In this document: one piece after another, positions 1-64,000 of the stretch
Layout of the letters: each line of letters starts with the position of its first letter
Position numbering within the stretch: position 1 is the stretch's first letter
NCBI GenBank assembly: GCA_024685175.1
Contig: JAIKWD010000003.1
Location: 62,001 to 126,000, forward strand
Source: Bacteroidales bacterium
Lineage (GTDB): Bacteria; Bacteroidota; Bacteroidia; Bacteroidales; WCHB1-69
Reading direction: 5' to 3'
Length of the DNA: 64,000 bases
The notes under the pieces: generated by a model
The model's database searches: none
What the model saw: only the letters and a program-made list of their open reading frames with translations
Told to the model about the DNA's origin: nothing
Made by a program: the position numbers and the translations under genes

Positions 1-1814
1 CCTGGATAAACTTCGTCTTGGATTCCCTTCTGTAGCAGTTCGTCAAGGGTCTTGGTGTCTGAAGGAGACAAGAGCGAGATATTTGTAGTAGTGGTATCGG
101 AGGTGATGCCAGTGCCACTGGGATATTCATCGATGCTAACGGGGAGGGAGCCTCTGCAGGGATAATCTCCGAAGCTGGCTTCCACAGCGGCATTTATGCT
201 CGTAGCTGTGGGCTGGTAAGCCACCATTACGGCCTTATAGTTGTTCAATGAGCCAAACAGGTCAAGGGCATAGGGATTGCCTATGTGCAATAACACGACG
301 TTTTGTCTAGCTGCCAATCGATTGAGTACGTCAACCATGGCCACATCCACATCATACTTTTTACTCGCCACTTGATTGGAGCCTCCATATACCACGACCA
401 CGCTACCGTATGGAGCAATCGTGTCAAGCAATTGCTGCTTAGACTTGGCTTGCGTCTTGGTCGGGAAACTTTTATCCTGATAGAAAAGTCTCATACCGTA
501 TTGGTCGGCCAGCTTTTGGAAGACTTTATTGTATTCACTGCGGCCAACACAAAGAAATGCAATGCTATCCTTTTTTGCGACACTGCCTTTGGTCGGGCGA
601 AGGGGCAAAATAATATCATCGTTCTTAAGCAGGGTAAGTGCATTATACTCAAGCGAATCGCGGAGTCGGATGGCGTTGGGGGAGGCTATCGCTTGAGGAA
701 CTTTTCTCAGATCGACGGGGTGATAGTCTAGCAACCCTTTTTGCTCCTTAAAACTCAGCACACGCAAGCATCGCTCATTGATAAGTTCTATGGGGAGTGT
801 TCCCTTGTTGACGGCCGTTTTTATGGATTTTATCACAGCATCCGTCTCTCCGGGCAAAAGCAACAAGTCAACCCCGGCCAACAGGGCTTTAATCTCCACA
901 TCGCCTTCAAACTTGTTTTGGTTTCGAACGCCGCTCATCTCCATGCCATCGGTAATAATAAGACCGTCATAGCCAAAATCACGCTGGAGGAGATACGAGA
1001 CAATGGGAAACGAAAGAGAGGAGACCGAACCACTATGCGAGTCCAAGGCCGGGATATTGAGATGCCCCACCATGATCATTTCCACATTGTCGTGGATAAA
1101 CTGTCTATAGGGATAAAGTTCCAGCTCATCCAGATCTATGCGGCTTTTCTTGATGACAGGCAGTCCGGTATGGGAGTCTGTTTCCGTATCGCCGTGGCCA
1201 GGAAAGTGTTTTATGCAGCCAATAATCCCGCCATCCTGCATACCTTTGAGATATAATGCTGCCTTACGGGTCACTTTTTCACGGTTTTCTCCGAAGGAGC
1301 GACTATTGATGACGGGGTTCTTGGGATTGTTATTGATATCTATGCAGGGAGCATAATTGAGATTAACGCCTATCGCCTTACATTGGGAAGCGATTTCAAG
1401 ACCCATAGCATAAATAAGCGAGTCGGAAGCTTGAGGCAGGGCGCCAAGGGTCATCTGACGCGGGAAAGAGGTGCAACTGTCCAAACGCATGGCAGGGCCC
1501 CATTCGCCATCGATAGAGACAAAGAGGGGCACCTTGCTGACGGCCTGCATCTGATTGGTAAGGTTGGCTTCGCGCACAGGGCCTCCCTTAAAGAAGCACA
1601 CCCCACCCGGTTGGTATCGCTTGATATCCGCAATCATGGACTTATTCTCCGAGGCGGAGCCTGTAGAACTGACACGCACGATCATAAGCTGCGCTATCTT
1701 TTCTTCCAGACTCATTTTATTCATCAGCTCAAGCGCACGCGATTGGCCGAACACGGTCTGCACAGAAAAGACCACCAAAAGAAGGAGGATCCAGCTTCGG
1801 ACACCTTTTGTCAT
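1..1814 (-). CDS. GH3 beta-N-acetylhexosaminidase-like protein (3' end outside window)
   Basis: Secreted glycoside hydrolase family 3 enzyme, probably releasing N-acetylglucosamine from peptidoglycan or glycans in the periplasm. The start ATG at 1814 gives a signal peptide (MTKGVRSWILLLLVVFSVQ, cut near VFGQ-S). The NagZ-type loop KHFPGHGDTETDSHTG surrounds His at about residue 207, and the nucleophile motif IITDGMEM puts Asp near residue 289. The frame stays open for 604 codons to base 1. The last visible residues (LDELLQKGIQDEVYPG) resemble the beginning of a class C beta-lactamase-like serine hydrolase domain, which follows GH3 in some Bacteroidota proteins of about 1000 residues; that fusion is inferred. 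It lies 13 bp after the small gene upstream and probably shares its promoter. Confidence 0.88.
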   Translation of the reverse strand, partial: MTKGVRSWILLLLVVFSVQTVFGQSRALELMNKMSLEEKIAQLMIVRVSSTGSASENKSMIADIKRYQPGGVCFFKGGPVREANLTNQMQAVSKVPLFVSIDGEWGPAMRLDSCTSFPRQMTLGALPQASDSLIYAMGLEIASQCKAIGVNLNYAPCIDINNNPKNPVINSRSFGENREKVTRKAALYLKGMQDGGIIGCIKHFPGHGDTETDSHTGLPVIKKSRIDLDELELYPYRQFIHDNVEMIMVGHLNIPALDSHSGSVSSLSFPIVSYLLQRDFGYDGLIITDGMEMSGVRNQNKFEGDVEIKALLAGVDLLLLPGETDAVIKSIKTAVNKGTLPIELINERCLRVLSFKEQKGLLDYHPVDLRKVPQAIASPNAIRLRDSLEYNALTLLKNDDIILPLRPTKGSVAKKDSIAFLCVGRSEYNKVFQKLADQYGMRLFYQDKSFPTKTQAKSKQQLLDTIAPYGSVVVVYGGSNQVASKKYDVDVAMVDVLNRLAARQNVVLLHIGNPYALDLFGSLNNYKAVMVAYQPTATSINAAVEASFGDYPCRGSLPVSIDEYPSGTGITSDTTTTNISLLSPSDTKTLDELLQKGIQDEVYP

Positions 1815-1827
1815 GGGTCGTTGGAAA

Positions 1828-2061
1828 TTAGTAGACCATAGGCTCATACAAGCCCTGCTCATTAATCTTGATAAAGTCAGCCATTGAATATTGACTATAC
1901 TCGGGAGGAATCTTGCCAGGGCTATCCATCTTAATCTCTTTGGTCTCCCAATTGATCGCCATGACCACATCGGTAGGATATTGCGTGTGGTGTGCAAGAT
2001 ATTCTTTTACAGAACTATAAAGTTCATCACTGATTTCGTGGAAACGATTTGTATCTTCCAT
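1828..2061 (-). CDS. small conserved hypothetical protein, 77 aa
   Basis: Acidic, soluble 77-residue protein with no signal peptide or membrane segment. Function not recognised. The coding potential is convincing: it starts with ATG, has a TAnnTTTG box 26 bp upstream of its start, and ends 13 bp before the GH3 gene, so the two look like one transcript. The residues KEYLAHHTQYPTDVVMAIN and a C-terminal MADFIKINEQGLYEPMVY give it a definite sequence character. Homologues, if confirmed, would most likely be Bacteroidales-specific. Confidence 0.7.
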   Translation of the reverse strand: MEDTNRFHEISDELYSSVKEYLAHHTQYPTDVVMAINWETKEIKMDSPGKIPPEYSQYSMADFIKINEQGLYEPMVY

Positions 2062-2087
2062 AGGTATGGTTAAGGTTTTAAAGTTTG

Positions 2088-2095
2088 CAAAAGTA
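2088..2095 (-). promoter_or_regulatory. -7 box for the 77-aa gene and GH3 gene
   Basis: TACTTTTG on the minus strand, matching the Bacteroidota TAnnTTTG element, 26 bp before the start codon. It faces away from the lgt box at 2130. Confidence 0.65.
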
Positions 2096-2129
2096 AGAAA
2101 AAAAGTCCGACATAGACCGCCTTTTTTCG

Positions 2130-2137
2130 TACTTTTG
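2130..2137 (+). promoter_or_regulatory. -7 box for lgt
   Basis: TACTTTTG followed by CGG, 20 bp before the lgt ATG. The two divergent -7 boxes are separated by only 34 bp, so their -33 regions overlap. Confidence 0.65.
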
Positions 2138-2157
2138 CGGCCTAAATAATAAAGATT

Positions 2158-3060
2158 ATGTCATTCATAGATACATTGTGTACAATAACTTGGAAAGTCA
2201 ACCCAATTGCGTTCCACCTCGGTTCGTTGGCGGTGCGTTGGTACGGTATTTTTCTTGCAACGGGCTTTTTGCTTGCATATTATACCCTGCAACGAATTTT
2301 CAAGACCGAAAAGCTCTCACAGAAGCTGTTGGACAAAATTTCAATTTGGACTATCGTCTGGACCGTGGTAGGTTTACGATTGGGACATTTCTTGTTTTAC
2401 GAGCCGGAGATGTTCATCTCAAATCCTTTGGAGATCATTTTGCCTTTCCATGACGGCAAGTTTGTAGGGTATCAGGGACTGGCGAGTCACGGCGGCGTGA
2501 TCGCCATCATCTGTTTTGTCATCTATTACACTTGGCGTCATAAAATCAACTTCTTGTGGTTGTTGGACCGTTTAGCCATCGCGGTGCCCATTGCGGCAGC
2601 CTTCGTGCGTTGTGGCAACCTGATGAACCACGAGATTGTGGGCAGCATCACGACCGTGCCATGGGCTTTCGACTTCACCATGGGTGGTCCTGGCATTGCG
2701 GGCACGTTTCGCCACCCGGCCCAGCTTTACGAATCCGTCGTTTATCTCACCCTGTTTTTGTGCTTGATACTCTATTACTTCAAGTTTGCCAAGGGCAAAG
2801 TGGCGGCGGGCCGCACCTCCGGAATCACGCTGACGGTCATCTTCGCCGCCCGATTCATTATTGAGTTCTTCAAGGAAGTGCAAGTCGCCTCCGAGGTGGG
2901 CCACGCCCTCAACAACGGTCAAATCCTCAGCATCCCGCTCGTCCTCGTCGGCGCAGGACTGCTCATCTACTCTTTCGTAAAGACCAGCTATCCAGAATGC
3001 CCTTACAAGGAGGAATTAGACGAGATGGAAAAGGATAAGGCCAAGGCTAAAGCCAAATAA
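2158..3060 (+). CDS. lgt: prolipoprotein diacylglyceryl transferase
   Basis: Transfers diacylglycerol from phosphatidylglycerol to the lipobox cysteine of prolipoproteins in the inner membrane, the first step of lipoprotein maturation. The 300-residue length fits the family. It is a polytopic membrane protein; the signature appears as FVRCGNLMNHEIVG (about residue 155-168) with the conserved Arg, Asn and final Gly kept, and an upstream GLASHGGVI segment corresponds to the H-G-G motif. The C-terminus is a Lys/Ala-rich cytoplasmic tail. Several lipoprotein substrates are encoded in this window (38133, 48309). It ends 12 bp before the convergent bcp gene. Confidence 0.96.
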   Translation: MSFIDTLCTITWKVNPIAFHLGSLAVRWYGIFLATGFLLAYYTLQRIFKTEKLSQKLLDKISIWTIVWTVVGLRLGHFLFYEPEMFISNPLEIILPFHDGKFVGYQGLASHGGVIAIICFVIYYTWRHKINFLWLLDRLAIAVPIAAAFVRCGNLMNHEIVGSITTVPWAFDFTMGGPGIAGTFRHPAQLYESVVYLTLFLCLILYYFKFAKGKVAAGRTSGITLTVIFAARFIIEFFKEVQVASEVGHALNNGQILSIPLVLVGAGLLIYSFVKTSYPECPYKEELDEMEKDKAKAKAK

Positions 3061-3072
3061 CAGTATCCGTCC

Positions 3073-3519
3073 TTATTTCAGCAGTTGCGCCGTGTGGTTT
3101 TTGGTATCGACCTTACCGATGGCGTCAATGATGATGCCTTGCTCGTTGATGACGTAGGTAGTGCGCAGTGTGCCCTCCGTCTCCTTGCCATACATCTTCT
3201 TCTTGCCCCATGCTTCGTAGGCCTTGAGGATGGTCAGGTCGGTGTCGGCGATGAGGTGGAAGGGGAGTTCGTACTTGGCGATGAACTTCTGGTGTGAGGC
3301 CGCGCTGTCGCGACTCACGCCCAGCACGGCGTACCCTTGCGCGAGGAAGCGCTGGTAGTTGTCGCGCAGGTCGCATGCCTCGGCGGTGCAACCCGGCGTG
3401 CTGTCCTTAGGATAGAAGTAGAGCACCAACTTCTTGCCGGCGAAGTCTGTCAGTTTCACGGCATTGCCGTTCTCGTCTGTGCCCTCGAAGTAGGGGGCGG
3501 GGGTGTTGATGGGGAGCAT
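3073..3519 (-). CDS. bcp: thioredoxin-dependent thiol peroxidase (Bcp/PrxQ)
   Basis: Peroxiredoxin that reduces hydrogen peroxide and organic peroxides using thioredoxin, 148 residues. The motif DSTPGCTAEACDLRD carries the peroxidatic Cys and, five residues on, the resolving Cys of the PrxQ type (about residues 45 and 50). The frame is open further upstream, but a -33/-7 promoter sits at 3539-3568, so the ATG at 3519 (MLPINTPAPYFEG) is the start; the leader is only about 12-15 nt. Confidence 0.95.
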   Translation of the reverse strand: MLPINTPAPYFEGTDENGNAVKLTDFAGKKLVLYFYPKDSTPGCTAEACDLRDNYQRFLAQGYAVLGVSRDSAASHQKFIAKYELPFHLIADTDLTILKAYEAWGKKKMYGKETEGTLRTTYVINEQGIIIDAIGKVDTKNHTAQLLK

Positions 3520-3538
3520 AATATGGTGGATTAGATTG

Positions 3539-3568
3539 CAAAGATACAAAATCTTCCCATTTTGCAAA
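3539..3568 (-). promoter_or_regulatory. bcp promoter (-33/-7)
   Basis: On the minus strand TTTG (3568-3565), an 18-bp spacer, then TATCTTTG (3546-3539), 19 bp before the bcp ATG. Confidence 0.75.
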
Positions 3569-3618
3569 ATTGGAAAGAATGGATAAAACAATATCCTATA
3601 CCTTATTTATTTAGGAAT

Positions 3619-3658
3619 AAAAATCTGCCTCGTTTTTCCTTGCAATGAGGCAGATTTT
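3619..3658. terminator. bidirectional hairpin between por and bcp
   Basis: Perfect 12-bp inverted repeat (AAAATCTGCCTC at 3620-3631, complement at 3647-3658) with A/T runs at both ends, so it could stop transcription in either direction. Confidence 0.6.
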
Positions 3659-3673
3659 ACTGTCTTGAGGCAG

Positions 3674-3700
3674 AAAAAAAGACCCACCCTCGCGGGCAGG
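3674..3700 (-). terminator. rho-independent terminator of the pyruvate oxidoreductase gene
   Basis: Minus-strand 7-bp stem CCTGCCC / GGGTGGG with two G-U pairs, a four-base GCGA loop, then TC and seven T. It lies 30 bp past the stop codon. Confidence 0.7.
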
Positions 3701-3729
3701 CCTTATCCGATTATAGGAATTTGCAATTC

Positions 3730-6700
3730 TTATTCTTCGCTCAACTTCTTATACCCTTCGTATCTCAGTTTCGCGAACTGCTCGGTCTTGGTGAACAATT
3801 CCTTGGCTTCCTCCGGGAAGGTCTTCAACAAACTGTTGTAACGGACCTCGCCCATGATGAAGTTCTGGAACTTGCTCCAGTCGGGCTCCTTGCTGTCAAG
3901 GTGGAAACCGTTCTTGCCGGCTTCGTCCTCTTCAGGATTGAAGTGCCACAAGTGCCAGTAACCGCACTCGACGGCCAACTTCTCTTCCAACTGGGAGTGA
4001 CCCATACCGATCTTGATGCCGTGGTTGATACACGGAGCGTAACAGATGATCAAGGAAGGTCCGTGATATGCCTCGGCTTCCTTGATGACCTTGAAGTACT
4101 GGGCCTGGCTGGAGCCGAGAGCGACCTGTGCCACATACACATAGCCGTAACTCTTGGCAATCATACCGAGGTCTTTCTTGCGCACCTTCTTACCGGAAGC
4201 GGCGAACTTGGCGACTGCGCCGGCAGGGGTAGCCTTGGAACTCTGACCACCGGTGTTGGAGTAAACCTCCGTGTCAAGCACGAGCACATTCACGTCCTCG
4301 CCAGATGCCAACACGTGGTCCAAACCGCCGAAGCCGATGTCGTAAGCCCAACCGTCACCACCGAAGATCCACTGGCTCTTCTTGACCAAGTGATCCTTGA
4401 GGTCGATGATTTGTTTGCAATAGTCGCAACCACACTTCTCGCATTCCACGATGATCTTGTCTGCCAACTCGGCGGTCTTGACACCATCTTCGCGGTTGTC
4501 GATCCACTCCTGGAAGAGAGCCTTGAGTTCAGCGCTGCAGCACTTGCACTCTGCGATGGCTTCCTTCATAACGCGCTCTACGCGGTCGCGCATCTTGCGG
4601 GTGGCAGTAGCCATACCCAAGCCGAACTCGGCGTTGTCCTCGAACAAGCTGTTGGCCCAAGCCACACCCTTGCCGCTTCTGCAGTTCTTGCAGTACGGAG
4701 TAGCAGGAGCGGAACCACCATAGATAGAGGAACAACCCGTGGCGTTGGCCACGATCATTCTTTCACCGAAGAGTTGGGTGATGGTCTTGATATACGGAGT
4801 TTCGCCGCAACCAGCGCAAGCGCCGGAGAACTCGAACAGCGGCTGTGCGAACTGGCTGTTCTTGATGTTGGCGAACTTGTCGAGCATATTGTCCTTGTAT
4901 GCGACCTTCTTCTGACCATAGGTCCAGTTGTCGGCTTCGTGGAGTTGGCTCTCGAACGGTTTCATCGTCAAAGCCTTCTCCTTGGCGGGACAAACGTCGG
5001 CGCAGTTGCCGCAACCCGTACAGTCGAGGACGGAAACTTGCATACGGAAATGCATACCGGCGAGTTCCTTCGGAGCCTTCACGTCGATGGCCTTCATAGA
5101 CTCGGGAGCACCCTTCAGTTCTTCGTCGTTCATCACGACCGGACGAATGGCAGCGTGAGGACACACGACAGAACATTGGTTACATTGGATACACTTGGTC
5201 GGATCCCACTCGGGAACGACGGTGGCCACGCCACGTTTTTCGTAAGCGGTAGTGCCAGCCGGGAAAGTGCCGTCCACGATTTCCTTGAAGGCGCTCACGG
5301 GCAGGTCGTTACCACACTGTGCCACCATCGGGCGCATCACCTTGTTGATGAAGTCGGGATCGTCGGCGTTGTGCTCGAATACGAAATCGGTGGTGCAGTC
5401 GAGGTTAGCCCATTCTGCAGGGATTTCCACCTTTTGGATTTCGCCACCACGATCGACGGCGGCATAGTTCATGTTCACAATATCCTCACCCTTCTTACCG
5501 TAGGACTTGACGATGAATTTCTTCATCTGCTCAACGGCCAGGTCGTAAGGAATGACGCCGGAAATCTTGAAGAATGCGCTTTGCAGGATGGTGTTGGTAC
5601 GGTTGCCCAAACCAATCTCGCCGGCGATCTTCGTAGCGTCGATGATGTACATGTTGATGTGGTGCAGGGCCAGATATTTCTTCACGAAATCAGGCAGGTG
5701 CGTCTTGGTCTCTTCCACGCTCCACGGGGAGTTGTAGAGGAAGGTGCCATTGTCCTTCAGACCGCGCAGGCAGTCGTATTTGCGCAGGTAGGAAGGCACG
5801 TGCACGGCCACGAAGTCGGGCGTACCCACGAGGTAAGGAGCCAGGATGGGCTTGTCGCCGAAACGAAGGTGGGAGCAGGTGTAACCACCGGACTTCTTGG
5901 AGTCGTAGTCGAAATATGCCTGGCTGTATTTGTCGGTGTTGTCACCAATGATCTTGATGGAGTTCTTGTTGGCACCCACGGTACCGTCAGCGCCGAGGCC
6001 GTAGAATTTGGCTTCGAAAGTGCCAGCAGGCAGGATGGAGATTTCCTTGCCAACCTTGAGGGACTTGAAGGTCACATCGTCGTTGATGCCAACGGTGAAT
6101 TGGTTCATCGGCTTCTCGGAGGCGAGGTTTTCGAAAATAGCCACGACTTGGGCGGGGGTGGTGTCCTTGGAGGAGAGACCGAAGCGGCCGCCGATGATCA
6201 TCGGGTGGTTCGGGCAATCCTTGAAGGCTTCCACAATGTCGAGATACAAAGGATCGCCGTTGGCGCCGGGTTCCTTGGTACGGTCGAGGACGCAGACGCG
6301 TTTTGCGGAGGTCGGGAATACCTGTTGCAGATATTTCACGCTGAACGGGCGATAGAGGTGGACGCTGACAAGGCCGAGTTTCTTGCCGGCGGCGTTCTCC
6401 TTATCGATGACGGTCTTGATAACGTCGGTGATGGAGCCCATAGCGATGATCACGTCGGTAGCGTCGGGAGCACCGTAATAGGTGAACGGAGCGTACTCAC
6501 GACCGGTGATCTTGCTCATCTCCTTCATATATTTGGCTACGATGTCGGGAAGTTCGTCGTAGTATTTGTTCTGCAGTTCGCGGGTCTGGAAATAGATGTC
6601 GGGGTTCTGGGCGGTACCGCGGGTCACGGGGTGCTCAGGATTCAAAGCTCTTTCGCGATAGGCCTTCAGGGCATCCCAGTTGATGAGCTTTTCGACATCC

Positions 6701-7269
6701 TCTTGGTTGGTGGCTTCGACCTTCTGGATTTCGTGGGAGGTACGGAAGCCGTCGAAGAAATGCACGAACGGCACGCGGCCTTCGATGGCGGCGAGGTGAG
6801 CCACAGGGGCAAGGTCCATAATCTCTTGCACGGAACCAGTAGCCAGGAAGGCGAAACCAGTCTGGCGGGCGCTCATCACGTCGGCGTGGTCGCCGAAGAT
6901 GGACAATGCCTGGGCGGCGAGGGCACGTGCGGAGACGTGGAAGACGCCGGGCAGCAATTCGCCAGCGATCTTGTACATATTGGGGATCATCAGCAAGAGG
7001 CCTTGGGAGGCGGTATAGGTCGTGGTGAGGGCACCAGCCTGCAGGGAACCGTGCACGGCACCGGCGGCACCGGCTTCGGATTGCATTTCGACCACCTTCA
7101 CGTTCTCACCGAAGATGTTCTTTCTGCCACCAGCGCTCCATTCGTCGATGTATTCTGCCATCGGGGAAGAGGGGGTGATGGGATAGATGGCGGCCACTTC
7201 ACTGAACATGTACGCCACGTGGGCGGCTGCGCAGTTGCCGTCGCAAGTCATGAATTTCTTTTCTGCCAT
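3730..7269 (-). CDS. nifJ: pyruvate:ferredoxin (flavodoxin) oxidoreductase, single chain
   Basis: Oxidises pyruvate to acetyl-CoA and CO2 while reducing ferredoxin or flavodoxin; central to anaerobic energy metabolism. At 1179 residues it is the fused one-chain form. Order: pyrimidine-binding domain at the N-terminus (YPITPSSPMAEYIDEW), the TYTASQGLLLM segment, a transketolase C-like part, a gamma domain, two 4Fe-4S motifs (CIQCNQCSVVCPH near 691 and CTGCGNCADVCP near 749), the additional cluster Cys in GACAGCGETPY (about 813), and the TPP/Mg motif GDGWAYDIGFGG (about 970). It is monocistronic, with its own promoter and terminator. A frame of 1191 codons on the opposite strand is a codon-bias shadow. 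Confidence 0.98.
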   Translation of the reverse strand: MAEKKFMTCDGNCAAAHVAYMFSEVAAIYPITPSSPMAEYIDEWSAGGRKNIFGENVKVVEMQSEAGAAGAVHGSLQAGALTTTYTASQGLLLMIPNMYKIAGELLPGVFHVSARALAAQALSIFGDHADVMSARQTGFAFLATGSVQEIMDLAPVAHLAAIEGRVPFVHFFDGFRTSHEIQKVEATNQEDVEKLINWDALKAYRERALNPEHPVTRGTAQNPDIYFQTRELQNKYYDELPDIVAKYMKEMSKITGREYAPFTYYGAPDATDVIIAMGSITDVIKTVIDKENAAGKKLGLVSVHLYRPFSVKYLQQVFPTSAKRVCVLDRTKEPGANGDPLYLDIVEAFKDCPNHPMIIGGRFGLSSKDTTPAQVVAIFENLASEKPMNQFTVGINDDVTFKSLKVGKEISILPAGTFEAKFYGLGADGTVGANKNSIKIIGDNTDKYSQAYFDYDSKKSGGYTCSHLRFGDKPILAPYLVGTPDFVAVHVPSYLRKYDCLRGLKDNGTFLYNSPWSVEETKTHLPDFVKKYLALHHINMYIIDATKIAGEIGLGNRTNTILQSAFFKISGVIPYDLAVEQMKKFIVKSYGKKGEDIVNMNYAAVDRGGEIQKVEIPAEWANLDCTTDFVFEHNADDPDFINKVMRPMVAQCGNDLPVSAFKEIVDGTFPAGTTAYEKRGVATVVPEWDPTKCIQCNQCSVVCPHAAIRPVVMNDEELKGAPESMKAIDVKAPKELAGMHFRMQVSVLDCTGCGNCADVCPAKEKALTMKPFESQLHEADNWTYGQKKVAYKDNMLDKFANIKNSQFAQPLFEFSGACAGCGETPYIKTITQLFGERMIVANATGCSSIYGGSAPATPYCKNCRSGKGVAWANSLFEDNAEFGLGMATATRKMRDRVERVMKEAIAECKCCSAELKALFQEWIDNREDGVKTAELADKIIVECEKCGCDYCKQIIDLKDHLVKKSQWIFGGDGWAYDIGFGGLDHVLASGEDVNVLVLDTEVYSNTGGQSSKATPAGAVAKFAASGKKVRKKDLGMIAKSYGYVYVAQVALGSSQAQYFKVIKEAEAYHGPSLIICYAPCINHGIKIGMGHSQLEEKLAVECGYWHLWHFNPEEDEAGKNGFHLDSKEPDWSKFQNFIMGEVRYNSLLKTFPEEAKELFTKTEQFAKLRYEGYKKLSEE

Positions 7270-7343
7270 AATTGTTCTATTAAAATTTGTTGTTAATTAA
7301 AAGCGTTAAGCCATTGCTTTTTAGGTATTTCCGAAAAAGCGTG

Positions 7344-7351
7344 CAAAGATA
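7344..7351 (-). promoter_or_regulatory. -7 box for nifJ
   Basis: TATCTTTG on the minus strand, 74 bp before the start, leaving an untranslated leader of about 70 nt. Confidence 0.65.
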
Positions 7352-7373
7352 CAAAAAAACTCTTTATTTTTCC

Positions 7374-7381
7374 TATCTTTG
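7374..7381 (+). promoter_or_regulatory. -7 box for ftcD
   Basis: TATCTTTG followed by CAA, 53 bp before the chosen ftcD ATG. It lies 22 bp from the divergent nifJ box, so both RNA polymerase footprints overlap. Confidence 0.65.
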
Positions 7382-7434
7382 CAACCCTTTTGGACGATAT
7401 CATCAATAATCTAAAAATCAATATTCTACGAATT

Positions 7435-9135
7435 ATGAAACAGTTAATAGAATGTGTTCCCAACTTCAGTGAGGGCAGAAATCCCGAGATTATCAACCAA
7501 GTGGCCGATGTGATCCGCCAATCCGAAGGTGTCACCTTGTTGGATGTGGATCCGGGTGCGACCACCAACCGCACGGTGGTGACCTTCGTCGGCACCCCCG
7601 ATGCTGTCGTGGAAGCCGCTTTCAAGTTGATCGCCAAATGCCAAGAGCTCATTGACATGCGTTATCATCATGGCGACCACCCGCGTTTCGGTGCCACGGA
7701 TGTCTGTCCATTCGTACCCGTCGCCAACATCACGATGGAGGAGACCGCTGAATACGCCCACAAGCTGGCCAAGCGTGTGGGTGAAGAACTCAACATACCC
7801 GTTTACTGTTACGAAAATGCCGCCTTCGAAGAGAAGCGTCGCAATCTGGCCAACTGCCGCCAAGGCGAGTACGAAGCCCTGAAAGAACGGATCACCACCA
7901 AGGAGTGGAAACCCGACTTCGGTCCCAACAAGTTCACCGAGAGCGTCGCCAAGAGCGGTGCCACCGCCGTGGGCGCCCGCGACTTCCTCATCGCCGTTAA
8001 CTACAACCTGAACACCACCTCCACGCGTCGCGCCAACGCCATCGCCTTCGACGTGCGCGAGAAGGGCCGCCCGAAACGCGAGGGCAACCCCATCACAGGT
8101 AAGAAGGTGCTCGACAAGGACGGCAAGCCCGTTATGATCCCCGGCACGCTCAAAGGCACAAAGGCCATCGGCTGGTACATCGCCGAATACGGCATCGCAC
8201 AGGTGTCAATGAATATCACCAACACCAATGAGACACCGCTCCACATCGCCTTCGACGAGGTGACGGAGAAAGCCGCCAAGCGCGGTGTGCGCGTCACGGG
8301 CGCCGAAATCGTGGGCCTTATCCCGAAGAAGACCCTCATCGACGCCGGCAACTATTATCTCGCCAAACAACACCGCTCCCTCGGCATCGACGAAAAGGAG
8401 AAGGTCAAGATTGCCATCAAGTCGATGGGCCTTGACGACCTCAAACCGTTCAACCCCGATGAGAAGGTGATTGAATATCTGCTTGAGAAAGAAGACACTA
8501 CGCCTAAGTTGGTCGATATGACCTGTACAGGCTTCGCCAACGAGACAGCCTCCGAGAGTCCGGCTCCCGGCGGCGGTTCCATCTCCGCCTATATGGGCTC
8601 CCTCGGCGCAGCCCTCGGCACGATGGTCGCCAACCTTTCTTCCCATAAGCCCGGCTGGGACGCCAAGTGGGAATACTTCTCCAAGTGGGCCGTCAAGGGC
8701 CAGGCCGTTAAAGACACGCTGCTCGCCCTCGTGGACGAGGACACCAACGCCTTCAACGTCATTATGAACGCCTTCGGTATGCCCAAGGGCACGCCCGAGG
8801 AGAAGGCCGCCCGCAAGCAGGCCATCCAAGAGGCCACCAAATATGCCACTGAGGTGCCGATGAAGACCATCAAGGCCGCCTTCGAGGTGTTCGACATTTG
8901 CGAGGCGATGATCAAGAAGGGCAACCCCGCCTCCGTCTCCGATGCCGGCGTGGGCGTGCTCTGCGCACGCGCTGCCGTGCACGGCGCCTACCTCAACGTC
9001 AAGATCAACGCTTCTTCCCTCGACGACAAAGAATATGCCGCCAAGATGATCAACGAAGCACACGACTATGTGGTGAAAGCCGATCGCAAGGAGAGATCCT
9101 TGATGCGCAAAACCGAAAATGTCATCAACGGCTAA
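7435..9135 (+). CDS. ftcD: glutamate formimidoyltransferase / formimidoyltetrahydrofolate cyclodeaminase
   Basis: Bifunctional enzyme of histidine breakdown: it moves the formimino group from formiminoglutamate to tetrahydrofolate and then cyclises and deaminates it to methenyl-THF. The N-terminal formiminotransferase half shows ECVPNFSEGR at residues 5-14 and the catalytic His region HHGDHPRFGATDVCPF near 80. The C-terminal cyclodeaminase half begins near 365 with the folate motif SPAPGGGSISAYMGSLGAAL. Length is 566 residues. The frame is open from 7390, but the family N-terminus MKQLIECVPNFSEG supports 7435. The glycosyltransferase follows 11 bp later. No other histidine-degradation gene is in the window. 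Confidence 0.97.
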   Translation: MKQLIECVPNFSEGRNPEIINQVADVIRQSEGVTLLDVDPGATTNRTVVTFVGTPDAVVEAAFKLIAKCQELIDMRYHHGDHPRFGATDVCPFVPVANITMEETAEYAHKLAKRVGEELNIPVYCYENAAFEEKRRNLANCRQGEYEALKERITTKEWKPDFGPNKFTESVAKSGATAVGARDFLIAVNYNLNTTSTRRANAIAFDVREKGRPKREGNPITGKKVLDKDGKPVMIPGTLKGTKAIGWYIAEYGIAQVSMNITNTNETPLHIAFDEVTEKAAKRGVRVTGAEIVGLIPKKTLIDAGNYYLAKQHRSLGIDEKEKVKIAIKSMGLDDLKPFNPDEKVIEYLLEKEDTTPKLVDMTCTGFANETASESPAPGGGSISAYMGSLGAALGTMVANLSSHKPGWDAKWEYFSKWAVKGQAVKDTLLALVDEDTNAFNVIMNAFGMPKGTPEEKAARKQAIQEATKYATEVPMKTIKAAFEVFDICEAMIKKGNPASVSDAGVGVLCARAAVHGAYLNVKINASSLDDKEYAAKMINEAHDYVVKADRKERSLMRKTENVING

Positions 9136-9146
9136 ACCGTAATGCA

Positions 9147-10313
9147 ATGAAAATCCTCGTGGTGTTGTCCCGATTCCCGTATCCGCTCGAGAAGGGCGAC
9201 AAGCTGCGTGCGTACCATCAGATACGCTGCCTCGCGGCCCACCACGACATATATCTGGCGGCTATGCATGACAAGCCGGTGTCCGCCGCCGACCGCCGGG
9301 AACTGGAACCTTTCTGCAAAGAGATTTTCCTGATCGACAACAACAACCTAAGACGCTGCTGGAATGTGGGACGGGCCTTCTTCAAAGGCCTGCCCCTCCA
9401 ATGCGGCCTCTTTTACAACAAGAAAAACGCCCGCCAACTGGACGAAATCGTCCGGAAAGTGCAACCCGACCACATATACTGCCAACTGTTCCGGATGGCC
9501 GAATACGTGATACGCTATTCCGTGCCCAAGACGCTGGATTTCCAAGATGTCTTCTCTAAGGGTATGGCCCGCCGTGCCGAGAAATCCAAAGGCCTTGCCA
9601 AGTGGATTTTCCAGACGGAACACCGGCGCGTGGCCCGCTATGAGGCAAGCATCTTCGACAAGTTCGATCACACGACCATCATCACGGCCGTGGACCGCGA
9701 CCTCATCCCGCATCCTGACAAGGACGACATCGTGGTCACCCCAAACGGTGTGGACTTCGACCATTTCACCTATCATGGGGAACGCAAGGAGTACGACCTC
9801 ATTTTCTCGGGCAATATGGGCTATGGGCCCAACGTGGATGCGGCTGAGTACTTGGCCAAAGACATCCTGCCTAGGCTACTCCCCGACTTTCCAACCATCA
9901 AATTGGTGTTATGTGGCGCTTCCCCTTCCTTGAAGGTATCGGCTTTGCAAGGCGAGCACATTATAGTAACGGGATGGGTGGATTCCATGGCCGACTGGTA
10001 TGCCAAAAGCCGCGTGTTTGTCGCTCCCATGCGCATGGGAACAGGCTTGCAGAACAAGTTGTTGGAAGCTATGGCCATGTCCTTGCCTTGCGTCACATCT
10101 CCTTTGGCCGCGAAACCGCTCCACGAGGCTTCCCAACATCATGCCGTGGTCTCTTGTGCCTCCACCGATGAATATGTGGAAGCGATCCGACATCTGCTGA
10201 CAGATGCCGACTATTGCCAAAAAGTGGCCGCTGCCGGCAACGAGTACGTCCATCAGTATTACGACTGGGAGGCGGCGGTAGAGGTGTTGGATAAACTAAT
10301 GCAAGGAGATTAA
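9147..10313 (+). CDS. family 4 glycosyltransferase
   Basis: GT-B fold sugar transferase of 388 residues, probably acting on a lipid-linked or surface glycan on the cytoplasmic face of the membrane. The N-terminus MKILVVLSRFPYPLEKGDK holds the acceptor-site glycine; the C-terminal donor site has the E-x7-E-type segment GTGLQNKLLEAMAMSLPCV. It resembles the sugar transferases grouped with exosortase-associated exopolysaccharide systems (TIGR03087-like), but no exosortase gene is nearby. The frame is open further upstream inside ftcD; the ATG at 9147, 11 bp after ftcD, is the sensible start. Its stop codon overlaps the convergent rseC stop within the four bases TTAA. Confidence 0.87.
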   Translation: MKILVVLSRFPYPLEKGDKLRAYHQIRCLAAHHDIYLAAMHDKPVSAADRRELEPFCKEIFLIDNNNLRRCWNVGRAFFKGLPLQCGLFYNKKNARQLDEIVRKVQPDHIYCQLFRMAEYVIRYSVPKTLDFQDVFSKGMARRAEKSKGLAKWIFQTEHRRVARYEASIFDKFDHTTIITAVDRDLIPHPDKDDIVVTPNGVDFDHFTYHGERKEYDLIFSGNMGYGPNVDAAEYLAKDILPRLLPDFPTIKLVLCGASPSLKVSALQGEHIIVTGWVDSMADWYAKSRVFVAPMRMGTGLQNKLLEAMAMSLPCVTSPLAAKPLHEASQHHAVVSCASTDEYVEAIRHLLTDADYCQKVAAAGNEYVHQYYDWEAAVEVLDKLMQGD

Positions 10314-10741
10314 GCTTCCATTTTCCGTACAAAAAACTGGAACGATTGTTCTATTCTTTTGTTTCTAGTCTTGAGCACAAAATAATAGACAATCACGAGC
10401 ACCACGCTGACGATGACGCCGGCGAGTTCACTTTTGGTGATGGCATAGGTGCCGAAGAGGGCGACCATCAACACGATGAAAGGCAACAGGTAAGCTAGCA
10501 CTACGGCCTTGGCGCCGGAGCGCCCCTTCAACAGCAATTGTACCTTGTCGCCCACCTCAAAGTTTTCCCCATACAGGTTTTTGGCCACAACGGTCTCCCG
10601 GGTCTGCTCTGAGGGGATGCAGAAACTCTTGGCATGGCATTCGCTGCAAGCTGAGCTGATGGTGATTTCCACCTCGACATCTTCGCCTCGCACGGCACGC
10701 ACAATGCCTTCTTTGCATATTGTACTATTGTAATCTTCCAT
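10310..10741 (-). CDS. SoxR-reducing / RseC-MucC family membrane protein
   Basis: Small inner-membrane protein of 143 residues. RseC relatives act in sigma-E signalling or, with Rnf complexes, in reducing SoxR clusters; the role here is not shown by the sequence. A cysteine-rich N-terminal region (CSECHAKSFC, about residues 34-43) is followed by two close hydrophobic segments (about 75-95 and 100-120) and a basic tail, the usual layout. ATG at 10741 (MEDYN) is preferred; an in-frame TTG lies six bases upstream. It is 20 bp downstream of radA. In many Bacteroidota an rseC gene precedes an rnf operon, but no rnf genes are here. Confidence 0.82.
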   Translation of the reverse strand: MEDYNSTICKEGIVRAVRGEDVEVEITISSACSECHAKSFCIPSEQTRETVVAKNLYGENFEVGDKVQLLLKGRSGAKAVVLAYLLPFIVLMVALFGTYAITKSELAGVIVSVVLVIVYYFVLKTRNKRIEQSFQFFVRKMEA

Positions 10742-10743
10742 TT

Positions 10744-10771
10744 TCAATCACTAATTACCAATTACTCAAAG
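10744..10771. repeat. 7-bp quasi-periodic tract between radA and rseC-like gene
   Basis: Four units read in register: TCAATCA, CTAATTA, CCAATTA, CTCAAAG. It overlaps the radA stop codon and fills the spacer inside an operon. Confidence 0.45.
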
Positions 10772-12132
10772 AGTTGTTTCATCATTTCTTCCACCTTCGT
10801 TATGGGAATGATTTTAATATTGAAGTCGAAAGTCTTGATGCCTTTGAGGTTGTATTTGGACACGAACATGCGGGTGAATCCCAGCTTGTCGGCTTCGGCG
10901 ATGCGTTGGGCGATGCGCGTCACGGGGCGCACTTCTCCACTCAGGCCCATTTCGCCGGCAAAGCAGGTTTTGGCATCGATGGCAATGTCAATGGCGGAAG
11001 AGAGAATGGCAGCCACGATGGCCAAATTTATGGCGGGGTCTTCCACCCTCACGCCACCGGCAATGTTGAGGAACACGTCCTTGGCTCCCAGCTTGAAATG
11101 GCAACGTTTCTCCAAGACTGCGAGCAGCATGTTCATGCGTCGAATATCGTAGCCTGTGGCCGAGCGCTGCGGCATGCCATACACGGCGGAGCTGACCAAG
11201 GCCTGGGTCTCGATCATCATCGGACGATTGCCTTCCAGAACACAAGACACAGCGTGCCCACTGTAGTCCTCGTCGTGCTGAGAAAGCAGTATTTCGGAAG
11301 GGTTGAGAATCTCGTTGAGCCCGTTTTGCGTCATCTCGAAGATACCCAACTCGGCAGTGGAGCCAAAACGGTTTTTGATGCAACGGACAATACGATAGCC
11401 ATAATGCTGGTCGCCCTCAAATTGCAAGACAGTATCCACGATATGTTCCAAAATCTTGGGGCCCGCCAAACTGCCATCTTTGGTGATATGCCCGATGAGG
11501 AACACGGGGATGCCCGTAGTCTTAGCCAGATGTTGAAATTCGGCCGCACACTCCTTGAGTTGGGATATGGAACCGGCAGAAGAGTCCAGCAAGCTACTTT
11601 GCATGGTCTGGATGGAGTCCGCAATGACAATGTCGGGCTTCAACTTCTCGACATGTTTGAAGATCTCTTGTGTACTTGTCTCGGTGAGCACATAGCAGTT
11701 GGGTGCTTTTTGGGTGGATATGCGGCTGGCACGCATCTTGAGCTGTGCTTCGCTCTCCTCGCCGGAGACATACAATATCTTACGATCCTGAATATTGAGA
11801 GCCATCTGTAGCAGGAGGGTGGACTTGCCTATGCCAGGTTCGCCGCCCAACAACACAATGGAACCGGCCACGATGCCGCCACCAAGTACGCGATCGAACT
11901 CACCGAATGTGGTGGACACTCGTGGCAGCTGCATAAGCGACACCTCATCGATGGGCTTCGGTGCACTTTTGGTCACCACCGCCGTAGAACGCCCCTTGGC
12001 AGGAGTCTCTTCTCGCTCAATCACCTCCTCCACAAATGTGTTCCACTCCCCGCAAGAAGGACAACGACCTATCCATTGTGCCGACTGCGCTCCGCAATTT
12101 TTACAGAAATATAATGTCTTGCTCTTTGCCAT
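10762..12132 (-). CDS. radA: DNA repair protein RadA
   Basis: RecA-like ATPase that helps process recombination intermediates, 456 residues. Features in order: N-terminal four-Cys zinc finger (CKNCGAQSAQWIGRCPSC, residues 9-26), Walker A GGEPGIGKST near 97, the RadA-specific KNRFG motif (about 260), and a C-terminal Lon-like domain with FAGEMGLSGEVRPV. The start is one base after the stop of the upstream beta-helix gene (TAG-T-ATG), which suggests coupled translation. Confidence 0.97.
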   Translation of the reverse strand: MAKSKTLYFCKNCGAQSAQWIGRCPSCGEWNTFVEEVIEREETPAKGRSTAVVTKSAPKPIDEVSLMQLPRVSTTFGEFDRVLGGGIVAGSIVLLGGEPGIGKSTLLLQMALNIQDRKILYVSGEESEAQLKMRASRISTQKAPNCYVLTETSTQEIFKHVEKLKPDIVIADSIQTMQSSLLDSSAGSISQLKECAAEFQHLAKTTGIPVFLIGHITKDGSLAGPKILEHIVDTVLQFEGDQHYGYRIVRCIKNRFGSTAELGIFEMTQNGLNEILNPSEILLSQHDEDYSGHAVSCVLEGNRPMMIETQALVSSAVYGMPQRSATGYDIRRMNMLLAVLEKRCHFKLGAKDVFLNIAGGVRVEDPAINLAIVAAILSSAIDIAIDAKTCFAGEMGLSGEVRPVTRIAQRIAEADKLGFTRMFVSKYNLKGIKTFDFNIKIIPITKVEEMMKQLFE

Positions 12133-12133
12133 A

Positions 12134-14074
12134 CTATCTCTTCCCTTTTAGCGTAAAGCTTTTAAACTCTTTATTGTTAGACGAACCTTTAAACAACAAC
12201 TTTACGTGATCTTTCACTCGGCAATCCTTGAACACCACATCATTATGGGTTCCAGTAAAGTTGATTTTGCGTTTTGGATCACACCCTACGAAAAGACAGC
12301 CACTGTAAACCGCGTGGTTATCGATATAATAAAACGCATCATCATTACAATTAAGATACAAATTACAGTTTTTATAAGTGCGTTTTGTGCCATTGGTTTT
12401 AGAAGTGTACCTTATCATGCCTATGGTACAACGGTCATAGACGATATTATAGGTATCATTAGCCTCTACGTTGTAATTGAGGCGTGACTTGGAGACTTTA
12501 ATCTGATCACTGGAGCTGTTACGAAGATTGACAATCAGACTAGCAGGATAACTATATTTTTTGGTGGCTTGCGTAATCTTGGCGTCCGACATGGGGAGTA
12601 TATCCAAACGACTGATTTGGCAATCGTACTTGCGAGCTATAGGTACAGGTCTACTGCAAAGGTAAAGACTTGCCGTTTGGCCGGAGCCAGAATAATTGAA
12701 CTTCATACCATCAATTTGTATCTTCGACAAGTAGTTGACAGAAACACCTTTATCAGGCGGAGTGTTGGGTTTATACACAACAATCTGAGACACATTGCCA
12801 GGGACATTTACTGTCATATTCTTGATGGAAATGTTAGGCCATCGTTTCTGGGCTAATTCTGGACGGGTATTGGTCACAGCATCCAGTTTTCCTGCGGAGA
12901 TGAAATAGTTCCGACTAGCTCCTGCATCGAACACACAATCCTCCATGACAACATCGAAAGGGGTATAAGCATTGTAGGAAGTCTCTAGAAGCACGGGAAC
13001 AAAGCTGACAAATCGACATTTACGATAAATCAATTTGCCGTACATGGAAGAAAACTGGTTATACAGATTGCTGAACTTACAGTTACGAGCTTCCACGTCT
13101 CTGCCGTAGCAGTGGATGTCAAAACGGTTGATGTCGCACTCCTGCAAAAATGCAGTATTAATGTTGTTTGTGCCAAAGATTCCCCATGGGGCATGGCCTT
13201 TGAGCCGAATAAAACGGCTATTCCACACATTATTCATCTGGATGCCATAGCCATAATAGTCGGAACGTGAGTATGACCCGTCAATGGTAACGTTTTCAAA
13301 AGTGACGTTAGTGCAATTGCTGATATCGATGGCGGCATCCGCCACAAGTGTACTTGAGGGTGTCTTGATGGTGACATTCTTTATCATCAAATTGTTCTGA
13401 TGAGAGATCCGGAAGGGCAAAATCTTGTATGTATTGCCCTCGTCACGCAAAATTGTGATATTCTGAATCACCACAGGATTCTCGTTCTCGTCCACTTGGC
13501 AGAAGGTGCACTTGGGATTTGATTGTTCGTTGTTATAGGTTGTCACTGGACTATTGCGCACCAAACCATCACAGACGAGTAGGATATCCCGACGAATGGC
13601 TGGATACTTGTAGCCTTCTCGTTGTGCCACCCACGGAGTCTGGTCTTCCACAACCACCTGATGCAATCCGACAGCCAGATCCGGGACAGACGAGAGATCT
13701 TTCCCATCCAGAAGCGCCTTGTCAATGGCAACCTCTTTGCCAGACTGTTTGCGTTCAAAGAGATAACAAAGCTTGCTGCGGTTCTTCACACGCAGGGTAA
13801 GGCCTTTAAAGTCCGTCACCGCTCCCAACGGGATACATTCCGCATTGAGAGGCACCTCTATTGTCAATGTATCGATACCACTATAGTCAACTGTGGAACC
13901 AGCCCTAATAGCAGCCACGTGGGTCATGTACAAGACTTCATATCGTTCCGTGTCCGATTTCGCCTCCATCAACCCAAAAATCTTGGGTGACAGCAACGAA
14001 TCCTGGGCGACAACGATATTATTCATAATCAACAAAGAGAGTATAAAAACTAATATTGAACACTTTTTAAACAT
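12134..14074 (-). CDS. secreted right-handed parallel beta-helix protein
   Basis: A 646-residue protein with a signal peptide (MFKKCSILVFILSLLIM, cut after VVAQ). From about residue 200 onward it has repeated turns of the Asn- and Val-rich type (NVTFENVTIDGSY, NLMIKNVTIK, RKCRFVSFVP, MEDCVFDAG) typical of parallel beta-helix and pectate-lyase-like folds. No catalytic site is recognisable. It probably binds or cleaves a polysaccharide at the cell surface, or is structural. Base composition is more AT-rich than its neighbours, and such proteins vary between strains, so lateral acquisition is possible. It is oddly placed one base upstream of radA. No C-terminal sorting domain is evident. Confidence 0.8.
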   Translation of the reverse strand: MFKKCSILVFILSLLIMNNIVVAQDSLLSPKIFGLMEAKSDTERYEVLYMTHVAAIRAGSTVDYSGIDTLTIEVPLNAECIPLGAVTDFKGLTLRVKNRSKLCYLFERKQSGKEVAIDKALLDGKDLSSVPDLAVGLHQVVVEDQTPWVAQREGYKYPAIRRDILLVCDGLVRNSPVTTYNNEQSNPKCTFCQVDENENPVVIQNITILRDEGNTYKILPFRISHQNNLMIKNVTIKTPSSTLVADAAIDISNCTNVTFENVTIDGSYSRSDYYGYGIQMNNVWNSRFIRLKGHAPWGIFGTNNINTAFLQECDINRFDIHCYGRDVEARNCKFSNLYNQFSSMYGKLIYRKCRFVSFVPVLLETSYNAYTPFDVVMEDCVFDAGASRNYFISAGKLDAVTNTRPELAQKRWPNISIKNMTVNVPGNVSQIVVYKPNTPPDKGVSVNYLSKIQIDGMKFNYSGSGQTASLYLCSRPVPIARKYDCQISRLDILPMSDAKITQATKKYSYPASLIVNLRNSSSDQIKVSKSRLNYNVEANDTYNIVYDRCTIGMIRYTSKTNGTKRTYKNCNLYLNCNDDAFYYIDNHAVYSGCLFVGCDPKRKINFTGTHNDVVFKDCRVKDHVKLLFKGSSNNKEFKSFTLKGKR

Positions 14075-14110
14075 AGTGACAAAGATAGAGAAAAATGAGC
14101 AGAGAACAAA

Positions 14111-14149
14111 GTGATTAGAGATTAGAGATGATAGAATTTTGAATTTTGG
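14111..14149. repeat. 7-bp quasi-periodic tract
   Basis: Units in register: GTGATTA, GAGATTA, GAGATGA, TAGAATT, TTGAATT. It lies between the tviB-like gene end and the beta-helix gene start. Confidence 0.5.
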
Positions 14150-14172
14150 TCTTTCGCTTGCGTCGCAAGTGT

Positions 14173-15459
14173 CTAGAGTCTTCCGTCCACAATATCACGT
14201 GGCAGAATGCCTTTCACGTCATAGACTACGCCGTTGTCGGACAACAGTGCCTTGACATCCAGGTTTTGGAACTCCTTGTGCGCCACCGCCAAGATTACGG
14301 CATCATATTTCGTACTTTGAATGCTGGATTCTGGATTTTGAATTTCAATTCCGTATTCTCTCTTCACCTTGTCCGCATTGGCCCAAGGATCGTAGATGGT
14401 GATGTTGGGAGTATATTCGCGAAGGGTATGATAGATGTCCACCACCTTGGTATTACGGATGTCGGGACAGTTCTCCTTGAACGTGATGCCGAGGATGAGT
14501 ATTTTGGAATCCTTCACCATCACGCCTTTCTTGTTCATACACTTGATGGTTTGGTTGGCCACGTATGCGCCCATACCGTCGTTTAGGCGGCGGGCGTTGC
14601 TCATCACGCGGGGCAAGACGCCGTAAACTTGTGCTTTCTGAATGAGGTAATAGGGATCCACGGAGATGCAATGTCCTCCTACCAAACCCGGACTGAGCTT
14701 AATGAAGTTCCACTTGCTGGCGGCAGCCTCGATGACATCGTGGGTGTCAATGCCCATGGCGTTAAAGATCTTGGCCAGCTCATTCATAAAGGCGATATTG
14801 ACGTCGCGCTGCGAGTTCTCGATAATCTTGGATGCCTCGGCCACCTTGATGCTGGGAGCCTTGTGCGTGCCATTCACCAAGACAGCGTTGTATACTGCAT
14901 CCACCAAGTCGGCGATTTCGGGCGTGGAGCCAGAGGTCACCTTCTTGATTTTCTCGACCGTGTGCTGCTTGTCGCCTGGATTGATGCGCTCGGGACTATA
15001 GCCGGCATAGTAGTCGATATTGAGCTTAAGGCCGGAGACACGTTCCACAACGGGGAGACACTCTTCTTCCGTCACGCCTGGGTAGACGGTGCTCTCGTAA
15101 ACCACCACGTCGCCCTTGCCTATCACTTTGCCCACAACCTCAGACGCGCCCCACAAGGGCTGAAGGTCCGGACGATTGTTCTCGTCCACCGGGGTAGGCA
15201 CAGCCACAACGTAGAAGTTGCAGTCGCGGATGTCATCAAGATTGGTGGTGCAGCGGAACCCATGGTCGCGAATGGCAGCCTGCAACAGGTCGTCGGCCAC
15301 CTCCAAAGTGGCATCGTGGCCGCTCATCAAAGCATCCACACGTGCTTGACTCAAGTCATAGCCAATGGTGGGAAATTTTGTGGAGAAAAGTCGTGCCAAC
15401 GGCAGGCCCACATATCCCAGTCCGATGACAGCTATCTTGATGTCTTTTAGTGTGTTCAT
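14173..15459 (-). CDS. UDP-N-acetyl-D-galactosamine/glucosamine 6-dehydrogenase (WbpO/TviB family)
   Basis: NAD-dependent enzyme oxidising C6 of a UDP-N-acetylhexosamine to the uronic acid, feeding capsule or O-antigen synthesis. 428 residues: Rossmann motif IAVIGLGYVGLPLA (9-22), central dimerisation helix with SERINPGDKQHT-like region (here YSPERINPGD near 154-163), and the catalytic Cys264 in GLVGGHCISVDPYYL. The tail AVAHKEF is typical. The frame is open upstream to 15639, but this overlaps ugd; MNTLKDIKIAVIG at 15459 is the start, 13 bp after ugd. A 7-bp-periodic stretch (14315-14353) encodes the segment EIQNPESSIQST near the C-terminal domain and looks like an insertion. The substrate isomer cannot be told from sequence. 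Confidence 0.92.
   Translation of the reverse strand: MNTLKDIKIAVIGLGYVGLPLARLFSTKFPTIGYDLSQARVDALMSGHDATLEVADDLLQAAIRDHGFRCTTNLDDIRDCNFYVVAVPTPVDENNRPDLQPLWGASEVVGKVIGKGDVVVYESTVYPGVTEEECLPVVERVSGLKLNIDYYAGYSPERINPGDKQHTVEKIKKVTSGSTPEIADLVDAVYNAVLVNGTHKAPSIKVAEASKIIENSQRDVNIAFMNELAKIFNAMGIDTHDVIEAAASKWNFIKLSPGLVGGHCISVDPYYLIQKAQVYGVLPRVMSNARRLNDGMGAYVANQTIKCMNKKGVMVKDSKILILGITFKENCPDIRNTKVVDIYHTLREYTPNITIYDPWANADKVKREYGIEIQNPESSIQSTKYDAVILAVAHKEFQNLDVKALLSDNGVVYDVKGILPRDIVDGRL
14315..14353. repeat. 7-bp quasi-periodic tract inside the coding sequence
   Basis: On the coding strand AATTCAA, AATCCAG, AATCCAG, CATTCAA in register, encoding roughly I-Q-N-P-E-S-S-I-Q. The words match the style of the intergenic tract only 170 bp away. 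Confidence 0.5.
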
Positions 15460-15472
15460 ATTATTAATTGTT

Positions 15473-16720
15473 TTAGTCTCTTTTAAAGATGTCACGAGTG
15501 TATACTTTGTCTGCCACATCGTCGAGGCAGTTGTCATAGCGGTTGGCGATGATGGCATTGCTTTGTTGCTTAAACTTGTCAATATCATTAACCACCAAAC
15601 TGCCGAAGAAGGTGGTGCCATCCTGCAAGGTGGGTTCATAGATGATGACGGTGGCGCCTTTGGCCTTGACGCGTTTCATCACACCTTGGATGGACGATTG
15701 GCGGAAGTTGTCGGAGTTACTCTTCATCGTAAGGCGATAGACGCCGATGACACACGGCCTCTCCGAGCCCGGATTGAAGTCGCCCCGGTTGTAGTAGTCG
15801 TAGTATCCGGCCATATTGAGCACGCGGTCGGCGATAAAGTCCTTGCGCGTGCGGTTGCTCTCAACGATGGCGCTCATCATATTTTGGGGCACGTCTTCGT
15901 AGTTGGCGAGCAACTGTTTGGTGTCCTTGGGCAGGCAATAGCCGCCGTAGCCGAAACTGGGGTTGTTGTAGTGCGTGCCGATGCGGGGGTCGAGACATAC
16001 GCCTTCTATGATCTGACGGGTGTTGAGTCCTTTCATTTCGGCGTAGGTGTCAAGTTCGTTGAAGTAAGAGACGCGAAGAGCGAGGTACGTGTTGGCGAAG
16101 AGTTTCACGGCCTCGGCTTCGGTGGTGCCCATAAAGAGTACGGGCACATCCTCCTTGAGCGCACCCTGTTTGATGAGGGCAGCAAACTCGCGCGCCTTCT
16201 CGGTCAAAAATGGATCGTCATCGTGGCCCACTATGATGCGGGAAGGATAGAGGTTGTCGTACAGCGCCTTGCTCTCCCGCAAAAATTCGGGAGCGAAGAG
16301 GATGTTGGGCAACTTGCCATCTATGGCGAACTTCCGACGTACCTGCTGGGTATAACCCACGGGGATGGTGCTCTTGATGACCATTACGGCTTTGGGGTTA
16401 ACGCGCAGCACGGCAGTAATGACAGCCTCCACGGCGGAGGTGTCGAAGAAGTTCTTCTGGCTGTCATAATTGGTAGGGGCGGCAATTACCACAAAGTCTG
16501 CATCCCGATAGCCCTCCTCAGCATTCAGGGTGGCGCGAAGGTCCAAATTCTTGTGCGCTAGATAGTCTTCGATATAGTCGTCCTGGATGGGCGATTTCTT
16601 GTTGTTGACCAGTTCCACGCGCTCGGGCACAATGTCCACAGCAATCACGTGATTGTGCTGGGCCAACAGGGTCGCGATGCTCAAACCGACATATCCAGTG
16701 CCTGCAACGGAGATATTCAT
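15473..16720 (-). CDS. ugd: UDP-glucose 6-dehydrogenase
   Basis: Converts UDP-glucose to UDP-glucuronate with two NAD+, supplying uronic acid for capsule or surface polysaccharide. 415 residues, close to the short bacterial Ugd. Rossmann motif [14 protein letters not shown] at residues 3-16, FAPEFLRES in the middle, and the catalytic Cys in [13 protein letters not shown] (about 260). It lies 13 bp upstream of the second dehydrogenase, and the pair are probably co-transcribed, so the cell can make two kinds of uronic acid from one operon. Confidence 0.95.
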
Positions 16721-16756
16721 AGAGTGTTATTTTGGATTTTTAATGATGATAGAAAA

Positions 16757-17545
16757 TTAGTTTCTTCCTTCGATGTCTTTGAAATACTTGACGGTGCCAT
16801 AGGTCAGTTCGTCGCAGGCCGCGTCGTCGCAGACGATGATGCCCTTGGGGTGCATTTGGAGCACGGACACGGTGCACATCTGGCTGACAGGGCCTTCGAT
16901 GGCGGCGGCTAGCGCGCGGGCCTTGCCATGACCGTTGGCGAGGATCATCACTTCGCGGGCGTCCATCACGGTGCCCACACCTACCGTCAAGGCGGTCTTC
17001 GGCACCTGGTTGATGTCGTTGTCGAAGAATCGTGAGTTCGCGATGACGGTGTCCATCGTGAGCGTCTTCACCCGTGTGCGAGAGGTCAGGGACGAGCCCG
17101 GCTCGTTGAAGGCGATGTGTCCGTCGGGACCGATGCCGCCCATAAACAACTCTATGCCCCCGTAACCCTTGATCTTGGCTTCGTAACGGGCACACTCGGC
17201 TTCGACATCCTCGGCGTTACCGTTCAGAATGTTGACATTATCCTTTTGAATATCAATATGATTGAAGAAATTGTTCCACATAAAGGAGTGATAGCTCTCG
17301 GGATGGTCCATCGGGATGCGGACATATTCATCCATATTGAAGGTGACCACGTTCTTGAAGGAGATTTCACCCTCCTTGTGCAAACGAATCAACTCCTGGT
17401 AAGTGCCTATCGGCGTGGAACCCGTAGGCAAACCCAATACGAAAGGTTTGTCTGGGGTGGGATTGTACGCGTTGATACGCTCCACGATATGAGCCGCGGC
17501 CCATCGTGACATTTCTTCGTAGTTGTTTTTAATGATGACTCTCAT
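16757..17545 (-). CDS. nagB: glucosamine-6-phosphate deaminase
   Basis: Isomerises and deaminates glucosamine 6-phosphate to fructose 6-phosphate and ammonia, linking amino-sugar use to glycolysis. 262 residues. [12 protein letters not shown] near 38-49 binds phosphate; FNMDEYV holds the catalytic Asp (about 70); [16 protein letters not shown] (about 132-147) holds the catalytic Asp/His/Glu set. [12 protein letters not shown] at 17545 is chosen over an upstream in-frame codon at 17563. It is 27 bp behind the DUF4954 gene and shares its transcript. Confidence 0.97.
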
Positions 17546-17572
17546 ATTTGCTTTTTTTAACAATAATCAAAA

Positions 17573-19783
17573 CTATAATTTTTGAAGATGGCCGTCCACT
17601 TCTTTCAAAAATTCCTCCGTCTCTTGACGAATCTGTTTTACAAAACTCACCTCGTCGATAGTTCCGATGACCGCAATTTTTTCTTCTTCATTGCGGAAAG
17701 TGGCGCTACGGTACGCATTATCGTAGTCTTTTTTACGGGTGAGGTATACCTGATCGCAGACATATTGTTGGATGTGCTTGGCTTCGAGCAATGTCTGTTT
17801 CCAGAGTTCGGGTGTAAGGGTGGTGTCCGTATTCTTGTGCAAGAAAATTAGCGACAAGTAGGCATGGCGCAATTTCTCCATCGGATAGCTTCTCCAGATC
17901 TCGTCGTAGCGGTGGTGGATGTCGGCCCAGTTGTTGAGCACGCCGTAGTTGATGTCGTGGATGAGTTGTTCCACGTCGTCGCCATTCATCAGTTGTCCGC
18001 CCATATTGATCCACTCGCGCTGGCGTTTGCTTTCTATCTCGTCGCACAGTTCGGCGAGGGAGACGGACGGATTCTCGCGCAGGAAGCGGAGGATATTGCG
18101 CACGGCGTAGTAGGTGATCATCTCGCCATAGGCGTGATAGGCCTCATAGGCCTTCAATATACGCACCTTTCGACTACCGTTCTCCATGCCTTCACCAAGC
18201 ACTTCCAGCCGTTTGGCCGTATCCGGTTCGTTATCCAGTATATTCTTGCCAATTTTGCGCAACTCTTTGAAATCCATATTCGGGTGATATTCCCCTTTTT
18301 CGAGCAGATAGGCCTTGGCGGTCCAGCCTTCAAGGAGTTTCCGGCCCTCTATGGCCTCCTCCATAGTGTCGGGCGCGAAGGTCTCGAACTCGATGTTCTG
18401 GATCTTGCGCTTGCGGGTGTCGCGCTTTAGATATTTTGAAGTGTTGCGGGCGATGGCGTACATATTGTACATCCACCAATAGGCGGGCATCACCTCCAAC
18501 TCGTTGGATGTGGCGTTGTTGCTCACCAGGCTGAAAGGCAGACGGATGTTGAGTTCGTGCGGAAAGTCGGATTTTGCAAGAAGGGTAAAGGAGGCGAACT
18601 TGGACGAATGTTTGACGCTGGTGCAGAGTCCGGGCCAGAATCCGCGTCCAGCCACCACTTCGCCGTCGGTGGCGCGACTGTTGTGGTTGGAGCCCACGGT
18701 GGCTCCGGCGGCCATATTGCTCTGGCCCATCACGCACGCCGAGATGAGGAACGAGTTGTTGTGGTGCTGCTCGTGCGATGGGAAAATGAGGTTGTTGAGC
18801 ACCTCGCAACAGGAAATTGTGGAGTTGTCGCCCAACACGGAGTAGATGACACGAGCGCCATACTTGAGGTTGCAGTTGTCGCCCAACAGAAAACGCACTG
18901 CCGTAACAGAATAGAAGATGTGACAGCCAAAACCCGTGATGCCGTTCACCATAATCACGCCTTCGCCAATCTGCGAGGGTTCTTCTTCCGACGAATTGAT
19001 GGTGACATTCTTCAGTTTAGAGGCTCCTTTGATGTAGCAGCACGGTCCTATTTTGGTATCTTTCAGAATCCAGCAGTTCTTGATGACGCAACCCTCGCCG
19101 ATGGTGCCGTAGAAGCCACGGTGGTTGTCCATACTGTTCTGGGTGATCTCCTTGAGGCGTTCCTGGAGGCGTGTGTTGTCGGCGAACTTGGCCCACAGAT
19201 AAGCATCGGCGGTAATCATCCCGTCAAAGGGCAGGATGGGACGGCCGCCGTTCTCGTTCATAACCTCCAGCCATACGCGCACATCCTCCGGCTCCCCTTC
19301 CTTGATGACACCGTTGCCGAACTTGGAGTGGTCGGTGGTGGAGAGTTCGTGGATGTTGAAGAGGATGCATCGGTCGCCGATGATGCAATTGGCCATATAG
19401 TGCACGTCGTGCACAGCCACGTCATTACCGATATCACAGGATATGATGCTGCTGTCGGTGATGCCCACGGGCAAACGAAGGTCGTGGTATTGCAGAATTT
19501 CGTTGCGCACTCGGCCAATCCGAACCATTCCGAAGAAACGGTTGTTGCGAATGCGGTTGGTGTCGAACTCCTCCGAAACCCAGATGTCATCCCAATTGGA
19601 CGCGGTATTGCTGTTGTTCACGAGCCGCTCTATTTCATCAGAGCGCAGATGACGCCAACCGCCTTCGGGGACCTTGGCCTGCTGGTTGCGGTAATAATAC
19701 TCGTCATGACCGTCGTGAAGATACTTCGGGTCGATGAAGTTCTTGTATATTCGGTCGTATGGGAGAATGGTTACTTTATCCAT
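17573..19783 (-). CDS. DUF4954 family protein with left-handed beta-helix repeats
   Basis: 736-residue cytoplasmic protein without signal peptide. Residues about 110-400 carry hexapeptide-like repeats (for example IGEGCVIKNCWILKDTKIGP, GDNSTISCCEVLNNLIF, GQSNMAAGATVGSNHNSR) of the kind found in nucleotidyl- and acyl-transferases such as GlmU. The C-terminal 300 residues are alpha-helical. I recognise it as the Bacteroidota-typical DUF4954 family; its reaction is unknown to me. Co-transcription with nagB suggests a role with hexosamine phosphates or UDP-sugars, perhaps regulatory; this is inference. Confidence 0.82.
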   Translation of the reverse strand: MDKVTILPYDRIYKNFIDPKYLHDGHDEYYYRNQQAKVPEGGWRHLRSDEIERLVNNSNTASNWDDIWVSEEFDTNRIRNNRFFGMVRIGRVRNEILQYHDLRLPVGITDSSIISCDIGNDVAVHDVHYMANCIIGDRCILFNIHELSTTDHSKFGNGVIKEGEPEDVRVWLEVMNENGGRPILPFDGMITADAYLWAKFADNTRLQERLKEITQNSMDNHRGFYGTIGEGCVIKNCWILKDTKIGPCCYIKGASKLKNVTINSSEEEPSQIGEGVIMVNGITGFGCHIFYSVTAVRFLLGDNCNLKYGARVIYSVLGDNSTISCCEVLNNLIFPSHEQHHNNSFLISACVMGQSNMAAGATVGSNHNSRATDGEVVAGRGFWPGLCTSVKHSSKFASFTLLAKSDFPHELNIRLPFSLVSNNATSNELEVMPAYWWMYNMYAIARNTSKYLKRDTRKRKIQNIEFETFAPDTMEEAIEGRKLLEGWTAKAYLLEKGEYHPNMDFKELRKIGKNILDNEPDTAKRLEVLGEGMENGSRKVRILKAYEAYHAYGEMITYYAVRNILRFLRENPSVSLAELCDEIESKRQREWINMGGQLMNGDDVEQLIHDINYGVLNNWADIHHRYDEIWRSYPMEKLRHAYLSLIFLHKNTDTTLTPELWKQTLLEAKHIQQYVCDQVYLTRKKDYDNAYRSATFRNEEEKIAVIGTIDEVSFVKQIRQETEEFLKEVDGHLQKL

Positions 19784-19811
19784 TGTCTATATTTTCTTGA
19801 AAAAACAGGTG

Positions 19812-19819
19812 CAAAAATA
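19812..19819 (-). promoter_or_regulatory. -7 box for the DUF4954-nagB operon
   Basis: TATTTTTG followed by CAC on the minus strand, 28 bp before the start codon. Confidence 0.6.
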
Positions 19820-19875
19820 ACAAAAACGACCTATTGACTTTGATATTAACAATAATTAAGATAACAAGCCAAAGG

Positions 19876-20886
19876 CTACAAGATATTTACTTCGGGGGAT
19901 AGAGTAACCCCGAATTTGTCTTCCACATCCCAGATAACTTGTCGGCAAACATTCACAATCTCGGCGGGCGTGGCGTCGCCGTAGTTGACGAGCACGAGGG
20001 CTTGCTTGTCGTAGACACCCGCATCTCCTAAACGGCGGCCTTTCCAGCCGGCCTTTTCGATGAGTTGTCCGGCGGCCAACTTGACTCTCCCGTCAGGAGC
20101 GGGATAGGAGACCAAGTCGGGGACACGTCCCAGCAACTCCTCATATTCTTCGCGCGTCACCACGGGGTTCTTGAAGAAACTGCCTGCGCAACCTATCCGA
20201 GTGATGTCAGGCAGCTTGCTGTTGCGCACATCCGTGATGCAACTGGCGATATTGTGCAGGGAGGGCTGCCATCCGCGACGTTCCAATTCGTTGGCCAACG
20301 CCTTGTATGTCAGGACATAACGTGACTCTTTGGCCAGCCGAAACGTCACGAAAGTGATGAAGGCCTTGCCTTTCAGTTCGTGTTTGAAGACGGAATCCCG
20401 ATAGCCGAAACGGCAATGATCGTTGGAGAAGTTGAAGTGTTCACGGGAATCCAAAAGGACACCCTCCACGCGCTCGATGCAGTCCTTCACCTCCACGCCA
20501 TAGGCGCCGATATTCTGCACCGGAGCACTGCCCACGAGCCCGGGGATGCCGATCAGGTTCTCCAGACCGTAAAGTTCGTTCTTCAGGCAATAATCCAAAA
20601 GGTCGGCCCACTCCTCACCTGCGGCCACACGGAGTTGGACACTATCTTTATCCTCCCCTACCCTCTCGATTCCGACAAAGGCGGGATGCACAATAGTGCC
20701 GGAGAAGTCTTGCGTGAAGAGCACGTTACTGCCGCCGCCCAGTATATAGAATTGCGACTGGAAGACCCCTTTGTCCGCCAATTCGAGCACCTCATCGGGA
20801 TGCTCCACCATCACCATTCGGCGACAACGCGCCGCCAGATGGAAGGTGTTATAAGGTTTTAAAGAGCAGTCTTCTTGGATGATCAT
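19876..20886 (-). CDS. murB: UDP-N-acetylenolpyruvoylglucosamine reductase
   Basis: FAD enzyme reducing UDP-GlcNAc-enolpyruvate to UDP-MurNAc with NADPH, in the cytoplasmic stage of peptidoglycan synthesis. 336 residues. FAD-binding segment YILGGGSNVLFTQDF (47-61), ENLIGIPGLVGSAPVQNIGAYG (114-135, with the conserved GS/P), the type I YRDSVFK region, and the catalytic Ser in CAGSFFKNP (about 235). Type I architecture as in E. coli. It starts 15 bp after the outer-membrane protein gene and probably shares its transcript. Confidence 0.97.
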   Translation of the reverse strand: MIIQEDCSLKPYNTFHLAARCRRMVMVEHPDEVLELADKGVFQSQFYILGGGSNVLFTQDFSGTIVHPAFVGIERVGEDKDSVQLRVAAGEEWADLLDYCLKNELYGLENLIGIPGLVGSAPVQNIGAYGVEVKDCIERVEGVLLDSREHFNFSNDHCRFGYRDSVFKHELKGKAFITFVTFRLAKESRYVLTYKALANELERRGWQPSLHNIASCITDVRNSKLPDITRIGCAGSFFKNPVVTREEYEELLGRVPDLVSYPAPDGRVKLAAGQLIEKAGWKGRRLGDAGVYDKQALVLVNYGDATPAEIVNVCRQVIWDVEDKFGVTLSPEVNIL

Positions 20887-20901
20887 TCTTCCTCCAACAT
20901 T

Positions 20902-22332
20902 TTAGAACATATAGCCCATCTTCACGTAGATGTTGGCCATACCGTCATTGTCGCGTTTGTTGAAAGGAACGGCCCAGTCGACGGAAAGCACGAAGTTGTC
21001 GTTCATCATCAGCTTGAGGCCAAGGCCACCGGCCAGGTGCGGACGGAAGACTTGGGCTTGGTCACCGAACACGATGTAGTCATCCAATTGCGAGACATCG
21101 AACTCAGGATCGTTTTCGGCGATATTCTGACGGATGACACGTTCGTCCAACTTATAGGGTTGGAGCACCATACCTGCGTCAACGAAGGGGTTGAGTCCAA
21201 TGAAAAAGTGTTCTTTCCCGATGTCGAACTGGCAAAGTTTGAAACGGAACTCCACGTTGGCAAAAGCATAGCCCGGAGCGGTGATGCGGTTACGGAGCAC
21301 GCCGCGAAGCGTATTACCTCCACCCAATCCTTCATAAATAACACGTTGAATGAACAAGTTGTTGTAATAGTTGCTCAAATAGAACGGGGAGTTGCCCGCC
21401 ACGGTAAGTTGCGTAGCCACGCGATAGGCGAAGGTGATGTAGTCCTTGTAAATGGGCACAAAGTGACGGAAGGAAGCGTTGAACATCAAGTTGTTGAACT
21501 CCTTGTCCTCGCCGAAGGCGGCGTTATAGGTCCAAAAGAACTCGGCGTTCATACCCCTTTGGGTGTTCTGTTGGCGGTCGCGGCTATCGTAGGTGATACC
21601 ACCACGCAGATAGGGATGCCAGCCGCCGTTGGCCTCGTTGGGCGCGAGGATGTTCCACTTGACGTATTTTTCATAGAGGCCGTCCACATCGGGCAGGATG
21701 TTCTCGGGCTTCTTGTTGCGGTTGATCATATCCAAGTTGACGCTTCCAATCTGGTAGCCGAGCAGTCCGAGACCGGCGTTCCAATACCATTTCCCGCCGA
21801 TATTACCGTCTATGTCGGCTGCCACACGAAACAGGTCGCGCTGCGACTTGTAGAAGGCGCGGGAGATGTAGTCGTCGTATTTCTTCTTGGCCCAGCCGGC
21901 ATTGTAGACGGTCTGGTAGCCGTTGAAGCCATAGAAGTCGCACAAGGCATCAGGCAGGTACGAGGCGTCGATCTTGAGTCGGTGACCCGGGATGAGATAT
22001 TTGGAGTCATAGGCCACACGAAAGATGCCGGAGCGTTTGGTCGTGTATGCCGCCTCGAAATAGAGGGAGTGGAAATATTCGGGATAGATGGAGCCATCGC
22101 CGAAGTCATAGACATTGGCCAGCACGCCATATTGGAATCCCTTGTCGGCGTCGTAGGCCACAGAGGGCAGGATGCCGAAAGTCCAGCCGGTGCGCACCGC
22201 ACTCTTGTCTTTCTTGGCCTTCTTGGGCTTGGGGGCCTTTTCGGTCTTGGCCGGTTTGTTGTTGTCCTGTGCCTGCACGGCATAACCGCCAACCAAGAAG
22301 AGGCATAATAAAAGGAGTATAAATTTTTTCAT
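20902..22332 (-). CDS. Omp85/BamA-like outer-membrane barrel protein without POTRA domains
   Basis: 476 residues. Signal peptide MKKFILLLLCLFLVGGYAVQAQ, then a Lys/Pro/Ala-rich linker (KPAKTEKAPKPKKAKKDKS), then a barrel of alternating beta strands ending in aromatic residues (YVKMGYMF). The segment TLRGVLRNRI near residue 350 resembles the conserved loop-6 V/LRGF motif of the Omp85 superfamily, and NPFVDAGMV is a usual late strand. No POTRA repeats fit in the N-terminal 60 residues, so a lipid or solute role is more likely than protein insertion. Located ahead of murB. Confidence 0.75.
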   Translation of the reverse strand: MKKFILLLLCLFLVGGYAVQAQDNNKPAKTEKAPKPKKAKKDKSAVRTGWTFGILPSVAYDADKGFQYGVLANVYDFGDGSIYPEYFHSLYFEAAYTTKRSGIFRVAYDSKYLIPGHRLKIDASYLPDALCDFYGFNGYQTVYNAGWAKKKYDDYISRAFYKSQRDLFRVAADIDGNIGGKWYWNAGLGLLGYQIGSVNLDMINRNKKPENILPDVDGLYEKYVKWNILAPNEANGGWHPYLRGGITYDSRDRQQNTQRGMNAEFFWTYNAAFGEDKEFNNLMFNASFRHFVPIYKDYITFAYRVATQLTVAGNSPFYLSNYYNNLFIQRVIYEGLGGGNTLRGVLRNRITAPGYAFANVEFRFKLCQFDIGKEHFFIGLNPFVDAGMVLQPYKLDERVIRQNIAENDPEFDVSQLDDYIVFGDQAQVFRPHLAGGLGLKLMMNDNFVLSVDWAVPFNKRDNDGMANIYVKMGYMF

Positions 22333-22359
22333 ACTTATTTAATGTTAAAATGAACGGCG

Positions 22360-22367
22360 CAAAAATA
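22360..22367 (-). promoter_or_regulatory. -7 box for the Omp85-like gene and murB
   Basis: TATTTTTG on the minus strand, 27 bp before the start codon. Confidence 0.6.
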
Positions 22368-22384
22368 CGAAAAAAGATTTAAGA

Positions 22385-22440
22385 CGTAAGGAATGAGGAA
22401 TTAGGAATACTTTCCCCATTATCCCATTTGTCCCATCCCG
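22385..22440. repeat. 7-bp quasi-periodic tract between divergent promoters
   Basis: AGGAATG, AGGAATT, AGGAATA in register, then CCCAT-based units drifting in period. The rest of the interval up to 22540 shows weaker 7-bp echoes. It separates the Omp85-like and uvrA promoters. Confidence 0.45.
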
Positions 22441-22542
22441 CGCGGTACGTAGCGTCGGGCGGAGTCTCCAATTGTTCTATCGTTATACAACTGGCTCATC
22501 GGTTCATTGGCTCCTTGGATTATTTCTATCGTCTAAATTTTG

Positions 22543-22550
22543 TATCTTTG
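22543..22550 (+). promoter_or_regulatory. -7 box for uvrA
   Basis: TATCTTTG followed by CGG, 29 bp before the uvrA ATG; this rules out the longer in-frame start at 22472. Confidence 0.65.
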
Positions 22551-22579
22551 CGGCCTTATTTTTCAAGGCCATTTTCCCT

Positions 22580-25414
22580 ATGGAAGACAATCATTATGCT
22601 GAGGACGCTCTGGTGGTTTCAGGTGCTCGAGAGAACAACCTAAAAGATGTATCTGTCACCATTCCCCAACAGAAGTTGGTGGTGATTACCGGCTTAAGCG
22701 GCAGCGGTAAGTCTTCCCTTGCTTTCGACACCATTTATGCAGAGGGTCAACGGCGCTACATGGAGACCTTTTCAGCTTATGCCCGCCAATTTATTGGTCA
22801 TCTGGAGCATCCGGACGTAGACAAGATTTCCGGTCTTAATCCTGTCATCTCCATCGAACAAAAAACCGTAAACAAGAATCCTCGTTCCACGGTGGGCACC
22901 ATCACGGAGGTGTACGACTTCTTGCGTCTGCTCTACGCTCGCGTGGCCGATGCCTATTCATACAACACGGAAGAGAAGATGGTCCATTACTCCGAAAAGG
23001 AGCTCATCGACCTCATCATCTCCCACTATAGTGGATGTCATATCACCTTATTGGCGCCCATTATCAAGGGAAGGAAAGGACACTATCGCGAGCTGTTCGA
23101 GAATTTGCGCAAGCAAGGATTTACCCGTGTCCGCATCGATGGGACAATGCGCAAGCTACTGCTAAACATGCAGATAGATCGTTACAAGATTCACGATATC
23201 GAGTTGGCCATCGACAACCTTAACGTGTCGGAGTTCTCCAAAGTACGCCTCAACAACAGCGTGCATCTCGCCATGAAGTATGGCAAAGGCTCCATCATGA
23301 TCATGGACAACGACACCAATGAAGTGAAGAACTATAGCAAGTTCTTGATGTGTCCCACCACTGGCATCTCTTATCCCGAACCCGAGCCTAACAGTTTCTC
23401 TTTCAATTCGCCCTACGGCGCTTGTGAGCACTGTAGCGGTTTGGGCGTGGTGTCGGAGATAGATTTGGGAAAAATGATTCCTGATGACTCAAAGTCCATC
23501 AAAGAGGGCGGCATCGTTGTCATTGGCGATTACAAGAGCACCCTGTTATTCAGGGAATTGGATGCATTGGCTGAAAAATATCACTTCTCCTTGTCCACTC
23601 CCATCAAGGAATTGTCGGAACAGAACCTCAACATGGTGTTGTATGGTTCTCCCGAATGGCTTTATGTGAAAAGAGAGTACGAAGGTCTCGCCCCGATGAA
23701 GAAATCCTTCGAGGGTGTGGTCAATTATATCCGCAACTTGAACGACGACAACATGCCGGCATCATTGCGCAAGTGGATCAACCAGTTCATTAACATGGTG
23801 CCTTGTCCGCACTGTCACGGCACACGTCTCCGCAAGGAGTCGTTGCATTTCCGTCTCGAAGACAAGAACATCGCTGAATTGTCGCACATGGACATCCAAG
23901 AGTTGTCGGAATGGATAGAGGCTTTACCCCAAAAGTTGGACCCTGCCAAGCGACGCATCGCCTCAGAGATCATCCGCGAGATCTCCTTCCGACTGAAGTT
24001 CTTGTGCAACGTAGGCATCCAATACTTGTCGTTGGATCGTTCGGCTGCATCGTTGTCGGGTGGGGAGGCGCAACGCATCCGTTTGGCCACGCAGATCAGC
24101 TCCCAGCTGGTGAACGTGATGTACATCCTTGACGAGCCGAGCATCGGCTTGCATCAACGAGACAACCACTTGCTTATCCAATCGCTCAAGGACTTGCGTG
24201 ACTTGGGCAACTCTGTTCTCGTGGTGGAACACGACCGCGACATGATGGAGGCTGCGGACTTCATCGTGGACGTCGGCCCTGGAGCTGGCGAGTGCGGCGG
24301 CGACATCGTGGCTAGTGGCACTTATGAGGATATCCTCCAAGCAGACTCTCTCACCGCCGACTATCTCACCCATCGCAAAAACATTGCAGTCCCCAAAATG
24401 CGTCGTCCAGGCAACGGGCACCAACTCACCCTCGTCGGCGCCAACGGCAACAACCTCAAGAACATCACCGTGGATTTCCCGCTTGGGACACTCATCTGCG
24501 TCACGGGAGTCTCCGGCAGCGGCAAGTCCACCCTCATCAACGAGACCCTTTACCCGATCCTCAGCCACTACGTCTACAACTCCGACAAGAAACCTCTGGA
24601 ATACACCGAAATCGAAGGGTTGGAATACATCGACAAGATTATCGAGATCAACCAACAGCCCATCGGGCGTACTCCACGCTCAAATCCAGCCACGTACGTT
24701 GGCGTATTCGACGACATTCGCAAACTCTTTGCCGAGATGCCCGAATCCAAGATCCGCGGATACAAGCCCGGTAGGTTCTCTTTCAACGTGTCCGGCGGTC
24801 GCTGCGAAGAGTGCAAAGGTGCAGGAGTGCAGACCATTGAGATGAACTTCCTGCCCGATGTGTACGTCACCTGCGAGAAATGCAACGGCAAACGATACAA
24901 TGATGAGACTCTTGAAGTGCGATACAAAGGAAAATCCATCAACGACATTCTGGAGATGGACATCGAACATGCTATTCCTTTCTTCGAGAACATCCCTTCC
25001 ATCGTGAAGCCGCTCAAGACGATGGCCGACGTTGGCCTCGGCTACCTACGACTCGGTCAATCCTCCACCACCCTTTCTGGTGGCGAAGCCCAACGCGTGA
25101 AGCTGGCCGCCGAGCTCTCCAAAAAGGAGACCGGCCAGACTGTCTACATCCTCGACGAGCCCACCACTGGCTTGCATTTTCAGGACATTGCCATCTTGAT
25201 GGATGTCCTCAACAGGCTGGTGGACCGCGGCAATACGGTGATCATCATCGAGCACAACATGGATGTCATCAAGATGGCCGACTGGATCATCGACATGGGT
25301 CCCGAAGGTGGTCGCTCCGGCGGTGAAGTGCTCGCAGAGGGCACGCCTGAGGAGATCGTGGCCAAGAACGTGGGCTATACCGCGCAATATTTAGCAAAGG
25401 AACTTGCATCATGA
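22580..25414 (+). CDS. uvrA: excinuclease ABC subunit A
   Basis: Damage-recognition ATPase of nucleotide excision repair; works with UvrB, encoded at 53087 in this window. 944 residues with two ABC modules: Walker [21 protein letters not shown] near 33 and [14 protein letters not shown] near 642; signatures [12 protein letters not shown] and [12 protein letters not shown]; Walker [12 protein letters not shown] and [11 protein letters not shown]. The second zinc finger is complete (CEEC and CEKC). The first has CPTTG in place of CxxC before [13 protein letters not shown], so one ligand is absent. The start [13 protein letters not shown] is placed just after the promoter. Its stop overlaps the agmatinase ATG by four bases. 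Confidence 0.97.
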
Positions 25415-26283
25415 TAAAACACCTAACCCATTTCCTCGACATGGACGAGGAACTTTGCCAGCTGGACAATGCTCGCTACGTGCTTCTTCCCGTGCCATAC
25501 GATGGCACCAGCACTTTTGTCAAAGGTGCCGATAAGGGCCCTCAGGCCATCCTCGACGCTTCTGACAGCCTTGAATTGTACGATGTCCAATACCAGATGG
25601 AAGCCTGTAACGCCGGCATCTACACCGATGATTATGTCTACGACCTCTCCACTCCGGAAGCCATGGTAGACGCTGTGCGCCAACGTGTGGACCATTTCCT
25701 TGGGATGGGCAAGCAAGTGGCCTTGCTGGGCGGAGAGCACTCTGTCTCTGTTGGCGCCATCCAATCCATGTCAGCCCATCACAAAGACCTCACCGTGCTG
25801 CAGATCGATGCCCATGCGGACATGCGCGACGAGTACCATGACTCACCTTACAACCACGCCTGCGTGATGCGCCGCGCCCTTGACTATGCCCGCGTAGTGC
25901 AAGTTGGTATCCGCAACGTGTGCACCGAAGAAATGCACAATCTTACGCCCGAAAACATCTTTTATGCCCACGACATTCACGACCATGAACACTGGATGAG
26001 CCAAGCAGTGGACCGGCTCACGGACAATGTGTACGTCACCTTCGACCTGGACGGTCTCGACCCCGCAGTGCTTCCGGCCACTGGCACTCCCCTGCCCGGC
26101 GGACTACAATGGTATCCCACTCTCAGGTTCCTGGACATGGTCTTCAAACAGCGTAATGTAGTGGGTTTCGACGTGGTAGAGCTTTGCCCGCAATCCGATA
26201 GCAAAGTGTCCGACGTGCTGGCCGCAACACTGGTCTACAAGATGATCAACATGAAAGAAACGGCCTTGAGAAATGTACGCTAA
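25411..26283 (+). CDS. speB: agmatinase / ureohydrolase family protein
   Basis: Mn-dependent hydrolase, probably agmatine to putrescine and urea (polyamine synthesis). 290 residues. Metal ligands lie in LLGGEHSVSVG (about 110), QIDAHADMRDEY (about 131-142) and FDLDGLDPAVLPATGTP (about 210-226), the ureohydrolase signature set; the GTPLPGG stretch suits agmatinase over arginase. Translation is probably coupled to uvrA through the ATGA overlap, an unusual pairing of repair and polyamine genes. Other ureohydrolase substrates cannot be excluded. Confidence 0.9.
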   Translation: MIKHLTHFLDMDEELCQLDNARYVLLPVPYDGTSTFVKGADKGPQAILDASDSLELYDVQYQMEACNAGIYTDDYVYDLSTPEAMVDAVRQRVDHFLGMGKQVALLGGEHSVSVGAIQSMSAHHKDLTVLQIDAHADMRDEYHDSPYNHACVMRRALDYARVVQVGIRNVCTEEMHNLTPENIFYAHDIHDHEHWMSQAVDRLTDNVYVTFDLDGLDPAVLPATGTPLPGGLQWYPTLRFLDMVFKQRNVVGFDVVELCPQSDSKVSDVLAATLVYKMINMKETALRNVR

Positions 26284-26347
26284 TGCCCCTTTTCTTGTTC
26301 AGAAAAATATTTTTTTACAGAAATGTCAGACATATTGAAAAAAAGAC

Positions 26348-26355
26348 TACCTTTG
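26348..26355 (+). promoter_or_regulatory. -7 box for rpsO
   Basis: TACCTTTG followed by CCG, 50 bp before the rpsO ATG, leaving an AU-rich leader of about 45 nt. Confidence 0.65.
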
Positions 26356-26405
26356 CCGCCCGAAAATAGAAAGGTAAAAAGTATTAAAAATTAGACGTTT
26401 AAATT

Positions 26406-26675
26406 ATGTATTTGACAAGTGAAGTAAAGAAAGAAATTTTTGAAAAGTTCGGAAAGAGCGCAACCGATACCGGTTCCCCCGAAGCTCAAGTGGCACTTTT
26501 CACCCACCGTATCAAGCACCTCACGGAACACGTGAAGACATACGGTAGCGACAAAGTCACCAAGCGTGCGCTTATCAACCTCGTCGGCAAGAGAAAGAAA
26601 ATGCTCGAATATCTGAAGAAACAAGACGTGGAACGCTACAGAGCTCTCATTAAACAATTGGGTCTGAGAAAATAA
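26406..26675 (+). CDS. rpsO: 30S ribosomal protein S15
   Basis: Primary binding protein of the 16S rRNA central domain, 89 residues, the usual length. The conserved core SPEAQVALFTHRIKHLTEHV and the HLxxHxxD-like region followed by the basic GKRKKMLEYLKKQDVERY match S15. It precedes pnp as in many bacteria, but a strong terminator stands between them here, so pnp must have its own promoter or depend on readthrough. Confidence 0.98.
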   Translation: MYLTSEVKKEIFEKFGKSATDTGSPEAQVALFTHRIKHLTEHVKTYGSDKVTKRALINLVGKRKKMLEYLKKQDVERYRALIKQLGLRK

Positions 26676-26702
26676 TCAAACTTATAGTTTTATAAAAAAA
26701 AG

Positions 26703-26729
26703 GGCAATTTTATAAAATTGCCTTTTTTT
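26703..26729. terminator. rho-independent terminator after rpsO
   Basis: Perfect 20-bp palindrome GGCAATTTTATAAAATTGCC followed by seven T and preceded by an A run, so it may act in both directions. Confidence 0.85.
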
Positions 26730-26781
26730 GATTATTACCCTTTTGTGACGCAATTATCAATTTATTTAGCTGAAAATTAAA

Positions 26782-29118
26782 ATGTTAGGAATAAGTACAT
26801 CCTTTAATTTAGCCGATGGTCGTGAAGTGACCATCGAGACCGGCAAGTTGGCCAAACAAGCCGACGGTTCTGCCGTTGTCAGAATGGGCAACACGATGTT
26901 GCTCGCAACCGTGTGTTGCAAGAAGGAGGCCGTCGAAGGTACCGACTTTATGCCCCTTCAAGTTGAATATCAAGAAAAATATGGCTCCCTGGGTCGTATC
27001 CCGGGCGGCTTCTTCAGACGTGAGGCCCGTCCTTCCGAGTATGAAATCCTCATCGCCCGTTTGGTCGACCGCGCCATCCGTCCCCTTTTCCCGGCCAATT
27101 TCCACGCCGAGACCCAAGTTATCGTGACCCTCATCTCCGGTGACAAGAACCAACTGCCCGACTGTCTGGCTTGTCTTGCCGCCTCTTCCGCTATCGCAGT
27201 TTCCAACATCCCCTTCGAGGGCCCCATCTCCGAGGTGCGCGTGGGCCGCGTGAACGGCGAATTTGTCGTCAACCCCACCGTCGAACAGATGGAGAACTCC
27301 GACATCGATATGATTGTCGCCGCCTCTATGGACAACATTATGATGGTGGAAGGCGAGATGAAGGAGATCTCCGAAGACGATATGGTCGCCGCTCTCAACT
27401 TCGCCAAGGACAACATCAAGGTGCAATGCCAGGCCCAACTCGACTTGGCCGCCAAAGTGCCCACCGCCAACCCCAAACGCGAATATTGCCACGAAACCAA
27501 CGACGAAGAACTGCGCGAGCGCATCAACAAGGAGACCTACGACAAGGTCTACGCCGTCGCCAAGTCTTTCCAAGGCAAACACGAGCGCAACGACGCTTTC
27601 GACGCTATCTTCGATGAGTTTATGTTGACTATCCCCGAAGAGGAGCGCGAAGAGAAGGAAGTGATGCTGAAACGCTACTACAGCGACGTGCAATATCACG
27701 CTATGCGCAATATGATCCTCAACGAGCGCGTCCGCTTGGATGGCCGTGGCACGGAAGATATCCGACCCATCTGGATCGAGACCGGCTACCTGCCCTCCGC
27801 TCACGGTTCCGCCATCTTCACCCGTGGCGAGACCCAAGCTCTGGCCACCTGCACACTGGGTACCAAGCTGGACGAGCAGATCATCGACGGTGTCGTCGTG
27901 GAAGGCTCCAGCCGCTTTATGTTGCACTACAACTTCCCGCCGTACAGCGTGGGTGAAGTGAAGCGCATCGGCAGCACCGGCCGTCGCGAAATCGGACACG
28001 GCAACCTGGCCAAACGTGCCCTTATGCCTATGATCCCGTTCGACGATCCGAGCTTCCCTTATACGGTACGTCTCGTGTCCGACATCCTGGAATCCAATGG
28101 TAGTTCCTCTATGGCCACCGTCTGCGCCGGAACCCTCGCCCTGCTCGACTGCGGTGTGAAGATGAAGAAGCCCGTTTCCGGTATCGCTATGGGACTCATC
28201 ACCGACGAGAACTCCGACAAATACGCCATCCTCTCCGACATCCTCGGCGACGAGGATCACCTCGGCGATATGGACTTCAAGGTCTGCGGTACCGAAGACG
28301 GTATCACTGCCTGCCAGATGGACATCAAGATCCACGGTCTTTCCTCCGAAGTGATGGCAGAGGCTCTTGCCCAAGCCCACAGAGGTCGTATGTTCATCCT
28401 CAACAAGATCAAGGAAGCGATGCCCGCTCCGCGCGAAGACTATCGTCCGTTCGTGCCGCGCATCGTCCAGTTGCAAATCCCGCGCGAGTTCATCGGAGCC
28501 GTCATCGGACCTGGAGGCAAAGTCATCCAAGAGATGCAGCGTGAAACCAACACCACCATCAACATCGAAGAAGTTGGCGAGTTTGGCGTCATCGATGTGG
28601 CCGCCGCCAATGTGGACGACATCAACGCCGCCCTCGACCGCATCAAGCTTATCTGCACCAAACCCGAAGTGGGCGAAGTGTACGAAGGCAAGATCAAGAC
28701 CATCACCGACTTCGGTGCTTTTGTAGAGTTCCTGCCCGGCACCGACGGCCTCTTGCACGTCACCGAGATTGCCTACAGACGCATCGAGAACGTGGAAGAT
28801 GTCTTGAAGGTCGGCGACACCATCAAGGTGAAATTGATCGAAATCGACGAGAAGACCGGAAAGTACAGACTTTCGCACAAGGTTTTGCTGCCCAAGCCCG
28901 AGGGTTATGTTGAGCCGACGAGCCGTCCGCGCAATGGCAATGGCAATGGCAATCGCCTTCAACGTGGTGGCAACGACCATAGAGGCAACGATCGTGGTCC
29001 ACGCAACCACGGCCCGCGCAACAACGACCGTCCGCGCAATAACGGCAACAACGGTGGCAACCAACCCAAGCAGGATGCCCCCCAGAAGCCCGAACTGCCC
29101 GACTTCCCTGAATTGTAA
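26782..29118 (+). CDS. pnp: polyribonucleotide nucleotidyltransferase (PNPase)
   Basis: Phosphorolytic 3'-5' exoribonuclease of RNA decay, 778 residues. Two RNase PH domains (N-terminal residues about 5-225; second core with [19 protein letters not shown] near 435), a KH domain ([20 protein letters not shown], about 570-589) and an S1 domain (about 635-705). After S1 there is a low-complexity tail of about 60 residues rich in Asn, Gly and Arg ([23 protein letters not shown]), an extra RNA-binding region absent from E. coli PNPase. No promoter with a clean TAnnTTTG is seen in the 106 bp before it. Confidence 0.98.
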
Positions 29119-29136
29119 TAATTATTTTCTTAATAA

Positions 29137-29183
29137 AGAATGTAAAAGCGGACTGTGAAATTCATAGTCCGCTTTTACATTCT
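29137..29183. terminator. 18-bp perfect hairpin after pnp
   Basis: Arms 29137-29154 and 29166-29183 (AGAATGTAAAAGCGGACT and its exact complement) around an 11-base loop. There is no long T run after the stem, so it may act as an mRNA-end stabiliser more than a classical terminator. Confidence 0.65.
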
Positions 29184-29495
29184 ATATCTAAGAACCACAC
29201 CCTTCTGTGTCGTTTCCCTTTCAAAATCATCATTTTATCGCGTCATATTATTGTTTACAGGCCAGGCTTTCTAAATTTTTTATTCTTCTTGATTTTATAA
29301 ATGTACACCTTGTTAAAACAATTATCAAGGAAAAATCAGCTTAAATAACTTCACAGATCCTTTTTTCGTATCATTTGCATCTAAAAGATATTGAAAGAAA
29401 ATATGTCACATATTTGGAAAATCGATGAACGAATACGTGTTTGCTATTGTTCGGCCAAATAGTTCTGGCCAAAAGTAGCCATTATTAAAAAATGT

Positions 29496-29503
29496 TACTT
29501 TTG
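29496..29503 (+). promoter_or_regulatory. -7 box for metF operon
   Basis: TACTTTTG followed by CAG, 27 bp before the metF ATG. A second TACTTTTG faces the other way at 29470-29477, with no gene behind it. Confidence 0.6.
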
Positions 29504-29530
29504 CAGTACGAAATGGAATAATGTATATTT

Positions 29531-30409
29531 ATGAAAATCAGTGACATCCTTCGGAAAAAGAAGACCTTCTCCTTTGAAGTCTTCCCTCCCAACCCAAACA
29601 ACAGCAACTTACACGACATCTTCAGCACGATTGACGAACTGAACCAGTACCGTCCGGACTTCATCAGTGTCACCTTCAAGTCGTCGGGCGACTTTGCCCA
29701 GAACACCATCGAACTGGCTTCCTATATCCAGCGGCAGACCACGGCCGAGCCCTTGGCCCATCTCACCTGCGGCGCACTCGACCCAAACGCCGTTGACAAA
29801 GTGACCGCCGCGATGGTCGACCAAGGCATCGAGAATGTGATGGCCCTCCGGGGCGACAAGCCTGCCGACATTCCATCCGACTACCTCAAATGCTTCCAAC
29901 ACGCCTCCGACCTGATGGCCTACTTGCGCAAGAGTCACGACTTCTGCATCGGCGGCGCCTGCTACCCCGAAGGCCATATCGAGTGCGAGAGTCTCTACGA
30001 AGACCTCGCCAACCTCAAGATCAAACAAGAGATGGGCGCCTCATTCTTCATCTCCCAACTCTGCTACGACAACAACTACTACTACCGTCTCGTACGCGTG
30101 GCCCGCAATATGGGCATCACCGTACCCATCATCCCCGGCATAATGCCCCTTACCAGCACGGTGATGTTCAACAAGATTATGCATATGGCGGGTGCCTCCA
30201 TCCCCTTCGAACTGCGTGTGCTCTTCGACCGTTTCCGCAATGACAAGCAGGCAATGTACGAAATCGGCATCGCCTACAGCGTGAACCAAATACTGGAACT
30301 CCTCGCCAATGACGCCGACGGCATCCACATCTATACGATGAACAACGCCCGAGTGGCCGCCGACATATACTCCCGCATCCACAACGTAATCGAAAAAGAG
30401 TTGCGATGA
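29531..30409 (+). CDS. metF: 5,10-methylenetetrahydrofolate reductase
   Basis: FAD-dependent TIM-barrel enzyme producing 5-methyl-THF, the methyl donor for methionine synthase. 292 residues. N-terminal SFEVFPPNP with the catalytic Glu (residues 14-22), FISVTFKSSGDF, HLTCG near 78, and NVMALRGDKPAD (about 101-112). The following gene starts four bases before its stop (ATGA), so translation is probably coupled. Confidence 0.97.
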   Translation: MKISDILRKKKTFSFEVFPPNPNNSNLHDIFSTIDELNQYRPDFISVTFKSSGDFAQNTIELASYIQRQTTAEPLAHLTCGALDPNAVDKVTAAMVDQGIENVMALRGDKPADIPSDYLKCFQHASDLMAYLRKSHDFCIGGACYPEGHIECESLYEDLANLKIKQEMGASFFISQLCYDNNYYYRLVRVARNMGITVPIIPGIMPLTSTVMFNKIMHMAGASIPFELRVLFDRFRNDKQAMYEIGIAYSVNQILELLANDADGIHIYTMNNARVAADIYSRIHNVIEKELR

Positions 30410-31014
30410 GCGACGAACGAAAACTCGACATATTGAAATATCTCGGCTATCCCAAAGACGCCGTGCCCGACGAGATAGTCCTAGGCCTGATCGAGCGTTC
30501 TCTCGGTGAACTGGACAAGCAGGCGCGATTCCAATATGTCTACGACCACTATGCAGAGCCATTGGATTTTATGGTCCAAAACGACGCCTACGTGGAGTAC
30601 CTCAAAGGTGCCGAAGGATTTATTCTTTGCGCCACCACGCTCGGTATCCAGGTGGACCGCTACATCAAGCGCATCGAGACCGTTGATATGCAATATGCGG
30701 TGGTGTTTGACGCCACGGCTTCGGTCTATTTAGAAGAACAGGCCGATGAATACGAGAAATCCCTGCCGTTCGAAAACAAGGGATTCCGATTCTGTCCGGG
30801 TTATGGCGGCACCCCAGTGACAGACAGCAGGGCCATCGCCGACAAACTGCGTGCCCACAAGATCGGCATCACCTTTCTCGAATCGGGTCTGATGGTGCCG
30901 ATGAAGTCTATGGTGGGCATCATACGCCTCGGTGGAGAGAGCCGGAAGAGTTGCAAGGGCTGCGTGGCCGCCAAGGGATGTCCCTATCTCCAACAAAAGA
31001 CCACCTGCTGGTAG
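30406..31014 (+). CDS. stand-alone MetH reactivation (AdoMet-binding) domain protein
   Basis: 202-residue protein corresponding to the C-terminal activation domain of cobalamin-dependent methionine synthase. RFCPGYGGTPVTDSRAI (about 127-143) and KIGITFLESGLMVPMKSMVG (about 152-171) match the AdoMet-binding region that re-methylates oxidised cob(II)alamin. The C-terminus adds a Cys cluster (CKGCVAAKGCPYL), absent from E. coli MetH and possibly a metal or disulfide site. It lies between metF and metH, and the downstream MetH lacks this domain, so the two proteins very likely act together. Confidence 0.88.
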   Translation: MSDERKLDILKYLGYPKDAVPDEIVLGLIERSLGELDKQARFQYVYDHYAEPLDFMVQNDAYVEYLKGAEGFILCATTLGIQVDRYIKRIETVDMQYAVVFDATASVYLEEQADEYEKSLPFENKGFRFCPGYGGTPVTDSRAIADKLRAHKIGITFLESGLMVPMKSMVGIIRLGGESRKSCKGCVAAKGCPYLQQKTTCW

Positions 31015-31033
31015 ACTCATCCCTTTTTTTTGC

Positions 31034-31041
31034 TATTTTTG
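31034..31041 (+). promoter_or_regulatory. -7 box for metH
   Basis: TATTTTTG followed by CAA, 22 bp before the metH ATG. It would allow metH to be transcribed apart from metF. Confidence 0.6.
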
Positions 31042-31063
31042 CAATCCTAAAGACTATTCGACT

Positions 31064-33403
31064 ATGCTGCAGAAACTTGGCAAGGAAGTTATGATTTTCG
31101 ACGGCGCCTTCGGCACCGAGTTGGAAAAACGGGGCATTATGACCAAGATGCCCGAACTCCTGAACATCACCCACAAGGACCAAATCGCCGAAATCCACAA
31201 AGGCTACATCGACGCCGGCTGCGATTTCATTACAACCAATACGTTTGGTGCCAACCGCATCAAGATGCCTGACGAAGATCGCAAGCTCGTCATTGAGAGC
31301 GCCATCGAACTGGCCAAACGTCATCGCACCACACAATATGTGATGTGTGACATCGGGCCTCTGGGCAAGATGCTCTATCCTATGGGTGAACTCTCCTTCG
31401 ACGAAGCCTATGAGGCCTTCAAAGAGATTGTGTTGATTGCCAAAGACTTGGTGGACGGCTTCATCTTGGAGACCTTCACCGACCTCTACGAACTCAAGTG
31501 TGCCCTATTGGCCGTGAAGGAGAACTGCAACAAGCCCGTGTTCACCACGATGACTTTCGATGCCACGGGCCACACGTTGACGGGCACCTCGCCACGCATT
31601 ATGGCCGAACTGATGTCGAATATGGGCGCCGATGCCATCGGCGTGAACTGCTCGCTCGGCCCCAAGGATCTGAAGCCCATCGTGGCGGAGTTTCTGCAAT
31701 ATTGCAACAAGCCCGTGCTGGTGCAGCCCAACCGCGGCATCCCCACATTGCGCTGTGGCAGGGCGGTGTACAACTTAACTACGGAGGAGTTCGCCTCGGT
31801 GATGCACGGCTTTTGCGACGACGGTGTCGCCATCTTGGGCGGTTGCTGCGGCACCAACCCCGACTTCATCCGCGCCATCGCTGCCAACAAAGGCAAGGCC
31901 GTACCCAAGCGCGAAGTGGTGAAGCAGACGGTCGTCACCTCCGCCACGCGCCTCGTCGTGCTCGACAAAGTCCAGATCTGCGGCGAACGCATCAACCCTA
32001 CCGGCAAGAAAAAACTCAAAGAGGCCATCATCAACGGCGACTTCGACTATATCTTCAAGGAGGCCATCAAGCAGGAAGAGGCCGGCGCCAACCTGCTCGA
32101 TGTCAATATGGGCGTGCCCAAAACCGACGACGTGACCAATATGAAGAATGTGGTGGTCCGTCTCAACGAGATCACCAACCTGCCGTTGCAGATAGACTCG
32201 TCCAACCCCAAGGCCATAGAGGCGGGTTGCCGCTACTACAACGGCGTGCCGCTCATCAACTCCGTCAACGGCAACGCCGACAGTATGGCTACCATCTTCC
32301 CCATAGCACAGCGTTACGGCGCTGTGGTTCTGGGCCTCACGATGGATGACGCGGGCATCCCGCAGACCGCCGAGGAACGGTTCGCCATCGCGGAGCGTAT
32401 CCTCGCCAACGCCGACAAACACGGTGTCGGGCGGCACCGTATGATGATGGACACCCTGACGCTGACCTGCAGCGCCCAGCAACCGCTCATCAAGGAGACA
32501 CTGCGCGCCCTGCGGATGGTTACTCAACGGTTGGGCGTCAAGACCGCCCTCGGCGTGTCCAACGTCAGCTTCGGAATGCCCAACCGTGAACTCATCAACA
32601 GCACCTTCTTGGTGATGGCTCTCGAGAACGGGCTCACGATGCCCATCATCAACCCTTGCAATGCGGCGATGACCAACGCCATCCTCGCCTTCAACGCCCT
32701 CCGGGGCGAAAGTGCCGACCTGGACAACTTCGTCAACAATGCCGTGGCCCAAGAGACGGCAGCCCTCGCCGCGGCCCCCACGCAGATGACCCTCGGCGAC
32801 GCCGTGCGCCGCGGACTCAAGGAGGATAGCGTCGCCCTCACCCAAGAAGCCCTGCAAACCCAGGACCCGATGACCATCATCAACGAGACCTTGATACCCA
32901 CCCTTAACGAGGTGGGTAGCGACTTCGAGAAGCAGAAGATATTCCTGCCTCAACTCATCTCCGCCTCGGAAGCCTGCAAGGAGGCCTTCGAGATCATCAA
33001 GACCCGCTTCTCCAAGGAGGGAGCGCAAAAAGGCACTGTAGTGCTGGCCACCGTCAAGGGCGATGTGCACGACATCGGCAAGAACATCGTCAAAGTTATC
33101 TTCGAGTCGTACGGCTACCGCGTCATCGACTTGGGCAAAGACACGCCCAAGGAGGTCATCCGCGACGCATTTTTTGAACACCATCCCGACGTCATCGGGC
33201 TCAGCGCACTGATGACCACCACCGTCATTTCGATGGAAGAGACCATCGAATACCTGAAATCCGAAGGCGTGACCTGTCCCATCTATGTGGGCGGTGCGGT
33301 GCTTAACCAACAATTAGCCAACGAGATACACGCCGACGGCTACACCAAGGTGGCCCTGGAGTTTGTGGAGGCGATGGAAAAAAGAGGTGAAAAACAACAA
33401 TAA
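31064..33403 (+). CDS. metH: cobalamin-dependent methionine synthase lacking the activation domain
   Basis: Transfers methyl from 5-methyl-THF to homocysteine through cobalamin. 779 residues against about 1230 in E. coli. Domains: homocysteine-binding barrel (FDGAFGTELEKRG at 12-24, zinc Cys in VNCSLGPKD and GGCCGTNPDF), pterin-binding barrel (ICGERINPTGKKKL near 305 and DVNMGVPKTDD), helical cap, and B12-binding domain with GDVHDIGKNIV (about 666-676) carrying the cobalt-ligating His. The protein ends after the B12 domain; the missing activation domain is encoded separately just upstream. The frame is open to 30932, but the promoter position and family N-terminus support 31064. Confidence 0.97.
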   Translation: MLQKLGKEVMIFDGAFGTELEKRGIMTKMPELLNITHKDQIAEIHKGYIDAGCDFITTNTFGANRIKMPDEDRKLVIESAIELAKRHRTTQYVMCDIGPLGKMLYPMGELSFDEAYEAFKEIVLIAKDLVDGFILETFTDLYELKCALLAVKENCNKPVFTTMTFDATGHTLTGTSPRIMAELMSNMGADAIGVNCSLGPKDLKPIVAEFLQYCNKPVLVQPNRGIPTLRCGRAVYNLTTEEFASVMHGFCDDGVAILGGCCGTNPDFIRAIAANKGKAVPKREVVKQTVVTSATRLVVLDKVQICGERINPTGKKKLKEAIINGDFDYIFKEAIKQEEAGANLLDVNMGVPKTDDVTNMKNVVVRLNEITNLPLQIDSSNPKAIEAGCRYYNGVPLINSVNGNADSMATIFPIAQRYGAVVLGLTMDDAGIPQTAEERFAIAERILANADKHGVGRHRMMMDTLTLTCSAQQPLIKETLRALRMVTQRLGVKTALGVSNVSFGMPNRELINSTFLVMALENGLTMPIINPCNAAMTNAILAFNALRGESADLDNFVNNAVAQETAALAAAPTQMTLGDAVRRGLKEDSVALTQEALQTQDPMTIINETLIPTLNEVGSDFEKQKIFLPQLISASEACKEAFEIIKTRFSKEGAQKGTVVLATVKGDVHDIGKNIVKVIFESYGYRVIDLGKDTPKEVIRDAFFEHHPDVIGLSALMTTTVISMEETIEYLKSEGVTCPIYVGGAVLNQQLANEIHADGYTKVALEFVEAMEKRGEKQQ

Positions 33404-33479
33404 TCGGTTGATTTTCAATATTATAGCTTGCACTTTAATATTCAATTTAAGAAAAAATATACCACTTACCCTAAATATG

Positions 33480-33691
33480 TGGGGTTTTCGGATTGTCTGC
33501 ACGAAGTGCCGCCGTCTATAGGCTCAACCTGCACGTGCTACCGGGATACACTTTCTTCTCCGATATGGTACTGCCAAGAAATTCCTATAACGGTTATGAA
33601 TTCAGCATCCCCGCTTCCTCCACGCTACAAGCCTGCGGGCATCTACATCATCAAGGCCGGCCGAAGCATCGGCAAGATCGTAAAACAATAA
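33480..33691 (+). pseudogene. possible remnant of a type IX secretion sorting domain
   Basis: The 298 bp between metH and the phosphatase hold no intact gene. The last 20 codons before a TAA at 33689 read KPAGIYIIKAGRSIGKIVKQ, very like the end of a type IX secretion C-terminal sorting domain (usually PxGxYxxxx then a Lys-rich end). A neighbouring frame upstream reads NSYNGYEFSIPAS, which would join to it after a frameshift. No start codon with a promoter was seen. The Por system component PorQ is encoded at 47109, so such substrates are expected in this genome. Confidence 0.4.
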
Positions 33692-33701
33692 AGGAAAAGC
33701 A

Positions 33702-34358
33702 CTAAAGCCCCGCCACCACTTCCAGAATTTCGGCGGGGTTTTTTATAATGACATCCGCACGCGCCTCTTCCAGCTCTGTGCGCGGTCTATAGCCCCACAG
33801 CACACCTACGGCCCGCAGGCCCGCATTATGCGCCGTGTCAACATCCACCGCAGTGTCCCCGAAATAGAGCGTCTCGCTTTTGTCGCAATTTGTGGCAGCA
33901 AGGATATCGTAGACGATGTGTGGGTCGGGTTTGACGGGAATGCCTTCCCGTTGGCCGAAAAGAGCATCCCAAAGGATGGTCGGGTAAAAATTGGCCATTA
34001 GCGGTGCCAAGGCCGAATGCACCTTGTTGGTGGCCACCGCCATCTTCACGCCTCGCCGCTGCAGCTGTTCCAGGACATCGGCAAGTCCTGGGTACACAAC
34101 CGTCTTGTCGTGCATGTGAATGGTGTAATATTCTAAAAACTCCCTGAAACAGACATCATAGATTGGGCCTGTTTTTTGCCCTTCGGGCAATATGCGATGG
34201 ATGAGGGTGGGCATTCCGTTGCCCACAAAATAGCGATACGCATCCACGGGATGAGTGGGAAAGCCATGGAGGTCAAGAACGTGGTTGGCGGAGTCGGCAA
34301 GGTCTTCGAGAGTGTTGAGTAACGTGCCGTCCAAGTCGAAAATGAGAAGTTTGGTCAT
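33702..34358 (-). CDS. gph: HAD-family phosphoglycolate phosphatase-like protein
   Basis: Phosphatase of the haloacid dehalogenase superfamily, 218 residues. Motif I LLIFDLDGTLLNT (4-16) with the nucleophile Asp, motif II Thr in VAVATNK-type region (here MAVATNKVH near 108), motif III Lys in GIPVKPDPH, and motif IV YFGDTAVDVDTAHNAG (about 167-182). The small cap domain matches Gph/PGP proteins; phosphoglycolate is the usual substrate, but HAD specificity is hard to assign. Six bases separate it from rfbC upstream. Confidence 0.85.
   Translation of the reverse strand: MTKLLIFDLDGTLLNTLEDLADSANHVLDLHGFPTHPVDAYRYFVGNGMPTLIHRILPEGQKTGPIYDVCFREFLEYYTIHMHDKTVVYPGLADVLEQLQRRGVKMAVATNKVHSALAPLMANFYPTILWDALFGQREGIPVKPDPHIVYDILAATNCDKSETLYFGDTAVDVDTAHNAGLRAVGVLWGYRPRTELEEARADVIIKNPAEILEVVAGL
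33708..33744 (+). terminator. rho-independent terminator overlapping the phosphatase 3' end
   Basis: CCCCGCC (33708-33714) pairs with GGCGGGG (33732-33738), followed by TTTTTT on the plus strand. It stops plus-strand transcription while lying inside the last codons of the minus-strand gene. Confidence 0.7.
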
Positions 34359-34363
34359 GAAGT

Positions 34364-34918
34364 CTATTTGGAGAAAGTGAACGGTGAATCGAAATCTTTA
34401 AGGAAAGAGCCCTCGCGGTCTTTGTCGGAAGTCAGAGGATTTTGCACTTGCCAGTCGATATGAAGGTCCGGATCATCGAAACGAATGCTTCCTTCTGACG
34501 CTTTGTTGTAGAAGTTGGAGCACTTGTAGAAGAAGAGGGTGTCATCCTCCAGGGCGGCAAAACCGTGGGCGAAGCCGGCAGGGATGTAGAACTGGCGGAA
34601 GTTGTCGGCGGTGAGCAACACGGAGTAGTATTGTCCGTAGGTGGGACTACCCTTGCGGATATCCACGGCAAAGTCGAGGGCGGCACCGTGCAGGATGCGC
34701 ACCAACTTGGCCTGGGCAAAGGGTGGCTTCTGGAAATGCAGGCCACGCACCACGCCCTTCTGGGAGCACGACTGGTTGTCCTGCACCCAACGCTCATGGA
34801 TACCAGCTTCTTTCAGCGTCTTCTCATTATAACTCTCCAAAAAATAACCCCTCGCGTCTTTGAACACCTTGGGCTCAAGAACCAACAGTCCGGGGATAGG
34901 GGTGGTTTGTACTTGCAT
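34364..34918 (-). CDS. rfbC: dTDP-4-dehydrorhamnose 3,5-epimerase
   Basis: Cupin-fold epimerase of dTDP-L-rhamnose synthesis, 184 residues. VVRGLHFQKPPFAQAKLVR (about 52-70) carries the catalytic His and substrate-binding Lys/Arg; DFAVDIRKGSPTYG and the Tyr-containing FYIPAGFAHGFAAL follow. The other rml genes (rfbA, B, D) are not in the window. Placed between a phosphatase and a ClC channel, with 15 bp to the latter, it is probably the second gene of a three-gene minus-strand transcript. Confidence 0.95.
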   Translation of the reverse strand: MQVQTTPIPGLLVLEPKVFKDARGYFLESYNEKTLKEAGIHERWVQDNQSCSQKGVVRGLHFQKPPFAQAKLVRILHGAALDFAVDIRKGSPTYGQYYSVLLTADNFRQFYIPAGFAHGFAALEDDTLFFYKCSNFYNKASEGSIRFDDPDLHIDWQVQNPLTSDKDREGSFLKDFDSPFTFSK

Positions 34919-34933
34919 TGTTTTTAAAAGTTT

Positions 34934-36733
34934 TTAGTCGTCGGATTCCTTAGCTATAAAATCCTGGTATTTGGTCAGGAGCTTAGCCCGGGAGAGGAAG
35001 CCGACATATTTTCTCTCTTTAGTTATGATTGGAATATTGAAATTGCCCGTACGCTTGAACTTCTCCAGCACGACGGCAGCGGTGTCATCCTCGTAGATAA
35101 ACTCCTCCGGCTCAATCATGAGATCTTCCACCCGAACAAGGTCATAAAGCTCTTGGTTGAAGATGACGTCCCTATGGTCATCCATCACAAGCAGTCCATC
35201 GAAGCTGTTGTCGTTGTCCACGACAACGAAGAGGTTACGCTTGCTCTTGGCAATGATTTCCACGTAGGCACGCAAAGTGCTATGCGCAGGCACCGTCTTG
35301 ATGTCGGTGTCTATAAACTGATCCCATTGTATCTTCCGCAGGGCGAACTTGTTCTTGTTGTGGGTTTTTAGGTTACCTTTTTCAGCCAGAGGTTGTGTGT
35401 AGACGGAATATTTTTCAAAGGGATAGACGCTGAAGTACGAACAGGCCGCGGTAATCATCAGGGGGACGAGGAGTGTGTAGCCGCCCGACAGTTCGGCGAT
35501 GAGAAACATAGCGGTGAGGGGAGCCTGCATTACACCAGTCATCACGCCAGCCATACCCGCCAGGATGAAATTGGCATAAGGCAGATTGACACCTAAAAGA
35601 TGGTTTGATACTCCAGCCACGAAAAAGCCCGTGAAGGCTCCAATAAACAAGGTGGGTGCGAACACGCCGCCAACGCCACCGGCACTGGTTGTCAGCGTTG
35701 TGGCAAAGACCTTCAATAGGATGATGCCGGCCACACCCGCAAAGAGCACCCAAACGCTGCCTCCGAAAGCATGAAGGGGCGAATTGGCGAATAAAACGCT
35801 ATAGTCACCGTGAATCAACACGTTGATGTTTTCGTAACCTTCACCGTAAAAGACGGGGAAAAGGTAGATGAGCACACTTAATATCAGACCTCCCAAAAGC
35901 GCTTTCACATAGGGCTTCTTGATCTTGGCCATCTGTTTCTCAACCCATCGTGACATGCGGAGAAAATAGACAGACAACAAGCCCGTTAGCAAACCGAGCA
36001 GGACGTAAAAGGGGATATTGGAAATCGAAAACACCTGGGAGGCACCGATGGAAAACATCACGTTGCGACCAAGGAAGAACATGGACATTACCGTGCCCGT
36101 CGCAGCGGAAATTAGCAAAGGAAGAATGGCACTGCCAGTCAAGTCGAGCATCAGCACCTCGAAGGTGAAGACTATGGCGGCAATGGGGGCCTTAAATATG
36201 GCGGCCATGGCTGCCGCAGAGCCGCATGCCAGCAACAAGGTGGTCTGCTTGGCATTGAGATGGAACAATCGCGCCAGATTGGAGCCGATGGCCGAACCAG
36301 TCAGCACCATAGGAGCCTCCAAACCGACAGATCCGCCGAAACCAACTGTGATGGCACTCGACACCATGGAGGAATAGACATTGTGAAAACGCAGCTTGCC
36401 CTCGCTTTTGAAAATAGACTTAAGCACAATGCTCACCCCATGCCCGATATTATCCTTCACAACACGACGCACAAACAACAAGGTAATAAGGATACCCACA
36501 GGTGGAAAGATGAGATAGAGGTAGTTGACCTTCTCCACGGGAAAAGCACTGCTGAGCGCATGGGTGGTGACATATACCAAGTTTTTGATGACAATGGCCG
36601 CCAATGCACCGAATATGCCAATGAAAACACTCAACACGAGAACCGTGGCCCTTGTACTAAGATGTTTTTTCAGGAAACGCCTTGTCTTGGACACCGCACA
36701 CAAAAATCTCCGTTTAAACGAGTGTTTTTTCAT
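34934..36733 (-). CDS. ClC-type chloride channel/antiporter with CBS domains
   Basis: 599-residue membrane protein with about ten hydrophobic helices. The selectivity-filter region GFGGSVGLEAPMVLTGSAIG (around residue 140) keeps the gating Glu; the second half contains AGVMTGVMQAPLTAMFLIAE. After the membrane part there is a pair of CBS-like segments (about 470-595), which usually sense adenine nucleotides. The N-terminus is basic. The start is ATG at 36733 because the in-frame TTG at 36742 lies inside the -7 box. Only six bases separate that box from the ATG, so the transcript is probably leaderless. Confidence 0.92.
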   Translation of the reverse strand: MKKHSFKRRFLCAVSKTRRFLKKHLSTRATVLVLSVFIGIFGALAAIVIKNLVYVTTHALSSAFPVEKVNYLYLIFPPVGILITLLFVRRVVKDNIGHGVSIVLKSIFKSEGKLRFHNVYSSMVSSAITVGFGGSVGLEAPMVLTGSAIGSNLARLFHLNAKQTTLLLACGSAAAMAAIFKAPIAAIVFTFEVLMLDLTGSAILPLLISAATGTVMSMFFLGRNVMFSIGASQVFSISNIPFYVLLGLLTGLLSVYFLRMSRWVEKQMAKIKKPYVKALLGGLILSVLIYLFPVFYGEGYENINVLIHGDYSVLFANSPLHAFGGSVWVLFAGVAGIILLKVFATTLTTSAGGVGGVFAPTLFIGAFTGFFVAGVSNHLLGVNLPYANFILAGMAGVMTGVMQAPLTAMFLIAELSGGYTLLVPLMITAACSYFSVYPFEKYSVYTQPLAEKGNLKTHNKNKFALRKIQWDQFIDTDIKTVPAHSTLRAYVEIIAKSKRNLFVVVDNDNSFDGLLVMDDHRDVIFNQELYDLVRVEDLMIEPEEFIYEDDTAAVVLEKFKRTGNFNIPIITKERKYVGFLSRAKLLTKYQDFIAKESDD

Positions 36734-36739
36734 CGGCCG

Positions 36740-36747
36740 CAAAGATA
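36740..36747 (-). promoter_or_regulatory. -7 box for clc-rfbC-gph
   Basis: TATCTTTG followed by CGGCCG-ATG on the minus strand. Transcription should begin at or within two bases of the start codon. Confidence 0.65.
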
Positions 36748-36750
36748 ATA

Positions 36751-36827
36751 AAATAGATAATAGATTATGGATGATGATTATCGATTGATTGACTAACTGC
36801 TGACTGCTGACTGCTAACTGCTAACCA
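36751..36827. repeat. 7-bp quasi-periodic tract filling a divergent promoter interval
   Basis: Eleven units in one register: AAATAGA, TAATAGA, TTATGGA, TGATGAT, TATCGAT, TGATTGA, then CTAACTG, CTGACTG, CTGACTG, CTAACTG, CTAACCA. It starts 3 bp from one -7 box and ends 10 bp from the other. Confidence 0.7.
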
Positions 36828-36837
36828 CTAAATTTCG

Positions 36838-36845
36838 TATTTTTG
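36838..36845 (+). promoter_or_regulatory. -7 box for the M16 peptidase gene
   Basis: TATTTTTG followed by CCG, 11 bp before the ATG, so the leader is only about 5 nt. The -33 position falls within the heptad tract. Confidence 0.6.
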
Positions 36846-36856
36846 CCGCCAACAAT

Positions 36857-38092
36857 ATGTCATCAATTCAGCGAAACATCTTAGGCAACGGTTTGCACGT
36901 AGTGGTTCTTGAGGACCACACCACCCCGCTGGCCGCCTGTAACGTGGCCTATAATGTAGGCTCGCGCGACGAGCACCCCGACCATACAGGGTTCGCCCAT
37001 CTGATGGAGCATTTCATGTTCACAGGATCGGCAAACGTACCCGACTTTGACAAGGCCCTACAGAAGGTGGGCGCCATTAATAACGCTTACACCTCCCAAG
37101 ACCTCACCAATTACAATATCTTACTGCCCGCCAACAACTTGGAAACCGCTTTCTGGGTAGAATCCGATCGTATGTTGCAGCTCGCCTTTCGTCAGGAATC
37201 ATTGGATATCCAAAAGCAAGTGGTCATCGAAGAGTTCAAGGAGAGCTATCTCAATCGTCCATACGGGGATGTGATAATGCTCTTCAACCCGATGGTTTAT
37301 CATGAGCATCCTTACCAATGGTTGCCCATCGGCAAATGCACCGAGCATATTGCAGAGGCCGACATGGCGATGATTCGAGACTTCCATCACAGATTCTATC
37401 ATCCCGCCAATGCCGCTCTCATCGTGGCGGGCGACGTGTGTGCTGAAGAAGTCTTCGCCCTGGCGGACAAGTGGTTCGGCGACATTCCGACGGGTCCAGC
37501 AAAGGAATGCCACTACCCACAAGAGCCCACACAAAGGGAAGCTCGCCATCTCGTGGTGGAACGCGACGTTCCCTCCGACCTTCTACTTAAGGGATTTCGC
37601 ATGTGCGACCGCCTGCACCCCGACTTCTACGCCTACGACCTGCTCTCCGACTTGCTCGGCACGGGCAAATCCTCTTACCTCTATCAAACGTTCGTGACAG
37701 AGCGACGGCTCTTCACCGACATCTCCGCTGCGGTCACCGGCACCGCCGACGAAGGCGTGTTCCAAATCAGCGGTCGTCCCATCGAAGGCATATCCATTGA
37801 GGAGGCCGATGCCGCCTTGGAAGACTATCTATTTGACTTCCACTTTGACAATCATCTTCCACATGATTTGCAAAAAGTCCAGAACGCCGCAGAGTCCATC
37901 CTCCTTTACAACGAAATCAAAATCGACGACCGGGCTACCAACTTGGCCGTTTGGGAGACCCTTGACTGCTTTGAACGCTTTCTCAATGAACGTCAACGCT
38001 ATTTTGACGTTACCGAAGACCAGATGCAACGCATATCAGCTTCTCTCTTTGCAGAAGAAAGATGTTGCACACTCCTTTATAAGGGGAGATAA
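36857..38092 (+). CDS. M16 family zinc metallopeptidase
   Basis: Pitrilysin/processing-peptidase family protein of 411 residues, the single-unit length that works as a dimer or hetero-pair. The inverted zinc motif HxxEH appears as FAHLMEHFMFTGS (about 47-59), with the third ligand expected about 75 residues later (EEFKESYLNRPYGD region). No signal peptide is seen, so it is probably cytoplasmic. The C-terminal half (VERDVPSDLLLKGFRM, LLGTGKSSYLYQTFV) matches the inactive second domain of each unit. Monocistronic or read through to the lipoprotein gene. Confidence 0.93.
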   Translation: MSSIQRNILGNGLHVVVLEDHTTPLAACNVAYNVGSRDEHPDHTGFAHLMEHFMFTGSANVPDFDKALQKVGAINNAYTSQDLTNYNILLPANNLETAFWVESDRMLQLAFRQESLDIQKQVVIEEFKESYLNRPYGDVIMLFNPMVYHEHPYQWLPIGKCTEHIAEADMAMIRDFHHRFYHPANAALIVAGDVCAEEVFALADKWFGDIPTGPAKECHYPQEPTQREARHLVVERDVPSDLLLKGFRMCDRLHPDFYAYDLLSDLLGTGKSSYLYQTFVTERRLFTDISAAVTGTADEGVFQISGRPIEGISIEEADAALEDYLFDFHFDNHLPHDLQKVQNAAESILLYNEIKIDDRATNLAVWETLDCFERFLNERQRYFDVTEDQMQRISASLFAEERCCTLLYKGR

Positions 38093-38099
38093 TTTTTAC

Positions 38100-38107
38100 T
38101 ACTTTTG
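38100..38107 (+). promoter_or_regulatory. -7 box for the lipoprotein-purN-guaA operon
   Basis: TACTTTTG followed by CAC, 25 bp before the lipoprotein ATG. Confidence 0.65.
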
Positions 38108-38132
38108 CACTTCGCTATAAAAATCAAAAAAA

Positions 38133-38516
38133 ATGAAGAAAACACTTATCGCAGTTGCAGTTAGCCTATTTTTGCTGTCTGCCTGCAACCAACAGGGGAG
38201 CAAAACTGCCCCGATGACTTCCCAGGATTCGTTGCAAGTCAAGATTGAAGAGCAAAGCAAGCAAGTGCGGGAAGACTGGAACAACTGGGACAATCTCACC
38301 GACGAGCGCAAGAACGAGTTGCTCGATATGCAGAAGAAGTCCTACGATCAAGCGAAGGCAATGAAAGAGGCCCGTGAAGCCCGCAAGGCAAAGTTCGAGG
38401 CCGCTATGGACAATTGGGACAATCTCACGATAGAAGAGAAAAAGGCCGCTTTCGACCTGATGATTCCCAAAACGCCACAACAAGAAGGCGCAACCACACA
38501 GCAAAGTTCTAATTAG
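38133..38516 (+). CDS. small charged lipoprotein, 127 aa
   Basis: Signal peptide with lipobox LLSAC (Cys20), so membrane-anchored after Lgt processing. The mature part is highly charged and helical (about 44% Lys/Glu/Asp/Arg/Gln), probably coiled coil. It contains two related blocks, DWNNWDNLTDERKNELL and MDNWDNLTIEEKKAAF, about 40 residues apart, which suggests an internal duplication. I do not recognise the family. It is nine bases upstream of purN and shares its transcript, an unexplained link to purine synthesis. Confidence 0.75.
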   Translation: MKKTLIAVAVSLFLLSACNQQGSKTAPMTSQDSLQVKIEEQSKQVREDWNNWDNLTDERKNELLDMQKKSYDQAKAMKEAREARKAKFEAAMDNWDNLTIEEKKAAFDLMIPKTPQQEGATTQQSSN

Positions 38517-38525
38517 CATACATTA

Positions 38526-39092
38526 ATGAAGAAGATAGCAGTTTTCGCCAGCGGTTTCGGATCCAATTTCCAAGCCATCATCGAGGCAGTGGCCCAGGGC
38601 ACGCTCCAAGCGGAGATTGCCTTGCTCGTGACGGACAAGCCCGGATGCAAGGCCGAAGAGCGAGCCAGGGACAACAACATCGACGTGTTTGCCTTCAATT
38701 CCAAGGAATACGAGAACAAGAAAGCCTACGAGACCGCCATACTGCAACAATTGCGGCAACGTGGGGTAGACTACCTCATCTTGGCCGGCTATATGCGCTA
38801 TATCGGACCCGTATTGCTTGAAAACTACCCGATGCACATCATCAACCTGCACCCCGCCCTGCTGCCCTCCTTCCCGGGCGCACACGGCATCGCGGACGCC
38901 TACAACCACGGCGTCAAGGTGTTCGGCATCACCATCCACTTCGTGGACGAGGGCGTCGACACCGGCCGCATCATCGACCAGTTCGCCTTCCATAGCGAAG
39001 GCCATGAGTCGCTCGATGAGATAGAGACGCACATCCACCAACTGGAACACCAACACTATCCCACCACCATCAACAAAGTCATCAACGCTTAA
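38526..39092 (+). CDS. purN: phosphoribosylglycinamide formyltransferase (formyl-THF type)
   Basis: Third step of purine synthesis: transfers formyl from 10-formyl-THF to GAR. 188 residues. [19 protein letters not shown] (2-20) is the phosphate-binding loop; the catalytic Asn/His/Asp set lies in [17 protein letters not shown] (about 103-119) and the later [10 protein letters not shown] segment. Thirteen bases separate it from guaA, so both purine genes are expressed together. Confidence 0.96.
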
Positions 39093-39105
39093 CCACAATA
39101 CTTCT

Positions 39106-40710
39106 ATGGAGAAAATCATCATCCTCGACTTCGGTTCCCAAACCACCCAATTGATAGGCAGAAGGGTTCGCGAACTGGATATGTTCTGCGAAATCGTGCC
39201 TTACAACAAGTTTCCGCAGGACGACCCCGACGTTATCGGCGTCATCTTGAGCGGTTCGCCGTTCAGCGTATACGACGAGCGCGCTTTCAAGGTTGACTTG
39301 TCGGGCATACGCGGCCGCCTACCCATCCTGGGCATCTGCTATGGCGCGCAGTTTATGGCGCACACCAACGGCGGCAGCGTGGAGCCCGCCGGCAGTCGCG
39401 AGTACGGCCGTGCCAATCTGGCGGCTTTCGAGCACGACAACCCGCTGTTGCAAGGCCTTGACGCACACACGCAGGTCTGGATGAGCCACGGCGACACCAT
39501 CACCCGCCTGCCCGAACACTGCCACAAGATCGCCTCCACCGACAAAGTGGAGTTCGCCGCCTATCAGTTCGAGGGCGAGAAGACGTGGGGCGTGCAGTTC
39601 CATCCCGAAGTGTTCCACACAACCCAAGGCACGCAGTTGCTCAAGAACTTCGTGGTGGGCATCTGCGGCGGACACCAGACGTGGAGTCCCGCCTCCTTCG
39701 TAGAGACCACGGTGGCCGAACTCAAGGAGCAAATCGGCGACGACCGCGTCATCCTGGGCCTCTCTGGCGGCGTGGACTCGTCCGTATGCGCCGTGCTTCT
39801 GCACAAGGCCATTGGAGCCAACCTGACCTGCATCTTCGTGGACCACGGCCTGCTGCGCAAGAACGAGTTCCAAAACGTGATGCGCGACTACGAAGGCCTC
39901 GGCCTCAACGTCATCGGCGTGGACGCGAGCGAGAAGTTCTTCAAGGAGTTGGAGGGTGTGGAAGAGCCTGAACGCAAGCGCAAGATCATCGGCGCGGGCT
40001 TCATCGACGTCTTCAACGCCGAAGCGCAGAAGATCACCGATGCCAAGTGGTTGGCGCAGGGCACCATCTATCCCGACCGCATCGAGAGTCTGAGCATCAC
40101 GGGTATGGTCATCAAGAGCCACCACAATGTGGGCGGACTGCCTGAGAAGATGCACTTGAAACTGTGCGAGCCGTTGAAGTGGCTGTTCAAGGACGAAGTG
40201 CGCCGCGTGGGACGCCAGCTGGGGATGCCCGAGCATCTTATCACCCGCCATCCGTTCCCGGGACCAGGCTTGGCCGTGCGTATCTTGGGCGACATCACCC
40301 GCGAGAAGGTCCGCATCCTGCAAGACGCCGACGACATCTTCATCCAAGGGCTGCGCGACTGGAAAGTGCGGCTCGGCGGCGAGGAGGCCCGCAAAGTGCT
40401 GGCCGCCGGCGTGCCCGCCAATATGACCGACGGCGAGATCGAAGTCTCGCTCTACGACCAGGTGTGGCAGGCAGGCGTCATCCTGCTGCCCATCAAGAGT
40501 GTGGGCGTGATGGGCGATGAGCGCACCTACGAGCGTGCGGTGGCCCTGCGCGCCGTGACCAGCACCGACGCCATGACCGCCGACTGGGCTCACCTGCCCT
40601 ACGAGTTTATGGCCAAGGTGTCCAACGACATCATCAACAAGGTGAAAGGCGTGAACCGCGTCTGCTACGACATCAGCTCCAAACCGCCCGCGACAATAGA
40701 GTGGGAGTAA
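39106..40710 (+). CDS. guaA: GMP synthase (glutamine-hydrolysing)
   Basis: Makes GMP from XMP, ATP and glutamine. 534 residues. Class I glutaminase domain with the catalytic Cys in [11 protein letters not shown] (about 76-86) and His/Glu in QFHPEVFHT (about 165-173); ATP-pyrophosphatase domain with the P-loop LSGGVDSSV (about 220-228); dimerisation domain ending [18 protein letters not shown], the invariant C-terminus of GuaA. An integrase remnant and arm-type repeats follow within 250 bp; guaA 3' ends are known integration targets for genomic islands. Confidence 0.98.
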
Positions 40711-40780
40711 AAACGGTGCAATCCCATTGACAGGGCTCTCCGTTTGGAAAGCTCCAAAACATATTAAATAACAAAGACTT

Positions 40781-40830
40781 AGAGCTACACGTTGCCACCT
40801 TTGCACAAAACGTGTGGCTCTGTTTTTTTT
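40781..40830 (+). terminator. rho-independent terminator behind guaA
   Basis: Stem AGAGCTACACGTT (40781-40793) with AACGTGTGGCTCT (40809-40821), 13 bp with one G-U pair, then eight T. The loop contains one copy of GTTGCCAC, the repeat found just downstream. Confidence 0.8.
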
Positions 40831-40847
40831 GGCCCAAAATGGGAAAA

Positions 40848-40891
40848 GTTGCCACTAAAAGTTGCCACTACTTGCCACGAAAAGTTGACAC
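40848..40891 (+). repeat. short direct repeats, probable integrase arm-type sites
   Basis: Four close copies of an octamer: GTTGCCAC at 40848 and 40861, CTTGCCAC at 40871, GTTGACAC at 40884; a fifth exact copy sits at 40791 inside the terminator loop. Spacing is 13, 10 and 13 bp. Short direct repeats of this type beside a tyrosine integrase gene are usual arm-type binding sites at the end of an integrative element. Confidence 0.6.
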
Positions 40892-40934
40892 GTTTTTACT
40901 GTCAAAAAGTTGAATCAGTAATACGTTGTTCGGT

Positions 40935-41294
40935 ATGGCTATTAAAATCACATTCAAGTTAAAAGAACCTCTACGTGAGGAATCGTTGTTACTGCTTTTT
41001 TGCAGGTGGGATAATCAACAAATCAAGATAAGCACAAGACAAAAGGTCTTCTCTGACACTTGGGATGCCAAGAAACAATTGTGCATCACAAGTAAAGAGA
41101 AATATCCTGCAAGAATAAACCGAATTAGCAAAAAAACAAATGCTTTCTTGGAGCAGCTTTCTTCAAGACTAATCGAGTTCTATGACGACAATTATTCTGG
41201 TTCAATGTCCATAGAGAAAGCTAAAACCTCAATTAAGAGAATGATAGAAGACCTTTATGCGGGCCATCGCCCACGATTACCGAAAGATGGGTGA
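40935..41294 (+). pseudogene. truncated tyrosine recombinase (integrase N-terminal fragment)
   Basis: About 119 codons. MAIKITFKLKEPLREESLL, CRWDNQQIKISTRQKVF and TWDAKKQ match the arm-type DNA-binding domain at the N-terminus of Bacteroidota integrases, and the helical stretch up to IKRMIEDLY (codon about 109) matches the start of the core-binding (SAM-like) domain. The catalytic domain with the R-H-R-Y residues, about 280 residues, is absent. The frame runs for a few more codons into the next gene and stops at 41294. Base composition is clearly AT-rich up to about 41255 and GC-rich after it, which marks a junction. It is the relic of an integrated element that has been lost. Confidence 0.8.
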
Positions 41295-42294
41295 AGCGTT
41301 GTGGTCCAAGTTCAACGCTCCTAACGGACGCGCCGACCACGAGTGGCACTACCGCTGCCTGGCCCGGTCGCTGGGCGAGTTGGCCGACACGTTCGCCTAC
41401 CAGGAGTTCATCGCCCTCATCACGGAGGTCTTCGGCACCGAAGCAGGAGAACCGCCTATCCCGAAGGCCGAGCCCATCGACCTCGACGACTACGAATACG
41501 CCGGCGAGGGAGCCAACGGGACCAGCTACAACCACAAGCAGAACCCCGACATAATGCTGAAGCTCTACCGGAGCGACGCACCTATCGATATCATTGTCAA
41601 TGAGTTGAATCTCTCCAAAAAGGTCTACGAGTTGGGCATCCCTTCCCCGAAGCCCGGTGATTTCGTCACGGACGGCAAAGGACAATACGGTATTCGATTC
41701 GAGCGCATCACGGACAAGATCTCTTTCGCGCGCGCCGTGGGCAACGAGCCCGCACGTGTGGAGGAGTTCGCCCGCAAATTCGCGCGGCTCTGCTTGGAGC
41801 TCCACCACACACATCTGCCCAAAGGAATGGTTCCCGACATCAAAGAGGTGAATCTCAAGATGTTGGAAGACAATCCCTACCTTACAAAGGAAGAGAAGGA
41901 GAGAATTGCCAAGTTCATCCAAGACGCTCCGGAGGGCGACACCGCTATCCACGGCGACCTGCAGTTCGGCAACGCCATTATGGCCAAAGGGAACAGCTAT
42001 TTCATCGACCTCGGCGACTTCGCCTGCGGTCATCCCAACTTCGACCTGGGGATGGTGCTGCTCGTCTGCTGCTACGACGACCCCGACTTCCTGCGCGAGG
42101 TGTTCCACATGGAACCCGAGACGGCCAGCCAATTCTGGGTGTATTTCGTCAAGGAATATTACGGCGAAGACGCCGACCCCGACCAAAAGCGCAGGGAACT
42201 CCTGCCTTGTTGCGGACTCAAGAACCTCATCATCGAACGCAACGCCGGCATCCCATTCCCTGCGTACCGGGAATTGTTGCTGGACAATATTTAG
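41257..42294 (+). CDS. aminoglycoside phosphotransferase-like kinase domain protein
   Basis: 345 residues. The kinase-like fold is shown by the catalytic loop AIHGDLQFGNAI (about 230-241) and the metal-binding FIDLGDFACGHP (about 249-260), as in APH and choline kinase families; it resembles the TIGR02172 group. The first 70 residues (RKMGEALWSKFNAP, LARSLGELADTFAYQEF) form an extra helical region. The substrate is unknown and need not be an antibiotic. The first codons overlap the integrase fragment at the composition junction, so the true N-terminus may have been cut or altered by the insertion. No separate promoter is evident. Confidence 0.75.
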   Translation: MRAIAHDYRKMGEALWSKFNAPNGRADHEWHYRCLARSLGELADTFAYQEFIALITEVFGTEAGEPPIPKAEPIDLDDYEYAGEGANGTSYNHKQNPDIMLKLYRSDAPIDIIVNELNLSKKVYELGIPSPKPGDFVTDGKGQYGIRFERITDKISFARAVGNEPARVEEFARKFARLCLELHHTHLPKGMVPDIKEVNLKMLEDNPYLTKEEKERIAKFIQDAPEGDTAIHGDLQFGNAIMAKGNSYFIDLGDFACGHPNFDLGMVLLVCCYDDPDFLREVFHMEPETASQFWVYFVKEYYGEDADPDQKRRELLPCCGLKNLIIERNAGIPFPAYRELLLDNI

Positions 42295-42295
42295 C

Positions 42296-42359
42296 CGTTA
42301 GCGATTAGCAGTTAGCCGATAGCATTGTAGAGCTCTATCTGCTACCCGCTAACTGCTAA
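42296..42359. repeat. 7-bp quasi-periodic inverted repeat
   Basis: Units TTAGCGA, TTAGCAG, TTAGCCG, ATAGCAT, then the complementary set CTATCTG, CTACCCG, CTAACTG. The arms TTAGCAGTTAGC (42305-42316) and its exact complement (42348-42359) form a long imperfect hairpin, possibly also the terminator of the upstream gene. Confidence 0.65.
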
Positions 42360-42364
42360 TAATA

Positions 42365-42395
42365 TTTGTACATATCAAAAAAAAGTGTATATTTG
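42365..42395 (+). promoter_or_regulatory. EF-G paralogue promoter, complete -33/-7
   Basis: TTTG (42365-42368), 19-bp spacer, TATATTTG (42388-42395), the full Bacteroidota consensus. The leader to the ATG is about 48 nt. Confidence 0.85.
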
Positions 42396-42448
42396 CCGCC
42401 CTTTAAGAAAATAACAATCTTTTATCAATCAAATAATTAGTATCATCA

Positions 42449-44578
42449 ATGAAAGTTTACCAAACACAAGAAATCAGGAATATTGCCCTTATCGGCGGTA
42501 ACCGCACGGGTAAGACCACGTTGGCAGAGGCCGTTGCGTTTCACGGAGGCGTTGTCAGCAGAAGAGGCACAGTAGAAGACAAGAACACCATTTCCGACTA
42601 TCGCGACGTGGAATTGGAGAGACAGCAGTCCATCCAAAGCACCGTGATGTATGCCGAATATGAAGGCAAGAAGATCAATATGATCGACTGTCCGGGTTTC
42701 GACGATTTCATTGGTGAGACCATTGGTGCCTTGAGAGTGGTGGACACCGCCCTTATGGTCATCAACTCCCAAAACGGCGTGGACGTGGGTGCCGAGATCC
42801 AATGGCGCCGCACCAAGTCTATGAACGTACCTGTTATGTTCATCGTCAACCAACTCGACCACGAGAAGGCCAACTTCGACGAGACCTTGCACCAGCTCAA
42901 GGAGTACTTCGGCGGTAGCGTGATGCCGTTCCAATATCCGGTCAACGCCGGTATCGGTTTCGACTCCGTCATCGACCTGCTCCAAATGAAGCTCCTCAAG
43001 TTCCCCGCCAACGGTGGCAAGATGGTTGTGGAAGACATTCCCGCCGACCAGATGGGCAAGGCAGAAGAGATGCACAACGCCCTCATCGAAGCCGCCGCTG
43101 AGAACGACGAAGCCCTGATGGACAAGTTCTTCGAGGAAGGCACCCTTTCCGAAGACGATATGGTGAAGGGTTTGAAACTCGGTATTGCCAACCGCGGCAC
43201 CTTCCCTGTCATCTGCGTTTCCGCCAAGACAGACCAAGGCGTCGATCGTATGATGGACCTCATCATCAAGAACTGCCCCACTCCCGACGAGGGCCGCACG
43301 ATGAAAGCCACCAACGGCAACGAGCACAAATACAACGCCAACGAGCCGTTCGTCGGCTTCGTGTTCAAGACCACCATCGAGCAACACCTCGGTGAGGTCG
43401 CCTTCATCAAAGTATGCGACGGCATCATCAACAAGGCTGACGACGTGATGAACACCTGCACCAACACCAAGGAAAGAGTCTCCCAGTTGTTGGTCTTCGC
43501 CGGCAAGAACAGAGTGGAAGTCGACAAGGCAGTGGCTGGTGACATCATCGCCACCATCAAGCTGAAATCCACCCCCACGGGCACCACGTTGGCCGCCAAG
43601 GGTGACGATGTCATCGAGCCCACCGTCTATCCGGATCCCAAGTTCCGTACCGCCGTCAAGGCCAAGAACAGCGCCGACGACGAGAAACTCGGCCAGGTGC
43701 TCAACGAGATCCGCAAAACCGACCCGACCTTCTTGATGGAACAATCCAAGGAGCTCAAGCAATTGATCATCTCCGGTCAGGGCGAGCAACACCTCAACAT
43801 CGTGAAGTGGATGATTGAGAAGCTCAACAAGATCGAAGTCGAATACTACGCTCCGAAGATCCCGTATCGCGAGACCATCACCAAGTCCGCCGAGGCCATG
43901 TACCGTCACAAGAAACAATCCGGCGGTTCCGGCCAGTTTGGCGAGGTGCACATGCTCATCGAGTCCTACTACGATGGTATGCCCACCCAGACCAAGTATC
44001 CGATCCGTGCCACCGAGACCTACGATTTGCCGTGGGGTGGCAAGCTCATCTACAACAACTGTATCGTCGGTGGTGCCATCGACGCCCGCTTCATGCCCGC
44101 CATTCTGAAGGGTATCATGGAGAAGATGGAAGAGGGTCCGCTTACCGGTTCCTACGCCCGCGACATCGTGGTCAACATCTACGACGGTAAAATGCACCCG
44201 GTCGATTCCAACGAATTGGCATTCAAATTGGCCGGTCGTAACGCCTTCAAGGAGGCCTTCAAGAACGCCGGTCCGAAGATTTTGGAACCCATCTACGATG
44301 TGGACATCTTCGTTCCTTCCGACCGTATGGGCGATGTGATGACTGACCTGCAAGGCCGTCGTGGCATTATGATGGGTATGGACGCCGAGGGCGCCTTCCA
44401 GATGATCCACGCCAAGATCCCGTTGGCCGAGATGAACAAGTACTCCACCACGTTGAGTTCCATCACCTCCGGTCGTGCCTCCTACAGTATGAAGTTCGCC
44501 GAATATCAGCAAGTCTCCGCCGATGTTCAAAGCGAAATCATCAAGAAATACGAAGAAGAGCACAAGGACGAAGAATAA
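42449..44578 (+). CDS. elongation factor G paralogue with degenerate GTPase site (EF-G2 type)
   Basis: 709 residues with all EF-G domains, so it should bind the ribosome and support translocation. The GTPase motifs are altered: P-loop GGNRTGKTT in place of AHIDAGKTT, switch I RQQSI in place of RGITI, switch II DCPGFDDF in place of DTPGHVDF (the catalytic His is Phe, about residue 86), and VNQLD in place of NKMD. This fits the Bacteroides EF-G2 reported to work without GTP hydrolysis and to be needed during starvation and gut colonisation. The canonical fusA is expected elsewhere. It has its own strong promoter and terminator. Confidence 0.92.
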   Translation: MKVYQTQEIRNIALIGGNRTGKTTLAEAVAFHGGVVSRRGTVEDKNTISDYRDVELERQQSIQSTVMYAEYEGKKINMIDCPGFDDFIGETIGALRVVDTALMVINSQNGVDVGAEIQWRRTKSMNVPVMFIVNQLDHEKANFDETLHQLKEYFGGSVMPFQYPVNAGIGFDSVIDLLQMKLLKFPANGGKMVVEDIPADQMGKAEEMHNALIEAAAENDEALMDKFFEEGTLSEDDMVKGLKLGIANRGTFPVICVSAKTDQGVDRMMDLIIKNCPTPDEGRTMKATNGNEHKYNANEPFVGFVFKTTIEQHLGEVAFIKVCDGIINKADDVMNTCTNTKERVSQLLVFAGKNRVEVDKAVAGDIIATIKLKSTPTGTTLAAKGDDVIEPTVYPDPKFRTAVKAKNSADDEKLGQVLNEIRKTDPTFLMEQSKELKQLIISGQGEQHLNIVKWMIEKLNKIEVEYYAPKIPYRETITKSAEAMYRHKKQSGGSGQFGEVHMLIESYYDGMPTQTKYPIRATETYDLPWGGKLIYNNCIVGGAIDARFMPAILKGIMEKMEEGPLTGSYARDIVVNIYDGKMHPVDSNELAFKLAGRNAFKEAFKNAGPKILEPIYDVDIFVPSDRMGDVMTDLQGRRGIMMGMDAEGAFQMIHAKIPLAEMNKYSTTLSSITSGRASYSMKFAEYQQVSADVQSEIIKKYEEEHKDEE

Positions 44579-44601
44579 GCTGTTAGCAAACAGCAGACAG
44601 C

Positions 44602-44636
44602 AAAAAGAGACGCAAGATTTTGCGTCTCTTTTTTTT
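44602..44636 (+). terminator. terminator of the EF-G paralogue
   Basis: AAAAAGAGACGCAA pairs with TTGCGTCTCTTTTT around a four-base GATT loop, ending in eight T. Confidence 0.88.
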
Positions 44637-44654
44637 GCGCTGCGCGCAAGACAA

Positions 44655-44766
44655 ATTCAGGATTCAGAATGTTAGATTTGAGACTTGAGATTGATAATAG
44701 ATAATAGATTGTAGATGATAGAAAATCGACCAAGAATGACTAATCATTAATCACTAATTCCTAATT
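44655..44766. repeat. longest 7-bp quasi-periodic tract (16 units)
   Basis: Sixteen units in one unbroken register, for example ATTCAGG, ATTCAGA, ATTTGAG, ACTTGAG, ATAGATA, ATAGATT, ACTAATC, ATTAATC, ACTAATT, CCTAATT. The first base of the unit is A in 14 of 16. It lies upstream of the ABC permease promoter; a smaller tract (CAGACAG-type units) is at 44585-44606. Confidence 0.7.
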
Positions 44767-44792
44767 CCAAACCTTGTTCTTTGTTTTTTCCC

Positions 44793-44800
44793 TATCTTTG
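44793..44800 (+). promoter_or_regulatory. -7 box for the ABC permease gene
   Basis: TATCTTTG followed by CAC, 23 bp before the GTG start codon. Confidence 0.6.
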
Positions 44801-44823
44801 CACGCTCCTGAAAAACCGAACCT

Positions 44824-45900
44824 GTGCTGAGATACATCATCAAGAAAATATTGTACGGCTTGTTGCTGATGTTGGGCGTGGTGACGCTGGTGTTCTTCCT
44901 GTTCACCGTGCTGCCCTCTGACCCGGCCCGTATGATGATGGGCCAACGCAGCGATCTGGAGACCGAGGAGGCCATCCGCAAGGAGATGGGCCTCGACTTG
45001 CCCATCGGCGTGCAATACCTCGCCTACCTCAACGACGTGTCGCCCATCTCGTGGCACAAGACCCAAGACACCGAGTCATTCTTCTATCTTGACGACAATG
45101 ACTATCACTATGTGAGAATCCTGCCGATGCGCAAGTCGGCCATTGTGCTCAAAGCCCCCTATCTCCGGCGCTCGTACCAGAGCAAACGACCCGTGGGCGA
45201 GATTATCGCGGAGGCCTTCCCCAAGACCGTGCTCCTCGCCGTGGTCTCCATCGTGTTCGCCCTCATCGTGGGCATCTTCATCGGCATCATCTGCGCCCTG
45301 CGCAAGGGGACCTGGTTCGACCATCTGGCCTTGGTGCTCTCCACCCTCGGAATGTCCGTGCCCTCCTTCTTCGCCGCCATCCTGTTAGCGTGGATCTTCG
45401 CCTATCTGCTCTCCGACATCACGGGACTGAGCATGTTCGGCAGTCTCTACACCGTCGACGACTACGGCGCCGGACAATATCTCGACCTCAAGAACCTCAT
45501 CCTCCCCGCCATCACCCTCGGCATCCGCCCACTATCCGTGGTGGTGGAACTCACCAAGAACTCCCTGCTCGACGTGCTCTCGCAAGACTACATCCGCACC
45601 GCCAAGGCCAAGGGATTGAAGAAGGGCGCCATCATCACCAAACACGCCCTCAAGAACGCCCTCAACCCTGTCATCACCGCCATATCAGGGTGGCTGGCCG
45701 GCCTGCTCGCAGGCGCCGTGTTCGTGGAATACATCTTCGACTGGAAAGGTATGGGCGTGGTCATCGTCGACGCCCTTGACAAATACGACTTTCCCGTGGT
45801 GATGGGTTCGCTGCTCTACGTATCCATCATCTTGATTATCATCAATATACTGTGTGATATCATCTACGGGTGGCTTGACCCGCGGGTCAGTCTCAACTAA
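44824..45900 (+). CDS. peptide/nickel-type ABC transporter permease (DppB-like)
   Basis: Inner-membrane permease subunit of 358 residues with about six hydrophobic helices. The cytoplasmic loop that contacts the ATPase is YIRTAKAKGLKKGAIITKH (about 257-275), and the end LCDIIYGWLDPRVSLN is typical of DppB/OppB. About 60 extra residues with polar sequence lie between the first helix and the main core (a periplasmic loop, residues 45-130). Start codon is GTG. The usual partners (second permease, ATPases, binding protein) are not adjacent; the next gene is on the opposite strand, so this subunit is an orphan here. Confidence 0.85.
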   Translation: MLRYIIKKILYGLLLMLGVVTLVFFLFTVLPSDPARMMMGQRSDLETEEAIRKEMGLDLPIGVQYLAYLNDVSPISWHKTQDTESFFYLDDNDYHYVRILPMRKSAIVLKAPYLRRSYQSKRPVGEIIAEAFPKTVLLAVVSIVFALIVGIFIGIICALRKGTWFDHLALVLSTLGMSVPSFFAAILLAWIFAYLLSDITGLSMFGSLYTVDDYGAGQYLDLKNLILPAITLGIRPLSVVVELTKNSLLDVLSQDYIRTAKAKGLKKGAIITKHALKNALNPVITAISGWLAGLLAGAVFVEYIFDWKGMGVVIVDALDKYDFPVVMGSLLYVSIILIIINILCDIIYGWLDPRVSLN

Positions 45901-45901
45901 C

Positions 45902-47098
45902 CTAAAAAGCTTTTTTCACCGCCGCAATCACCTGCTGCACATCCTCGGCCGTGAGGTCGTAATAGACCGGCAGGCTGATTTCCCGCGAGAAGTTGTCATA
46001 CGTAACAGGATAATCCTCCATCCTATAGCCCAAATTCTTGTATGCGGTCAGCAATGGCAACGGGATGAAATGCACATTCACACTCACTTCCTGCTCGAAG
46101 ATACGCTGCATCACGGCGTCGCGCTCGGCCTCCGTAACCCCTTTAAGGCGCAAGGCATAGACGTGATAGGAGGTTTTCTTTTCCGTGGTCTCGCAGGTCG
46201 GAACCTGAAATCTCGGGTCGTTCCGGAAGGCCTGAGTGTAGGCATCGAATATCTGTTTGCGGCGAGGCAGGATGAGTGCGTCGTAGCGTTCGAGTTCCAC
46301 GAGTCCCATCGCGGCGGCCACATCGGTCATATTGCATTTGTACCCGCACTCGTACACATCATACCGCCAGTTGCCCACCTGGGTCTTGGCCAGTGCGTCC
46401 TTCGACTGACCGTGCAGCGAGAAGGTGCAAAGTTGCTTGTACAGGGCCTCTGCATCGAAGGGGGCGGGAAGGGCGAGGCAGATAGCGCCGCCCTCGGCAG
46501 TGGTAAGGTTCTTGACAGCGTGGAACGAGAAGACCGTGATGTCGGCCAGTGCTCCGGCGCGACGACCGTGGTACCAAGCGCCCAATGAGTGGGCGGCGTC
46601 GGACAGCACCAACAGACGGCCCAACTGCCGCTGGACCTCGTTGCGCGGCTCGAACATGCCTCTGACGGCCTCCTCCTTGACCATCGACATTATGGCTTCG
46701 TAATCGCACGGCAATCCCGCGATGTCCACAGGAATTACGGCCTTCGTACGTGACGTTACGGCCTTGCGGATGTTGTCCACAGAGATCAAAAAATCCTCGT
46801 CCACATCCACCATCACGGGCTTGGCACCGCAATGAACCACCACCTCGGCGGTGGCCGTGTAGGTGTAGGCGGGCACGATGACCTCGTCGCCGGGACCAAT
46901 GCCGAACCAACGCAACATCAACTCCAAGCCCGACGAGGCGGAGTTGACACATAGCACGCGTGGCACACCACAATAGGCGGCCAACTTCTGCTCGAACTGC
47001 TTGGTGCGCGGACCAGTGGTTATCCAACCCGAACGGAGCGCGGCCACGACTTCGTTGACAATGGCATCATCGATATGAGGGGGAGAAAAGGGTATCAT
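45902..47098 (-). CDS. DegT/DnrJ/EryC1/StrS family aminotransferase
   Basis: PLP-dependent sugar aminotransferase of 398 residues, probably converting a nucleotide 4-keto or 3-keto sugar to an amino sugar for surface polysaccharide. The cofactor lysine is Lys196 in FSFHAVKNLTTAEGGAI, with Asp167 in LSDAAHSLGA binding the pyridine nitrogen; GLELMLRWFGIGPGDEVIVP is the family N-terminal pattern. It is 10 bp downstream of porQ and could be co-transcribed; in type IX systems the A-LPS anchor needs modified sugars, so a functional link is conceivable but unproven. Confidence 0.92.
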   Translation of the reverse strand: MIPFSPPHIDDAIVNEVVAALRSGWITTGPRTKQFEQKLAAYCGVPRVLCVNSASSGLELMLRWFGIGPGDEVIVPAYTYTATAEVVVHCGAKPVMVDVDEDFLISVDNIRKAVTSRTKAVIPVDIAGLPCDYEAIMSMVKEEAVRGMFEPRNEVQRQLGRLLVLSDAAHSLGAWYHGRRAGALADITVFSFHAVKNLTTAEGGAICLALPAPFDAEALYKQLCTFSLHGQSKDALAKTQVGNWRYDVYECGYKCNMTDVAAAMGLVELERYDALILPRRKQIFDAYTQAFRNDPRFQVPTCETTEKKTSYHVYALRLKGVTEAERDAVMQRIFEQEVSVNVHFIPLPLLTAYKNLGYRMEDYPVTYDNFSREISLPVYYDLTAEDVQQVIAAVKKAF

Positions 47099-47108
47099 TT
47101 GGATAAAA

Positions 47109-48197
47109 TTATTCGGTTATTCGTTGCAACTTCTTGGCTTTGTTCTCTTTATGCAATTTTGACAACTCCTCGAAATCAAAGGCCAAGTTGAAGCAGTTGG
47201 GTACAGCACCCAGCGCATAGTGCATCCGGGCAAAACCGACCCGCACGCCTTTGATGTTAAGATTCAAGCCGTATGAGAAACCGGCCATCGTGGCCCTGGC
47301 CAACACCTTCATCTCTTGATGCACGTTGTGGTTGTAGGCCACCTGGATGGAGAAATACCGGATGGGCTCGATCTCGATTCCGAACACGAAATGGCGGAAG
47401 AAGTTGTCGAAGAATTGCGCCACCTTGGAAGGATATTTTATGGTGTTGGTGAAAGCGTCTGTCTGGAGAAACGGATTGCCATCGCCATAGTAGTTCATAT
47501 TCCAGCGATACAGGGAATGCAGGGAGATATGATAACGGATGGGCACATGTTCCAGACGTTGGGAGAAGGCCAATTGCAGGTCGAACGGCGGCAACTCGAA
47601 GGAGCCGGGCACGAAGGGTTTGAGTTCGGAGCCGATGTTCTTGGCCAACAACGTGAGCGAGATACGTTTCTCGGGGTTGTGGTAACTGCCCGCCACATCG
47701 ACGGCGAAACCGAACGAGTTGTACGACTCGTAGGAACTCAGCACGAACTTGAGATTGGCGCCGATACTGAAGTAAGGTGACAGTTCGCGGCCCCAGCCGA
47801 GGGATAGCGCATAGTCACCGACAGAGAAGGTGCCCGTCTCAATACCGGACTCGTCGGTGCCCTGGAAGCGGCCGTAGCCCACGCCGCGCAGTTCCACCGC
47901 AAAACTGCCCGCCTTGGGGAAGGTGTAGCTGTAGGCCGCCGAGCCGTAGTTGGTGGTGGCAAAATGGTCGGTGAAATTGAGCGTCAGGTTGTTGTGGTAA
48001 TGCTCACCGATGTATGACGGGTTCATCATCATCAGCGTCGGGTCTTCGTCATAGACCGAGATGAGATTGCCGCCTAGGGCCATTTGGCGCGCCGAATTGT
48101 TGAAATTAAGGAAGTTATAGATATATCGCCCGCCCGTCTGGGCCGTCAGGCCAAAACCCATAACCATCAGAAACAATGCAAGCGCAACTCTCTTCAT
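47109..48197 (-). CDS. porQ: type IX secretion system protein PorQ
   Basis: Outer-membrane beta-barrel protein of the Por (type IX) system, 362 residues. Signal peptide MKRVALALFLMVMGFGLTAQ, then TGGRYIYNFLNFNNSARQMALGGNLISV, the N-terminal signature of PorQ/PorV relatives (shown in parts: NFLNF, SARQMALGG), followed by a FadL-like series of strands. PorQ assists the PorU/V/Z complex that attaches secreted proteins to the cell surface. No other por genes are in the window. It has its own promoter at 48218. Confidence 0.88.
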   Translation of the reverse strand: MKRVALALFLMVMGFGLTAQTGGRYIYNFLNFNNSARQMALGGNLISVYDEDPTLMMMNPSYIGEHYHNNLTLNFTDHFATTNYGSAAYSYTFPKAGSFAVELRGVGYGRFQGTDESGIETGTFSVGDYALSLGWGRELSPYFSIGANLKFVLSSYESYNSFGFAVDVAGSYHNPEKRISLTLLAKNIGSELKPFVPGSFELPPFDLQLAFSQRLEHVPIRYHISLHSLYRWNMNYYGDGNPFLQTDAFTNTIKYPSKVAQFFDNFFRHFVFGIEIEPIRYFSIQVAYNHNVHQEMKVLARATMAGFSYGLNLNIKGVRVGFARMHYALGAVPNCFNLAFDFEELSKLHKENKAKKLQRITE

Positions 48198-48217
48198 TCG
48201 TCTGTTCTAAAACAGCG

Positions 48218-48225
48218 CAAAAGTA
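48218..48225 (-). promoter_or_regulatory. -7 box for porQ
   Basis: TACTTTTG followed by CGC on the minus strand, 20 bp before the porQ start. Confidence 0.65.
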
Positions 48226-48239
48226 AGAAAAAAAACTTT

Positions 48240-48272
48240 TTTGTCCCTACTCTATTCTTTTTTGTATCTTTG
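48240..48272 (+). promoter_or_regulatory. promoter of the 149-aa lipoprotein gene
   Basis: TTTG (48240-48243), 21-bp spacer, TATCTTTG (48265-48272), 36 bp before the ATG. Confidence 0.7.
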
Positions 48273-48308
48273 CTGCCTTAAAGAACATCATTTTAAAATT
48301 CACGCCAT

Positions 48309-48758
48309 ATGAAAAAGTTATTTCCCATTTTCCTGATTTTAGTTCTCGGTTTTTCCGCCTGTACGCAAGGCGAAGGTTCCAAGTATGCCGGCAAATACAC
48401 GGGAACGTTCACATTCATCAAACAAAACGGCAAGACCAAGGACGGCACCGTGGCCATCTCCAACAACCCGCTGTCCGCCAACGGCATATTATTGTATTAC
48501 TGTCTGCCTTTGGAGAATGTCTCCCCTGGCGTTTACAGCACCCGTAGTGAGAACGTGGAGTACATCGCCCAAGTCCTCTCTTCCATCATTGGAAACAGCA
48601 ACTACATCGACACCGCCACGGAGACCGTCAAGGACATCACGGTGGAGGCCTCTTTCAGCGGATCCACGCTAAACCTGTCAGTCTACTACACAATCGCCTT
48701 GTTGAACGACTTGTTGAATACTCGCGTGGAGATCATCACGTTTACCGGAAACAAATAA
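48309..48758 (+). CDS. hypothetical lipoprotein, 149 aa
   Basis: Signal peptide MKKLFPIFLILVLG with lipobox FSAC (Cys18). The mature part (YAGKYTGTFTFIKQNGKTKDG, then alternating hydrophobic strands ending VEIITFTGNK) looks like a small beta-sandwich or calycin-like domain of a type often seen in Bacteroidales lipoproteins. The family is not recognised. It has its own promoter and a clear terminator, so it is monocistronic. Confidence 0.75.
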   Translation: MKKLFPIFLILVLGFSACTQGEGSKYAGKYTGTFTFIKQNGKTKDGTVAISNNPLSANGILLYYCLPLENVSPGVYSTRSENVEYIAQVLSSIIGNSNYIDTATETVKDITVEASFSGSTLNLSVYYTIALLNDLLNTRVEIITFTGNK

Positions 48759-48785
48759 TCCGACATTTATCCACTTAACCCTCAT

Positions 48786-48821
48786 AGCGCCATAATACTA
48801 ATGTAATATGGCGCTTTTCTT
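48786..48821 (+). terminator. terminator of the 149-aa lipoprotein gene
   Basis: AGCGCCATA (48786-48794) pairs with TATGGCGCT (48807-48815), followed by a T-rich run TTTCTTTTAT. Confidence 0.8.
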
Positions 48822-48981
48822 TTATAGGTGTTGACACTGATATGCTACAGCTTCCGCTCAACGCTAATGCGTCTCTCGGAATGGCGTGCCGCCCATCTTT
48901 CCTCCTAAACAAAACCGCCACCCCTTCTTTCAAAGAGATGGCGGATATAAATTATAAAACAACTCGAATTCAATTATGGGT

Positions 48982-49733
48982 TTAATGATTCCAACTGTAT
49001 GTTGAATTAGGATCTATCGTTTCAGTGGCTTGGGGCGCCAATGAACTGGCATCGTCAATCATATAGGTAGTTGTGTCATTCCCATATATTACTAAATTGT
49101 TGCTGACAGTAGCACCGCAACCATCATTCTCTGGGCGGGCAAGTGCTTGTTCCCAAGTGTCACCAGCGACATATTGGACATTGACATTTTGCGGACCCAA
49201 CCCCTTACTGATGGTGATAGTTTGCAGTTGTTGTGCTGGGTTATCACCGGAAGATGAACCGTTATTGCCTTGGCCGACAAATTCACCTCGTTCGGAGAGG
49301 CGCGGCAAACCGACAATTTCGCCATGCTCATCCACAAACCGATCGCTTTGTGTAGTCAACTCACCTTCTGGTGTGACGCCCAAGGTAACCATGATGAAAT
49401 AGGCCGTAATGATGCTGTCTGCCGTGACGGTCACCGTACGCGGATTATCGGTGTTATCCAGAATACCGTCGCCGTTGTCGTCCCATCCGGTGAACTGGTG
49501 TCTTGTGTTATTTCATAAGTGTCGGTTATCCAGGATCCATCTCCGCTCCTTTTGAATTTCTCCTGATCGTCGATGTAGAAATAACCGTTATCATAATTCG
49601 GCGAAACAACCGACCATGAACCATTTCCACTGATGATCAAACCGGCAGGTATGGTACCACCTACAAAGTCCTCTGATAAAACAAAATAATTAATCAGAGT
49701 GGTTCCTTTTTTTTCCGTAATAACATAGCGGAT
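48982..49733 (-). pseudogene. frameshifted fragment of a secreted repeat/adhesin-like protein
   Basis: On the minus strand the frame opens at 49733 without a start codon and reads ...FVLSEDFVGGTIPAGLII...WSVVSPNYDNGYFYID, similar to cleaved-adhesin domains (pattern EDFxxGxxPxGW). Near 49498-49506 it shifts frame: the first frame ends at a TGA at 49431, the second continues QFTGWDDNGDGILDNTDNPR-TVTVTADSIITAYF, a classic Bacteroidota surface-protein repeat. It then runs 140 codons to a TAA at 48982 through low-similarity sequence. No promoter or signal peptide is present. It is AT-richer than its neighbours and is probably the decayed 3' part of a large surface protein. Confidence 0.65.
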
Positions 49734-49778
49734 TCACAAAAAAATTTCGACTAAACATCGCGGGGTTTTGAGGATTTT

Positions 49779-49810
49779 TTTGAAAAAAAAAACGAAAAAT
49801 AATATCTTTG
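49779..49810 (+). promoter_or_regulatory. promoter of the MORN-repeat gene
   Basis: TTTG (49779-49782), 20-bp spacer, TATCTTTG (49803-49810), 22 bp before the first ATG. Confidence 0.75.
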
Positions 49811-49832
49811 CCGCCGCATAACGGAAAATCGG

Positions 49833-51356
49833 ATGATGGAAAACAGTTTTCAACTTATGATCAAAAAAACAGTGCTGGCGGTTTGGCTGATGGCCTGTGC
49901 AACCCTGCTCCGCGCGCAGGACACCATCCCCAGCAACGGCTACACCATTTTCCGTTATCCTTCTGGCGTAAAGTCGAGCGAGGGCAATCTGGTGAACGGT
50001 CAGCCCGATGGTTGGTGGAAGTCGTACGACGAGTCAGGGCGGCTGGTTTCCGAGGGCAACCGCAAGAACCTGCTGCTCGACAGTCTGTGGACCTTCTATG
50101 CCGACGGGCGCAAGACGATGACGATCCATTATCAGGAGGGCAAGAAGCACGGCGAGGAGATTCACTATGCCCCTCGCGAGTACACGGTAGCGCAGTGGCA
50201 ATACGACACCATCGTGGGTGCGGTGCGCACGTACGACACCGCCGGATGGCTCAAGAAGAGCGTGCCCTACTTCGAAGGCAAGCCTCACGGGATGGCCAAA
50301 GAGTTCGACCAAAACGGACTGGTGGTGGCCGTCACCAACTATTACCGCGGCATTATGAGTCGCCGCGAGCGCATCAACCGCACCGACGACTTCGGCCAAA
50401 AGCAGGGAGCGTGGAAATACTTCTGGGACAACGGCCAACTGAGAGTCGAGGGCAACTACCTCAACAACAAGAAGCACGGCTTCTTCAAATACTACGACGA
50501 AGGCGGCAACTTCCTCTATGTGGAGAAATACGAGCACGACCAACTTGTCAAAGACGCCAAGGAGACCAAGCAACTGGAGAAACGGACGGCCTACCACTCC
50601 AACGGACGACCCTCTATCGAGGCCACCTATTACAATGGCAAACAAGATGGCATACGGCGCGAATTCGACACGGAGGGCAAGCTCGTCAAGGGGTTTGTCT
50701 TTGAAGACGGCTGGATGCGCTATGAGGGCATCACCGACCTCAACGGCCTGCGACAAGGCTTCTGGAAAGAGTACTACCCTACCGGCGAACTACGGTCCAA
50801 GGGCAAATACAAAAACTCCATCCCGATCGGCGAATGGAACTTTTATTTTGTCGACAAGACTATCGAAATCACCGGCACCTACAACGCGAAGGGACACAAG
50901 GAGGGCGAGTGGATCTGGTTCTATCCCAACGGCGACACGATGATCGTGGCCAATTATGACGACGGAGACGCCGAAGGCGACTATGTGGAATACGACGAAG
51001 ATGGCGTGCCTTTGGTAAAAGGGCGTTATGTGGCCGGCTACGAAGAGGGTCATTGGCTTTACCGTAACGGGCCTGCCACGGAGCAGGGCCAATACGAGGG
51101 CGGCAAGCAGACCGGACTTTGGAAAACCACGTACGACAACGGCCGGACAGCCTTCGAGATCCGTTACGACGAAGGTGTCCGTGACGGCAAATACACCGCC
51201 TATTGGGAGAACGGGAACATAAAAACCACTGGAAAATACAACCACGGACTGCAAGACGGCCCTTGGACATATTATAATGAGGAAGGTATAGTATTCCTAA
51301 CCACCTTATTTAGTGAAGGTAAAGAATTAAAATGGAACGACTATACAATAAAATGA
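49833..51356 (+). CDS. secreted MORN-repeat (YwqK-like) protein
   Basis: 507 residues. The signal peptide is MIKKTVLAVWLMACATLLRAQ; the ATG at 49857 would start exactly there, but 49833 is also possible (eight more residues). The rest is about 18 tandem units of some 22-24 residues with the pattern G-x-x-x-G-x-W-x-x-Y-x-x-x-G-x-L (QPDGWWKSYDESGRLVSEG, RQGFWKEYYPTGELRSKG, LQDGPWTYYNEEG). This is the MORN_2/YwqK repeat. Although databases label many such proteins antitoxins, no toxin gene is adjacent and it is exported; a surface or periplasmic structural role is more likely. Confidence 0.85.
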   Translation: MMENSFQLMIKKTVLAVWLMACATLLRAQDTIPSNGYTIFRYPSGVKSSEGNLVNGQPDGWWKSYDESGRLVSEGNRKNLLLDSLWTFYADGRKTMTIHYQEGKKHGEEIHYAPREYTVAQWQYDTIVGAVRTYDTAGWLKKSVPYFEGKPHGMAKEFDQNGLVVAVTNYYRGIMSRRERINRTDDFGQKQGAWKYFWDNGQLRVEGNYLNNKKHGFFKYYDEGGNFLYVEKYEHDQLVKDAKETKQLEKRTAYHSNGRPSIEATYYNGKQDGIRREFDTEGKLVKGFVFEDGWMRYEGITDLNGLRQGFWKEYYPTGELRSKGKYKNSIPIGEWNFYFVDKTIEITGTYNAKGHKEGEWIWFYPNGDTMIVANYDDGDAEGDYVEYDEDGVPLVKGRYVAGYEEGHWLYRNGPATEQGQYEGGKQTGLWKTTYDNGRTAFEIRYDEGVRDGKYTAYWENGNIKTTGKYNHGLQDGPWTYYNEEGIVFLTTLFSEGKELKWNDYTIK

Positions 51357-51469
51357 TTTTTTTTTCGTAGTTATTTTTTTAACATTGTAAATATCGCTAA
51401 TAATAATTTGTCCGTACAATTCTAGTCTCCGCACTCAATTGTCGGCTTTGTTGAACGAAATCTCACTCG

Positions 51470-53080
51470 ATGAAATACCGTATCTGGATCATATTGTTAA
51501 GCATTCTTCTTATTCATTCCGCCTATGCTCAGAATAATGAGGGAGGTGTGCTTAAGATAGATTCCACTACGAGTAACTCGGAAGATATTGATTACTTCAC
51601 CCGCCAGGAGATCCGGAAGATGGACTCCATGTTAAACACTTGGTATGTTAGCAATGAGTTGGCCAAGCACAGTTCCGTCCTGTCCAAACTGAAAGACGAC
51701 ACAACTGTTTACGACAACAATGACTCAATGATTTTCAAGCGTCTGTCACAAATAGTGACGGCGGTACCTTTGGCCTATAACGACAAGGTAAAGCGTTATA
51801 TTGAGTTATACTCCGTGCAGCGTCAGCGTTCTTCATCCGTCATTTTAGGATTGGCGCAGTATTACTATCCGTGGATGCGTGAGATTTTCGACAAGTATGA
51901 CGTTCCCGAAGAGTTGGTTTACATCACCATCATTGAGTCGGCATTGAATCCTAATGCCGTGTCTCCTGCGGGGGCCACGGGCATCTGGCAATTCATGTAC
52001 GGCACCGGCAAGATCTACGACTTGCAGGTCTCTACCTTTGTCGATGATCGTCGTGATCCCTATAAGGCCACGGATGCCGCCGCTCGTCATTTGCGCGATC
52101 TCTACAACATCTTCAACGACTGGGGATTGGCCATCTCGGCCTACAACTGCGGCGCCGGCAACGTGCGCAAGGCCATCCAACGCTCCGGCGGCAAGACTGA
52201 CTTCTGGGGTGTTTCACCATTCTTGCCTCGTGAGACCCAGAACTACTTCCCCGCCTTCATCGGCGCCCTGTATATGATGACGTACCATAACCTCTACGGC
52301 ATAAGTCCGGCACCCATCTCGTTCCCCACCGACGTGGATACAGTTATGGTTGACAAGGAACTCCACTTCGGTCAAATCTCCGAAGTATTAGGCATTAGCA
52401 CTAATGAGATCAAGAGTCTCAACCCGCAATACAAACGCGACATTATTCCTGCATACAACGAGAAGTATCCTTTACGATTACGCTCCGCCGACATCATCCG
52501 ATTCCTTGACCTGAAGGACTCCGTGGAAAAATACAAATACGACGAGTTCTTTAATCCTACCAAAGACCTCAACAAGGAAAATTTGGCAACCAACTCCAAC
52601 GGAGATATCGTCAAGACTACGCCTAGCAAGTATCACACCGTGCGCAAGGGCGAGACGTTGTCCTCCATTGCCCGTAAGTATGGCACTTCTTACACCACTA
52701 TAAAGTCTCTCAACCACCTGCGCAGCAATACATTGCGTGTTGGACAAAAACTTTTGATCAAGAAAGGCACCACCATAGTTGTGAAACAGGCCGCTCCCCC
52801 GAAAGTGGACAGCACCTCCACAGTAACGGACACGACTGCTTCCCCTACCAACAAAACCAACATAGAAATTGAAGAACCTATCGTGGTCAACAAAGACACC
52901 ACTAAGGTAATCCAACCCACCACTCCCACTATTCGTATACACATCGTAAAAAAAGGCGAGACTTTATATTCAATCGCACGCAAGTATGGAAAAACGGCAG
53001 CGGCTCTCGCTTCCTTCAATCACCTGCAAAACGAGAACTCCATCAAAATAGGACAAAAAATCAAGATTCCTATTCAGTAA
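51470..53080 (+). CDS. membrane-bound lytic murein transglycosylase D-like, with two LysM domains
   Basis: Cleaves peptidoglycan glycan strands in the periplasm. 536 residues. Signal peptide (MKYRIWIILLSILLIHSAYAQ) without lipobox. The SLT domain spans about 125-290 with catalytic Glu156 in ITIIESALNPNAVSPAGATG and the family motifs IWQFM, and AISAYNCGAGNVRKAI. Two LysM peptidoglycan-binding domains follow (YHTVRKGETLSSIARKYGTS near 385, IHIVKKGETLYSIARKYGKT near 490), joined by a Thr/Val/Pro-rich linker. It ends six bases before the convergent uvrB. Confidence 0.95.
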   Translation: MKYRIWIILLSILLIHSAYAQNNEGGVLKIDSTTSNSEDIDYFTRQEIRKMDSMLNTWYVSNELAKHSSVLSKLKDDTTVYDNNDSMIFKRLSQIVTAVPLAYNDKVKRYIELYSVQRQRSSSVILGLAQYYYPWMREIFDKYDVPEELVYITIIESALNPNAVSPAGATGIWQFMYGTGKIYDLQVSTFVDDRRDPYKATDAAARHLRDLYNIFNDWGLAISAYNCGAGNVRKAIQRSGGKTDFWGVSPFLPRETQNYFPAFIGALYMMTYHNLYGISPAPISFPTDVDTVMVDKELHFGQISEVLGISTNEIKSLNPQYKRDIIPAYNEKYPLRLRSADIIRFLDLKDSVEKYKYDEFFNPTKDLNKENLATNSNGDIVKTTPSKYHTVRKGETLSSIARKYGTSYTTIKSLNHLRSNTLRVGQKLLIKKGTTIVVKQAAPPKVDSTSTVTDTTASPTNKTNIEIEEPIVVNKDTTKVIQPTTPTIRIHIVKKGETLYSIARKYGKTAAALASFNHLQNENSIKIGQKIKIPIQ

Positions 53081-53086
53081 TTATCG

Positions 53087-55120
53087 TTAATATTCTTTTA
53101 TTCTCTGTTCTACGCGGATGATTTCATCTCGCAGAGTGGCGGCTGTGTCGAAATCCAGATCCTTGACAGCCTTTTCCATCTCTTTTCGCAACATTTTTGA
53201 CTTGAGCTTAAGCTGTTCAAGATTAAGCATGCGGTCGTCATCTTCGGCGGCCAAGGTCTCCTTATGCTTCAAGCTTTGATACTTTTGCTTGTCTTTCTCA
53301 CCTTGCTTTGTCACAGCCTCGTCAATCTGGCCAGCCAGATATACCTCTTCAGACTTAATAACGCCCTTGGGGATGATGTGATGTTCCTCGTTATATGCCA
53401 ACTGTTTAGCGCGACGGCGATTCGTCTCGTCAATGGTGGCTTGCATTGATTTGGTAACCTTGTTGGCATAGAAAATGACCCGCCCGTTAACGTGGCGTGC
53501 GGCCCGGCCTGCCGTCTGCGTCAAGGACCGCGTATTTCGCAAAAAGCCTTCCTTGTCGGCATCCATAATGGCCACCAGCGACACTTCCGGAAGATCCAAG
53601 CCTTCTCTTAGCAAATTCACGCCCACCAGAACGTCAATGGAACCGAATCGGAGATCTTTGAGAATCTCCACCCTATCCAACGTGTCCACATCGGAATGGA
53701 TATAACACGATTTTATACCGATGCGAATAAGATAGCTATTCATCTCTTCTGCCATCTTTTTGGTCAAAGTGGTCACCAATACGCGTTCCCCACGATCCAC
53801 GGTGTCCTCGATCTCATTTAGCAGGTCGTCAACTTGATTTGTGGCGGGGCGCACTTCTATGACAGGGTCTAGCAGACCCGTTGGGCGGACCACTTGTTCC
53901 ACAACCACACCATCAGATTTCTGCAGCTCGTATTCCGCCGGGGTGGCACTCATATAGATGGCCTGACCTATCATGCTTTCAAACTCATCGAATTTGAGCG
54001 GTCTGTTGTCAAGGGCCGCAGGCAATCGGAATCCATAATCCACCAAGTTCACCTTCCTGGAGCGGTCGCCACCATACATGGCACCGATTTGTGGCACTGT
54101 GACATGGCTTTCATCCACCACCAATATGAAATCTTCCGGGAAGAAATCCAGAATACAGAACGGTCGTTGCCCAGGTTGACGCTTGTCAAAATAACGGGAG
54201 TAGTTCTCGATACCAGAGCAGTAGCCCAACTCTTTCATCATCTCTATGTCGTAGGTGACACGATCCTCCAATCGCTTGGCTTCCAGGTATTTTTCATTGG
54301 CACGCAAATATTTGATCTGCTCGCCCAAGTCTAGTTGTATGTTGGAGATGGCATCGTTCATGGATTGTTGGGTGGTGACGAAAATGCTGGCAGGATATAT
54401 CGTGATTTTATCCTTCTTCTCAATGACTCCACCCGAAGCGGCTTCTATTTCAAATATGGATTCAATCTCATCATCAAAGAAAACAATACGATAAGCATGT
54501 TCACTATACGGTGGAAATATATCCACGGTATCCCCTTTTACACGAAATTGTGAGGTTTGCAAATCGAGTTCCGTTCTCGAATATAGGCTGTTGACAAAAG
54601 TTAAAAGCAGCTTGTTGCGGTCAATCAACATGCCCGTATGAAGATGGGTAACATTCTTGGCAAAATCGTCCGGGTTTCCTATGCCATAAATACAGGAGAC
54701 AGAAGCCACTACAATGATATCGCGACGGCCGGAGAGCAGCGATGCCGTGGTGTGTAAGCGCAACTTCTCAATCTCGTCGTTGATAGCCAAGTCCTTTTCA
54801 ATGTAAGTATTAGTGGTGGGAATATAGGCCTCCGGCTGATAATAGTCGTAATATGAAACAAAATACTCAACTGCATTATCGGGGAAGAACTGCTTGAACT
54901 CGCCATAGAGTTGGGCGGCAAGGGTCTTGTTGTGGCTCAGCACGAGGGCTGGTCGGTTGAGCTCATTGAGCACATTGGCAATAGTGAAAGTCTTGCCCGA
55001 GCCGGTGACACCAAGCAATGTTTGAGCCTTGTCACCACGTTTAAGTCCTTCCACCAATTGATGTATGGCTGTAGGTTGGTCGCCCGATGGCTTGTATGAT
55101 GAGGTTAGCTTGAAGTTCAT
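53087..55120 (-). CDS. uvrB: excinuclease ABC subunit B
   Basis: Helicase-like damage-verification subunit of nucleotide excision repair, 677 residues. Walker A LLGVTGSGKTFTIANV near 33, the DNA-gripping beta-hairpin SYYDYYQPEAYIPTTNTYIE near 90, Walker B LVVDESHVTVPQ (about 335), motif VI TQTAGRAARHVNG, and a C-terminal UVR domain for UvrC contact (last 40 residues). MNFKLTSSYKPSGDQP at 55120 is the start, since the in-frame TTG at 55144 overlaps the -7 box. UvrA is at 22580; uvrC is not in the window. Confidence 0.97.
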   Translation of the reverse strand: MNFKLTSSYKPSGDQPTAIHQLVEGLKRGDKAQTLLGVTGSGKTFTIANVLNELNRPALVLSHNKTLAAQLYGEFKQFFPDNAVEYFVSYYDYYQPEAYIPTTNTYIEKDLAINDEIEKLRLHTTASLLSGRRDIIVVASVSCIYGIGNPDDFAKNVTHLHTGMLIDRNKLLLTFVNSLYSRTELDLQTSQFRVKGDTVDIFPPYSEHAYRIVFFDDEIESIFEIEAASGGVIEKKDKITIYPASIFVTTQQSMNDAISNIQLDLGEQIKYLRANEKYLEAKRLEDRVTYDIEMMKELGYCSGIENYSRYFDKRQPGQRPFCILDFFPEDFILVVDESHVTVPQIGAMYGGDRSRKVNLVDYGFRLPAALDNRPLKFDEFESMIGQAIYMSATPAEYELQKSDGVVVEQVVRPTGLLDPVIEVRPATNQVDDLLNEIEDTVDRGERVLVTTLTKKMAEEMNSYLIRIGIKSCYIHSDVDTLDRVEILKDLRFGSIDVLVGVNLLREGLDLPEVSLVAIMDADKEGFLRNTRSLTQTAGRAARHVNGRVIFYANKVTKSMQATIDETNRRRAKQLAYNEEHHIIPKGVIKSEEVYLAGQIDEAVTKQGEKDKQKYQSLKHKETLAAEDDDRMLNLEQLKLKSKMLRKEMEKAVKDLDFDTAATLRDEIIRVEQRIKEY

Positions 55121-55141
55121 GCGTTTATTTTCAAAGGGCGG

Positions 55142-55149
55142 CAAAGATA
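55142..55149 (-). promoter_or_regulatory. -7 box for uvrB
   Basis: TATCTTTG followed by CCG on the minus strand, 21 bp before the uvrB ATG. Confidence 0.65.
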
Positions 55150-55156
55150 CGAAAAT

Positions 55157-55250
55157 AGTTAGGAGTGCGGGATGAGGGGTGAGGTGTTATTTTCCATCAC
55201 ATTCGACTTCTTCCTTTGAACGCTAACTGCCATCCGCTATCTGCTATCCG
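55157..55250. repeat. 7-bp quasi-periodic tract filling a divergent promoter interval
   Basis: AGTTAGG, AGTGCGG, GATGAGG, GGTGAGG at the left, a weak middle, and CTAACTG, CCATCCG, CTATCTG, CTATCCG at 55223-55250. It begins 7 bp from the uvrB -7 box and ends 9 bp from the holA -7 box, the same layout as at 36751. Confidence 0.65.
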
Positions 55251-55259
55251 CATTTTTTG

Positions 55260-55267
55260 TATATTTG
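55260..55267 (+). promoter_or_regulatory. -7 box for holA
   Basis: TATATTTG followed by CCA, 26 bp before the holA ATG. Confidence 0.6.
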
Positions 55268-55293
55268 CCACCTTAAAAAGTATTCTGGTCACA

Positions 55294-56289
55294 ATGATAA
55301 AATACGAGGAACTTGTCAGTCAACTTAAGAGCCGCCAGTTTGCGCCGATTTATCTGCTTATGGGCGAGGAGCCGTTCTTCATCGACCGCATCTGCAAATT
55401 CTTTGAGACCAAAGTCATTGACGAGGCCAACCGCGACTTCAACCAAGTGGTCTTGTATGGCAAAGACACCTCTGCCGCAGAAATCATCGCTAATGCCAAA
55501 GAGTTTCCATTCGGAAGCGCATATAAACTTGTCGTCGTAAAAGAGGCCAAAGACCTCAAAGACATTGACTTACTTAAGACTTATGCAGAAAGTCCCGTAA
55601 GCACGACCATACTAGTTATTTGTTACAAATACGGAAAACTCCGGGCCACTCAATACAAGTCTTTTGAGAAAAAAGGAGTGGTGTTTGAGTCTGTCGGCAT
55701 CAAAGACTGGAACCTAGCCGATTGGGTTCAAAAAACGGCTTCAGGCCTTAAGTTCAGAATTGAGCCACAGACCGCCACGTTACTAGCCGAACACATCGGC
55801 AATGACTTGTCGCGCATTTACAATGAGTTCGAGAAGCTGAAGGTCATCCTGCCCGAAGGTAGCACTGTTACTCCCGATGTGGTCGAGAAGTACATCGGCA
55901 TCAGCAAGGAATATAACATCTTCGAGTTGCAGGAAGCGCTTGGCAGCCGCAATATTCCGAAGATCTACAAAATCGTCAACAATTTTACGCAACATCTGAA
56001 AGAAAATCCAAACATCAAGACTATTTTGATGTTGTACAATTTCTATCATAAAATGGTCATGTATCATCTAGCACCCGACAAGAGCAATGAAGCGTTGCGG
56101 ACCATATACGGCAACCTTCCTCCCATGATCATGTCCAAAAACGTGCGCTATGCCCAAAGCCACTCCATGCAACAACTTACGTATATCATGTCTGTTTTAC
56201 GCGAATATGATGCCAAATCAAAAGGCGTAGACTCCAACATGGACGAAGGAGAACTGCTCAAAGAGATGATCTTCAAGATTGTACGATAA
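55294..56289 (+). CDS. holA: DNA polymerase III subunit delta
   Basis: Clamp-loader subunit that opens the sliding clamp, 331 residues. The N-terminal AAA+-like domain starts MIKYEELVSQLKSRQFAPIY with LLMGEEPFFIDRICKFF (the LLxGxExxxxxxxI pattern of HolA); ISKEYNIFELQEALGSRN and the C-terminal collar helices match the family. The frame is open to 55216, but the promoter ends at 55267, so 55294 is the start. A three-gene envelope set follows 31 bp later on the same strand and may be read from this promoter. Confidence 0.92.
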   Translation: MIKYEELVSQLKSRQFAPIYLLMGEEPFFIDRICKFFETKVIDEANRDFNQVVLYGKDTSAAEIIANAKEFPFGSAYKLVVVKEAKDLKDIDLLKTYAESPVSTTILVICYKYGKLRATQYKSFEKKGVVFESVGIKDWNLADWVQKTASGLKFRIEPQTATLLAEHIGNDLSRIYNEFEKLKVILPEGSTVTPDVVEKYIGISKEYNIFELQEALGSRNIPKIYKIVNNFTQHLKENPNIKTILMLYNFYHKMVMYHLAPDKSNEALRTIYGNLPPMIMSKNVRYAQSHSMQQLTYIMSVLREYDAKSKGVDSNMDEGELLKEMIFKIVR

Positions 56290-56320
56290 TTCATTTTTTA
56301 AATCACACAAATTAATTGTC

Positions 56321-57859
56321 ATGAAAAAAATCGCTTTGTTTTTGATTTCTTTCTGTTTCATCTTCATTTCCAGTGCCCAAAACAAGGTCACTTTGCTGAA
56401 AGACGAACTCGGTAAGACGCGTGAGGCCACCAGCGTAGCCAATGGGCTCTTGCAAGGTCTCGACGACCAGTATTATGTCTACAACGAGGACTTCTACGAC
56501 AAGGCCGGCAAGGGAATGGTAGCCGATGCCATTTTCTGCATCGACAAGAACGGCGCCACGATGAACGAAATCAAGGTAACGCACCCCGAAGACTACGAAT
56601 TCGTCAAGTTCTATGAGGACCAAGACGACATCTTCGCCATTTACAAGACTTACAAATGGAAGACCAAGACCTTCGGCCTCTATATGAACACCATCGGCAA
56701 GGACCAGAGTGCCCCGGCGTGGGATCCCGAGGAGTTGGTGAAGGTACAGACCGAACGCAACGAGGATCTGTACGCCTTCTCGTCCGTGTCGCCCGACAAC
56801 ACCAAGTTGGTGGTCAGTCTCATCTTGGCCGGCCGCAAAGGCAATATGAAGGGTTCCTCCGTGATGACCTTCGGGGCCGACGGCGCCAAGTTGTGGGACA
56901 ACACCCTGAGTCTTGAGTTCAACAACCCCAACTTCAAGATACTGAATATGATCATCTCCAATGATGCCGAAGTGTTCGTGACTCTTGCCTCCTACGGTGA
57001 CGTCAGCCGCAAGACCCGCGAGGACGAGACCTTCCATCTCTACAAGATCACCAGCGACAACGTGGTCTTCGTCGACGAGAAGATTCCTTTCGGGTTCATC
57101 TCCAACGCAGAATCGTACATCAACAAGAAGGGCGAGGTTGTGGCCGCGGGCTACTATTGCACCGACCTTACCGAATATGAAGGTGGCACCTATGCCGTCG
57201 TCTTCGACAATAAGACCGAGCAACTGAAGGATATTTCACATCAAGACTTCGCGCCTGAATATGCCATCCAGGAGAAAGCCGCCCTCGGCGTGCCCAAAAA
57301 CACCAAGTTCACCGTCAACCCTGATCACATATACGAGTTCAACGACGGTTCGTATGCCCTTATTGGCGAACAGCAACAAGTCATCATCCACACGACGACC
57401 AGTCCCAACGGTATGACCACCAGCACCTACACCTACTATGCCAAGAACATCCTCGTCTCCTTCTTGGACGAAGACGGCAAAATCGATGATTTCAAGATGA
57501 TTAAGAAACTGCAGATCGTGGGACCAGGCAGACCCTTGACGTTCAAGCGCCGCCAAACCGCAGGCTATTCGTTCACCTCCTTCATGCTCAACAACAACAT
57601 TCATCTCTTCTTCCAAGACCACATCGACAACTACTCGGGCCGCGCCGACGTGCCGTGCCGCGCTTCCAGCAGCAGCAACCACTGCACCGTCCATACGACC
57701 ATCCAGGAGGACAAGTCCCTCACCTCAAAAGTCGTCATAGACCCGAACAAGAGCGACATTCGTATGATCGCCCCACTCTTCCTCGAAGACAACGGGATGT
57801 TACTCATCAACGCGAACAAGAAGGTTATGCAATTGTCCAAACTCTCCCTCAGTCTGTAA
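56321..57859 (+). CDS. secreted protein of unknown function, 512 aa
   Basis: Signal peptide MKKIALFLISFCFIFISSAQ, then a beta-rich protein. Repeated units such as DLYAFSSVSPDNTKLVVSL, AEVFVTLASYGD and GEVVAAGYYCTDLTEYEGG recall beta-propeller blades, about one every 50-60 residues, but no named family is recognised. A short Cys/Ser-rich segment (PCRASSSSNHC) occurs near residue 450. It lies three bases upstream of the M48 protease gene, so the products probably act together in the periplasm or outer membrane. The start at 56321 fits the signal peptide better than the longer frame from 56279. Confidence 0.8.
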   Translation: MKKIALFLISFCFIFISSAQNKVTLLKDELGKTREATSVANGLLQGLDDQYYVYNEDFYDKAGKGMVADAIFCIDKNGATMNEIKVTHPEDYEFVKFYEDQDDIFAIYKTYKWKTKTFGLYMNTIGKDQSAPAWDPEELVKVQTERNEDLYAFSSVSPDNTKLVVSLILAGRKGNMKGSSVMTFGADGAKLWDNTLSLEFNNPNFKILNMIISNDAEVFVTLASYGDVSRKTREDETFHLYKITSDNVVFVDEKIPFGFISNAESYINKKGEVVAAGYYCTDLTEYEGGTYAVVFDNKTEQLKDISHQDFAPEYAIQEKAALGVPKNTKFTVNPDHIYEFNDGSYALIGEQQQVIIHTTTSPNGMTTSTYTYYAKNILVSFLDEDGKIDDFKMIKKLQIVGPGRPLTFKRRQTAGYSFTSFMLNNNIHLFFQDHIDNYSGRADVPCRASSSSNHCTVHTTIQEDKSLTSKVVIDPNKSDIRMIAPLFLEDNGMLLINANKKVMQLSKLSLSL

Positions 57860-57862
57860 TAT

Positions 57863-59971
57863 ATGTCCACCAACAAAAGAATCGCCCCTATCATAGCAGC
57901 CTTGCTGCTGATATGGGTTTTAGGGAAGGCGCAATCGCCTAATGTAGAGCATTTCACCCCGCTAAAGTCACAAGGCGAATTTCCGGAATTTCTGGCATCG
58001 GCCGCCAACAAGCCGGCATCTTCCAAGTCGGACGATGCGTTTCTCAGCACAATGTTGGCGCAAGGCAAGGTGCTGTACGGAACCGAGTTGAACCAATACA
58101 TTGACTTCATCGCCGAACAGTTGCTCGCCAACGAGCCGCTGTTGCGCAAGAGTCTCCATTTCTACATCTTGCAAGTGCCCGAAGTGAACGCTTTTTCCAC
58201 GTCCAACGGGGCCATATTCATCAATATGGGATTGCTGGCCCAAGTGACCAACGAGTCCCAACTCGCCTTCGTGATGGCACACGAGATCGCGCACTACAGC
58301 GAAGGACACGGCAAGGAGACCATGAAATCGAGGAGCAGCGGAACCCTGTCAGACTATCTCCGTTGGCACCAATACTCGCGAGAGCAGGAAATCGATGCCG
58401 ACCACATCGGCCTGACCCGCTTCTACAAGAGTTCGCCCTATAGTCTGGACATCCTCGACGGGCTCTACGATGTGCTGCTGTACTCTTCGCTGCCCTTTGA
58501 CGAGATCCCCTTCCGCCGCAACGAAGTGGAGGAGTCATTCTACGCCTTCCCCGACAACTACTTCCTGACTACCGTTGCCAACATCAGCGACCGCTCGACG
58601 ATGGTGGACACCTTCCTCACCCACCCCAACATCGAGAAACGCCGGGCATTGGCCAAGAAACTGATCACCGCCATCCCCAACAATGGACGCAAGATCTTCG
58701 TACAGCCGGAATCCCAGTTCTATCATATTCGGGACATCGCCCGTTTTTCCTGCGTGGAATACTATCTCTTGAGGCATAAATACGACAAGGCCATCTACAA
58801 CATCCACGTTTTGCAACAACAATTCCCGAACAACGAATTCCTCGAGAAGTCGCTGGCAACCGCCTATTATGGCGCCTCGAAGCACAAGAACTTCGGTATG
58901 TCAAGCGTGATTGCCACCCCTTATCGAGAAGTGGAAGGCGAAATGCAACAGGTGAGTTACCTGATGGGCAAGATGAACCGCAAGGAGTACTCGGTCCTGG
59001 CGCTCCGCAAGGCATGGACCGCGATGCAACGGTATCCCGATGACGAATACTTGCGCGCCGTGGCCCAAGACCTGGTCAACGACCTCTTCGTGAAACAGAA
59101 GATGAAATACAACGACTTTTGCGACTACCCGCAGGACACGCGTTTGGAAGACATTGCCCAAAACGCCACGGGCACCGCTTCGGGGACCGACAAGTACAGC
59201 CGCATTAAGCAGCAGAGCCAGACCGCGCTGGTGCTTCCCGACCCTAAGTTCAAGACAGTCAACTATATGCTCGTAGACATCCACCGCGATTCGCTGTTCC
59301 GCGAGATGGTGAACGAAGCCGTCGTGAACGGCGAGATTGTCGATATGCTGGAGTCCGCCACGGACAAGCACCTCGACCGCGACTCCGTCTTATGCATCTT
59401 TGAGCCGAACTATACCATTTACTCCAAGGCATCGCGTGACAAGCGAGCCAGACAGGCTGACCGAAGTGCGTCGCAACTGCTTAAGGTGCTCACCCGCTCC
59501 ACGAACAAGATGGGCGTGAAGGCCGTCACCTACAGTTCCACCAAGATGCCCGAGACCAGCACCGAACGCTACAACGAGTTCGTCCAGATGCGCAACTGGA
59601 TCGACGACTTCGACAATGGCGGAGGTCTGGCAATGCGCTACCACACCTCGGACTATCTCAACGATGCCCTCCAAGCCATCGGCGGTGGTAAGGCGTGTCG
59701 TACCGTAGTCACGCGCAACACGGTGAGTTCCTTCACCCTTTCCAACATCTACACACTCTCTCTCGCCCTGGTTAGTCCTTATTTATGGCCTATTGCCATT
59801 GCCAATACCATTTCCGACAAATACGACACCGACGTTCATTTCCACATCGTGGATATGAAGACCGGCAAGGTGGAAGTCTCCTCTTCCTACACCCAATCGG
59901 CCCCGATGAGCAGGGCATACGTCAACGGATTCTGCTACAACCAACTGAGAAAATACATCAAAGGAAAATGA
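57863..59971 (+). CDS. secreted M48 family zinc metalloprotease with large C-terminal extension
   Basis: 702 residues. Signal peptide (residues 1-24, RIAPIIAALLLIWVLGKAQ), then an M48C-type peptidase domain: HEIAH at 140-144 with a third ligand in SREQEIDADHIG (about 172-183), as in periplasmic BepA and LoiP. BepA carries TPR repeats after the protease; here about 500 residues follow, partly helical and repeat-like (RHKYDKAIYNIHVLQQQFPN, near 310-330), with an alpha/beta part beyond 450 that I do not recognise. By analogy it may degrade or assist misassembled outer-membrane proteins. The ATGA at its end overlaps the next gene. Confidence 0.88.
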   Translation: MSTNKRIAPIIAALLLIWVLGKAQSPNVEHFTPLKSQGEFPEFLASAANKPASSKSDDAFLSTMLAQGKVLYGTELNQYIDFIAEQLLANEPLLRKSLHFYILQVPEVNAFSTSNGAIFINMGLLAQVTNESQLAFVMAHEIAHYSEGHGKETMKSRSSGTLSDYLRWHQYSREQEIDADHIGLTRFYKSSPYSLDILDGLYDVLLYSSLPFDEIPFRRNEVEESFYAFPDNYFLTTVANISDRSTMVDTFLTHPNIEKRRALAKKLITAIPNNGRKIFVQPESQFYHIRDIARFSCVEYYLLRHKYDKAIYNIHVLQQQFPNNEFLEKSLATAYYGASKHKNFGMSSVIATPYREVEGEMQQVSYLMGKMNRKEYSVLALRKAWTAMQRYPDDEYLRAVAQDLVNDLFVKQKMKYNDFCDYPQDTRLEDIAQNATGTASGTDKYSRIKQQSQTALVLPDPKFKTVNYMLVDIHRDSLFREMVNEAVVNGEIVDMLESATDKHLDRDSVLCIFEPNYTIYSKASRDKRARQADRSASQLLKVLTRSTNKMGVKAVTYSSTKMPETSTERYNEFVQMRNWIDDFDNGGGLAMRYHTSDYLNDALQAIGGGKACRTVVTRNTVSSFTLSNIYTLSLALVSPYLWPIAIANTISDKYDTDVHFHIVDMKTGKVEVSSSYTQSAPMSRAYVNGFCYNQLRKYIKGK

Positions 59972-60744
59972 AGAAAAGGATTCTGATTATCATACTGTTG
60001 GCTGTAGCCGCGACGTTTGCCAACGCCCAGAGCCACACCTATTTGGGCAAGCGGTTTATGTTCAACGCCGATGCCACCCTGTCGCCCGCCTGGCTCAACC
60101 AAAACCCGATGAGTCCGCATCTGCAAGGCCTCGAAGCCAAATGGCTGCGACGCTATCTCGGGCTCAACTACTGGGTGTCGCCCAGCGTGGAAGCCATCGT
60201 CTGGGACAAGGGCTCGGTGGGTGCCGGCTACAACTTCTACCAATCCCCTTTTAGCGGCATCCATTACGAAGAGAGGTATTCGGAATACTATGGAACCGCT
60301 TACTCTTGGTCGTATGACTTCAGCGGACTGATCACCGCGCACGGATTCAATGTCTTCTACAAACAATATGTTGGGGAGACCTTTGCGCCCTTGGGACGCT
60401 ACTTCAAGTTCACCTTCGACGGCTTTTTTTACCATTATAAGACTCAATTTGTGGCGGACGAGGATGCACTTTTCAATCCGGATGCTCCTTTCCACGATAG
60501 CGGCAAGGATATGCTTTTCGGCCTTAAGGTGGAGTACGGTCGCGACTTTTTGCTTTGGGACTGTCTGAAGCTGTCGCTCGGAATGTCCGTCGGGACCACC
60601 TTCGGCGGCTATAGAGTGGCTTTCAAGAAACTGACATTAGACGATTACAACCCCACCCTGACCTACAACAACTACGCCCGCAACCGAATGCTTGGCGCTT
60701 ACTGGTTCGGTGTAAAGATGGCAATCGGGTTCTTGGCGTTCTAA
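59968..60744 (+). CDS. outer-membrane beta-barrel protein of unknown function, 258 aa
   Basis: Signal peptide MKKRILIIILLAVAATFANAQ, then alternating aromatic and hydrophobic strands (YLGLNYWVSPSVEAIVWD, SVGAGYNFYQSPFSG, GLITAHGFNVFYKQYVG, YFKFTFDGFFYHYKT) and a short final strand ending FGVKMAIGFLAF, as expected for a small barrel. It starts inside the stop of the M48 gene (ATGA overlap), so its synthesis is tied to the protease. Family not recognised. Confidence 0.78.
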   Translation: MKKRILIIILLAVAATFANAQSHTYLGKRFMFNADATLSPAWLNQNPMSPHLQGLEAKWLRRYLGLNYWVSPSVEAIVWDKGSVGAGYNFYQSPFSGIHYEERYSEYYGTAYSWSYDFSGLITAHGFNVFYKQYVGETFAPLGRYFKFTFDGFFYHYKTQFVADEDALFNPDAPFHDSGKDMLFGLKVEYGRDFLLWDCLKLSLGMSVGTTFGGYRVAFKKLTLDDYNPTLTYNNYARNRMLGAYWFGVKMAIGFLAF

Positions 60745-60818
60745 GCCCTGCTTCATAATGCCCCATAAGACTTTATTATGGACAGCAAGATGGATGTCAA
60801 CTATTTCATAGGAATAAA

Positions 60819-60853
60819 AAAAGAGGGCCATACTTACGCATAGGCCCTCTTTT
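60819..60853. terminator. bidirectional terminator between the envelope operon and atpC
   Basis: AAAAGAGGGCC (60819-60829) and GGCCCTCTTTT (60843-60853) form a perfect 11-bp stem with an A run on one side and a T run on the other. Confidence 0.85.
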
Positions 60854-60870
60854 GATGGTTCATTGTATCT

Positions 60871-61104
60871 TTATTCGGCGAGCACGAGCACCTTGTCGTT
60901 CAGCACTTCGGTCACGCCGCCGTTGATGTTGAAAAAGAGCGTCTCTTCTTGGGCTTGGCATTTGATGCGGCCTTTTTGCAAGGCAGCCACAAGCGGAGCA
61001 TGATGCTCAAGAATCTCAAACAGGCCGTCGATGCCTGGGAGTTGCACCAGACTGACCTCGCCGGAGAAGACGGATTTGTCGGGAGTTCTGATTTCCAAAT
61101 ACAT
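60871..61104 (-). CDS. atpC: F1-ATPase epsilon subunit, short form
   Basis: 77 residues; contains only the N-terminal beta-sandwich (MYLEIRTPDKSVFSGEV, LPGIDGLFEILEHHAPLVAAL) and lacks the C-terminal helical hairpin that inhibits ATP hydrolysis in E. coli epsilon (about 139 residues). Short epsilon subunits are usual in Bacteroidota. It follows atpD by nine bases, and a terminator stands directly behind it. Confidence 0.93.
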   Translation of the reverse strand: MYLEIRTPDKSVFSGEVSLVQLPGIDGLFEILEHHAPLVAALQKGRIKCQAQEETLFFNINGGVTEVLNDKVLVLAE

Positions 61105-61113
61105 CGCAGTACG

Positions 61114-62628
<1,515 letters not shown>

Positions 62629-62652
62629 TTAATAGATATTTTTTCTAGCCGA

Positions 62653-62660
62653 CAAAGATA
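62653..62660 (-). promoter_or_regulatory. -7 box for atpDC
   Basis: TATCTTTG on the minus strand, 33 bp before the atpD start. Confidence 0.65.
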
Positions 62661-62708
62661 GGAAAAAAGCGTGATGAAAAAGGATTCGAAAAAAAAATTT
62701 CATGAAAA

Positions 62709-62739
62709 TTTGGTAGTAATAAAAAAAAGTGTATTTTTG
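62709..62739 (+). promoter_or_regulatory. tRNA-Gly promoter, complete -33/-7
   Basis: TTTG (62709-62712), 19-bp spacer, TATTTTTG (62732-62739), 14 bp before the mature tRNA 5' end. Confidence 0.85.
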
Positions 62740-62753
62740 CAGCCTCAAACAAC

Positions 62754-62829
62754 GCGGAAGTAGCTCAGTTGGTAGAGCACAACCTTGCCAAGGTTGGGGT
62801 CGCGAGTCCGAGTCTCGTTTTCCGCTCCA
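62754..62829 (+). tRNA. tRNA-Gly (anticodon GCC)
   Basis: 76 nt with encoded CCA. Acceptor GCGGAAG pairs with TTTCCGC (last pair G-U); D arm AGCTC/GAGC with loop AGTTGGTA; anticodon loop TTGCCAA; T arm GCGAG/CTCGT with loop TCCGAGT in place of TTCGAnT. A terminator hairpin follows two bases after the CCA. Confidence 0.95.
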
Positions 62830-62830
62830 A

Positions 62831-62858
62831 AAAAAGCCCTCTATCTGAGGGCTTTTTT
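62831..62858. terminator. terminator behind tRNA-Gly
   Basis: AAAAAGCCCTC pairs with GAGGGCTTTTT around TATCT and ends in T6; its A-rich left side lets it also serve the convergent repeat-protein gene. Confidence 0.88.
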
Positions 62859-62883
62859 ATTGTCTTTCAGCATAGCTGTCTGC

Positions 62884-63774
62884 TTAGTCTCTTTCGTATC
62901 TCGTTTCTCGTAGGAGTCTGAAATTTTCCGGTTGAATTTCATCTTTGATAAATTCTCGCGACGAGTTCTCCTTGCCGTTCTCATCATAGGTATATTCCGC
63001 CCAACCTTGCAGCTCTCCTTCTTTATTGAGAATGGAATTCTTTACGACAATGTTATTCTCATATTCCAACGTAATCTTCCGATAGTTGTCCAAATCTTCC
63101 TCTTCAATCTCTTTCAAGAGATTGTTTTCATTGTATTTACGATAAGTTTTGGCAATAAGCATATCGTTATAGTCATACACCAGCTCCTTAATGCGATTGC
63201 CCTTTTCGTCATATTCGTACTCATACGTGCGACGGTCTTTGTTCTGCACCTCTTCCCGAATGTGTTTCACAACCTGACCCTTATCATCGTATTCGTAAAA
63301 GTAGATATTCATAGTATTGCCATAATCGTCGTTTTCGGTATCCTTCACTAAACGACCATTCTGGTATTCCATTTCTCTTTCCACATAATCCAGTCTGCCA
63401 TCATAATACATCTCACGGCGGATCTCGTGGCCTACATTATCATACACGAAACGGGTGATATATTCGGTGGAGCCATCCCCGAAATAATTGCTTTGCTGCA
63501 CCAGCAAACCATCTTCATCATACTGATTCACCGATTTCTGAAGCAAGATATTATCCTGATCGTACTGTTCCGACTGAAACAGGTTGCCGTTTTTATCAAA
63601 CTCATTGATAGTAACGGTATTCACGTTGCCATCGGGGTCGAAACGCTGTTCCTTCACCAGTTGGCCTGCTTCGTTGTAAGAGGCTTCGGTCTCGACATAT
63701 TCTGTTTTTTCAATATCGGTCTCATCGTAGCCGACACGGCGGTATTCCGCCTTAACTATCTTCAAGCTTTTCAT
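62884..63774 (-). CDS. tandem YD/MORN-like repeat protein without signal peptide, 296 aa
   Basis: Strongly acidic and polar protein built from about 11 units of some 22-26 residues with the core Y-D-x-x-G-x-x-V/L-x-x-E (YNEAGQLVKEQRFDPDGNV, FDKNGNLFQSEQYDQDN, YDDKGQVVKHIREEVQ, YDEKGNRIKELVYDYND). Such repeats form beta hairpins in RHS and wall proteins, but no signal peptide, lipobox or membrane segment is present, so it should be cytoplasmic. Function unknown. It has a full-consensus promoter. Confidence 0.8.
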   Translation of the reverse strand: MKSLKIVKAEYRRVGYDETDIEKTEYVETEASYNEAGQLVKEQRFDPDGNVNTVTINEFDKNGNLFQSEQYDQDNILLQKSVNQYDEDGLLVQQSNYFGDGSTEYITRFVYDNVGHEIRREMYYDGRLDYVEREMEYQNGRLVKDTENDDYGNTMNIYFYEYDDKGQVVKHIREEVQNKDRRTYEYEYDEKGNRIKELVYDYNDMLIAKTYRKYNENNLLKEIEEEDLDNYRKITLEYENNIVVKNSILNKEGELQGWAEYTYDENGKENSSREFIKDEIQPENFRLLRETRYERD

Positions 63775-63797
63775 AATGATGGTGTTTATATCAACCG

Positions 63798-63828
63798 CAA
63801 AGGTATGAATTTTTGATTAAAAATCAAA
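63798..63828 (-). promoter_or_regulatory. promoter of the repeat-protein gene, complete -33/-7
   Basis: Minus strand TTTG (63828-63825), 19-bp spacer, TACCTTTG (63805-63798), 23 bp before the start. The -33 element overlaps the last codons of the U32 gene upstream. Confidence 0.8.
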
Positions 63829-64000
63829 ACTCATCTTCCACAGTTATCCATTTGTAGATTTGATCGCCACGGCGGACGAGTTCTTTGACGGGGATGGAAC
63901 AATAGGAACCCTTCTCCGCTCTTTGAACCGGATCAAGATCAAGTCTTATCTCGCGTACGGTATCTTCGTACACACCTGTGGTGGAACCGATGATGAGAAT
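63824..64000 (-). CDS. U32 family peptidase, C-terminal end (5' part outside window)
   Basis: Fifty-eight residues and a TGA at 63824. ILIIGSTTGVYEDTVREIRL followed by VQRAEKGSYCSIPVKELVRRGDQIYKW matches the C-terminal beta-barrel domain of Bacteroidota U32 (collagenase-like or tRNA-modifying) proteins, whose usual pattern is GPTTGV...KG...R..D..Y. Here Pro of GPTTG is Ser. U32 members hydroxylate tRNA or degrade peptides; with only the tail visible the subgroup cannot be set. Confidence 0.65.
   Translation of the reverse strand: MLIIGSTTGVYEDTVREIRLDLDPVQRAEKGSYCSIPVKELVRRGDQIYKWITVEDEF

Follow-up and report, generated by a model that had tools for sequence, protein, structure and literature searches.

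What makes the DNA between two divergent promoters repeat itself every seven nucleotides? The question is raised by a locus in the window, by which we mean the whole stretch of 64,000 nt that was analysed, from the genome of an uncultured bacterium (G000, the own genome below; 2.12 Mb in 38 contigs, 98% complete). Among named genomes, the nearest relatives found were three metagenome assemblies of Bacteroidales, with an M16 protein identity of 79–80% and with a water-buffalo rumen and a yak omasum (one each) among their sources. At this locus a gene for a CLC-type chloride channel with a CBS domain (clc; Pfam Voltage_CLC, E = 9.7e-76; CBS, E = 2e-9) faces away from a gene for an M16-family peptidase (Peptidase_M16_C, E = 3e-29; Peptidase_M16, E = 3.6e-20). 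The clc gene was matched in all 40 genomes of the genus, some of the matches being partial, and the M16 gene had near full-length matches in 16 of 20. Both genes are preceded by a -7 box, for which the consensus is TAnnTTTG. The two boxes are separated by 90 nt, mostly filled by two arrays of heptads. We give a probability of about 0.6 to the reading that this tract is a pair of intergenic heptanucleotide arrays that grew by 7-nt steps and are tolerated as filler. The features of the locus are as follows, the arrays and the break being given without a strand:

34934–36733, minus strand: clc gene, CLC-type chloride channel with CBS domain (open reading frame list and Pfam); ATG at 36731–36733, seen as 'cat' at 36731
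36740–36747, minus strand: -7 box of the clc promoter, CAAAGATA (TATCTTTG), as read on the minus strand (position by script)
36752–36776: array 1, AATAGAT-like heptads (lag-7 tract, score 12)
36777–36792: break of 16 nt between the arrays, where successive-unit matches drop to 0 and 2 of 7
36793–36831: array 2, CTRACTG (CTAACTG-like) heptads (lag-7 tract, score 24)
36838–36845, plus strand: -7 box of the M16 promoter, TATTTTTG (position by script)
36857–38092, plus strand: M16-family peptidase gene (open reading frame list and Pfam)

The tract consists of two arrays

A sequence-only reading of this DNA had reported a 7-nt periodicity at 36751–36827, and the periodicity is present far beyond chance. 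The tract has 45 lag-7 matches out of 70, while dinucleotide shuffles average 18.8 and reach 40 at most, none of 20,000 being as high. Across the gap between the genes (36734–36856), the top lag-7 tract score is 24, compared with a shuffled maximum of 11 (0 of 5,000 as high). The same reading had counted eleven heptads in one register, which does not hold. Successive units match at 7, 5, 4, 4, 0, 2, 6, 7, 6 and 5 of 7 positions. With values as low as 0 and 2 in the middle, two arrays are present, and the loss of register across 36777–36792 rules out one continuous array. Array 1 is G-skewed on the plus strand and thus C-skewed when read toward clc. Array 2, within which 36793–36825 has a TRF score of 52, points toward the M16 gene, and the plus strand is C-skewed there; the word of this array is TRACTGC, not exactly TAACTGA. 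The fit to the promoter interval was described correctly: the tract as first delimited starts 3 nt from the clc box and ends 10 nt from the M16 box, and rescoring extends it to 36831, 6 nt short of the latter.

Heptad tracts lie mainly between genes

A lag-7 scan of the window revealed the following further tracts, again without a strand (skew labels here and below are simple counts of G and C):

14110–14148: heptad tract (GATTAGA, GAATTTT)
22363–22408: heptad tract (GGAATKA) on the promoter side of a minus-strand gene
42291–42323: heptad tract (TTAGCNG) running from the end of the gene at 41257–42294
44655–44771: gap with G-skewed heptads (GATAATA) followed by C-skewed ones (CTAATTC)
55222–55251: heptad array (GCTAWCN), followed after 8 nt by a TAnnTTTG box (tract and box scan)

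A different repeat lies at 40844–40870, 3′ of the gene ending at 40710, where AAAAGTTGCCACT occurs twice in perfect copies (TRF).

The own genome was sampled over 824 kb of its 2.12 Mb (the window and 38 other stretches), which gave 377 gaps of 30–1000 nt. Genes were called by our own scripts, so gap edges and starts are approximate, and the genomes compared are mostly metagenome assemblies. The sequence-only reading had staked itself on an excess of lag 7 in intergenic DNA, and that excess was found: the sample holds 40 lag-7 tracts, against 0.3 in shuffles and 2, 9, 4, 0, 4 and 2 tracts at lags 5, 8, 9, 10, 11 and 13. Plain autocorrelation of the gaps, which it had proposed as a check, gave a clear signal in one relative, G014 (0.336 at lag 7 and raised values also at lags 14, 21 and 28), and a modest one in the own genome (0.293 at lag 7; 0.287, 0.284 and 0.312 at lags 6, 8 and 3), probably because coding DNA remains in the called gaps. 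In a 464 kb sample of the own genome, in which non-coding sequence makes up about a tenth or less of the DNA, 18 tracts at score 14 were non-coding and 8 coding. Heptad tracts thus lie mainly between genes.

Sampled stretches of nine related genomes carry lag-7 tracts in 217 of 1057 gaps, 266 tracts in all, covering 11386 of 200426 gap bases. G014 has 67 such tracts, compared with 0–7 at other lags; in G015 and G005, lag 7 is not above lag 8 (4 vs 7 and 4 vs 5). Of 68 Bacteroidota loci, 32 were assigned to the genus by identity, and these have 51 lag-7 tracts; the other 36 come from more distant Bacteroidota and have none. Other genera of the family have 10 in 24 loci, against 0–2 at lags 5, 8, 10, 11 and 13, and five loci of the own genus examined beside them have none.

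Arrays have a polarity within gaps

Wherever a G-rich and a C-rich array lie next to each other in one gap, the order is G then C, in 40 of 40 cases across nine genomes (23/23 in the first seven, 8/8 and 9/9 in two more) and in all four gene orientations. Within tracts of seven genomes, GC skew falls across the gap, from +0.41 in its left fifth to -0.43 in its right fifth; the remaining gap DNA goes only from 0.03 to -0.04. Single arrays obey this left/right rule less consistently, in 55 of 86 cases from the first seven genomes, and for single-array gaps of the own genome, scored by gap half, the rule fails, with 10 arrays following it and 15 against. Relative to the neighbouring gene in nine genomes, the sense strand is C-rich in 47 tracts, G-rich in 9 and even in 1 at up to 20 nt from the -7 box, compared with 29, 31 and 3 farther away, and it is G-rich in 96, C-rich in 36 and even in 3 at up to 20 nt from a gene's 3′ end. 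Promoters with no tract nearby have an upstream GC skew of -0.035. In two-array gaps, the spacer DNA between the arrays has a median length of 26.5 nt (range 0–423).

Two arms of opposite skew could form a hairpin or a bidirectional terminator. In 6 of 23 gaps the arms exceed the 0.9 percentile of complementarity relative to arms from other gaps (mean 0.68), which speaks for such a structure, but the arms of the clc/M16 tract match at the 0.00 percentile, and shuffled sequences fold about as well as this tract (z = 0.62 and -0.23 for the two strands). A hairpin was therefore rejected for the clc/M16 tract, and we consider this explanation very unlikely.

The polarity also resembles that of joined telomere ends, as if the repeats had been added by a host reverse transcriptase, telomerase-like or similar to DRT10, which makes tandem-repeat DNA according to a preprint (PMC12632851). 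Against this, RVT_1 (PF00078) has no match in the own genome, 98% complete as it is. It was found in 4 of 12 genomes, and G010 and G001 (63% and 84% complete), both rich in arrays, are not among these. The spacers between arrays also argue against it, and we dismissed a host reverse transcriptase as extremely improbable. End joining at double-strand breaks, considered because of the polarity, was set aside since most gaps have spacer DNA between their arrays. Slippage alone does not account for the polarity.

Relation to promoters

In nine genomes, 120 of 616 TAnnTTTG boxes before genes have a tract within 150 nt upstream, and 35 of these 120 tracts stop 5–9 nt short of the box. For eight genomes, 38 of 88 tracts lie within 10 nt of the box, compared with 14.4 ± 3.1 under random placement in the gap. 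The fit to promoters on which the sequence-only reading had built is therefore real beyond this locus. It could reflect a promoter-upstream element, in which heptads that are C-rich in sense would stand in for the -33 box and would be bound by a regulator, by the α C-terminal domains of RNA polymerase or by a nucleoid protein, the period mattering more than the word. The C-rich sense strand close to the box, although lost beyond 20 nt, and the heptad arrays of differing words at the M16 promoter of several species agree with such an element.

A promoter-specific role is not supported. In the own genome, tracts occupy 3.3% of the bases of convergent gaps, 2.7% for divergent gaps and 2.4% for tandem ones; the corresponding shares in seven genomes are 4.5%, 4.2% and 5.2%. 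Convergent gaps are thus similarly dense, and arrays occur at gene 3′ ends as well, so that there is no restriction to promoters. Furthermore, no tract lies within 150 nt upstream of 496 of the 616 boxes, orthologous clc and M16 promoters exist that have no array, and the words are not conserved. We regard a promoter element as possible but doubtful. A fixed array of binding sites was discarded, since matches within tracts decay with distance (except in tracts chosen on lag 21) and the words differ among species.

At boxes of the own genome that have no tract, TTTG lies at -22/-23 from TA in 12 of 199 cases. This weak enrichment at the expected -33 place suggests that a -33 box may matter little in the genus.

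The same gene edges in other species

Arrays precede the M16 gene in 8 of 33 other loci. At least five words are represented (ATTCAGC, ATTCTTC, ATTCTAC, TTAACTC and CTAACTG), and the arrays end about equally far from the -7 box. In L089, a 14-nt repeat, CAACATTTACTCAT, lies in the M16 promoter upstream of position 6001; it has the look of two alternating heptads and was missed by the lag-7 test. The clc gene lies within 3.5 kb upstream of M16 in 2 of the 33 loci, some of which hold less than 3.5 kb of upstream DNA: L076 and L079 (81% and 85% identical). In both, the two genes stand head to head, their boxes are 10 and 35 nt apart, and an array is missing. The clc stop codon is adjoined by an array in 7 of 30 loci, judged by eye with the loci in their original orientation, so that many of the 30 show the 5′ side of clc instead; the words differ and include ATTCAGC, GCCAAYA and CTAACTG.

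We also compared G014 with the closely related G006. Among 145 gaps, 25 are orthologous, and tracts occur in both genomes in 11 of these, in G014 only in 4, in G006 only in 2 and in neither in 8. Clean length differences inside arrays are 42, 35, 7+7 and 7 nt. In alignable pairs, a length divisible by 7 was found for 7 of 25 indels inside tracts, compared with 7 of 65 outside. Many of the other 18 inside tracts fall in poorly alignable gaps, and alignments of strongly diverged gaps carry little weight. Whole words are exchanged between orthologous gaps (L164_14349, L163_9698). The arrays are dispersed over many loci, and their units vary between the two genomes.

Other repeats share these gaps. 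A dispersed palindromic repeat with the core CAGCCCCG...GGGGCAAGAGCTCGGTAGAG, REP-like by eye, is present in L163, L164 and L165 of G014 and in L188–L192 of G006; stretches of 97–175 nt recur between loci; and at L163:4188-4345 and its L188 orthologue a palindrome, GTAGAGACGCAAAATTTTGCGTCTCTAC, adjoins a heptad array.

Word families and dispersed copies

The commonest words are shared among 8, 6, 6, 5 and 5 gaps, where composition predicts 2.9 for the commonest. With overlapping matches included, the own genome has 15 instances of GCTAWCNx3, which is present in 20 of 40 genomes. A second family is defined by GGTTATDx3GAAG, with 67 copies in G014, 68 in G006 and a presence in 19 of 40 genus genomes; its reversed control gave 0. 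In the sampled stretches of three genomes, (GGTTATN)nGAAG has 45 dispersed copies, with n = 4 in 36 and a preceding AAT in 39. The free position outside the last unit is G in 56 cases, T in 55, A in 18 and C in 2. Runs of the GGTTATN family have four units in 41 of 55 cases, and this preference is less clear in other word families.

Such copy numbers, with the inverted order of all 40 adjacent pairs, could mean that the arrays are the inverted ends of a small dispersed element, non-autonomous or copied. One insertion has this form: 305 nt in G006 relative to G014 (L188:18400-18742 vs L163:12780-12816), bounded by inverted GGTTATN arrays, with a possible 2–3 nt duplication (TA or TTA) at a stop codon, by eye. 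Conversely, GGTTATDx3GAAG has no match in the own genome, and only 1 inverted pair within 1 kb exists among the 45 copies. The single candidate pair that was read, with about 2.8 kb between its members, encloses ordinary chromosomal genes and no recognised transposase, and a transposase between inverted GGTTATN copies was rejected on this basis. In addition, the arms of the clc/M16 tract are the least complementary of six pairs from the own genome. We judge mobile-element ends an unlikely explanation.

A proposed origin

We propose a single account for what is observed: the heptad periodicity, the placement at gene edges, the polarity of the pooled arrays, some gain and loss of 7 nt, and the change of word at the same edge. 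In this account, each array borders one neighbouring gene, at this locus about 4–6 nt outside its -7 box, and runs away from that gene with its G-richer strand 5′ to 3′ outward. Strand slippage or local duplication would lengthen and shorten it by 7 nt at a time, starting from the edge, and some words would be copied from locus to locus. What survives would be DNA that harms neither the coding sequence nor the -7 box, and the clc/M16 tract would be tolerated filler in the place of the -33 regions, not a required part of the promoters. Slippage or local duplication, combined with some copying of words between loci, is the most likely origin.

Several observations count for this origin. The lag-7 excess is found in the own and related genomes, at similar density in all gap types. 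G014 and G006 differ by 7-nt units and at one gap by whole words, and the pairs at L076 and L079 lack an array. M16 promoters and clc 3′ ends carry arrays of differing words in a minority of loci (8 of 33 and 7 of 30). The order of the arms and the opposite strand preferences near promoters and 3′ ends fit as well. Matches inside tracts fall from 0.77 through 0.70, 0.64, 0.59 and 0.56 to 0.54 over lags 7 to 42, as copying from neighbouring units would give.

Other observations count against simple local slippage. It leaves unexplained the words common to several loci and the 45 copies of (GGTTATN)nGAAG, and slippage by itself explains neither the strand polarity nor the short distance to the -7 box. 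Moreover, 18 of the 25 indels inside tracts have lengths not divisible by 7, the match does not decay with distance in tracts chosen on lag 21, the left/right rule fails for single arrays of the own genome, and G015 and G005 lack a lag-7 excess. Matched cases, in which the same gene edge bears another word or no array, make the questions of promoter role and origin testable.

Comparison with known heptamer systems

Cyanobacterial STRR heptamers are tandem heptanucleotides between genes, as are the arrays described here. A Calothrix case of STRR heptamers is mentioned in PMC4692102. The analogy to cyanobacterial heptamer repeats, drawn in the sequence-only reading, is a good one. That reading knew of no Bacteroidota element of this kind, a view corrected by the TAACTGA direct repeats reported from marine Beggiatoaceae, some Cyanobacteria and five Bacteroidetes (MacGregor 2015, PMC4679880). 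As described there, these repeats have a near-identical word (TAACTG + N), are intergenic, point forward toward the downstream gene and are split by related heptamers. Their indels between two Cyanothece strains come in 7-nt steps, a feature common to the arrays here. The TAACTGA arrays end by start codons and have one dominant word, whereas those described here end before the -7 box and vary in word. Among the papers listed by our literature searches, none dealt with heptamer arrays before Bacteroidota -7 boxes.

The closest parallel in layout is offered by the GGGAATC/GGGGAYT heptameric repeats of Xanthomonas and Nostoc, interpreted as G-quadruplexes (Rehm et al. 2015, PMC4692102). By comparison with that study, both systems consist of dispersed intergenic heptamers with fixed and free positions, the G-rich strand being antisense upstream of open reading frames and sense after stop codons. 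Both have pairs of arrays in convergent orientation and shift in length and sequence between close species, and the four-unit preference recurs in the GGTTATN family of related species. Unlike those repeats, the arrays here comprise many words per genome, lack such a clear four-unit preference in other word families, do not avoid divergent gaps in the own genome and keep a short preferred distance to the -7 box.

The shared layout and degeneracy, together with the GG runs and four-unit preference of GGTTATN, would suit a G-quadruplex element of the kind put forward for Xanthomonas and Nostoc. A three-tetrad motif is absent from all 266 tracts, a further difference from those repeats, and a two-tetrad motif occurs in 56, only 1 of them among the 40 tracts of the own genome. 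Three-tetrad quadruplexes were accordingly rejected, and the chance that a quadruplex element explains the arrays is close to nil. Because GGTTATN has GG runs, its four-unit preference cannot be used against quadruplexes.

We place the clc/M16 tract with the heptamer arrays of Xanthomonas, Nostoc and Beggiatoaceae, as a variant. The layout rule of the G-rich heptamers of Xanthomonas and Nostoc thus recurs in another phylum in arrays that have no three-tetrad motif. This recurrence speaks against a general origin of the rule in such quadruplexes and suggests that heptamer arrays are made in a common way. It is conceivable, if improbable, that a DNA-synthesis or repair activity of unrelated bacteria, common to this Bacteroidales family, Xanthomonas and Nostoc, extends gene edges outward by 7 nt at a time, with the G-richer strand leading outward and one or two positions of each unit not fixed. 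If so, the common layout would reflect how the arrays are made rather than quadruplexes or promoter function.
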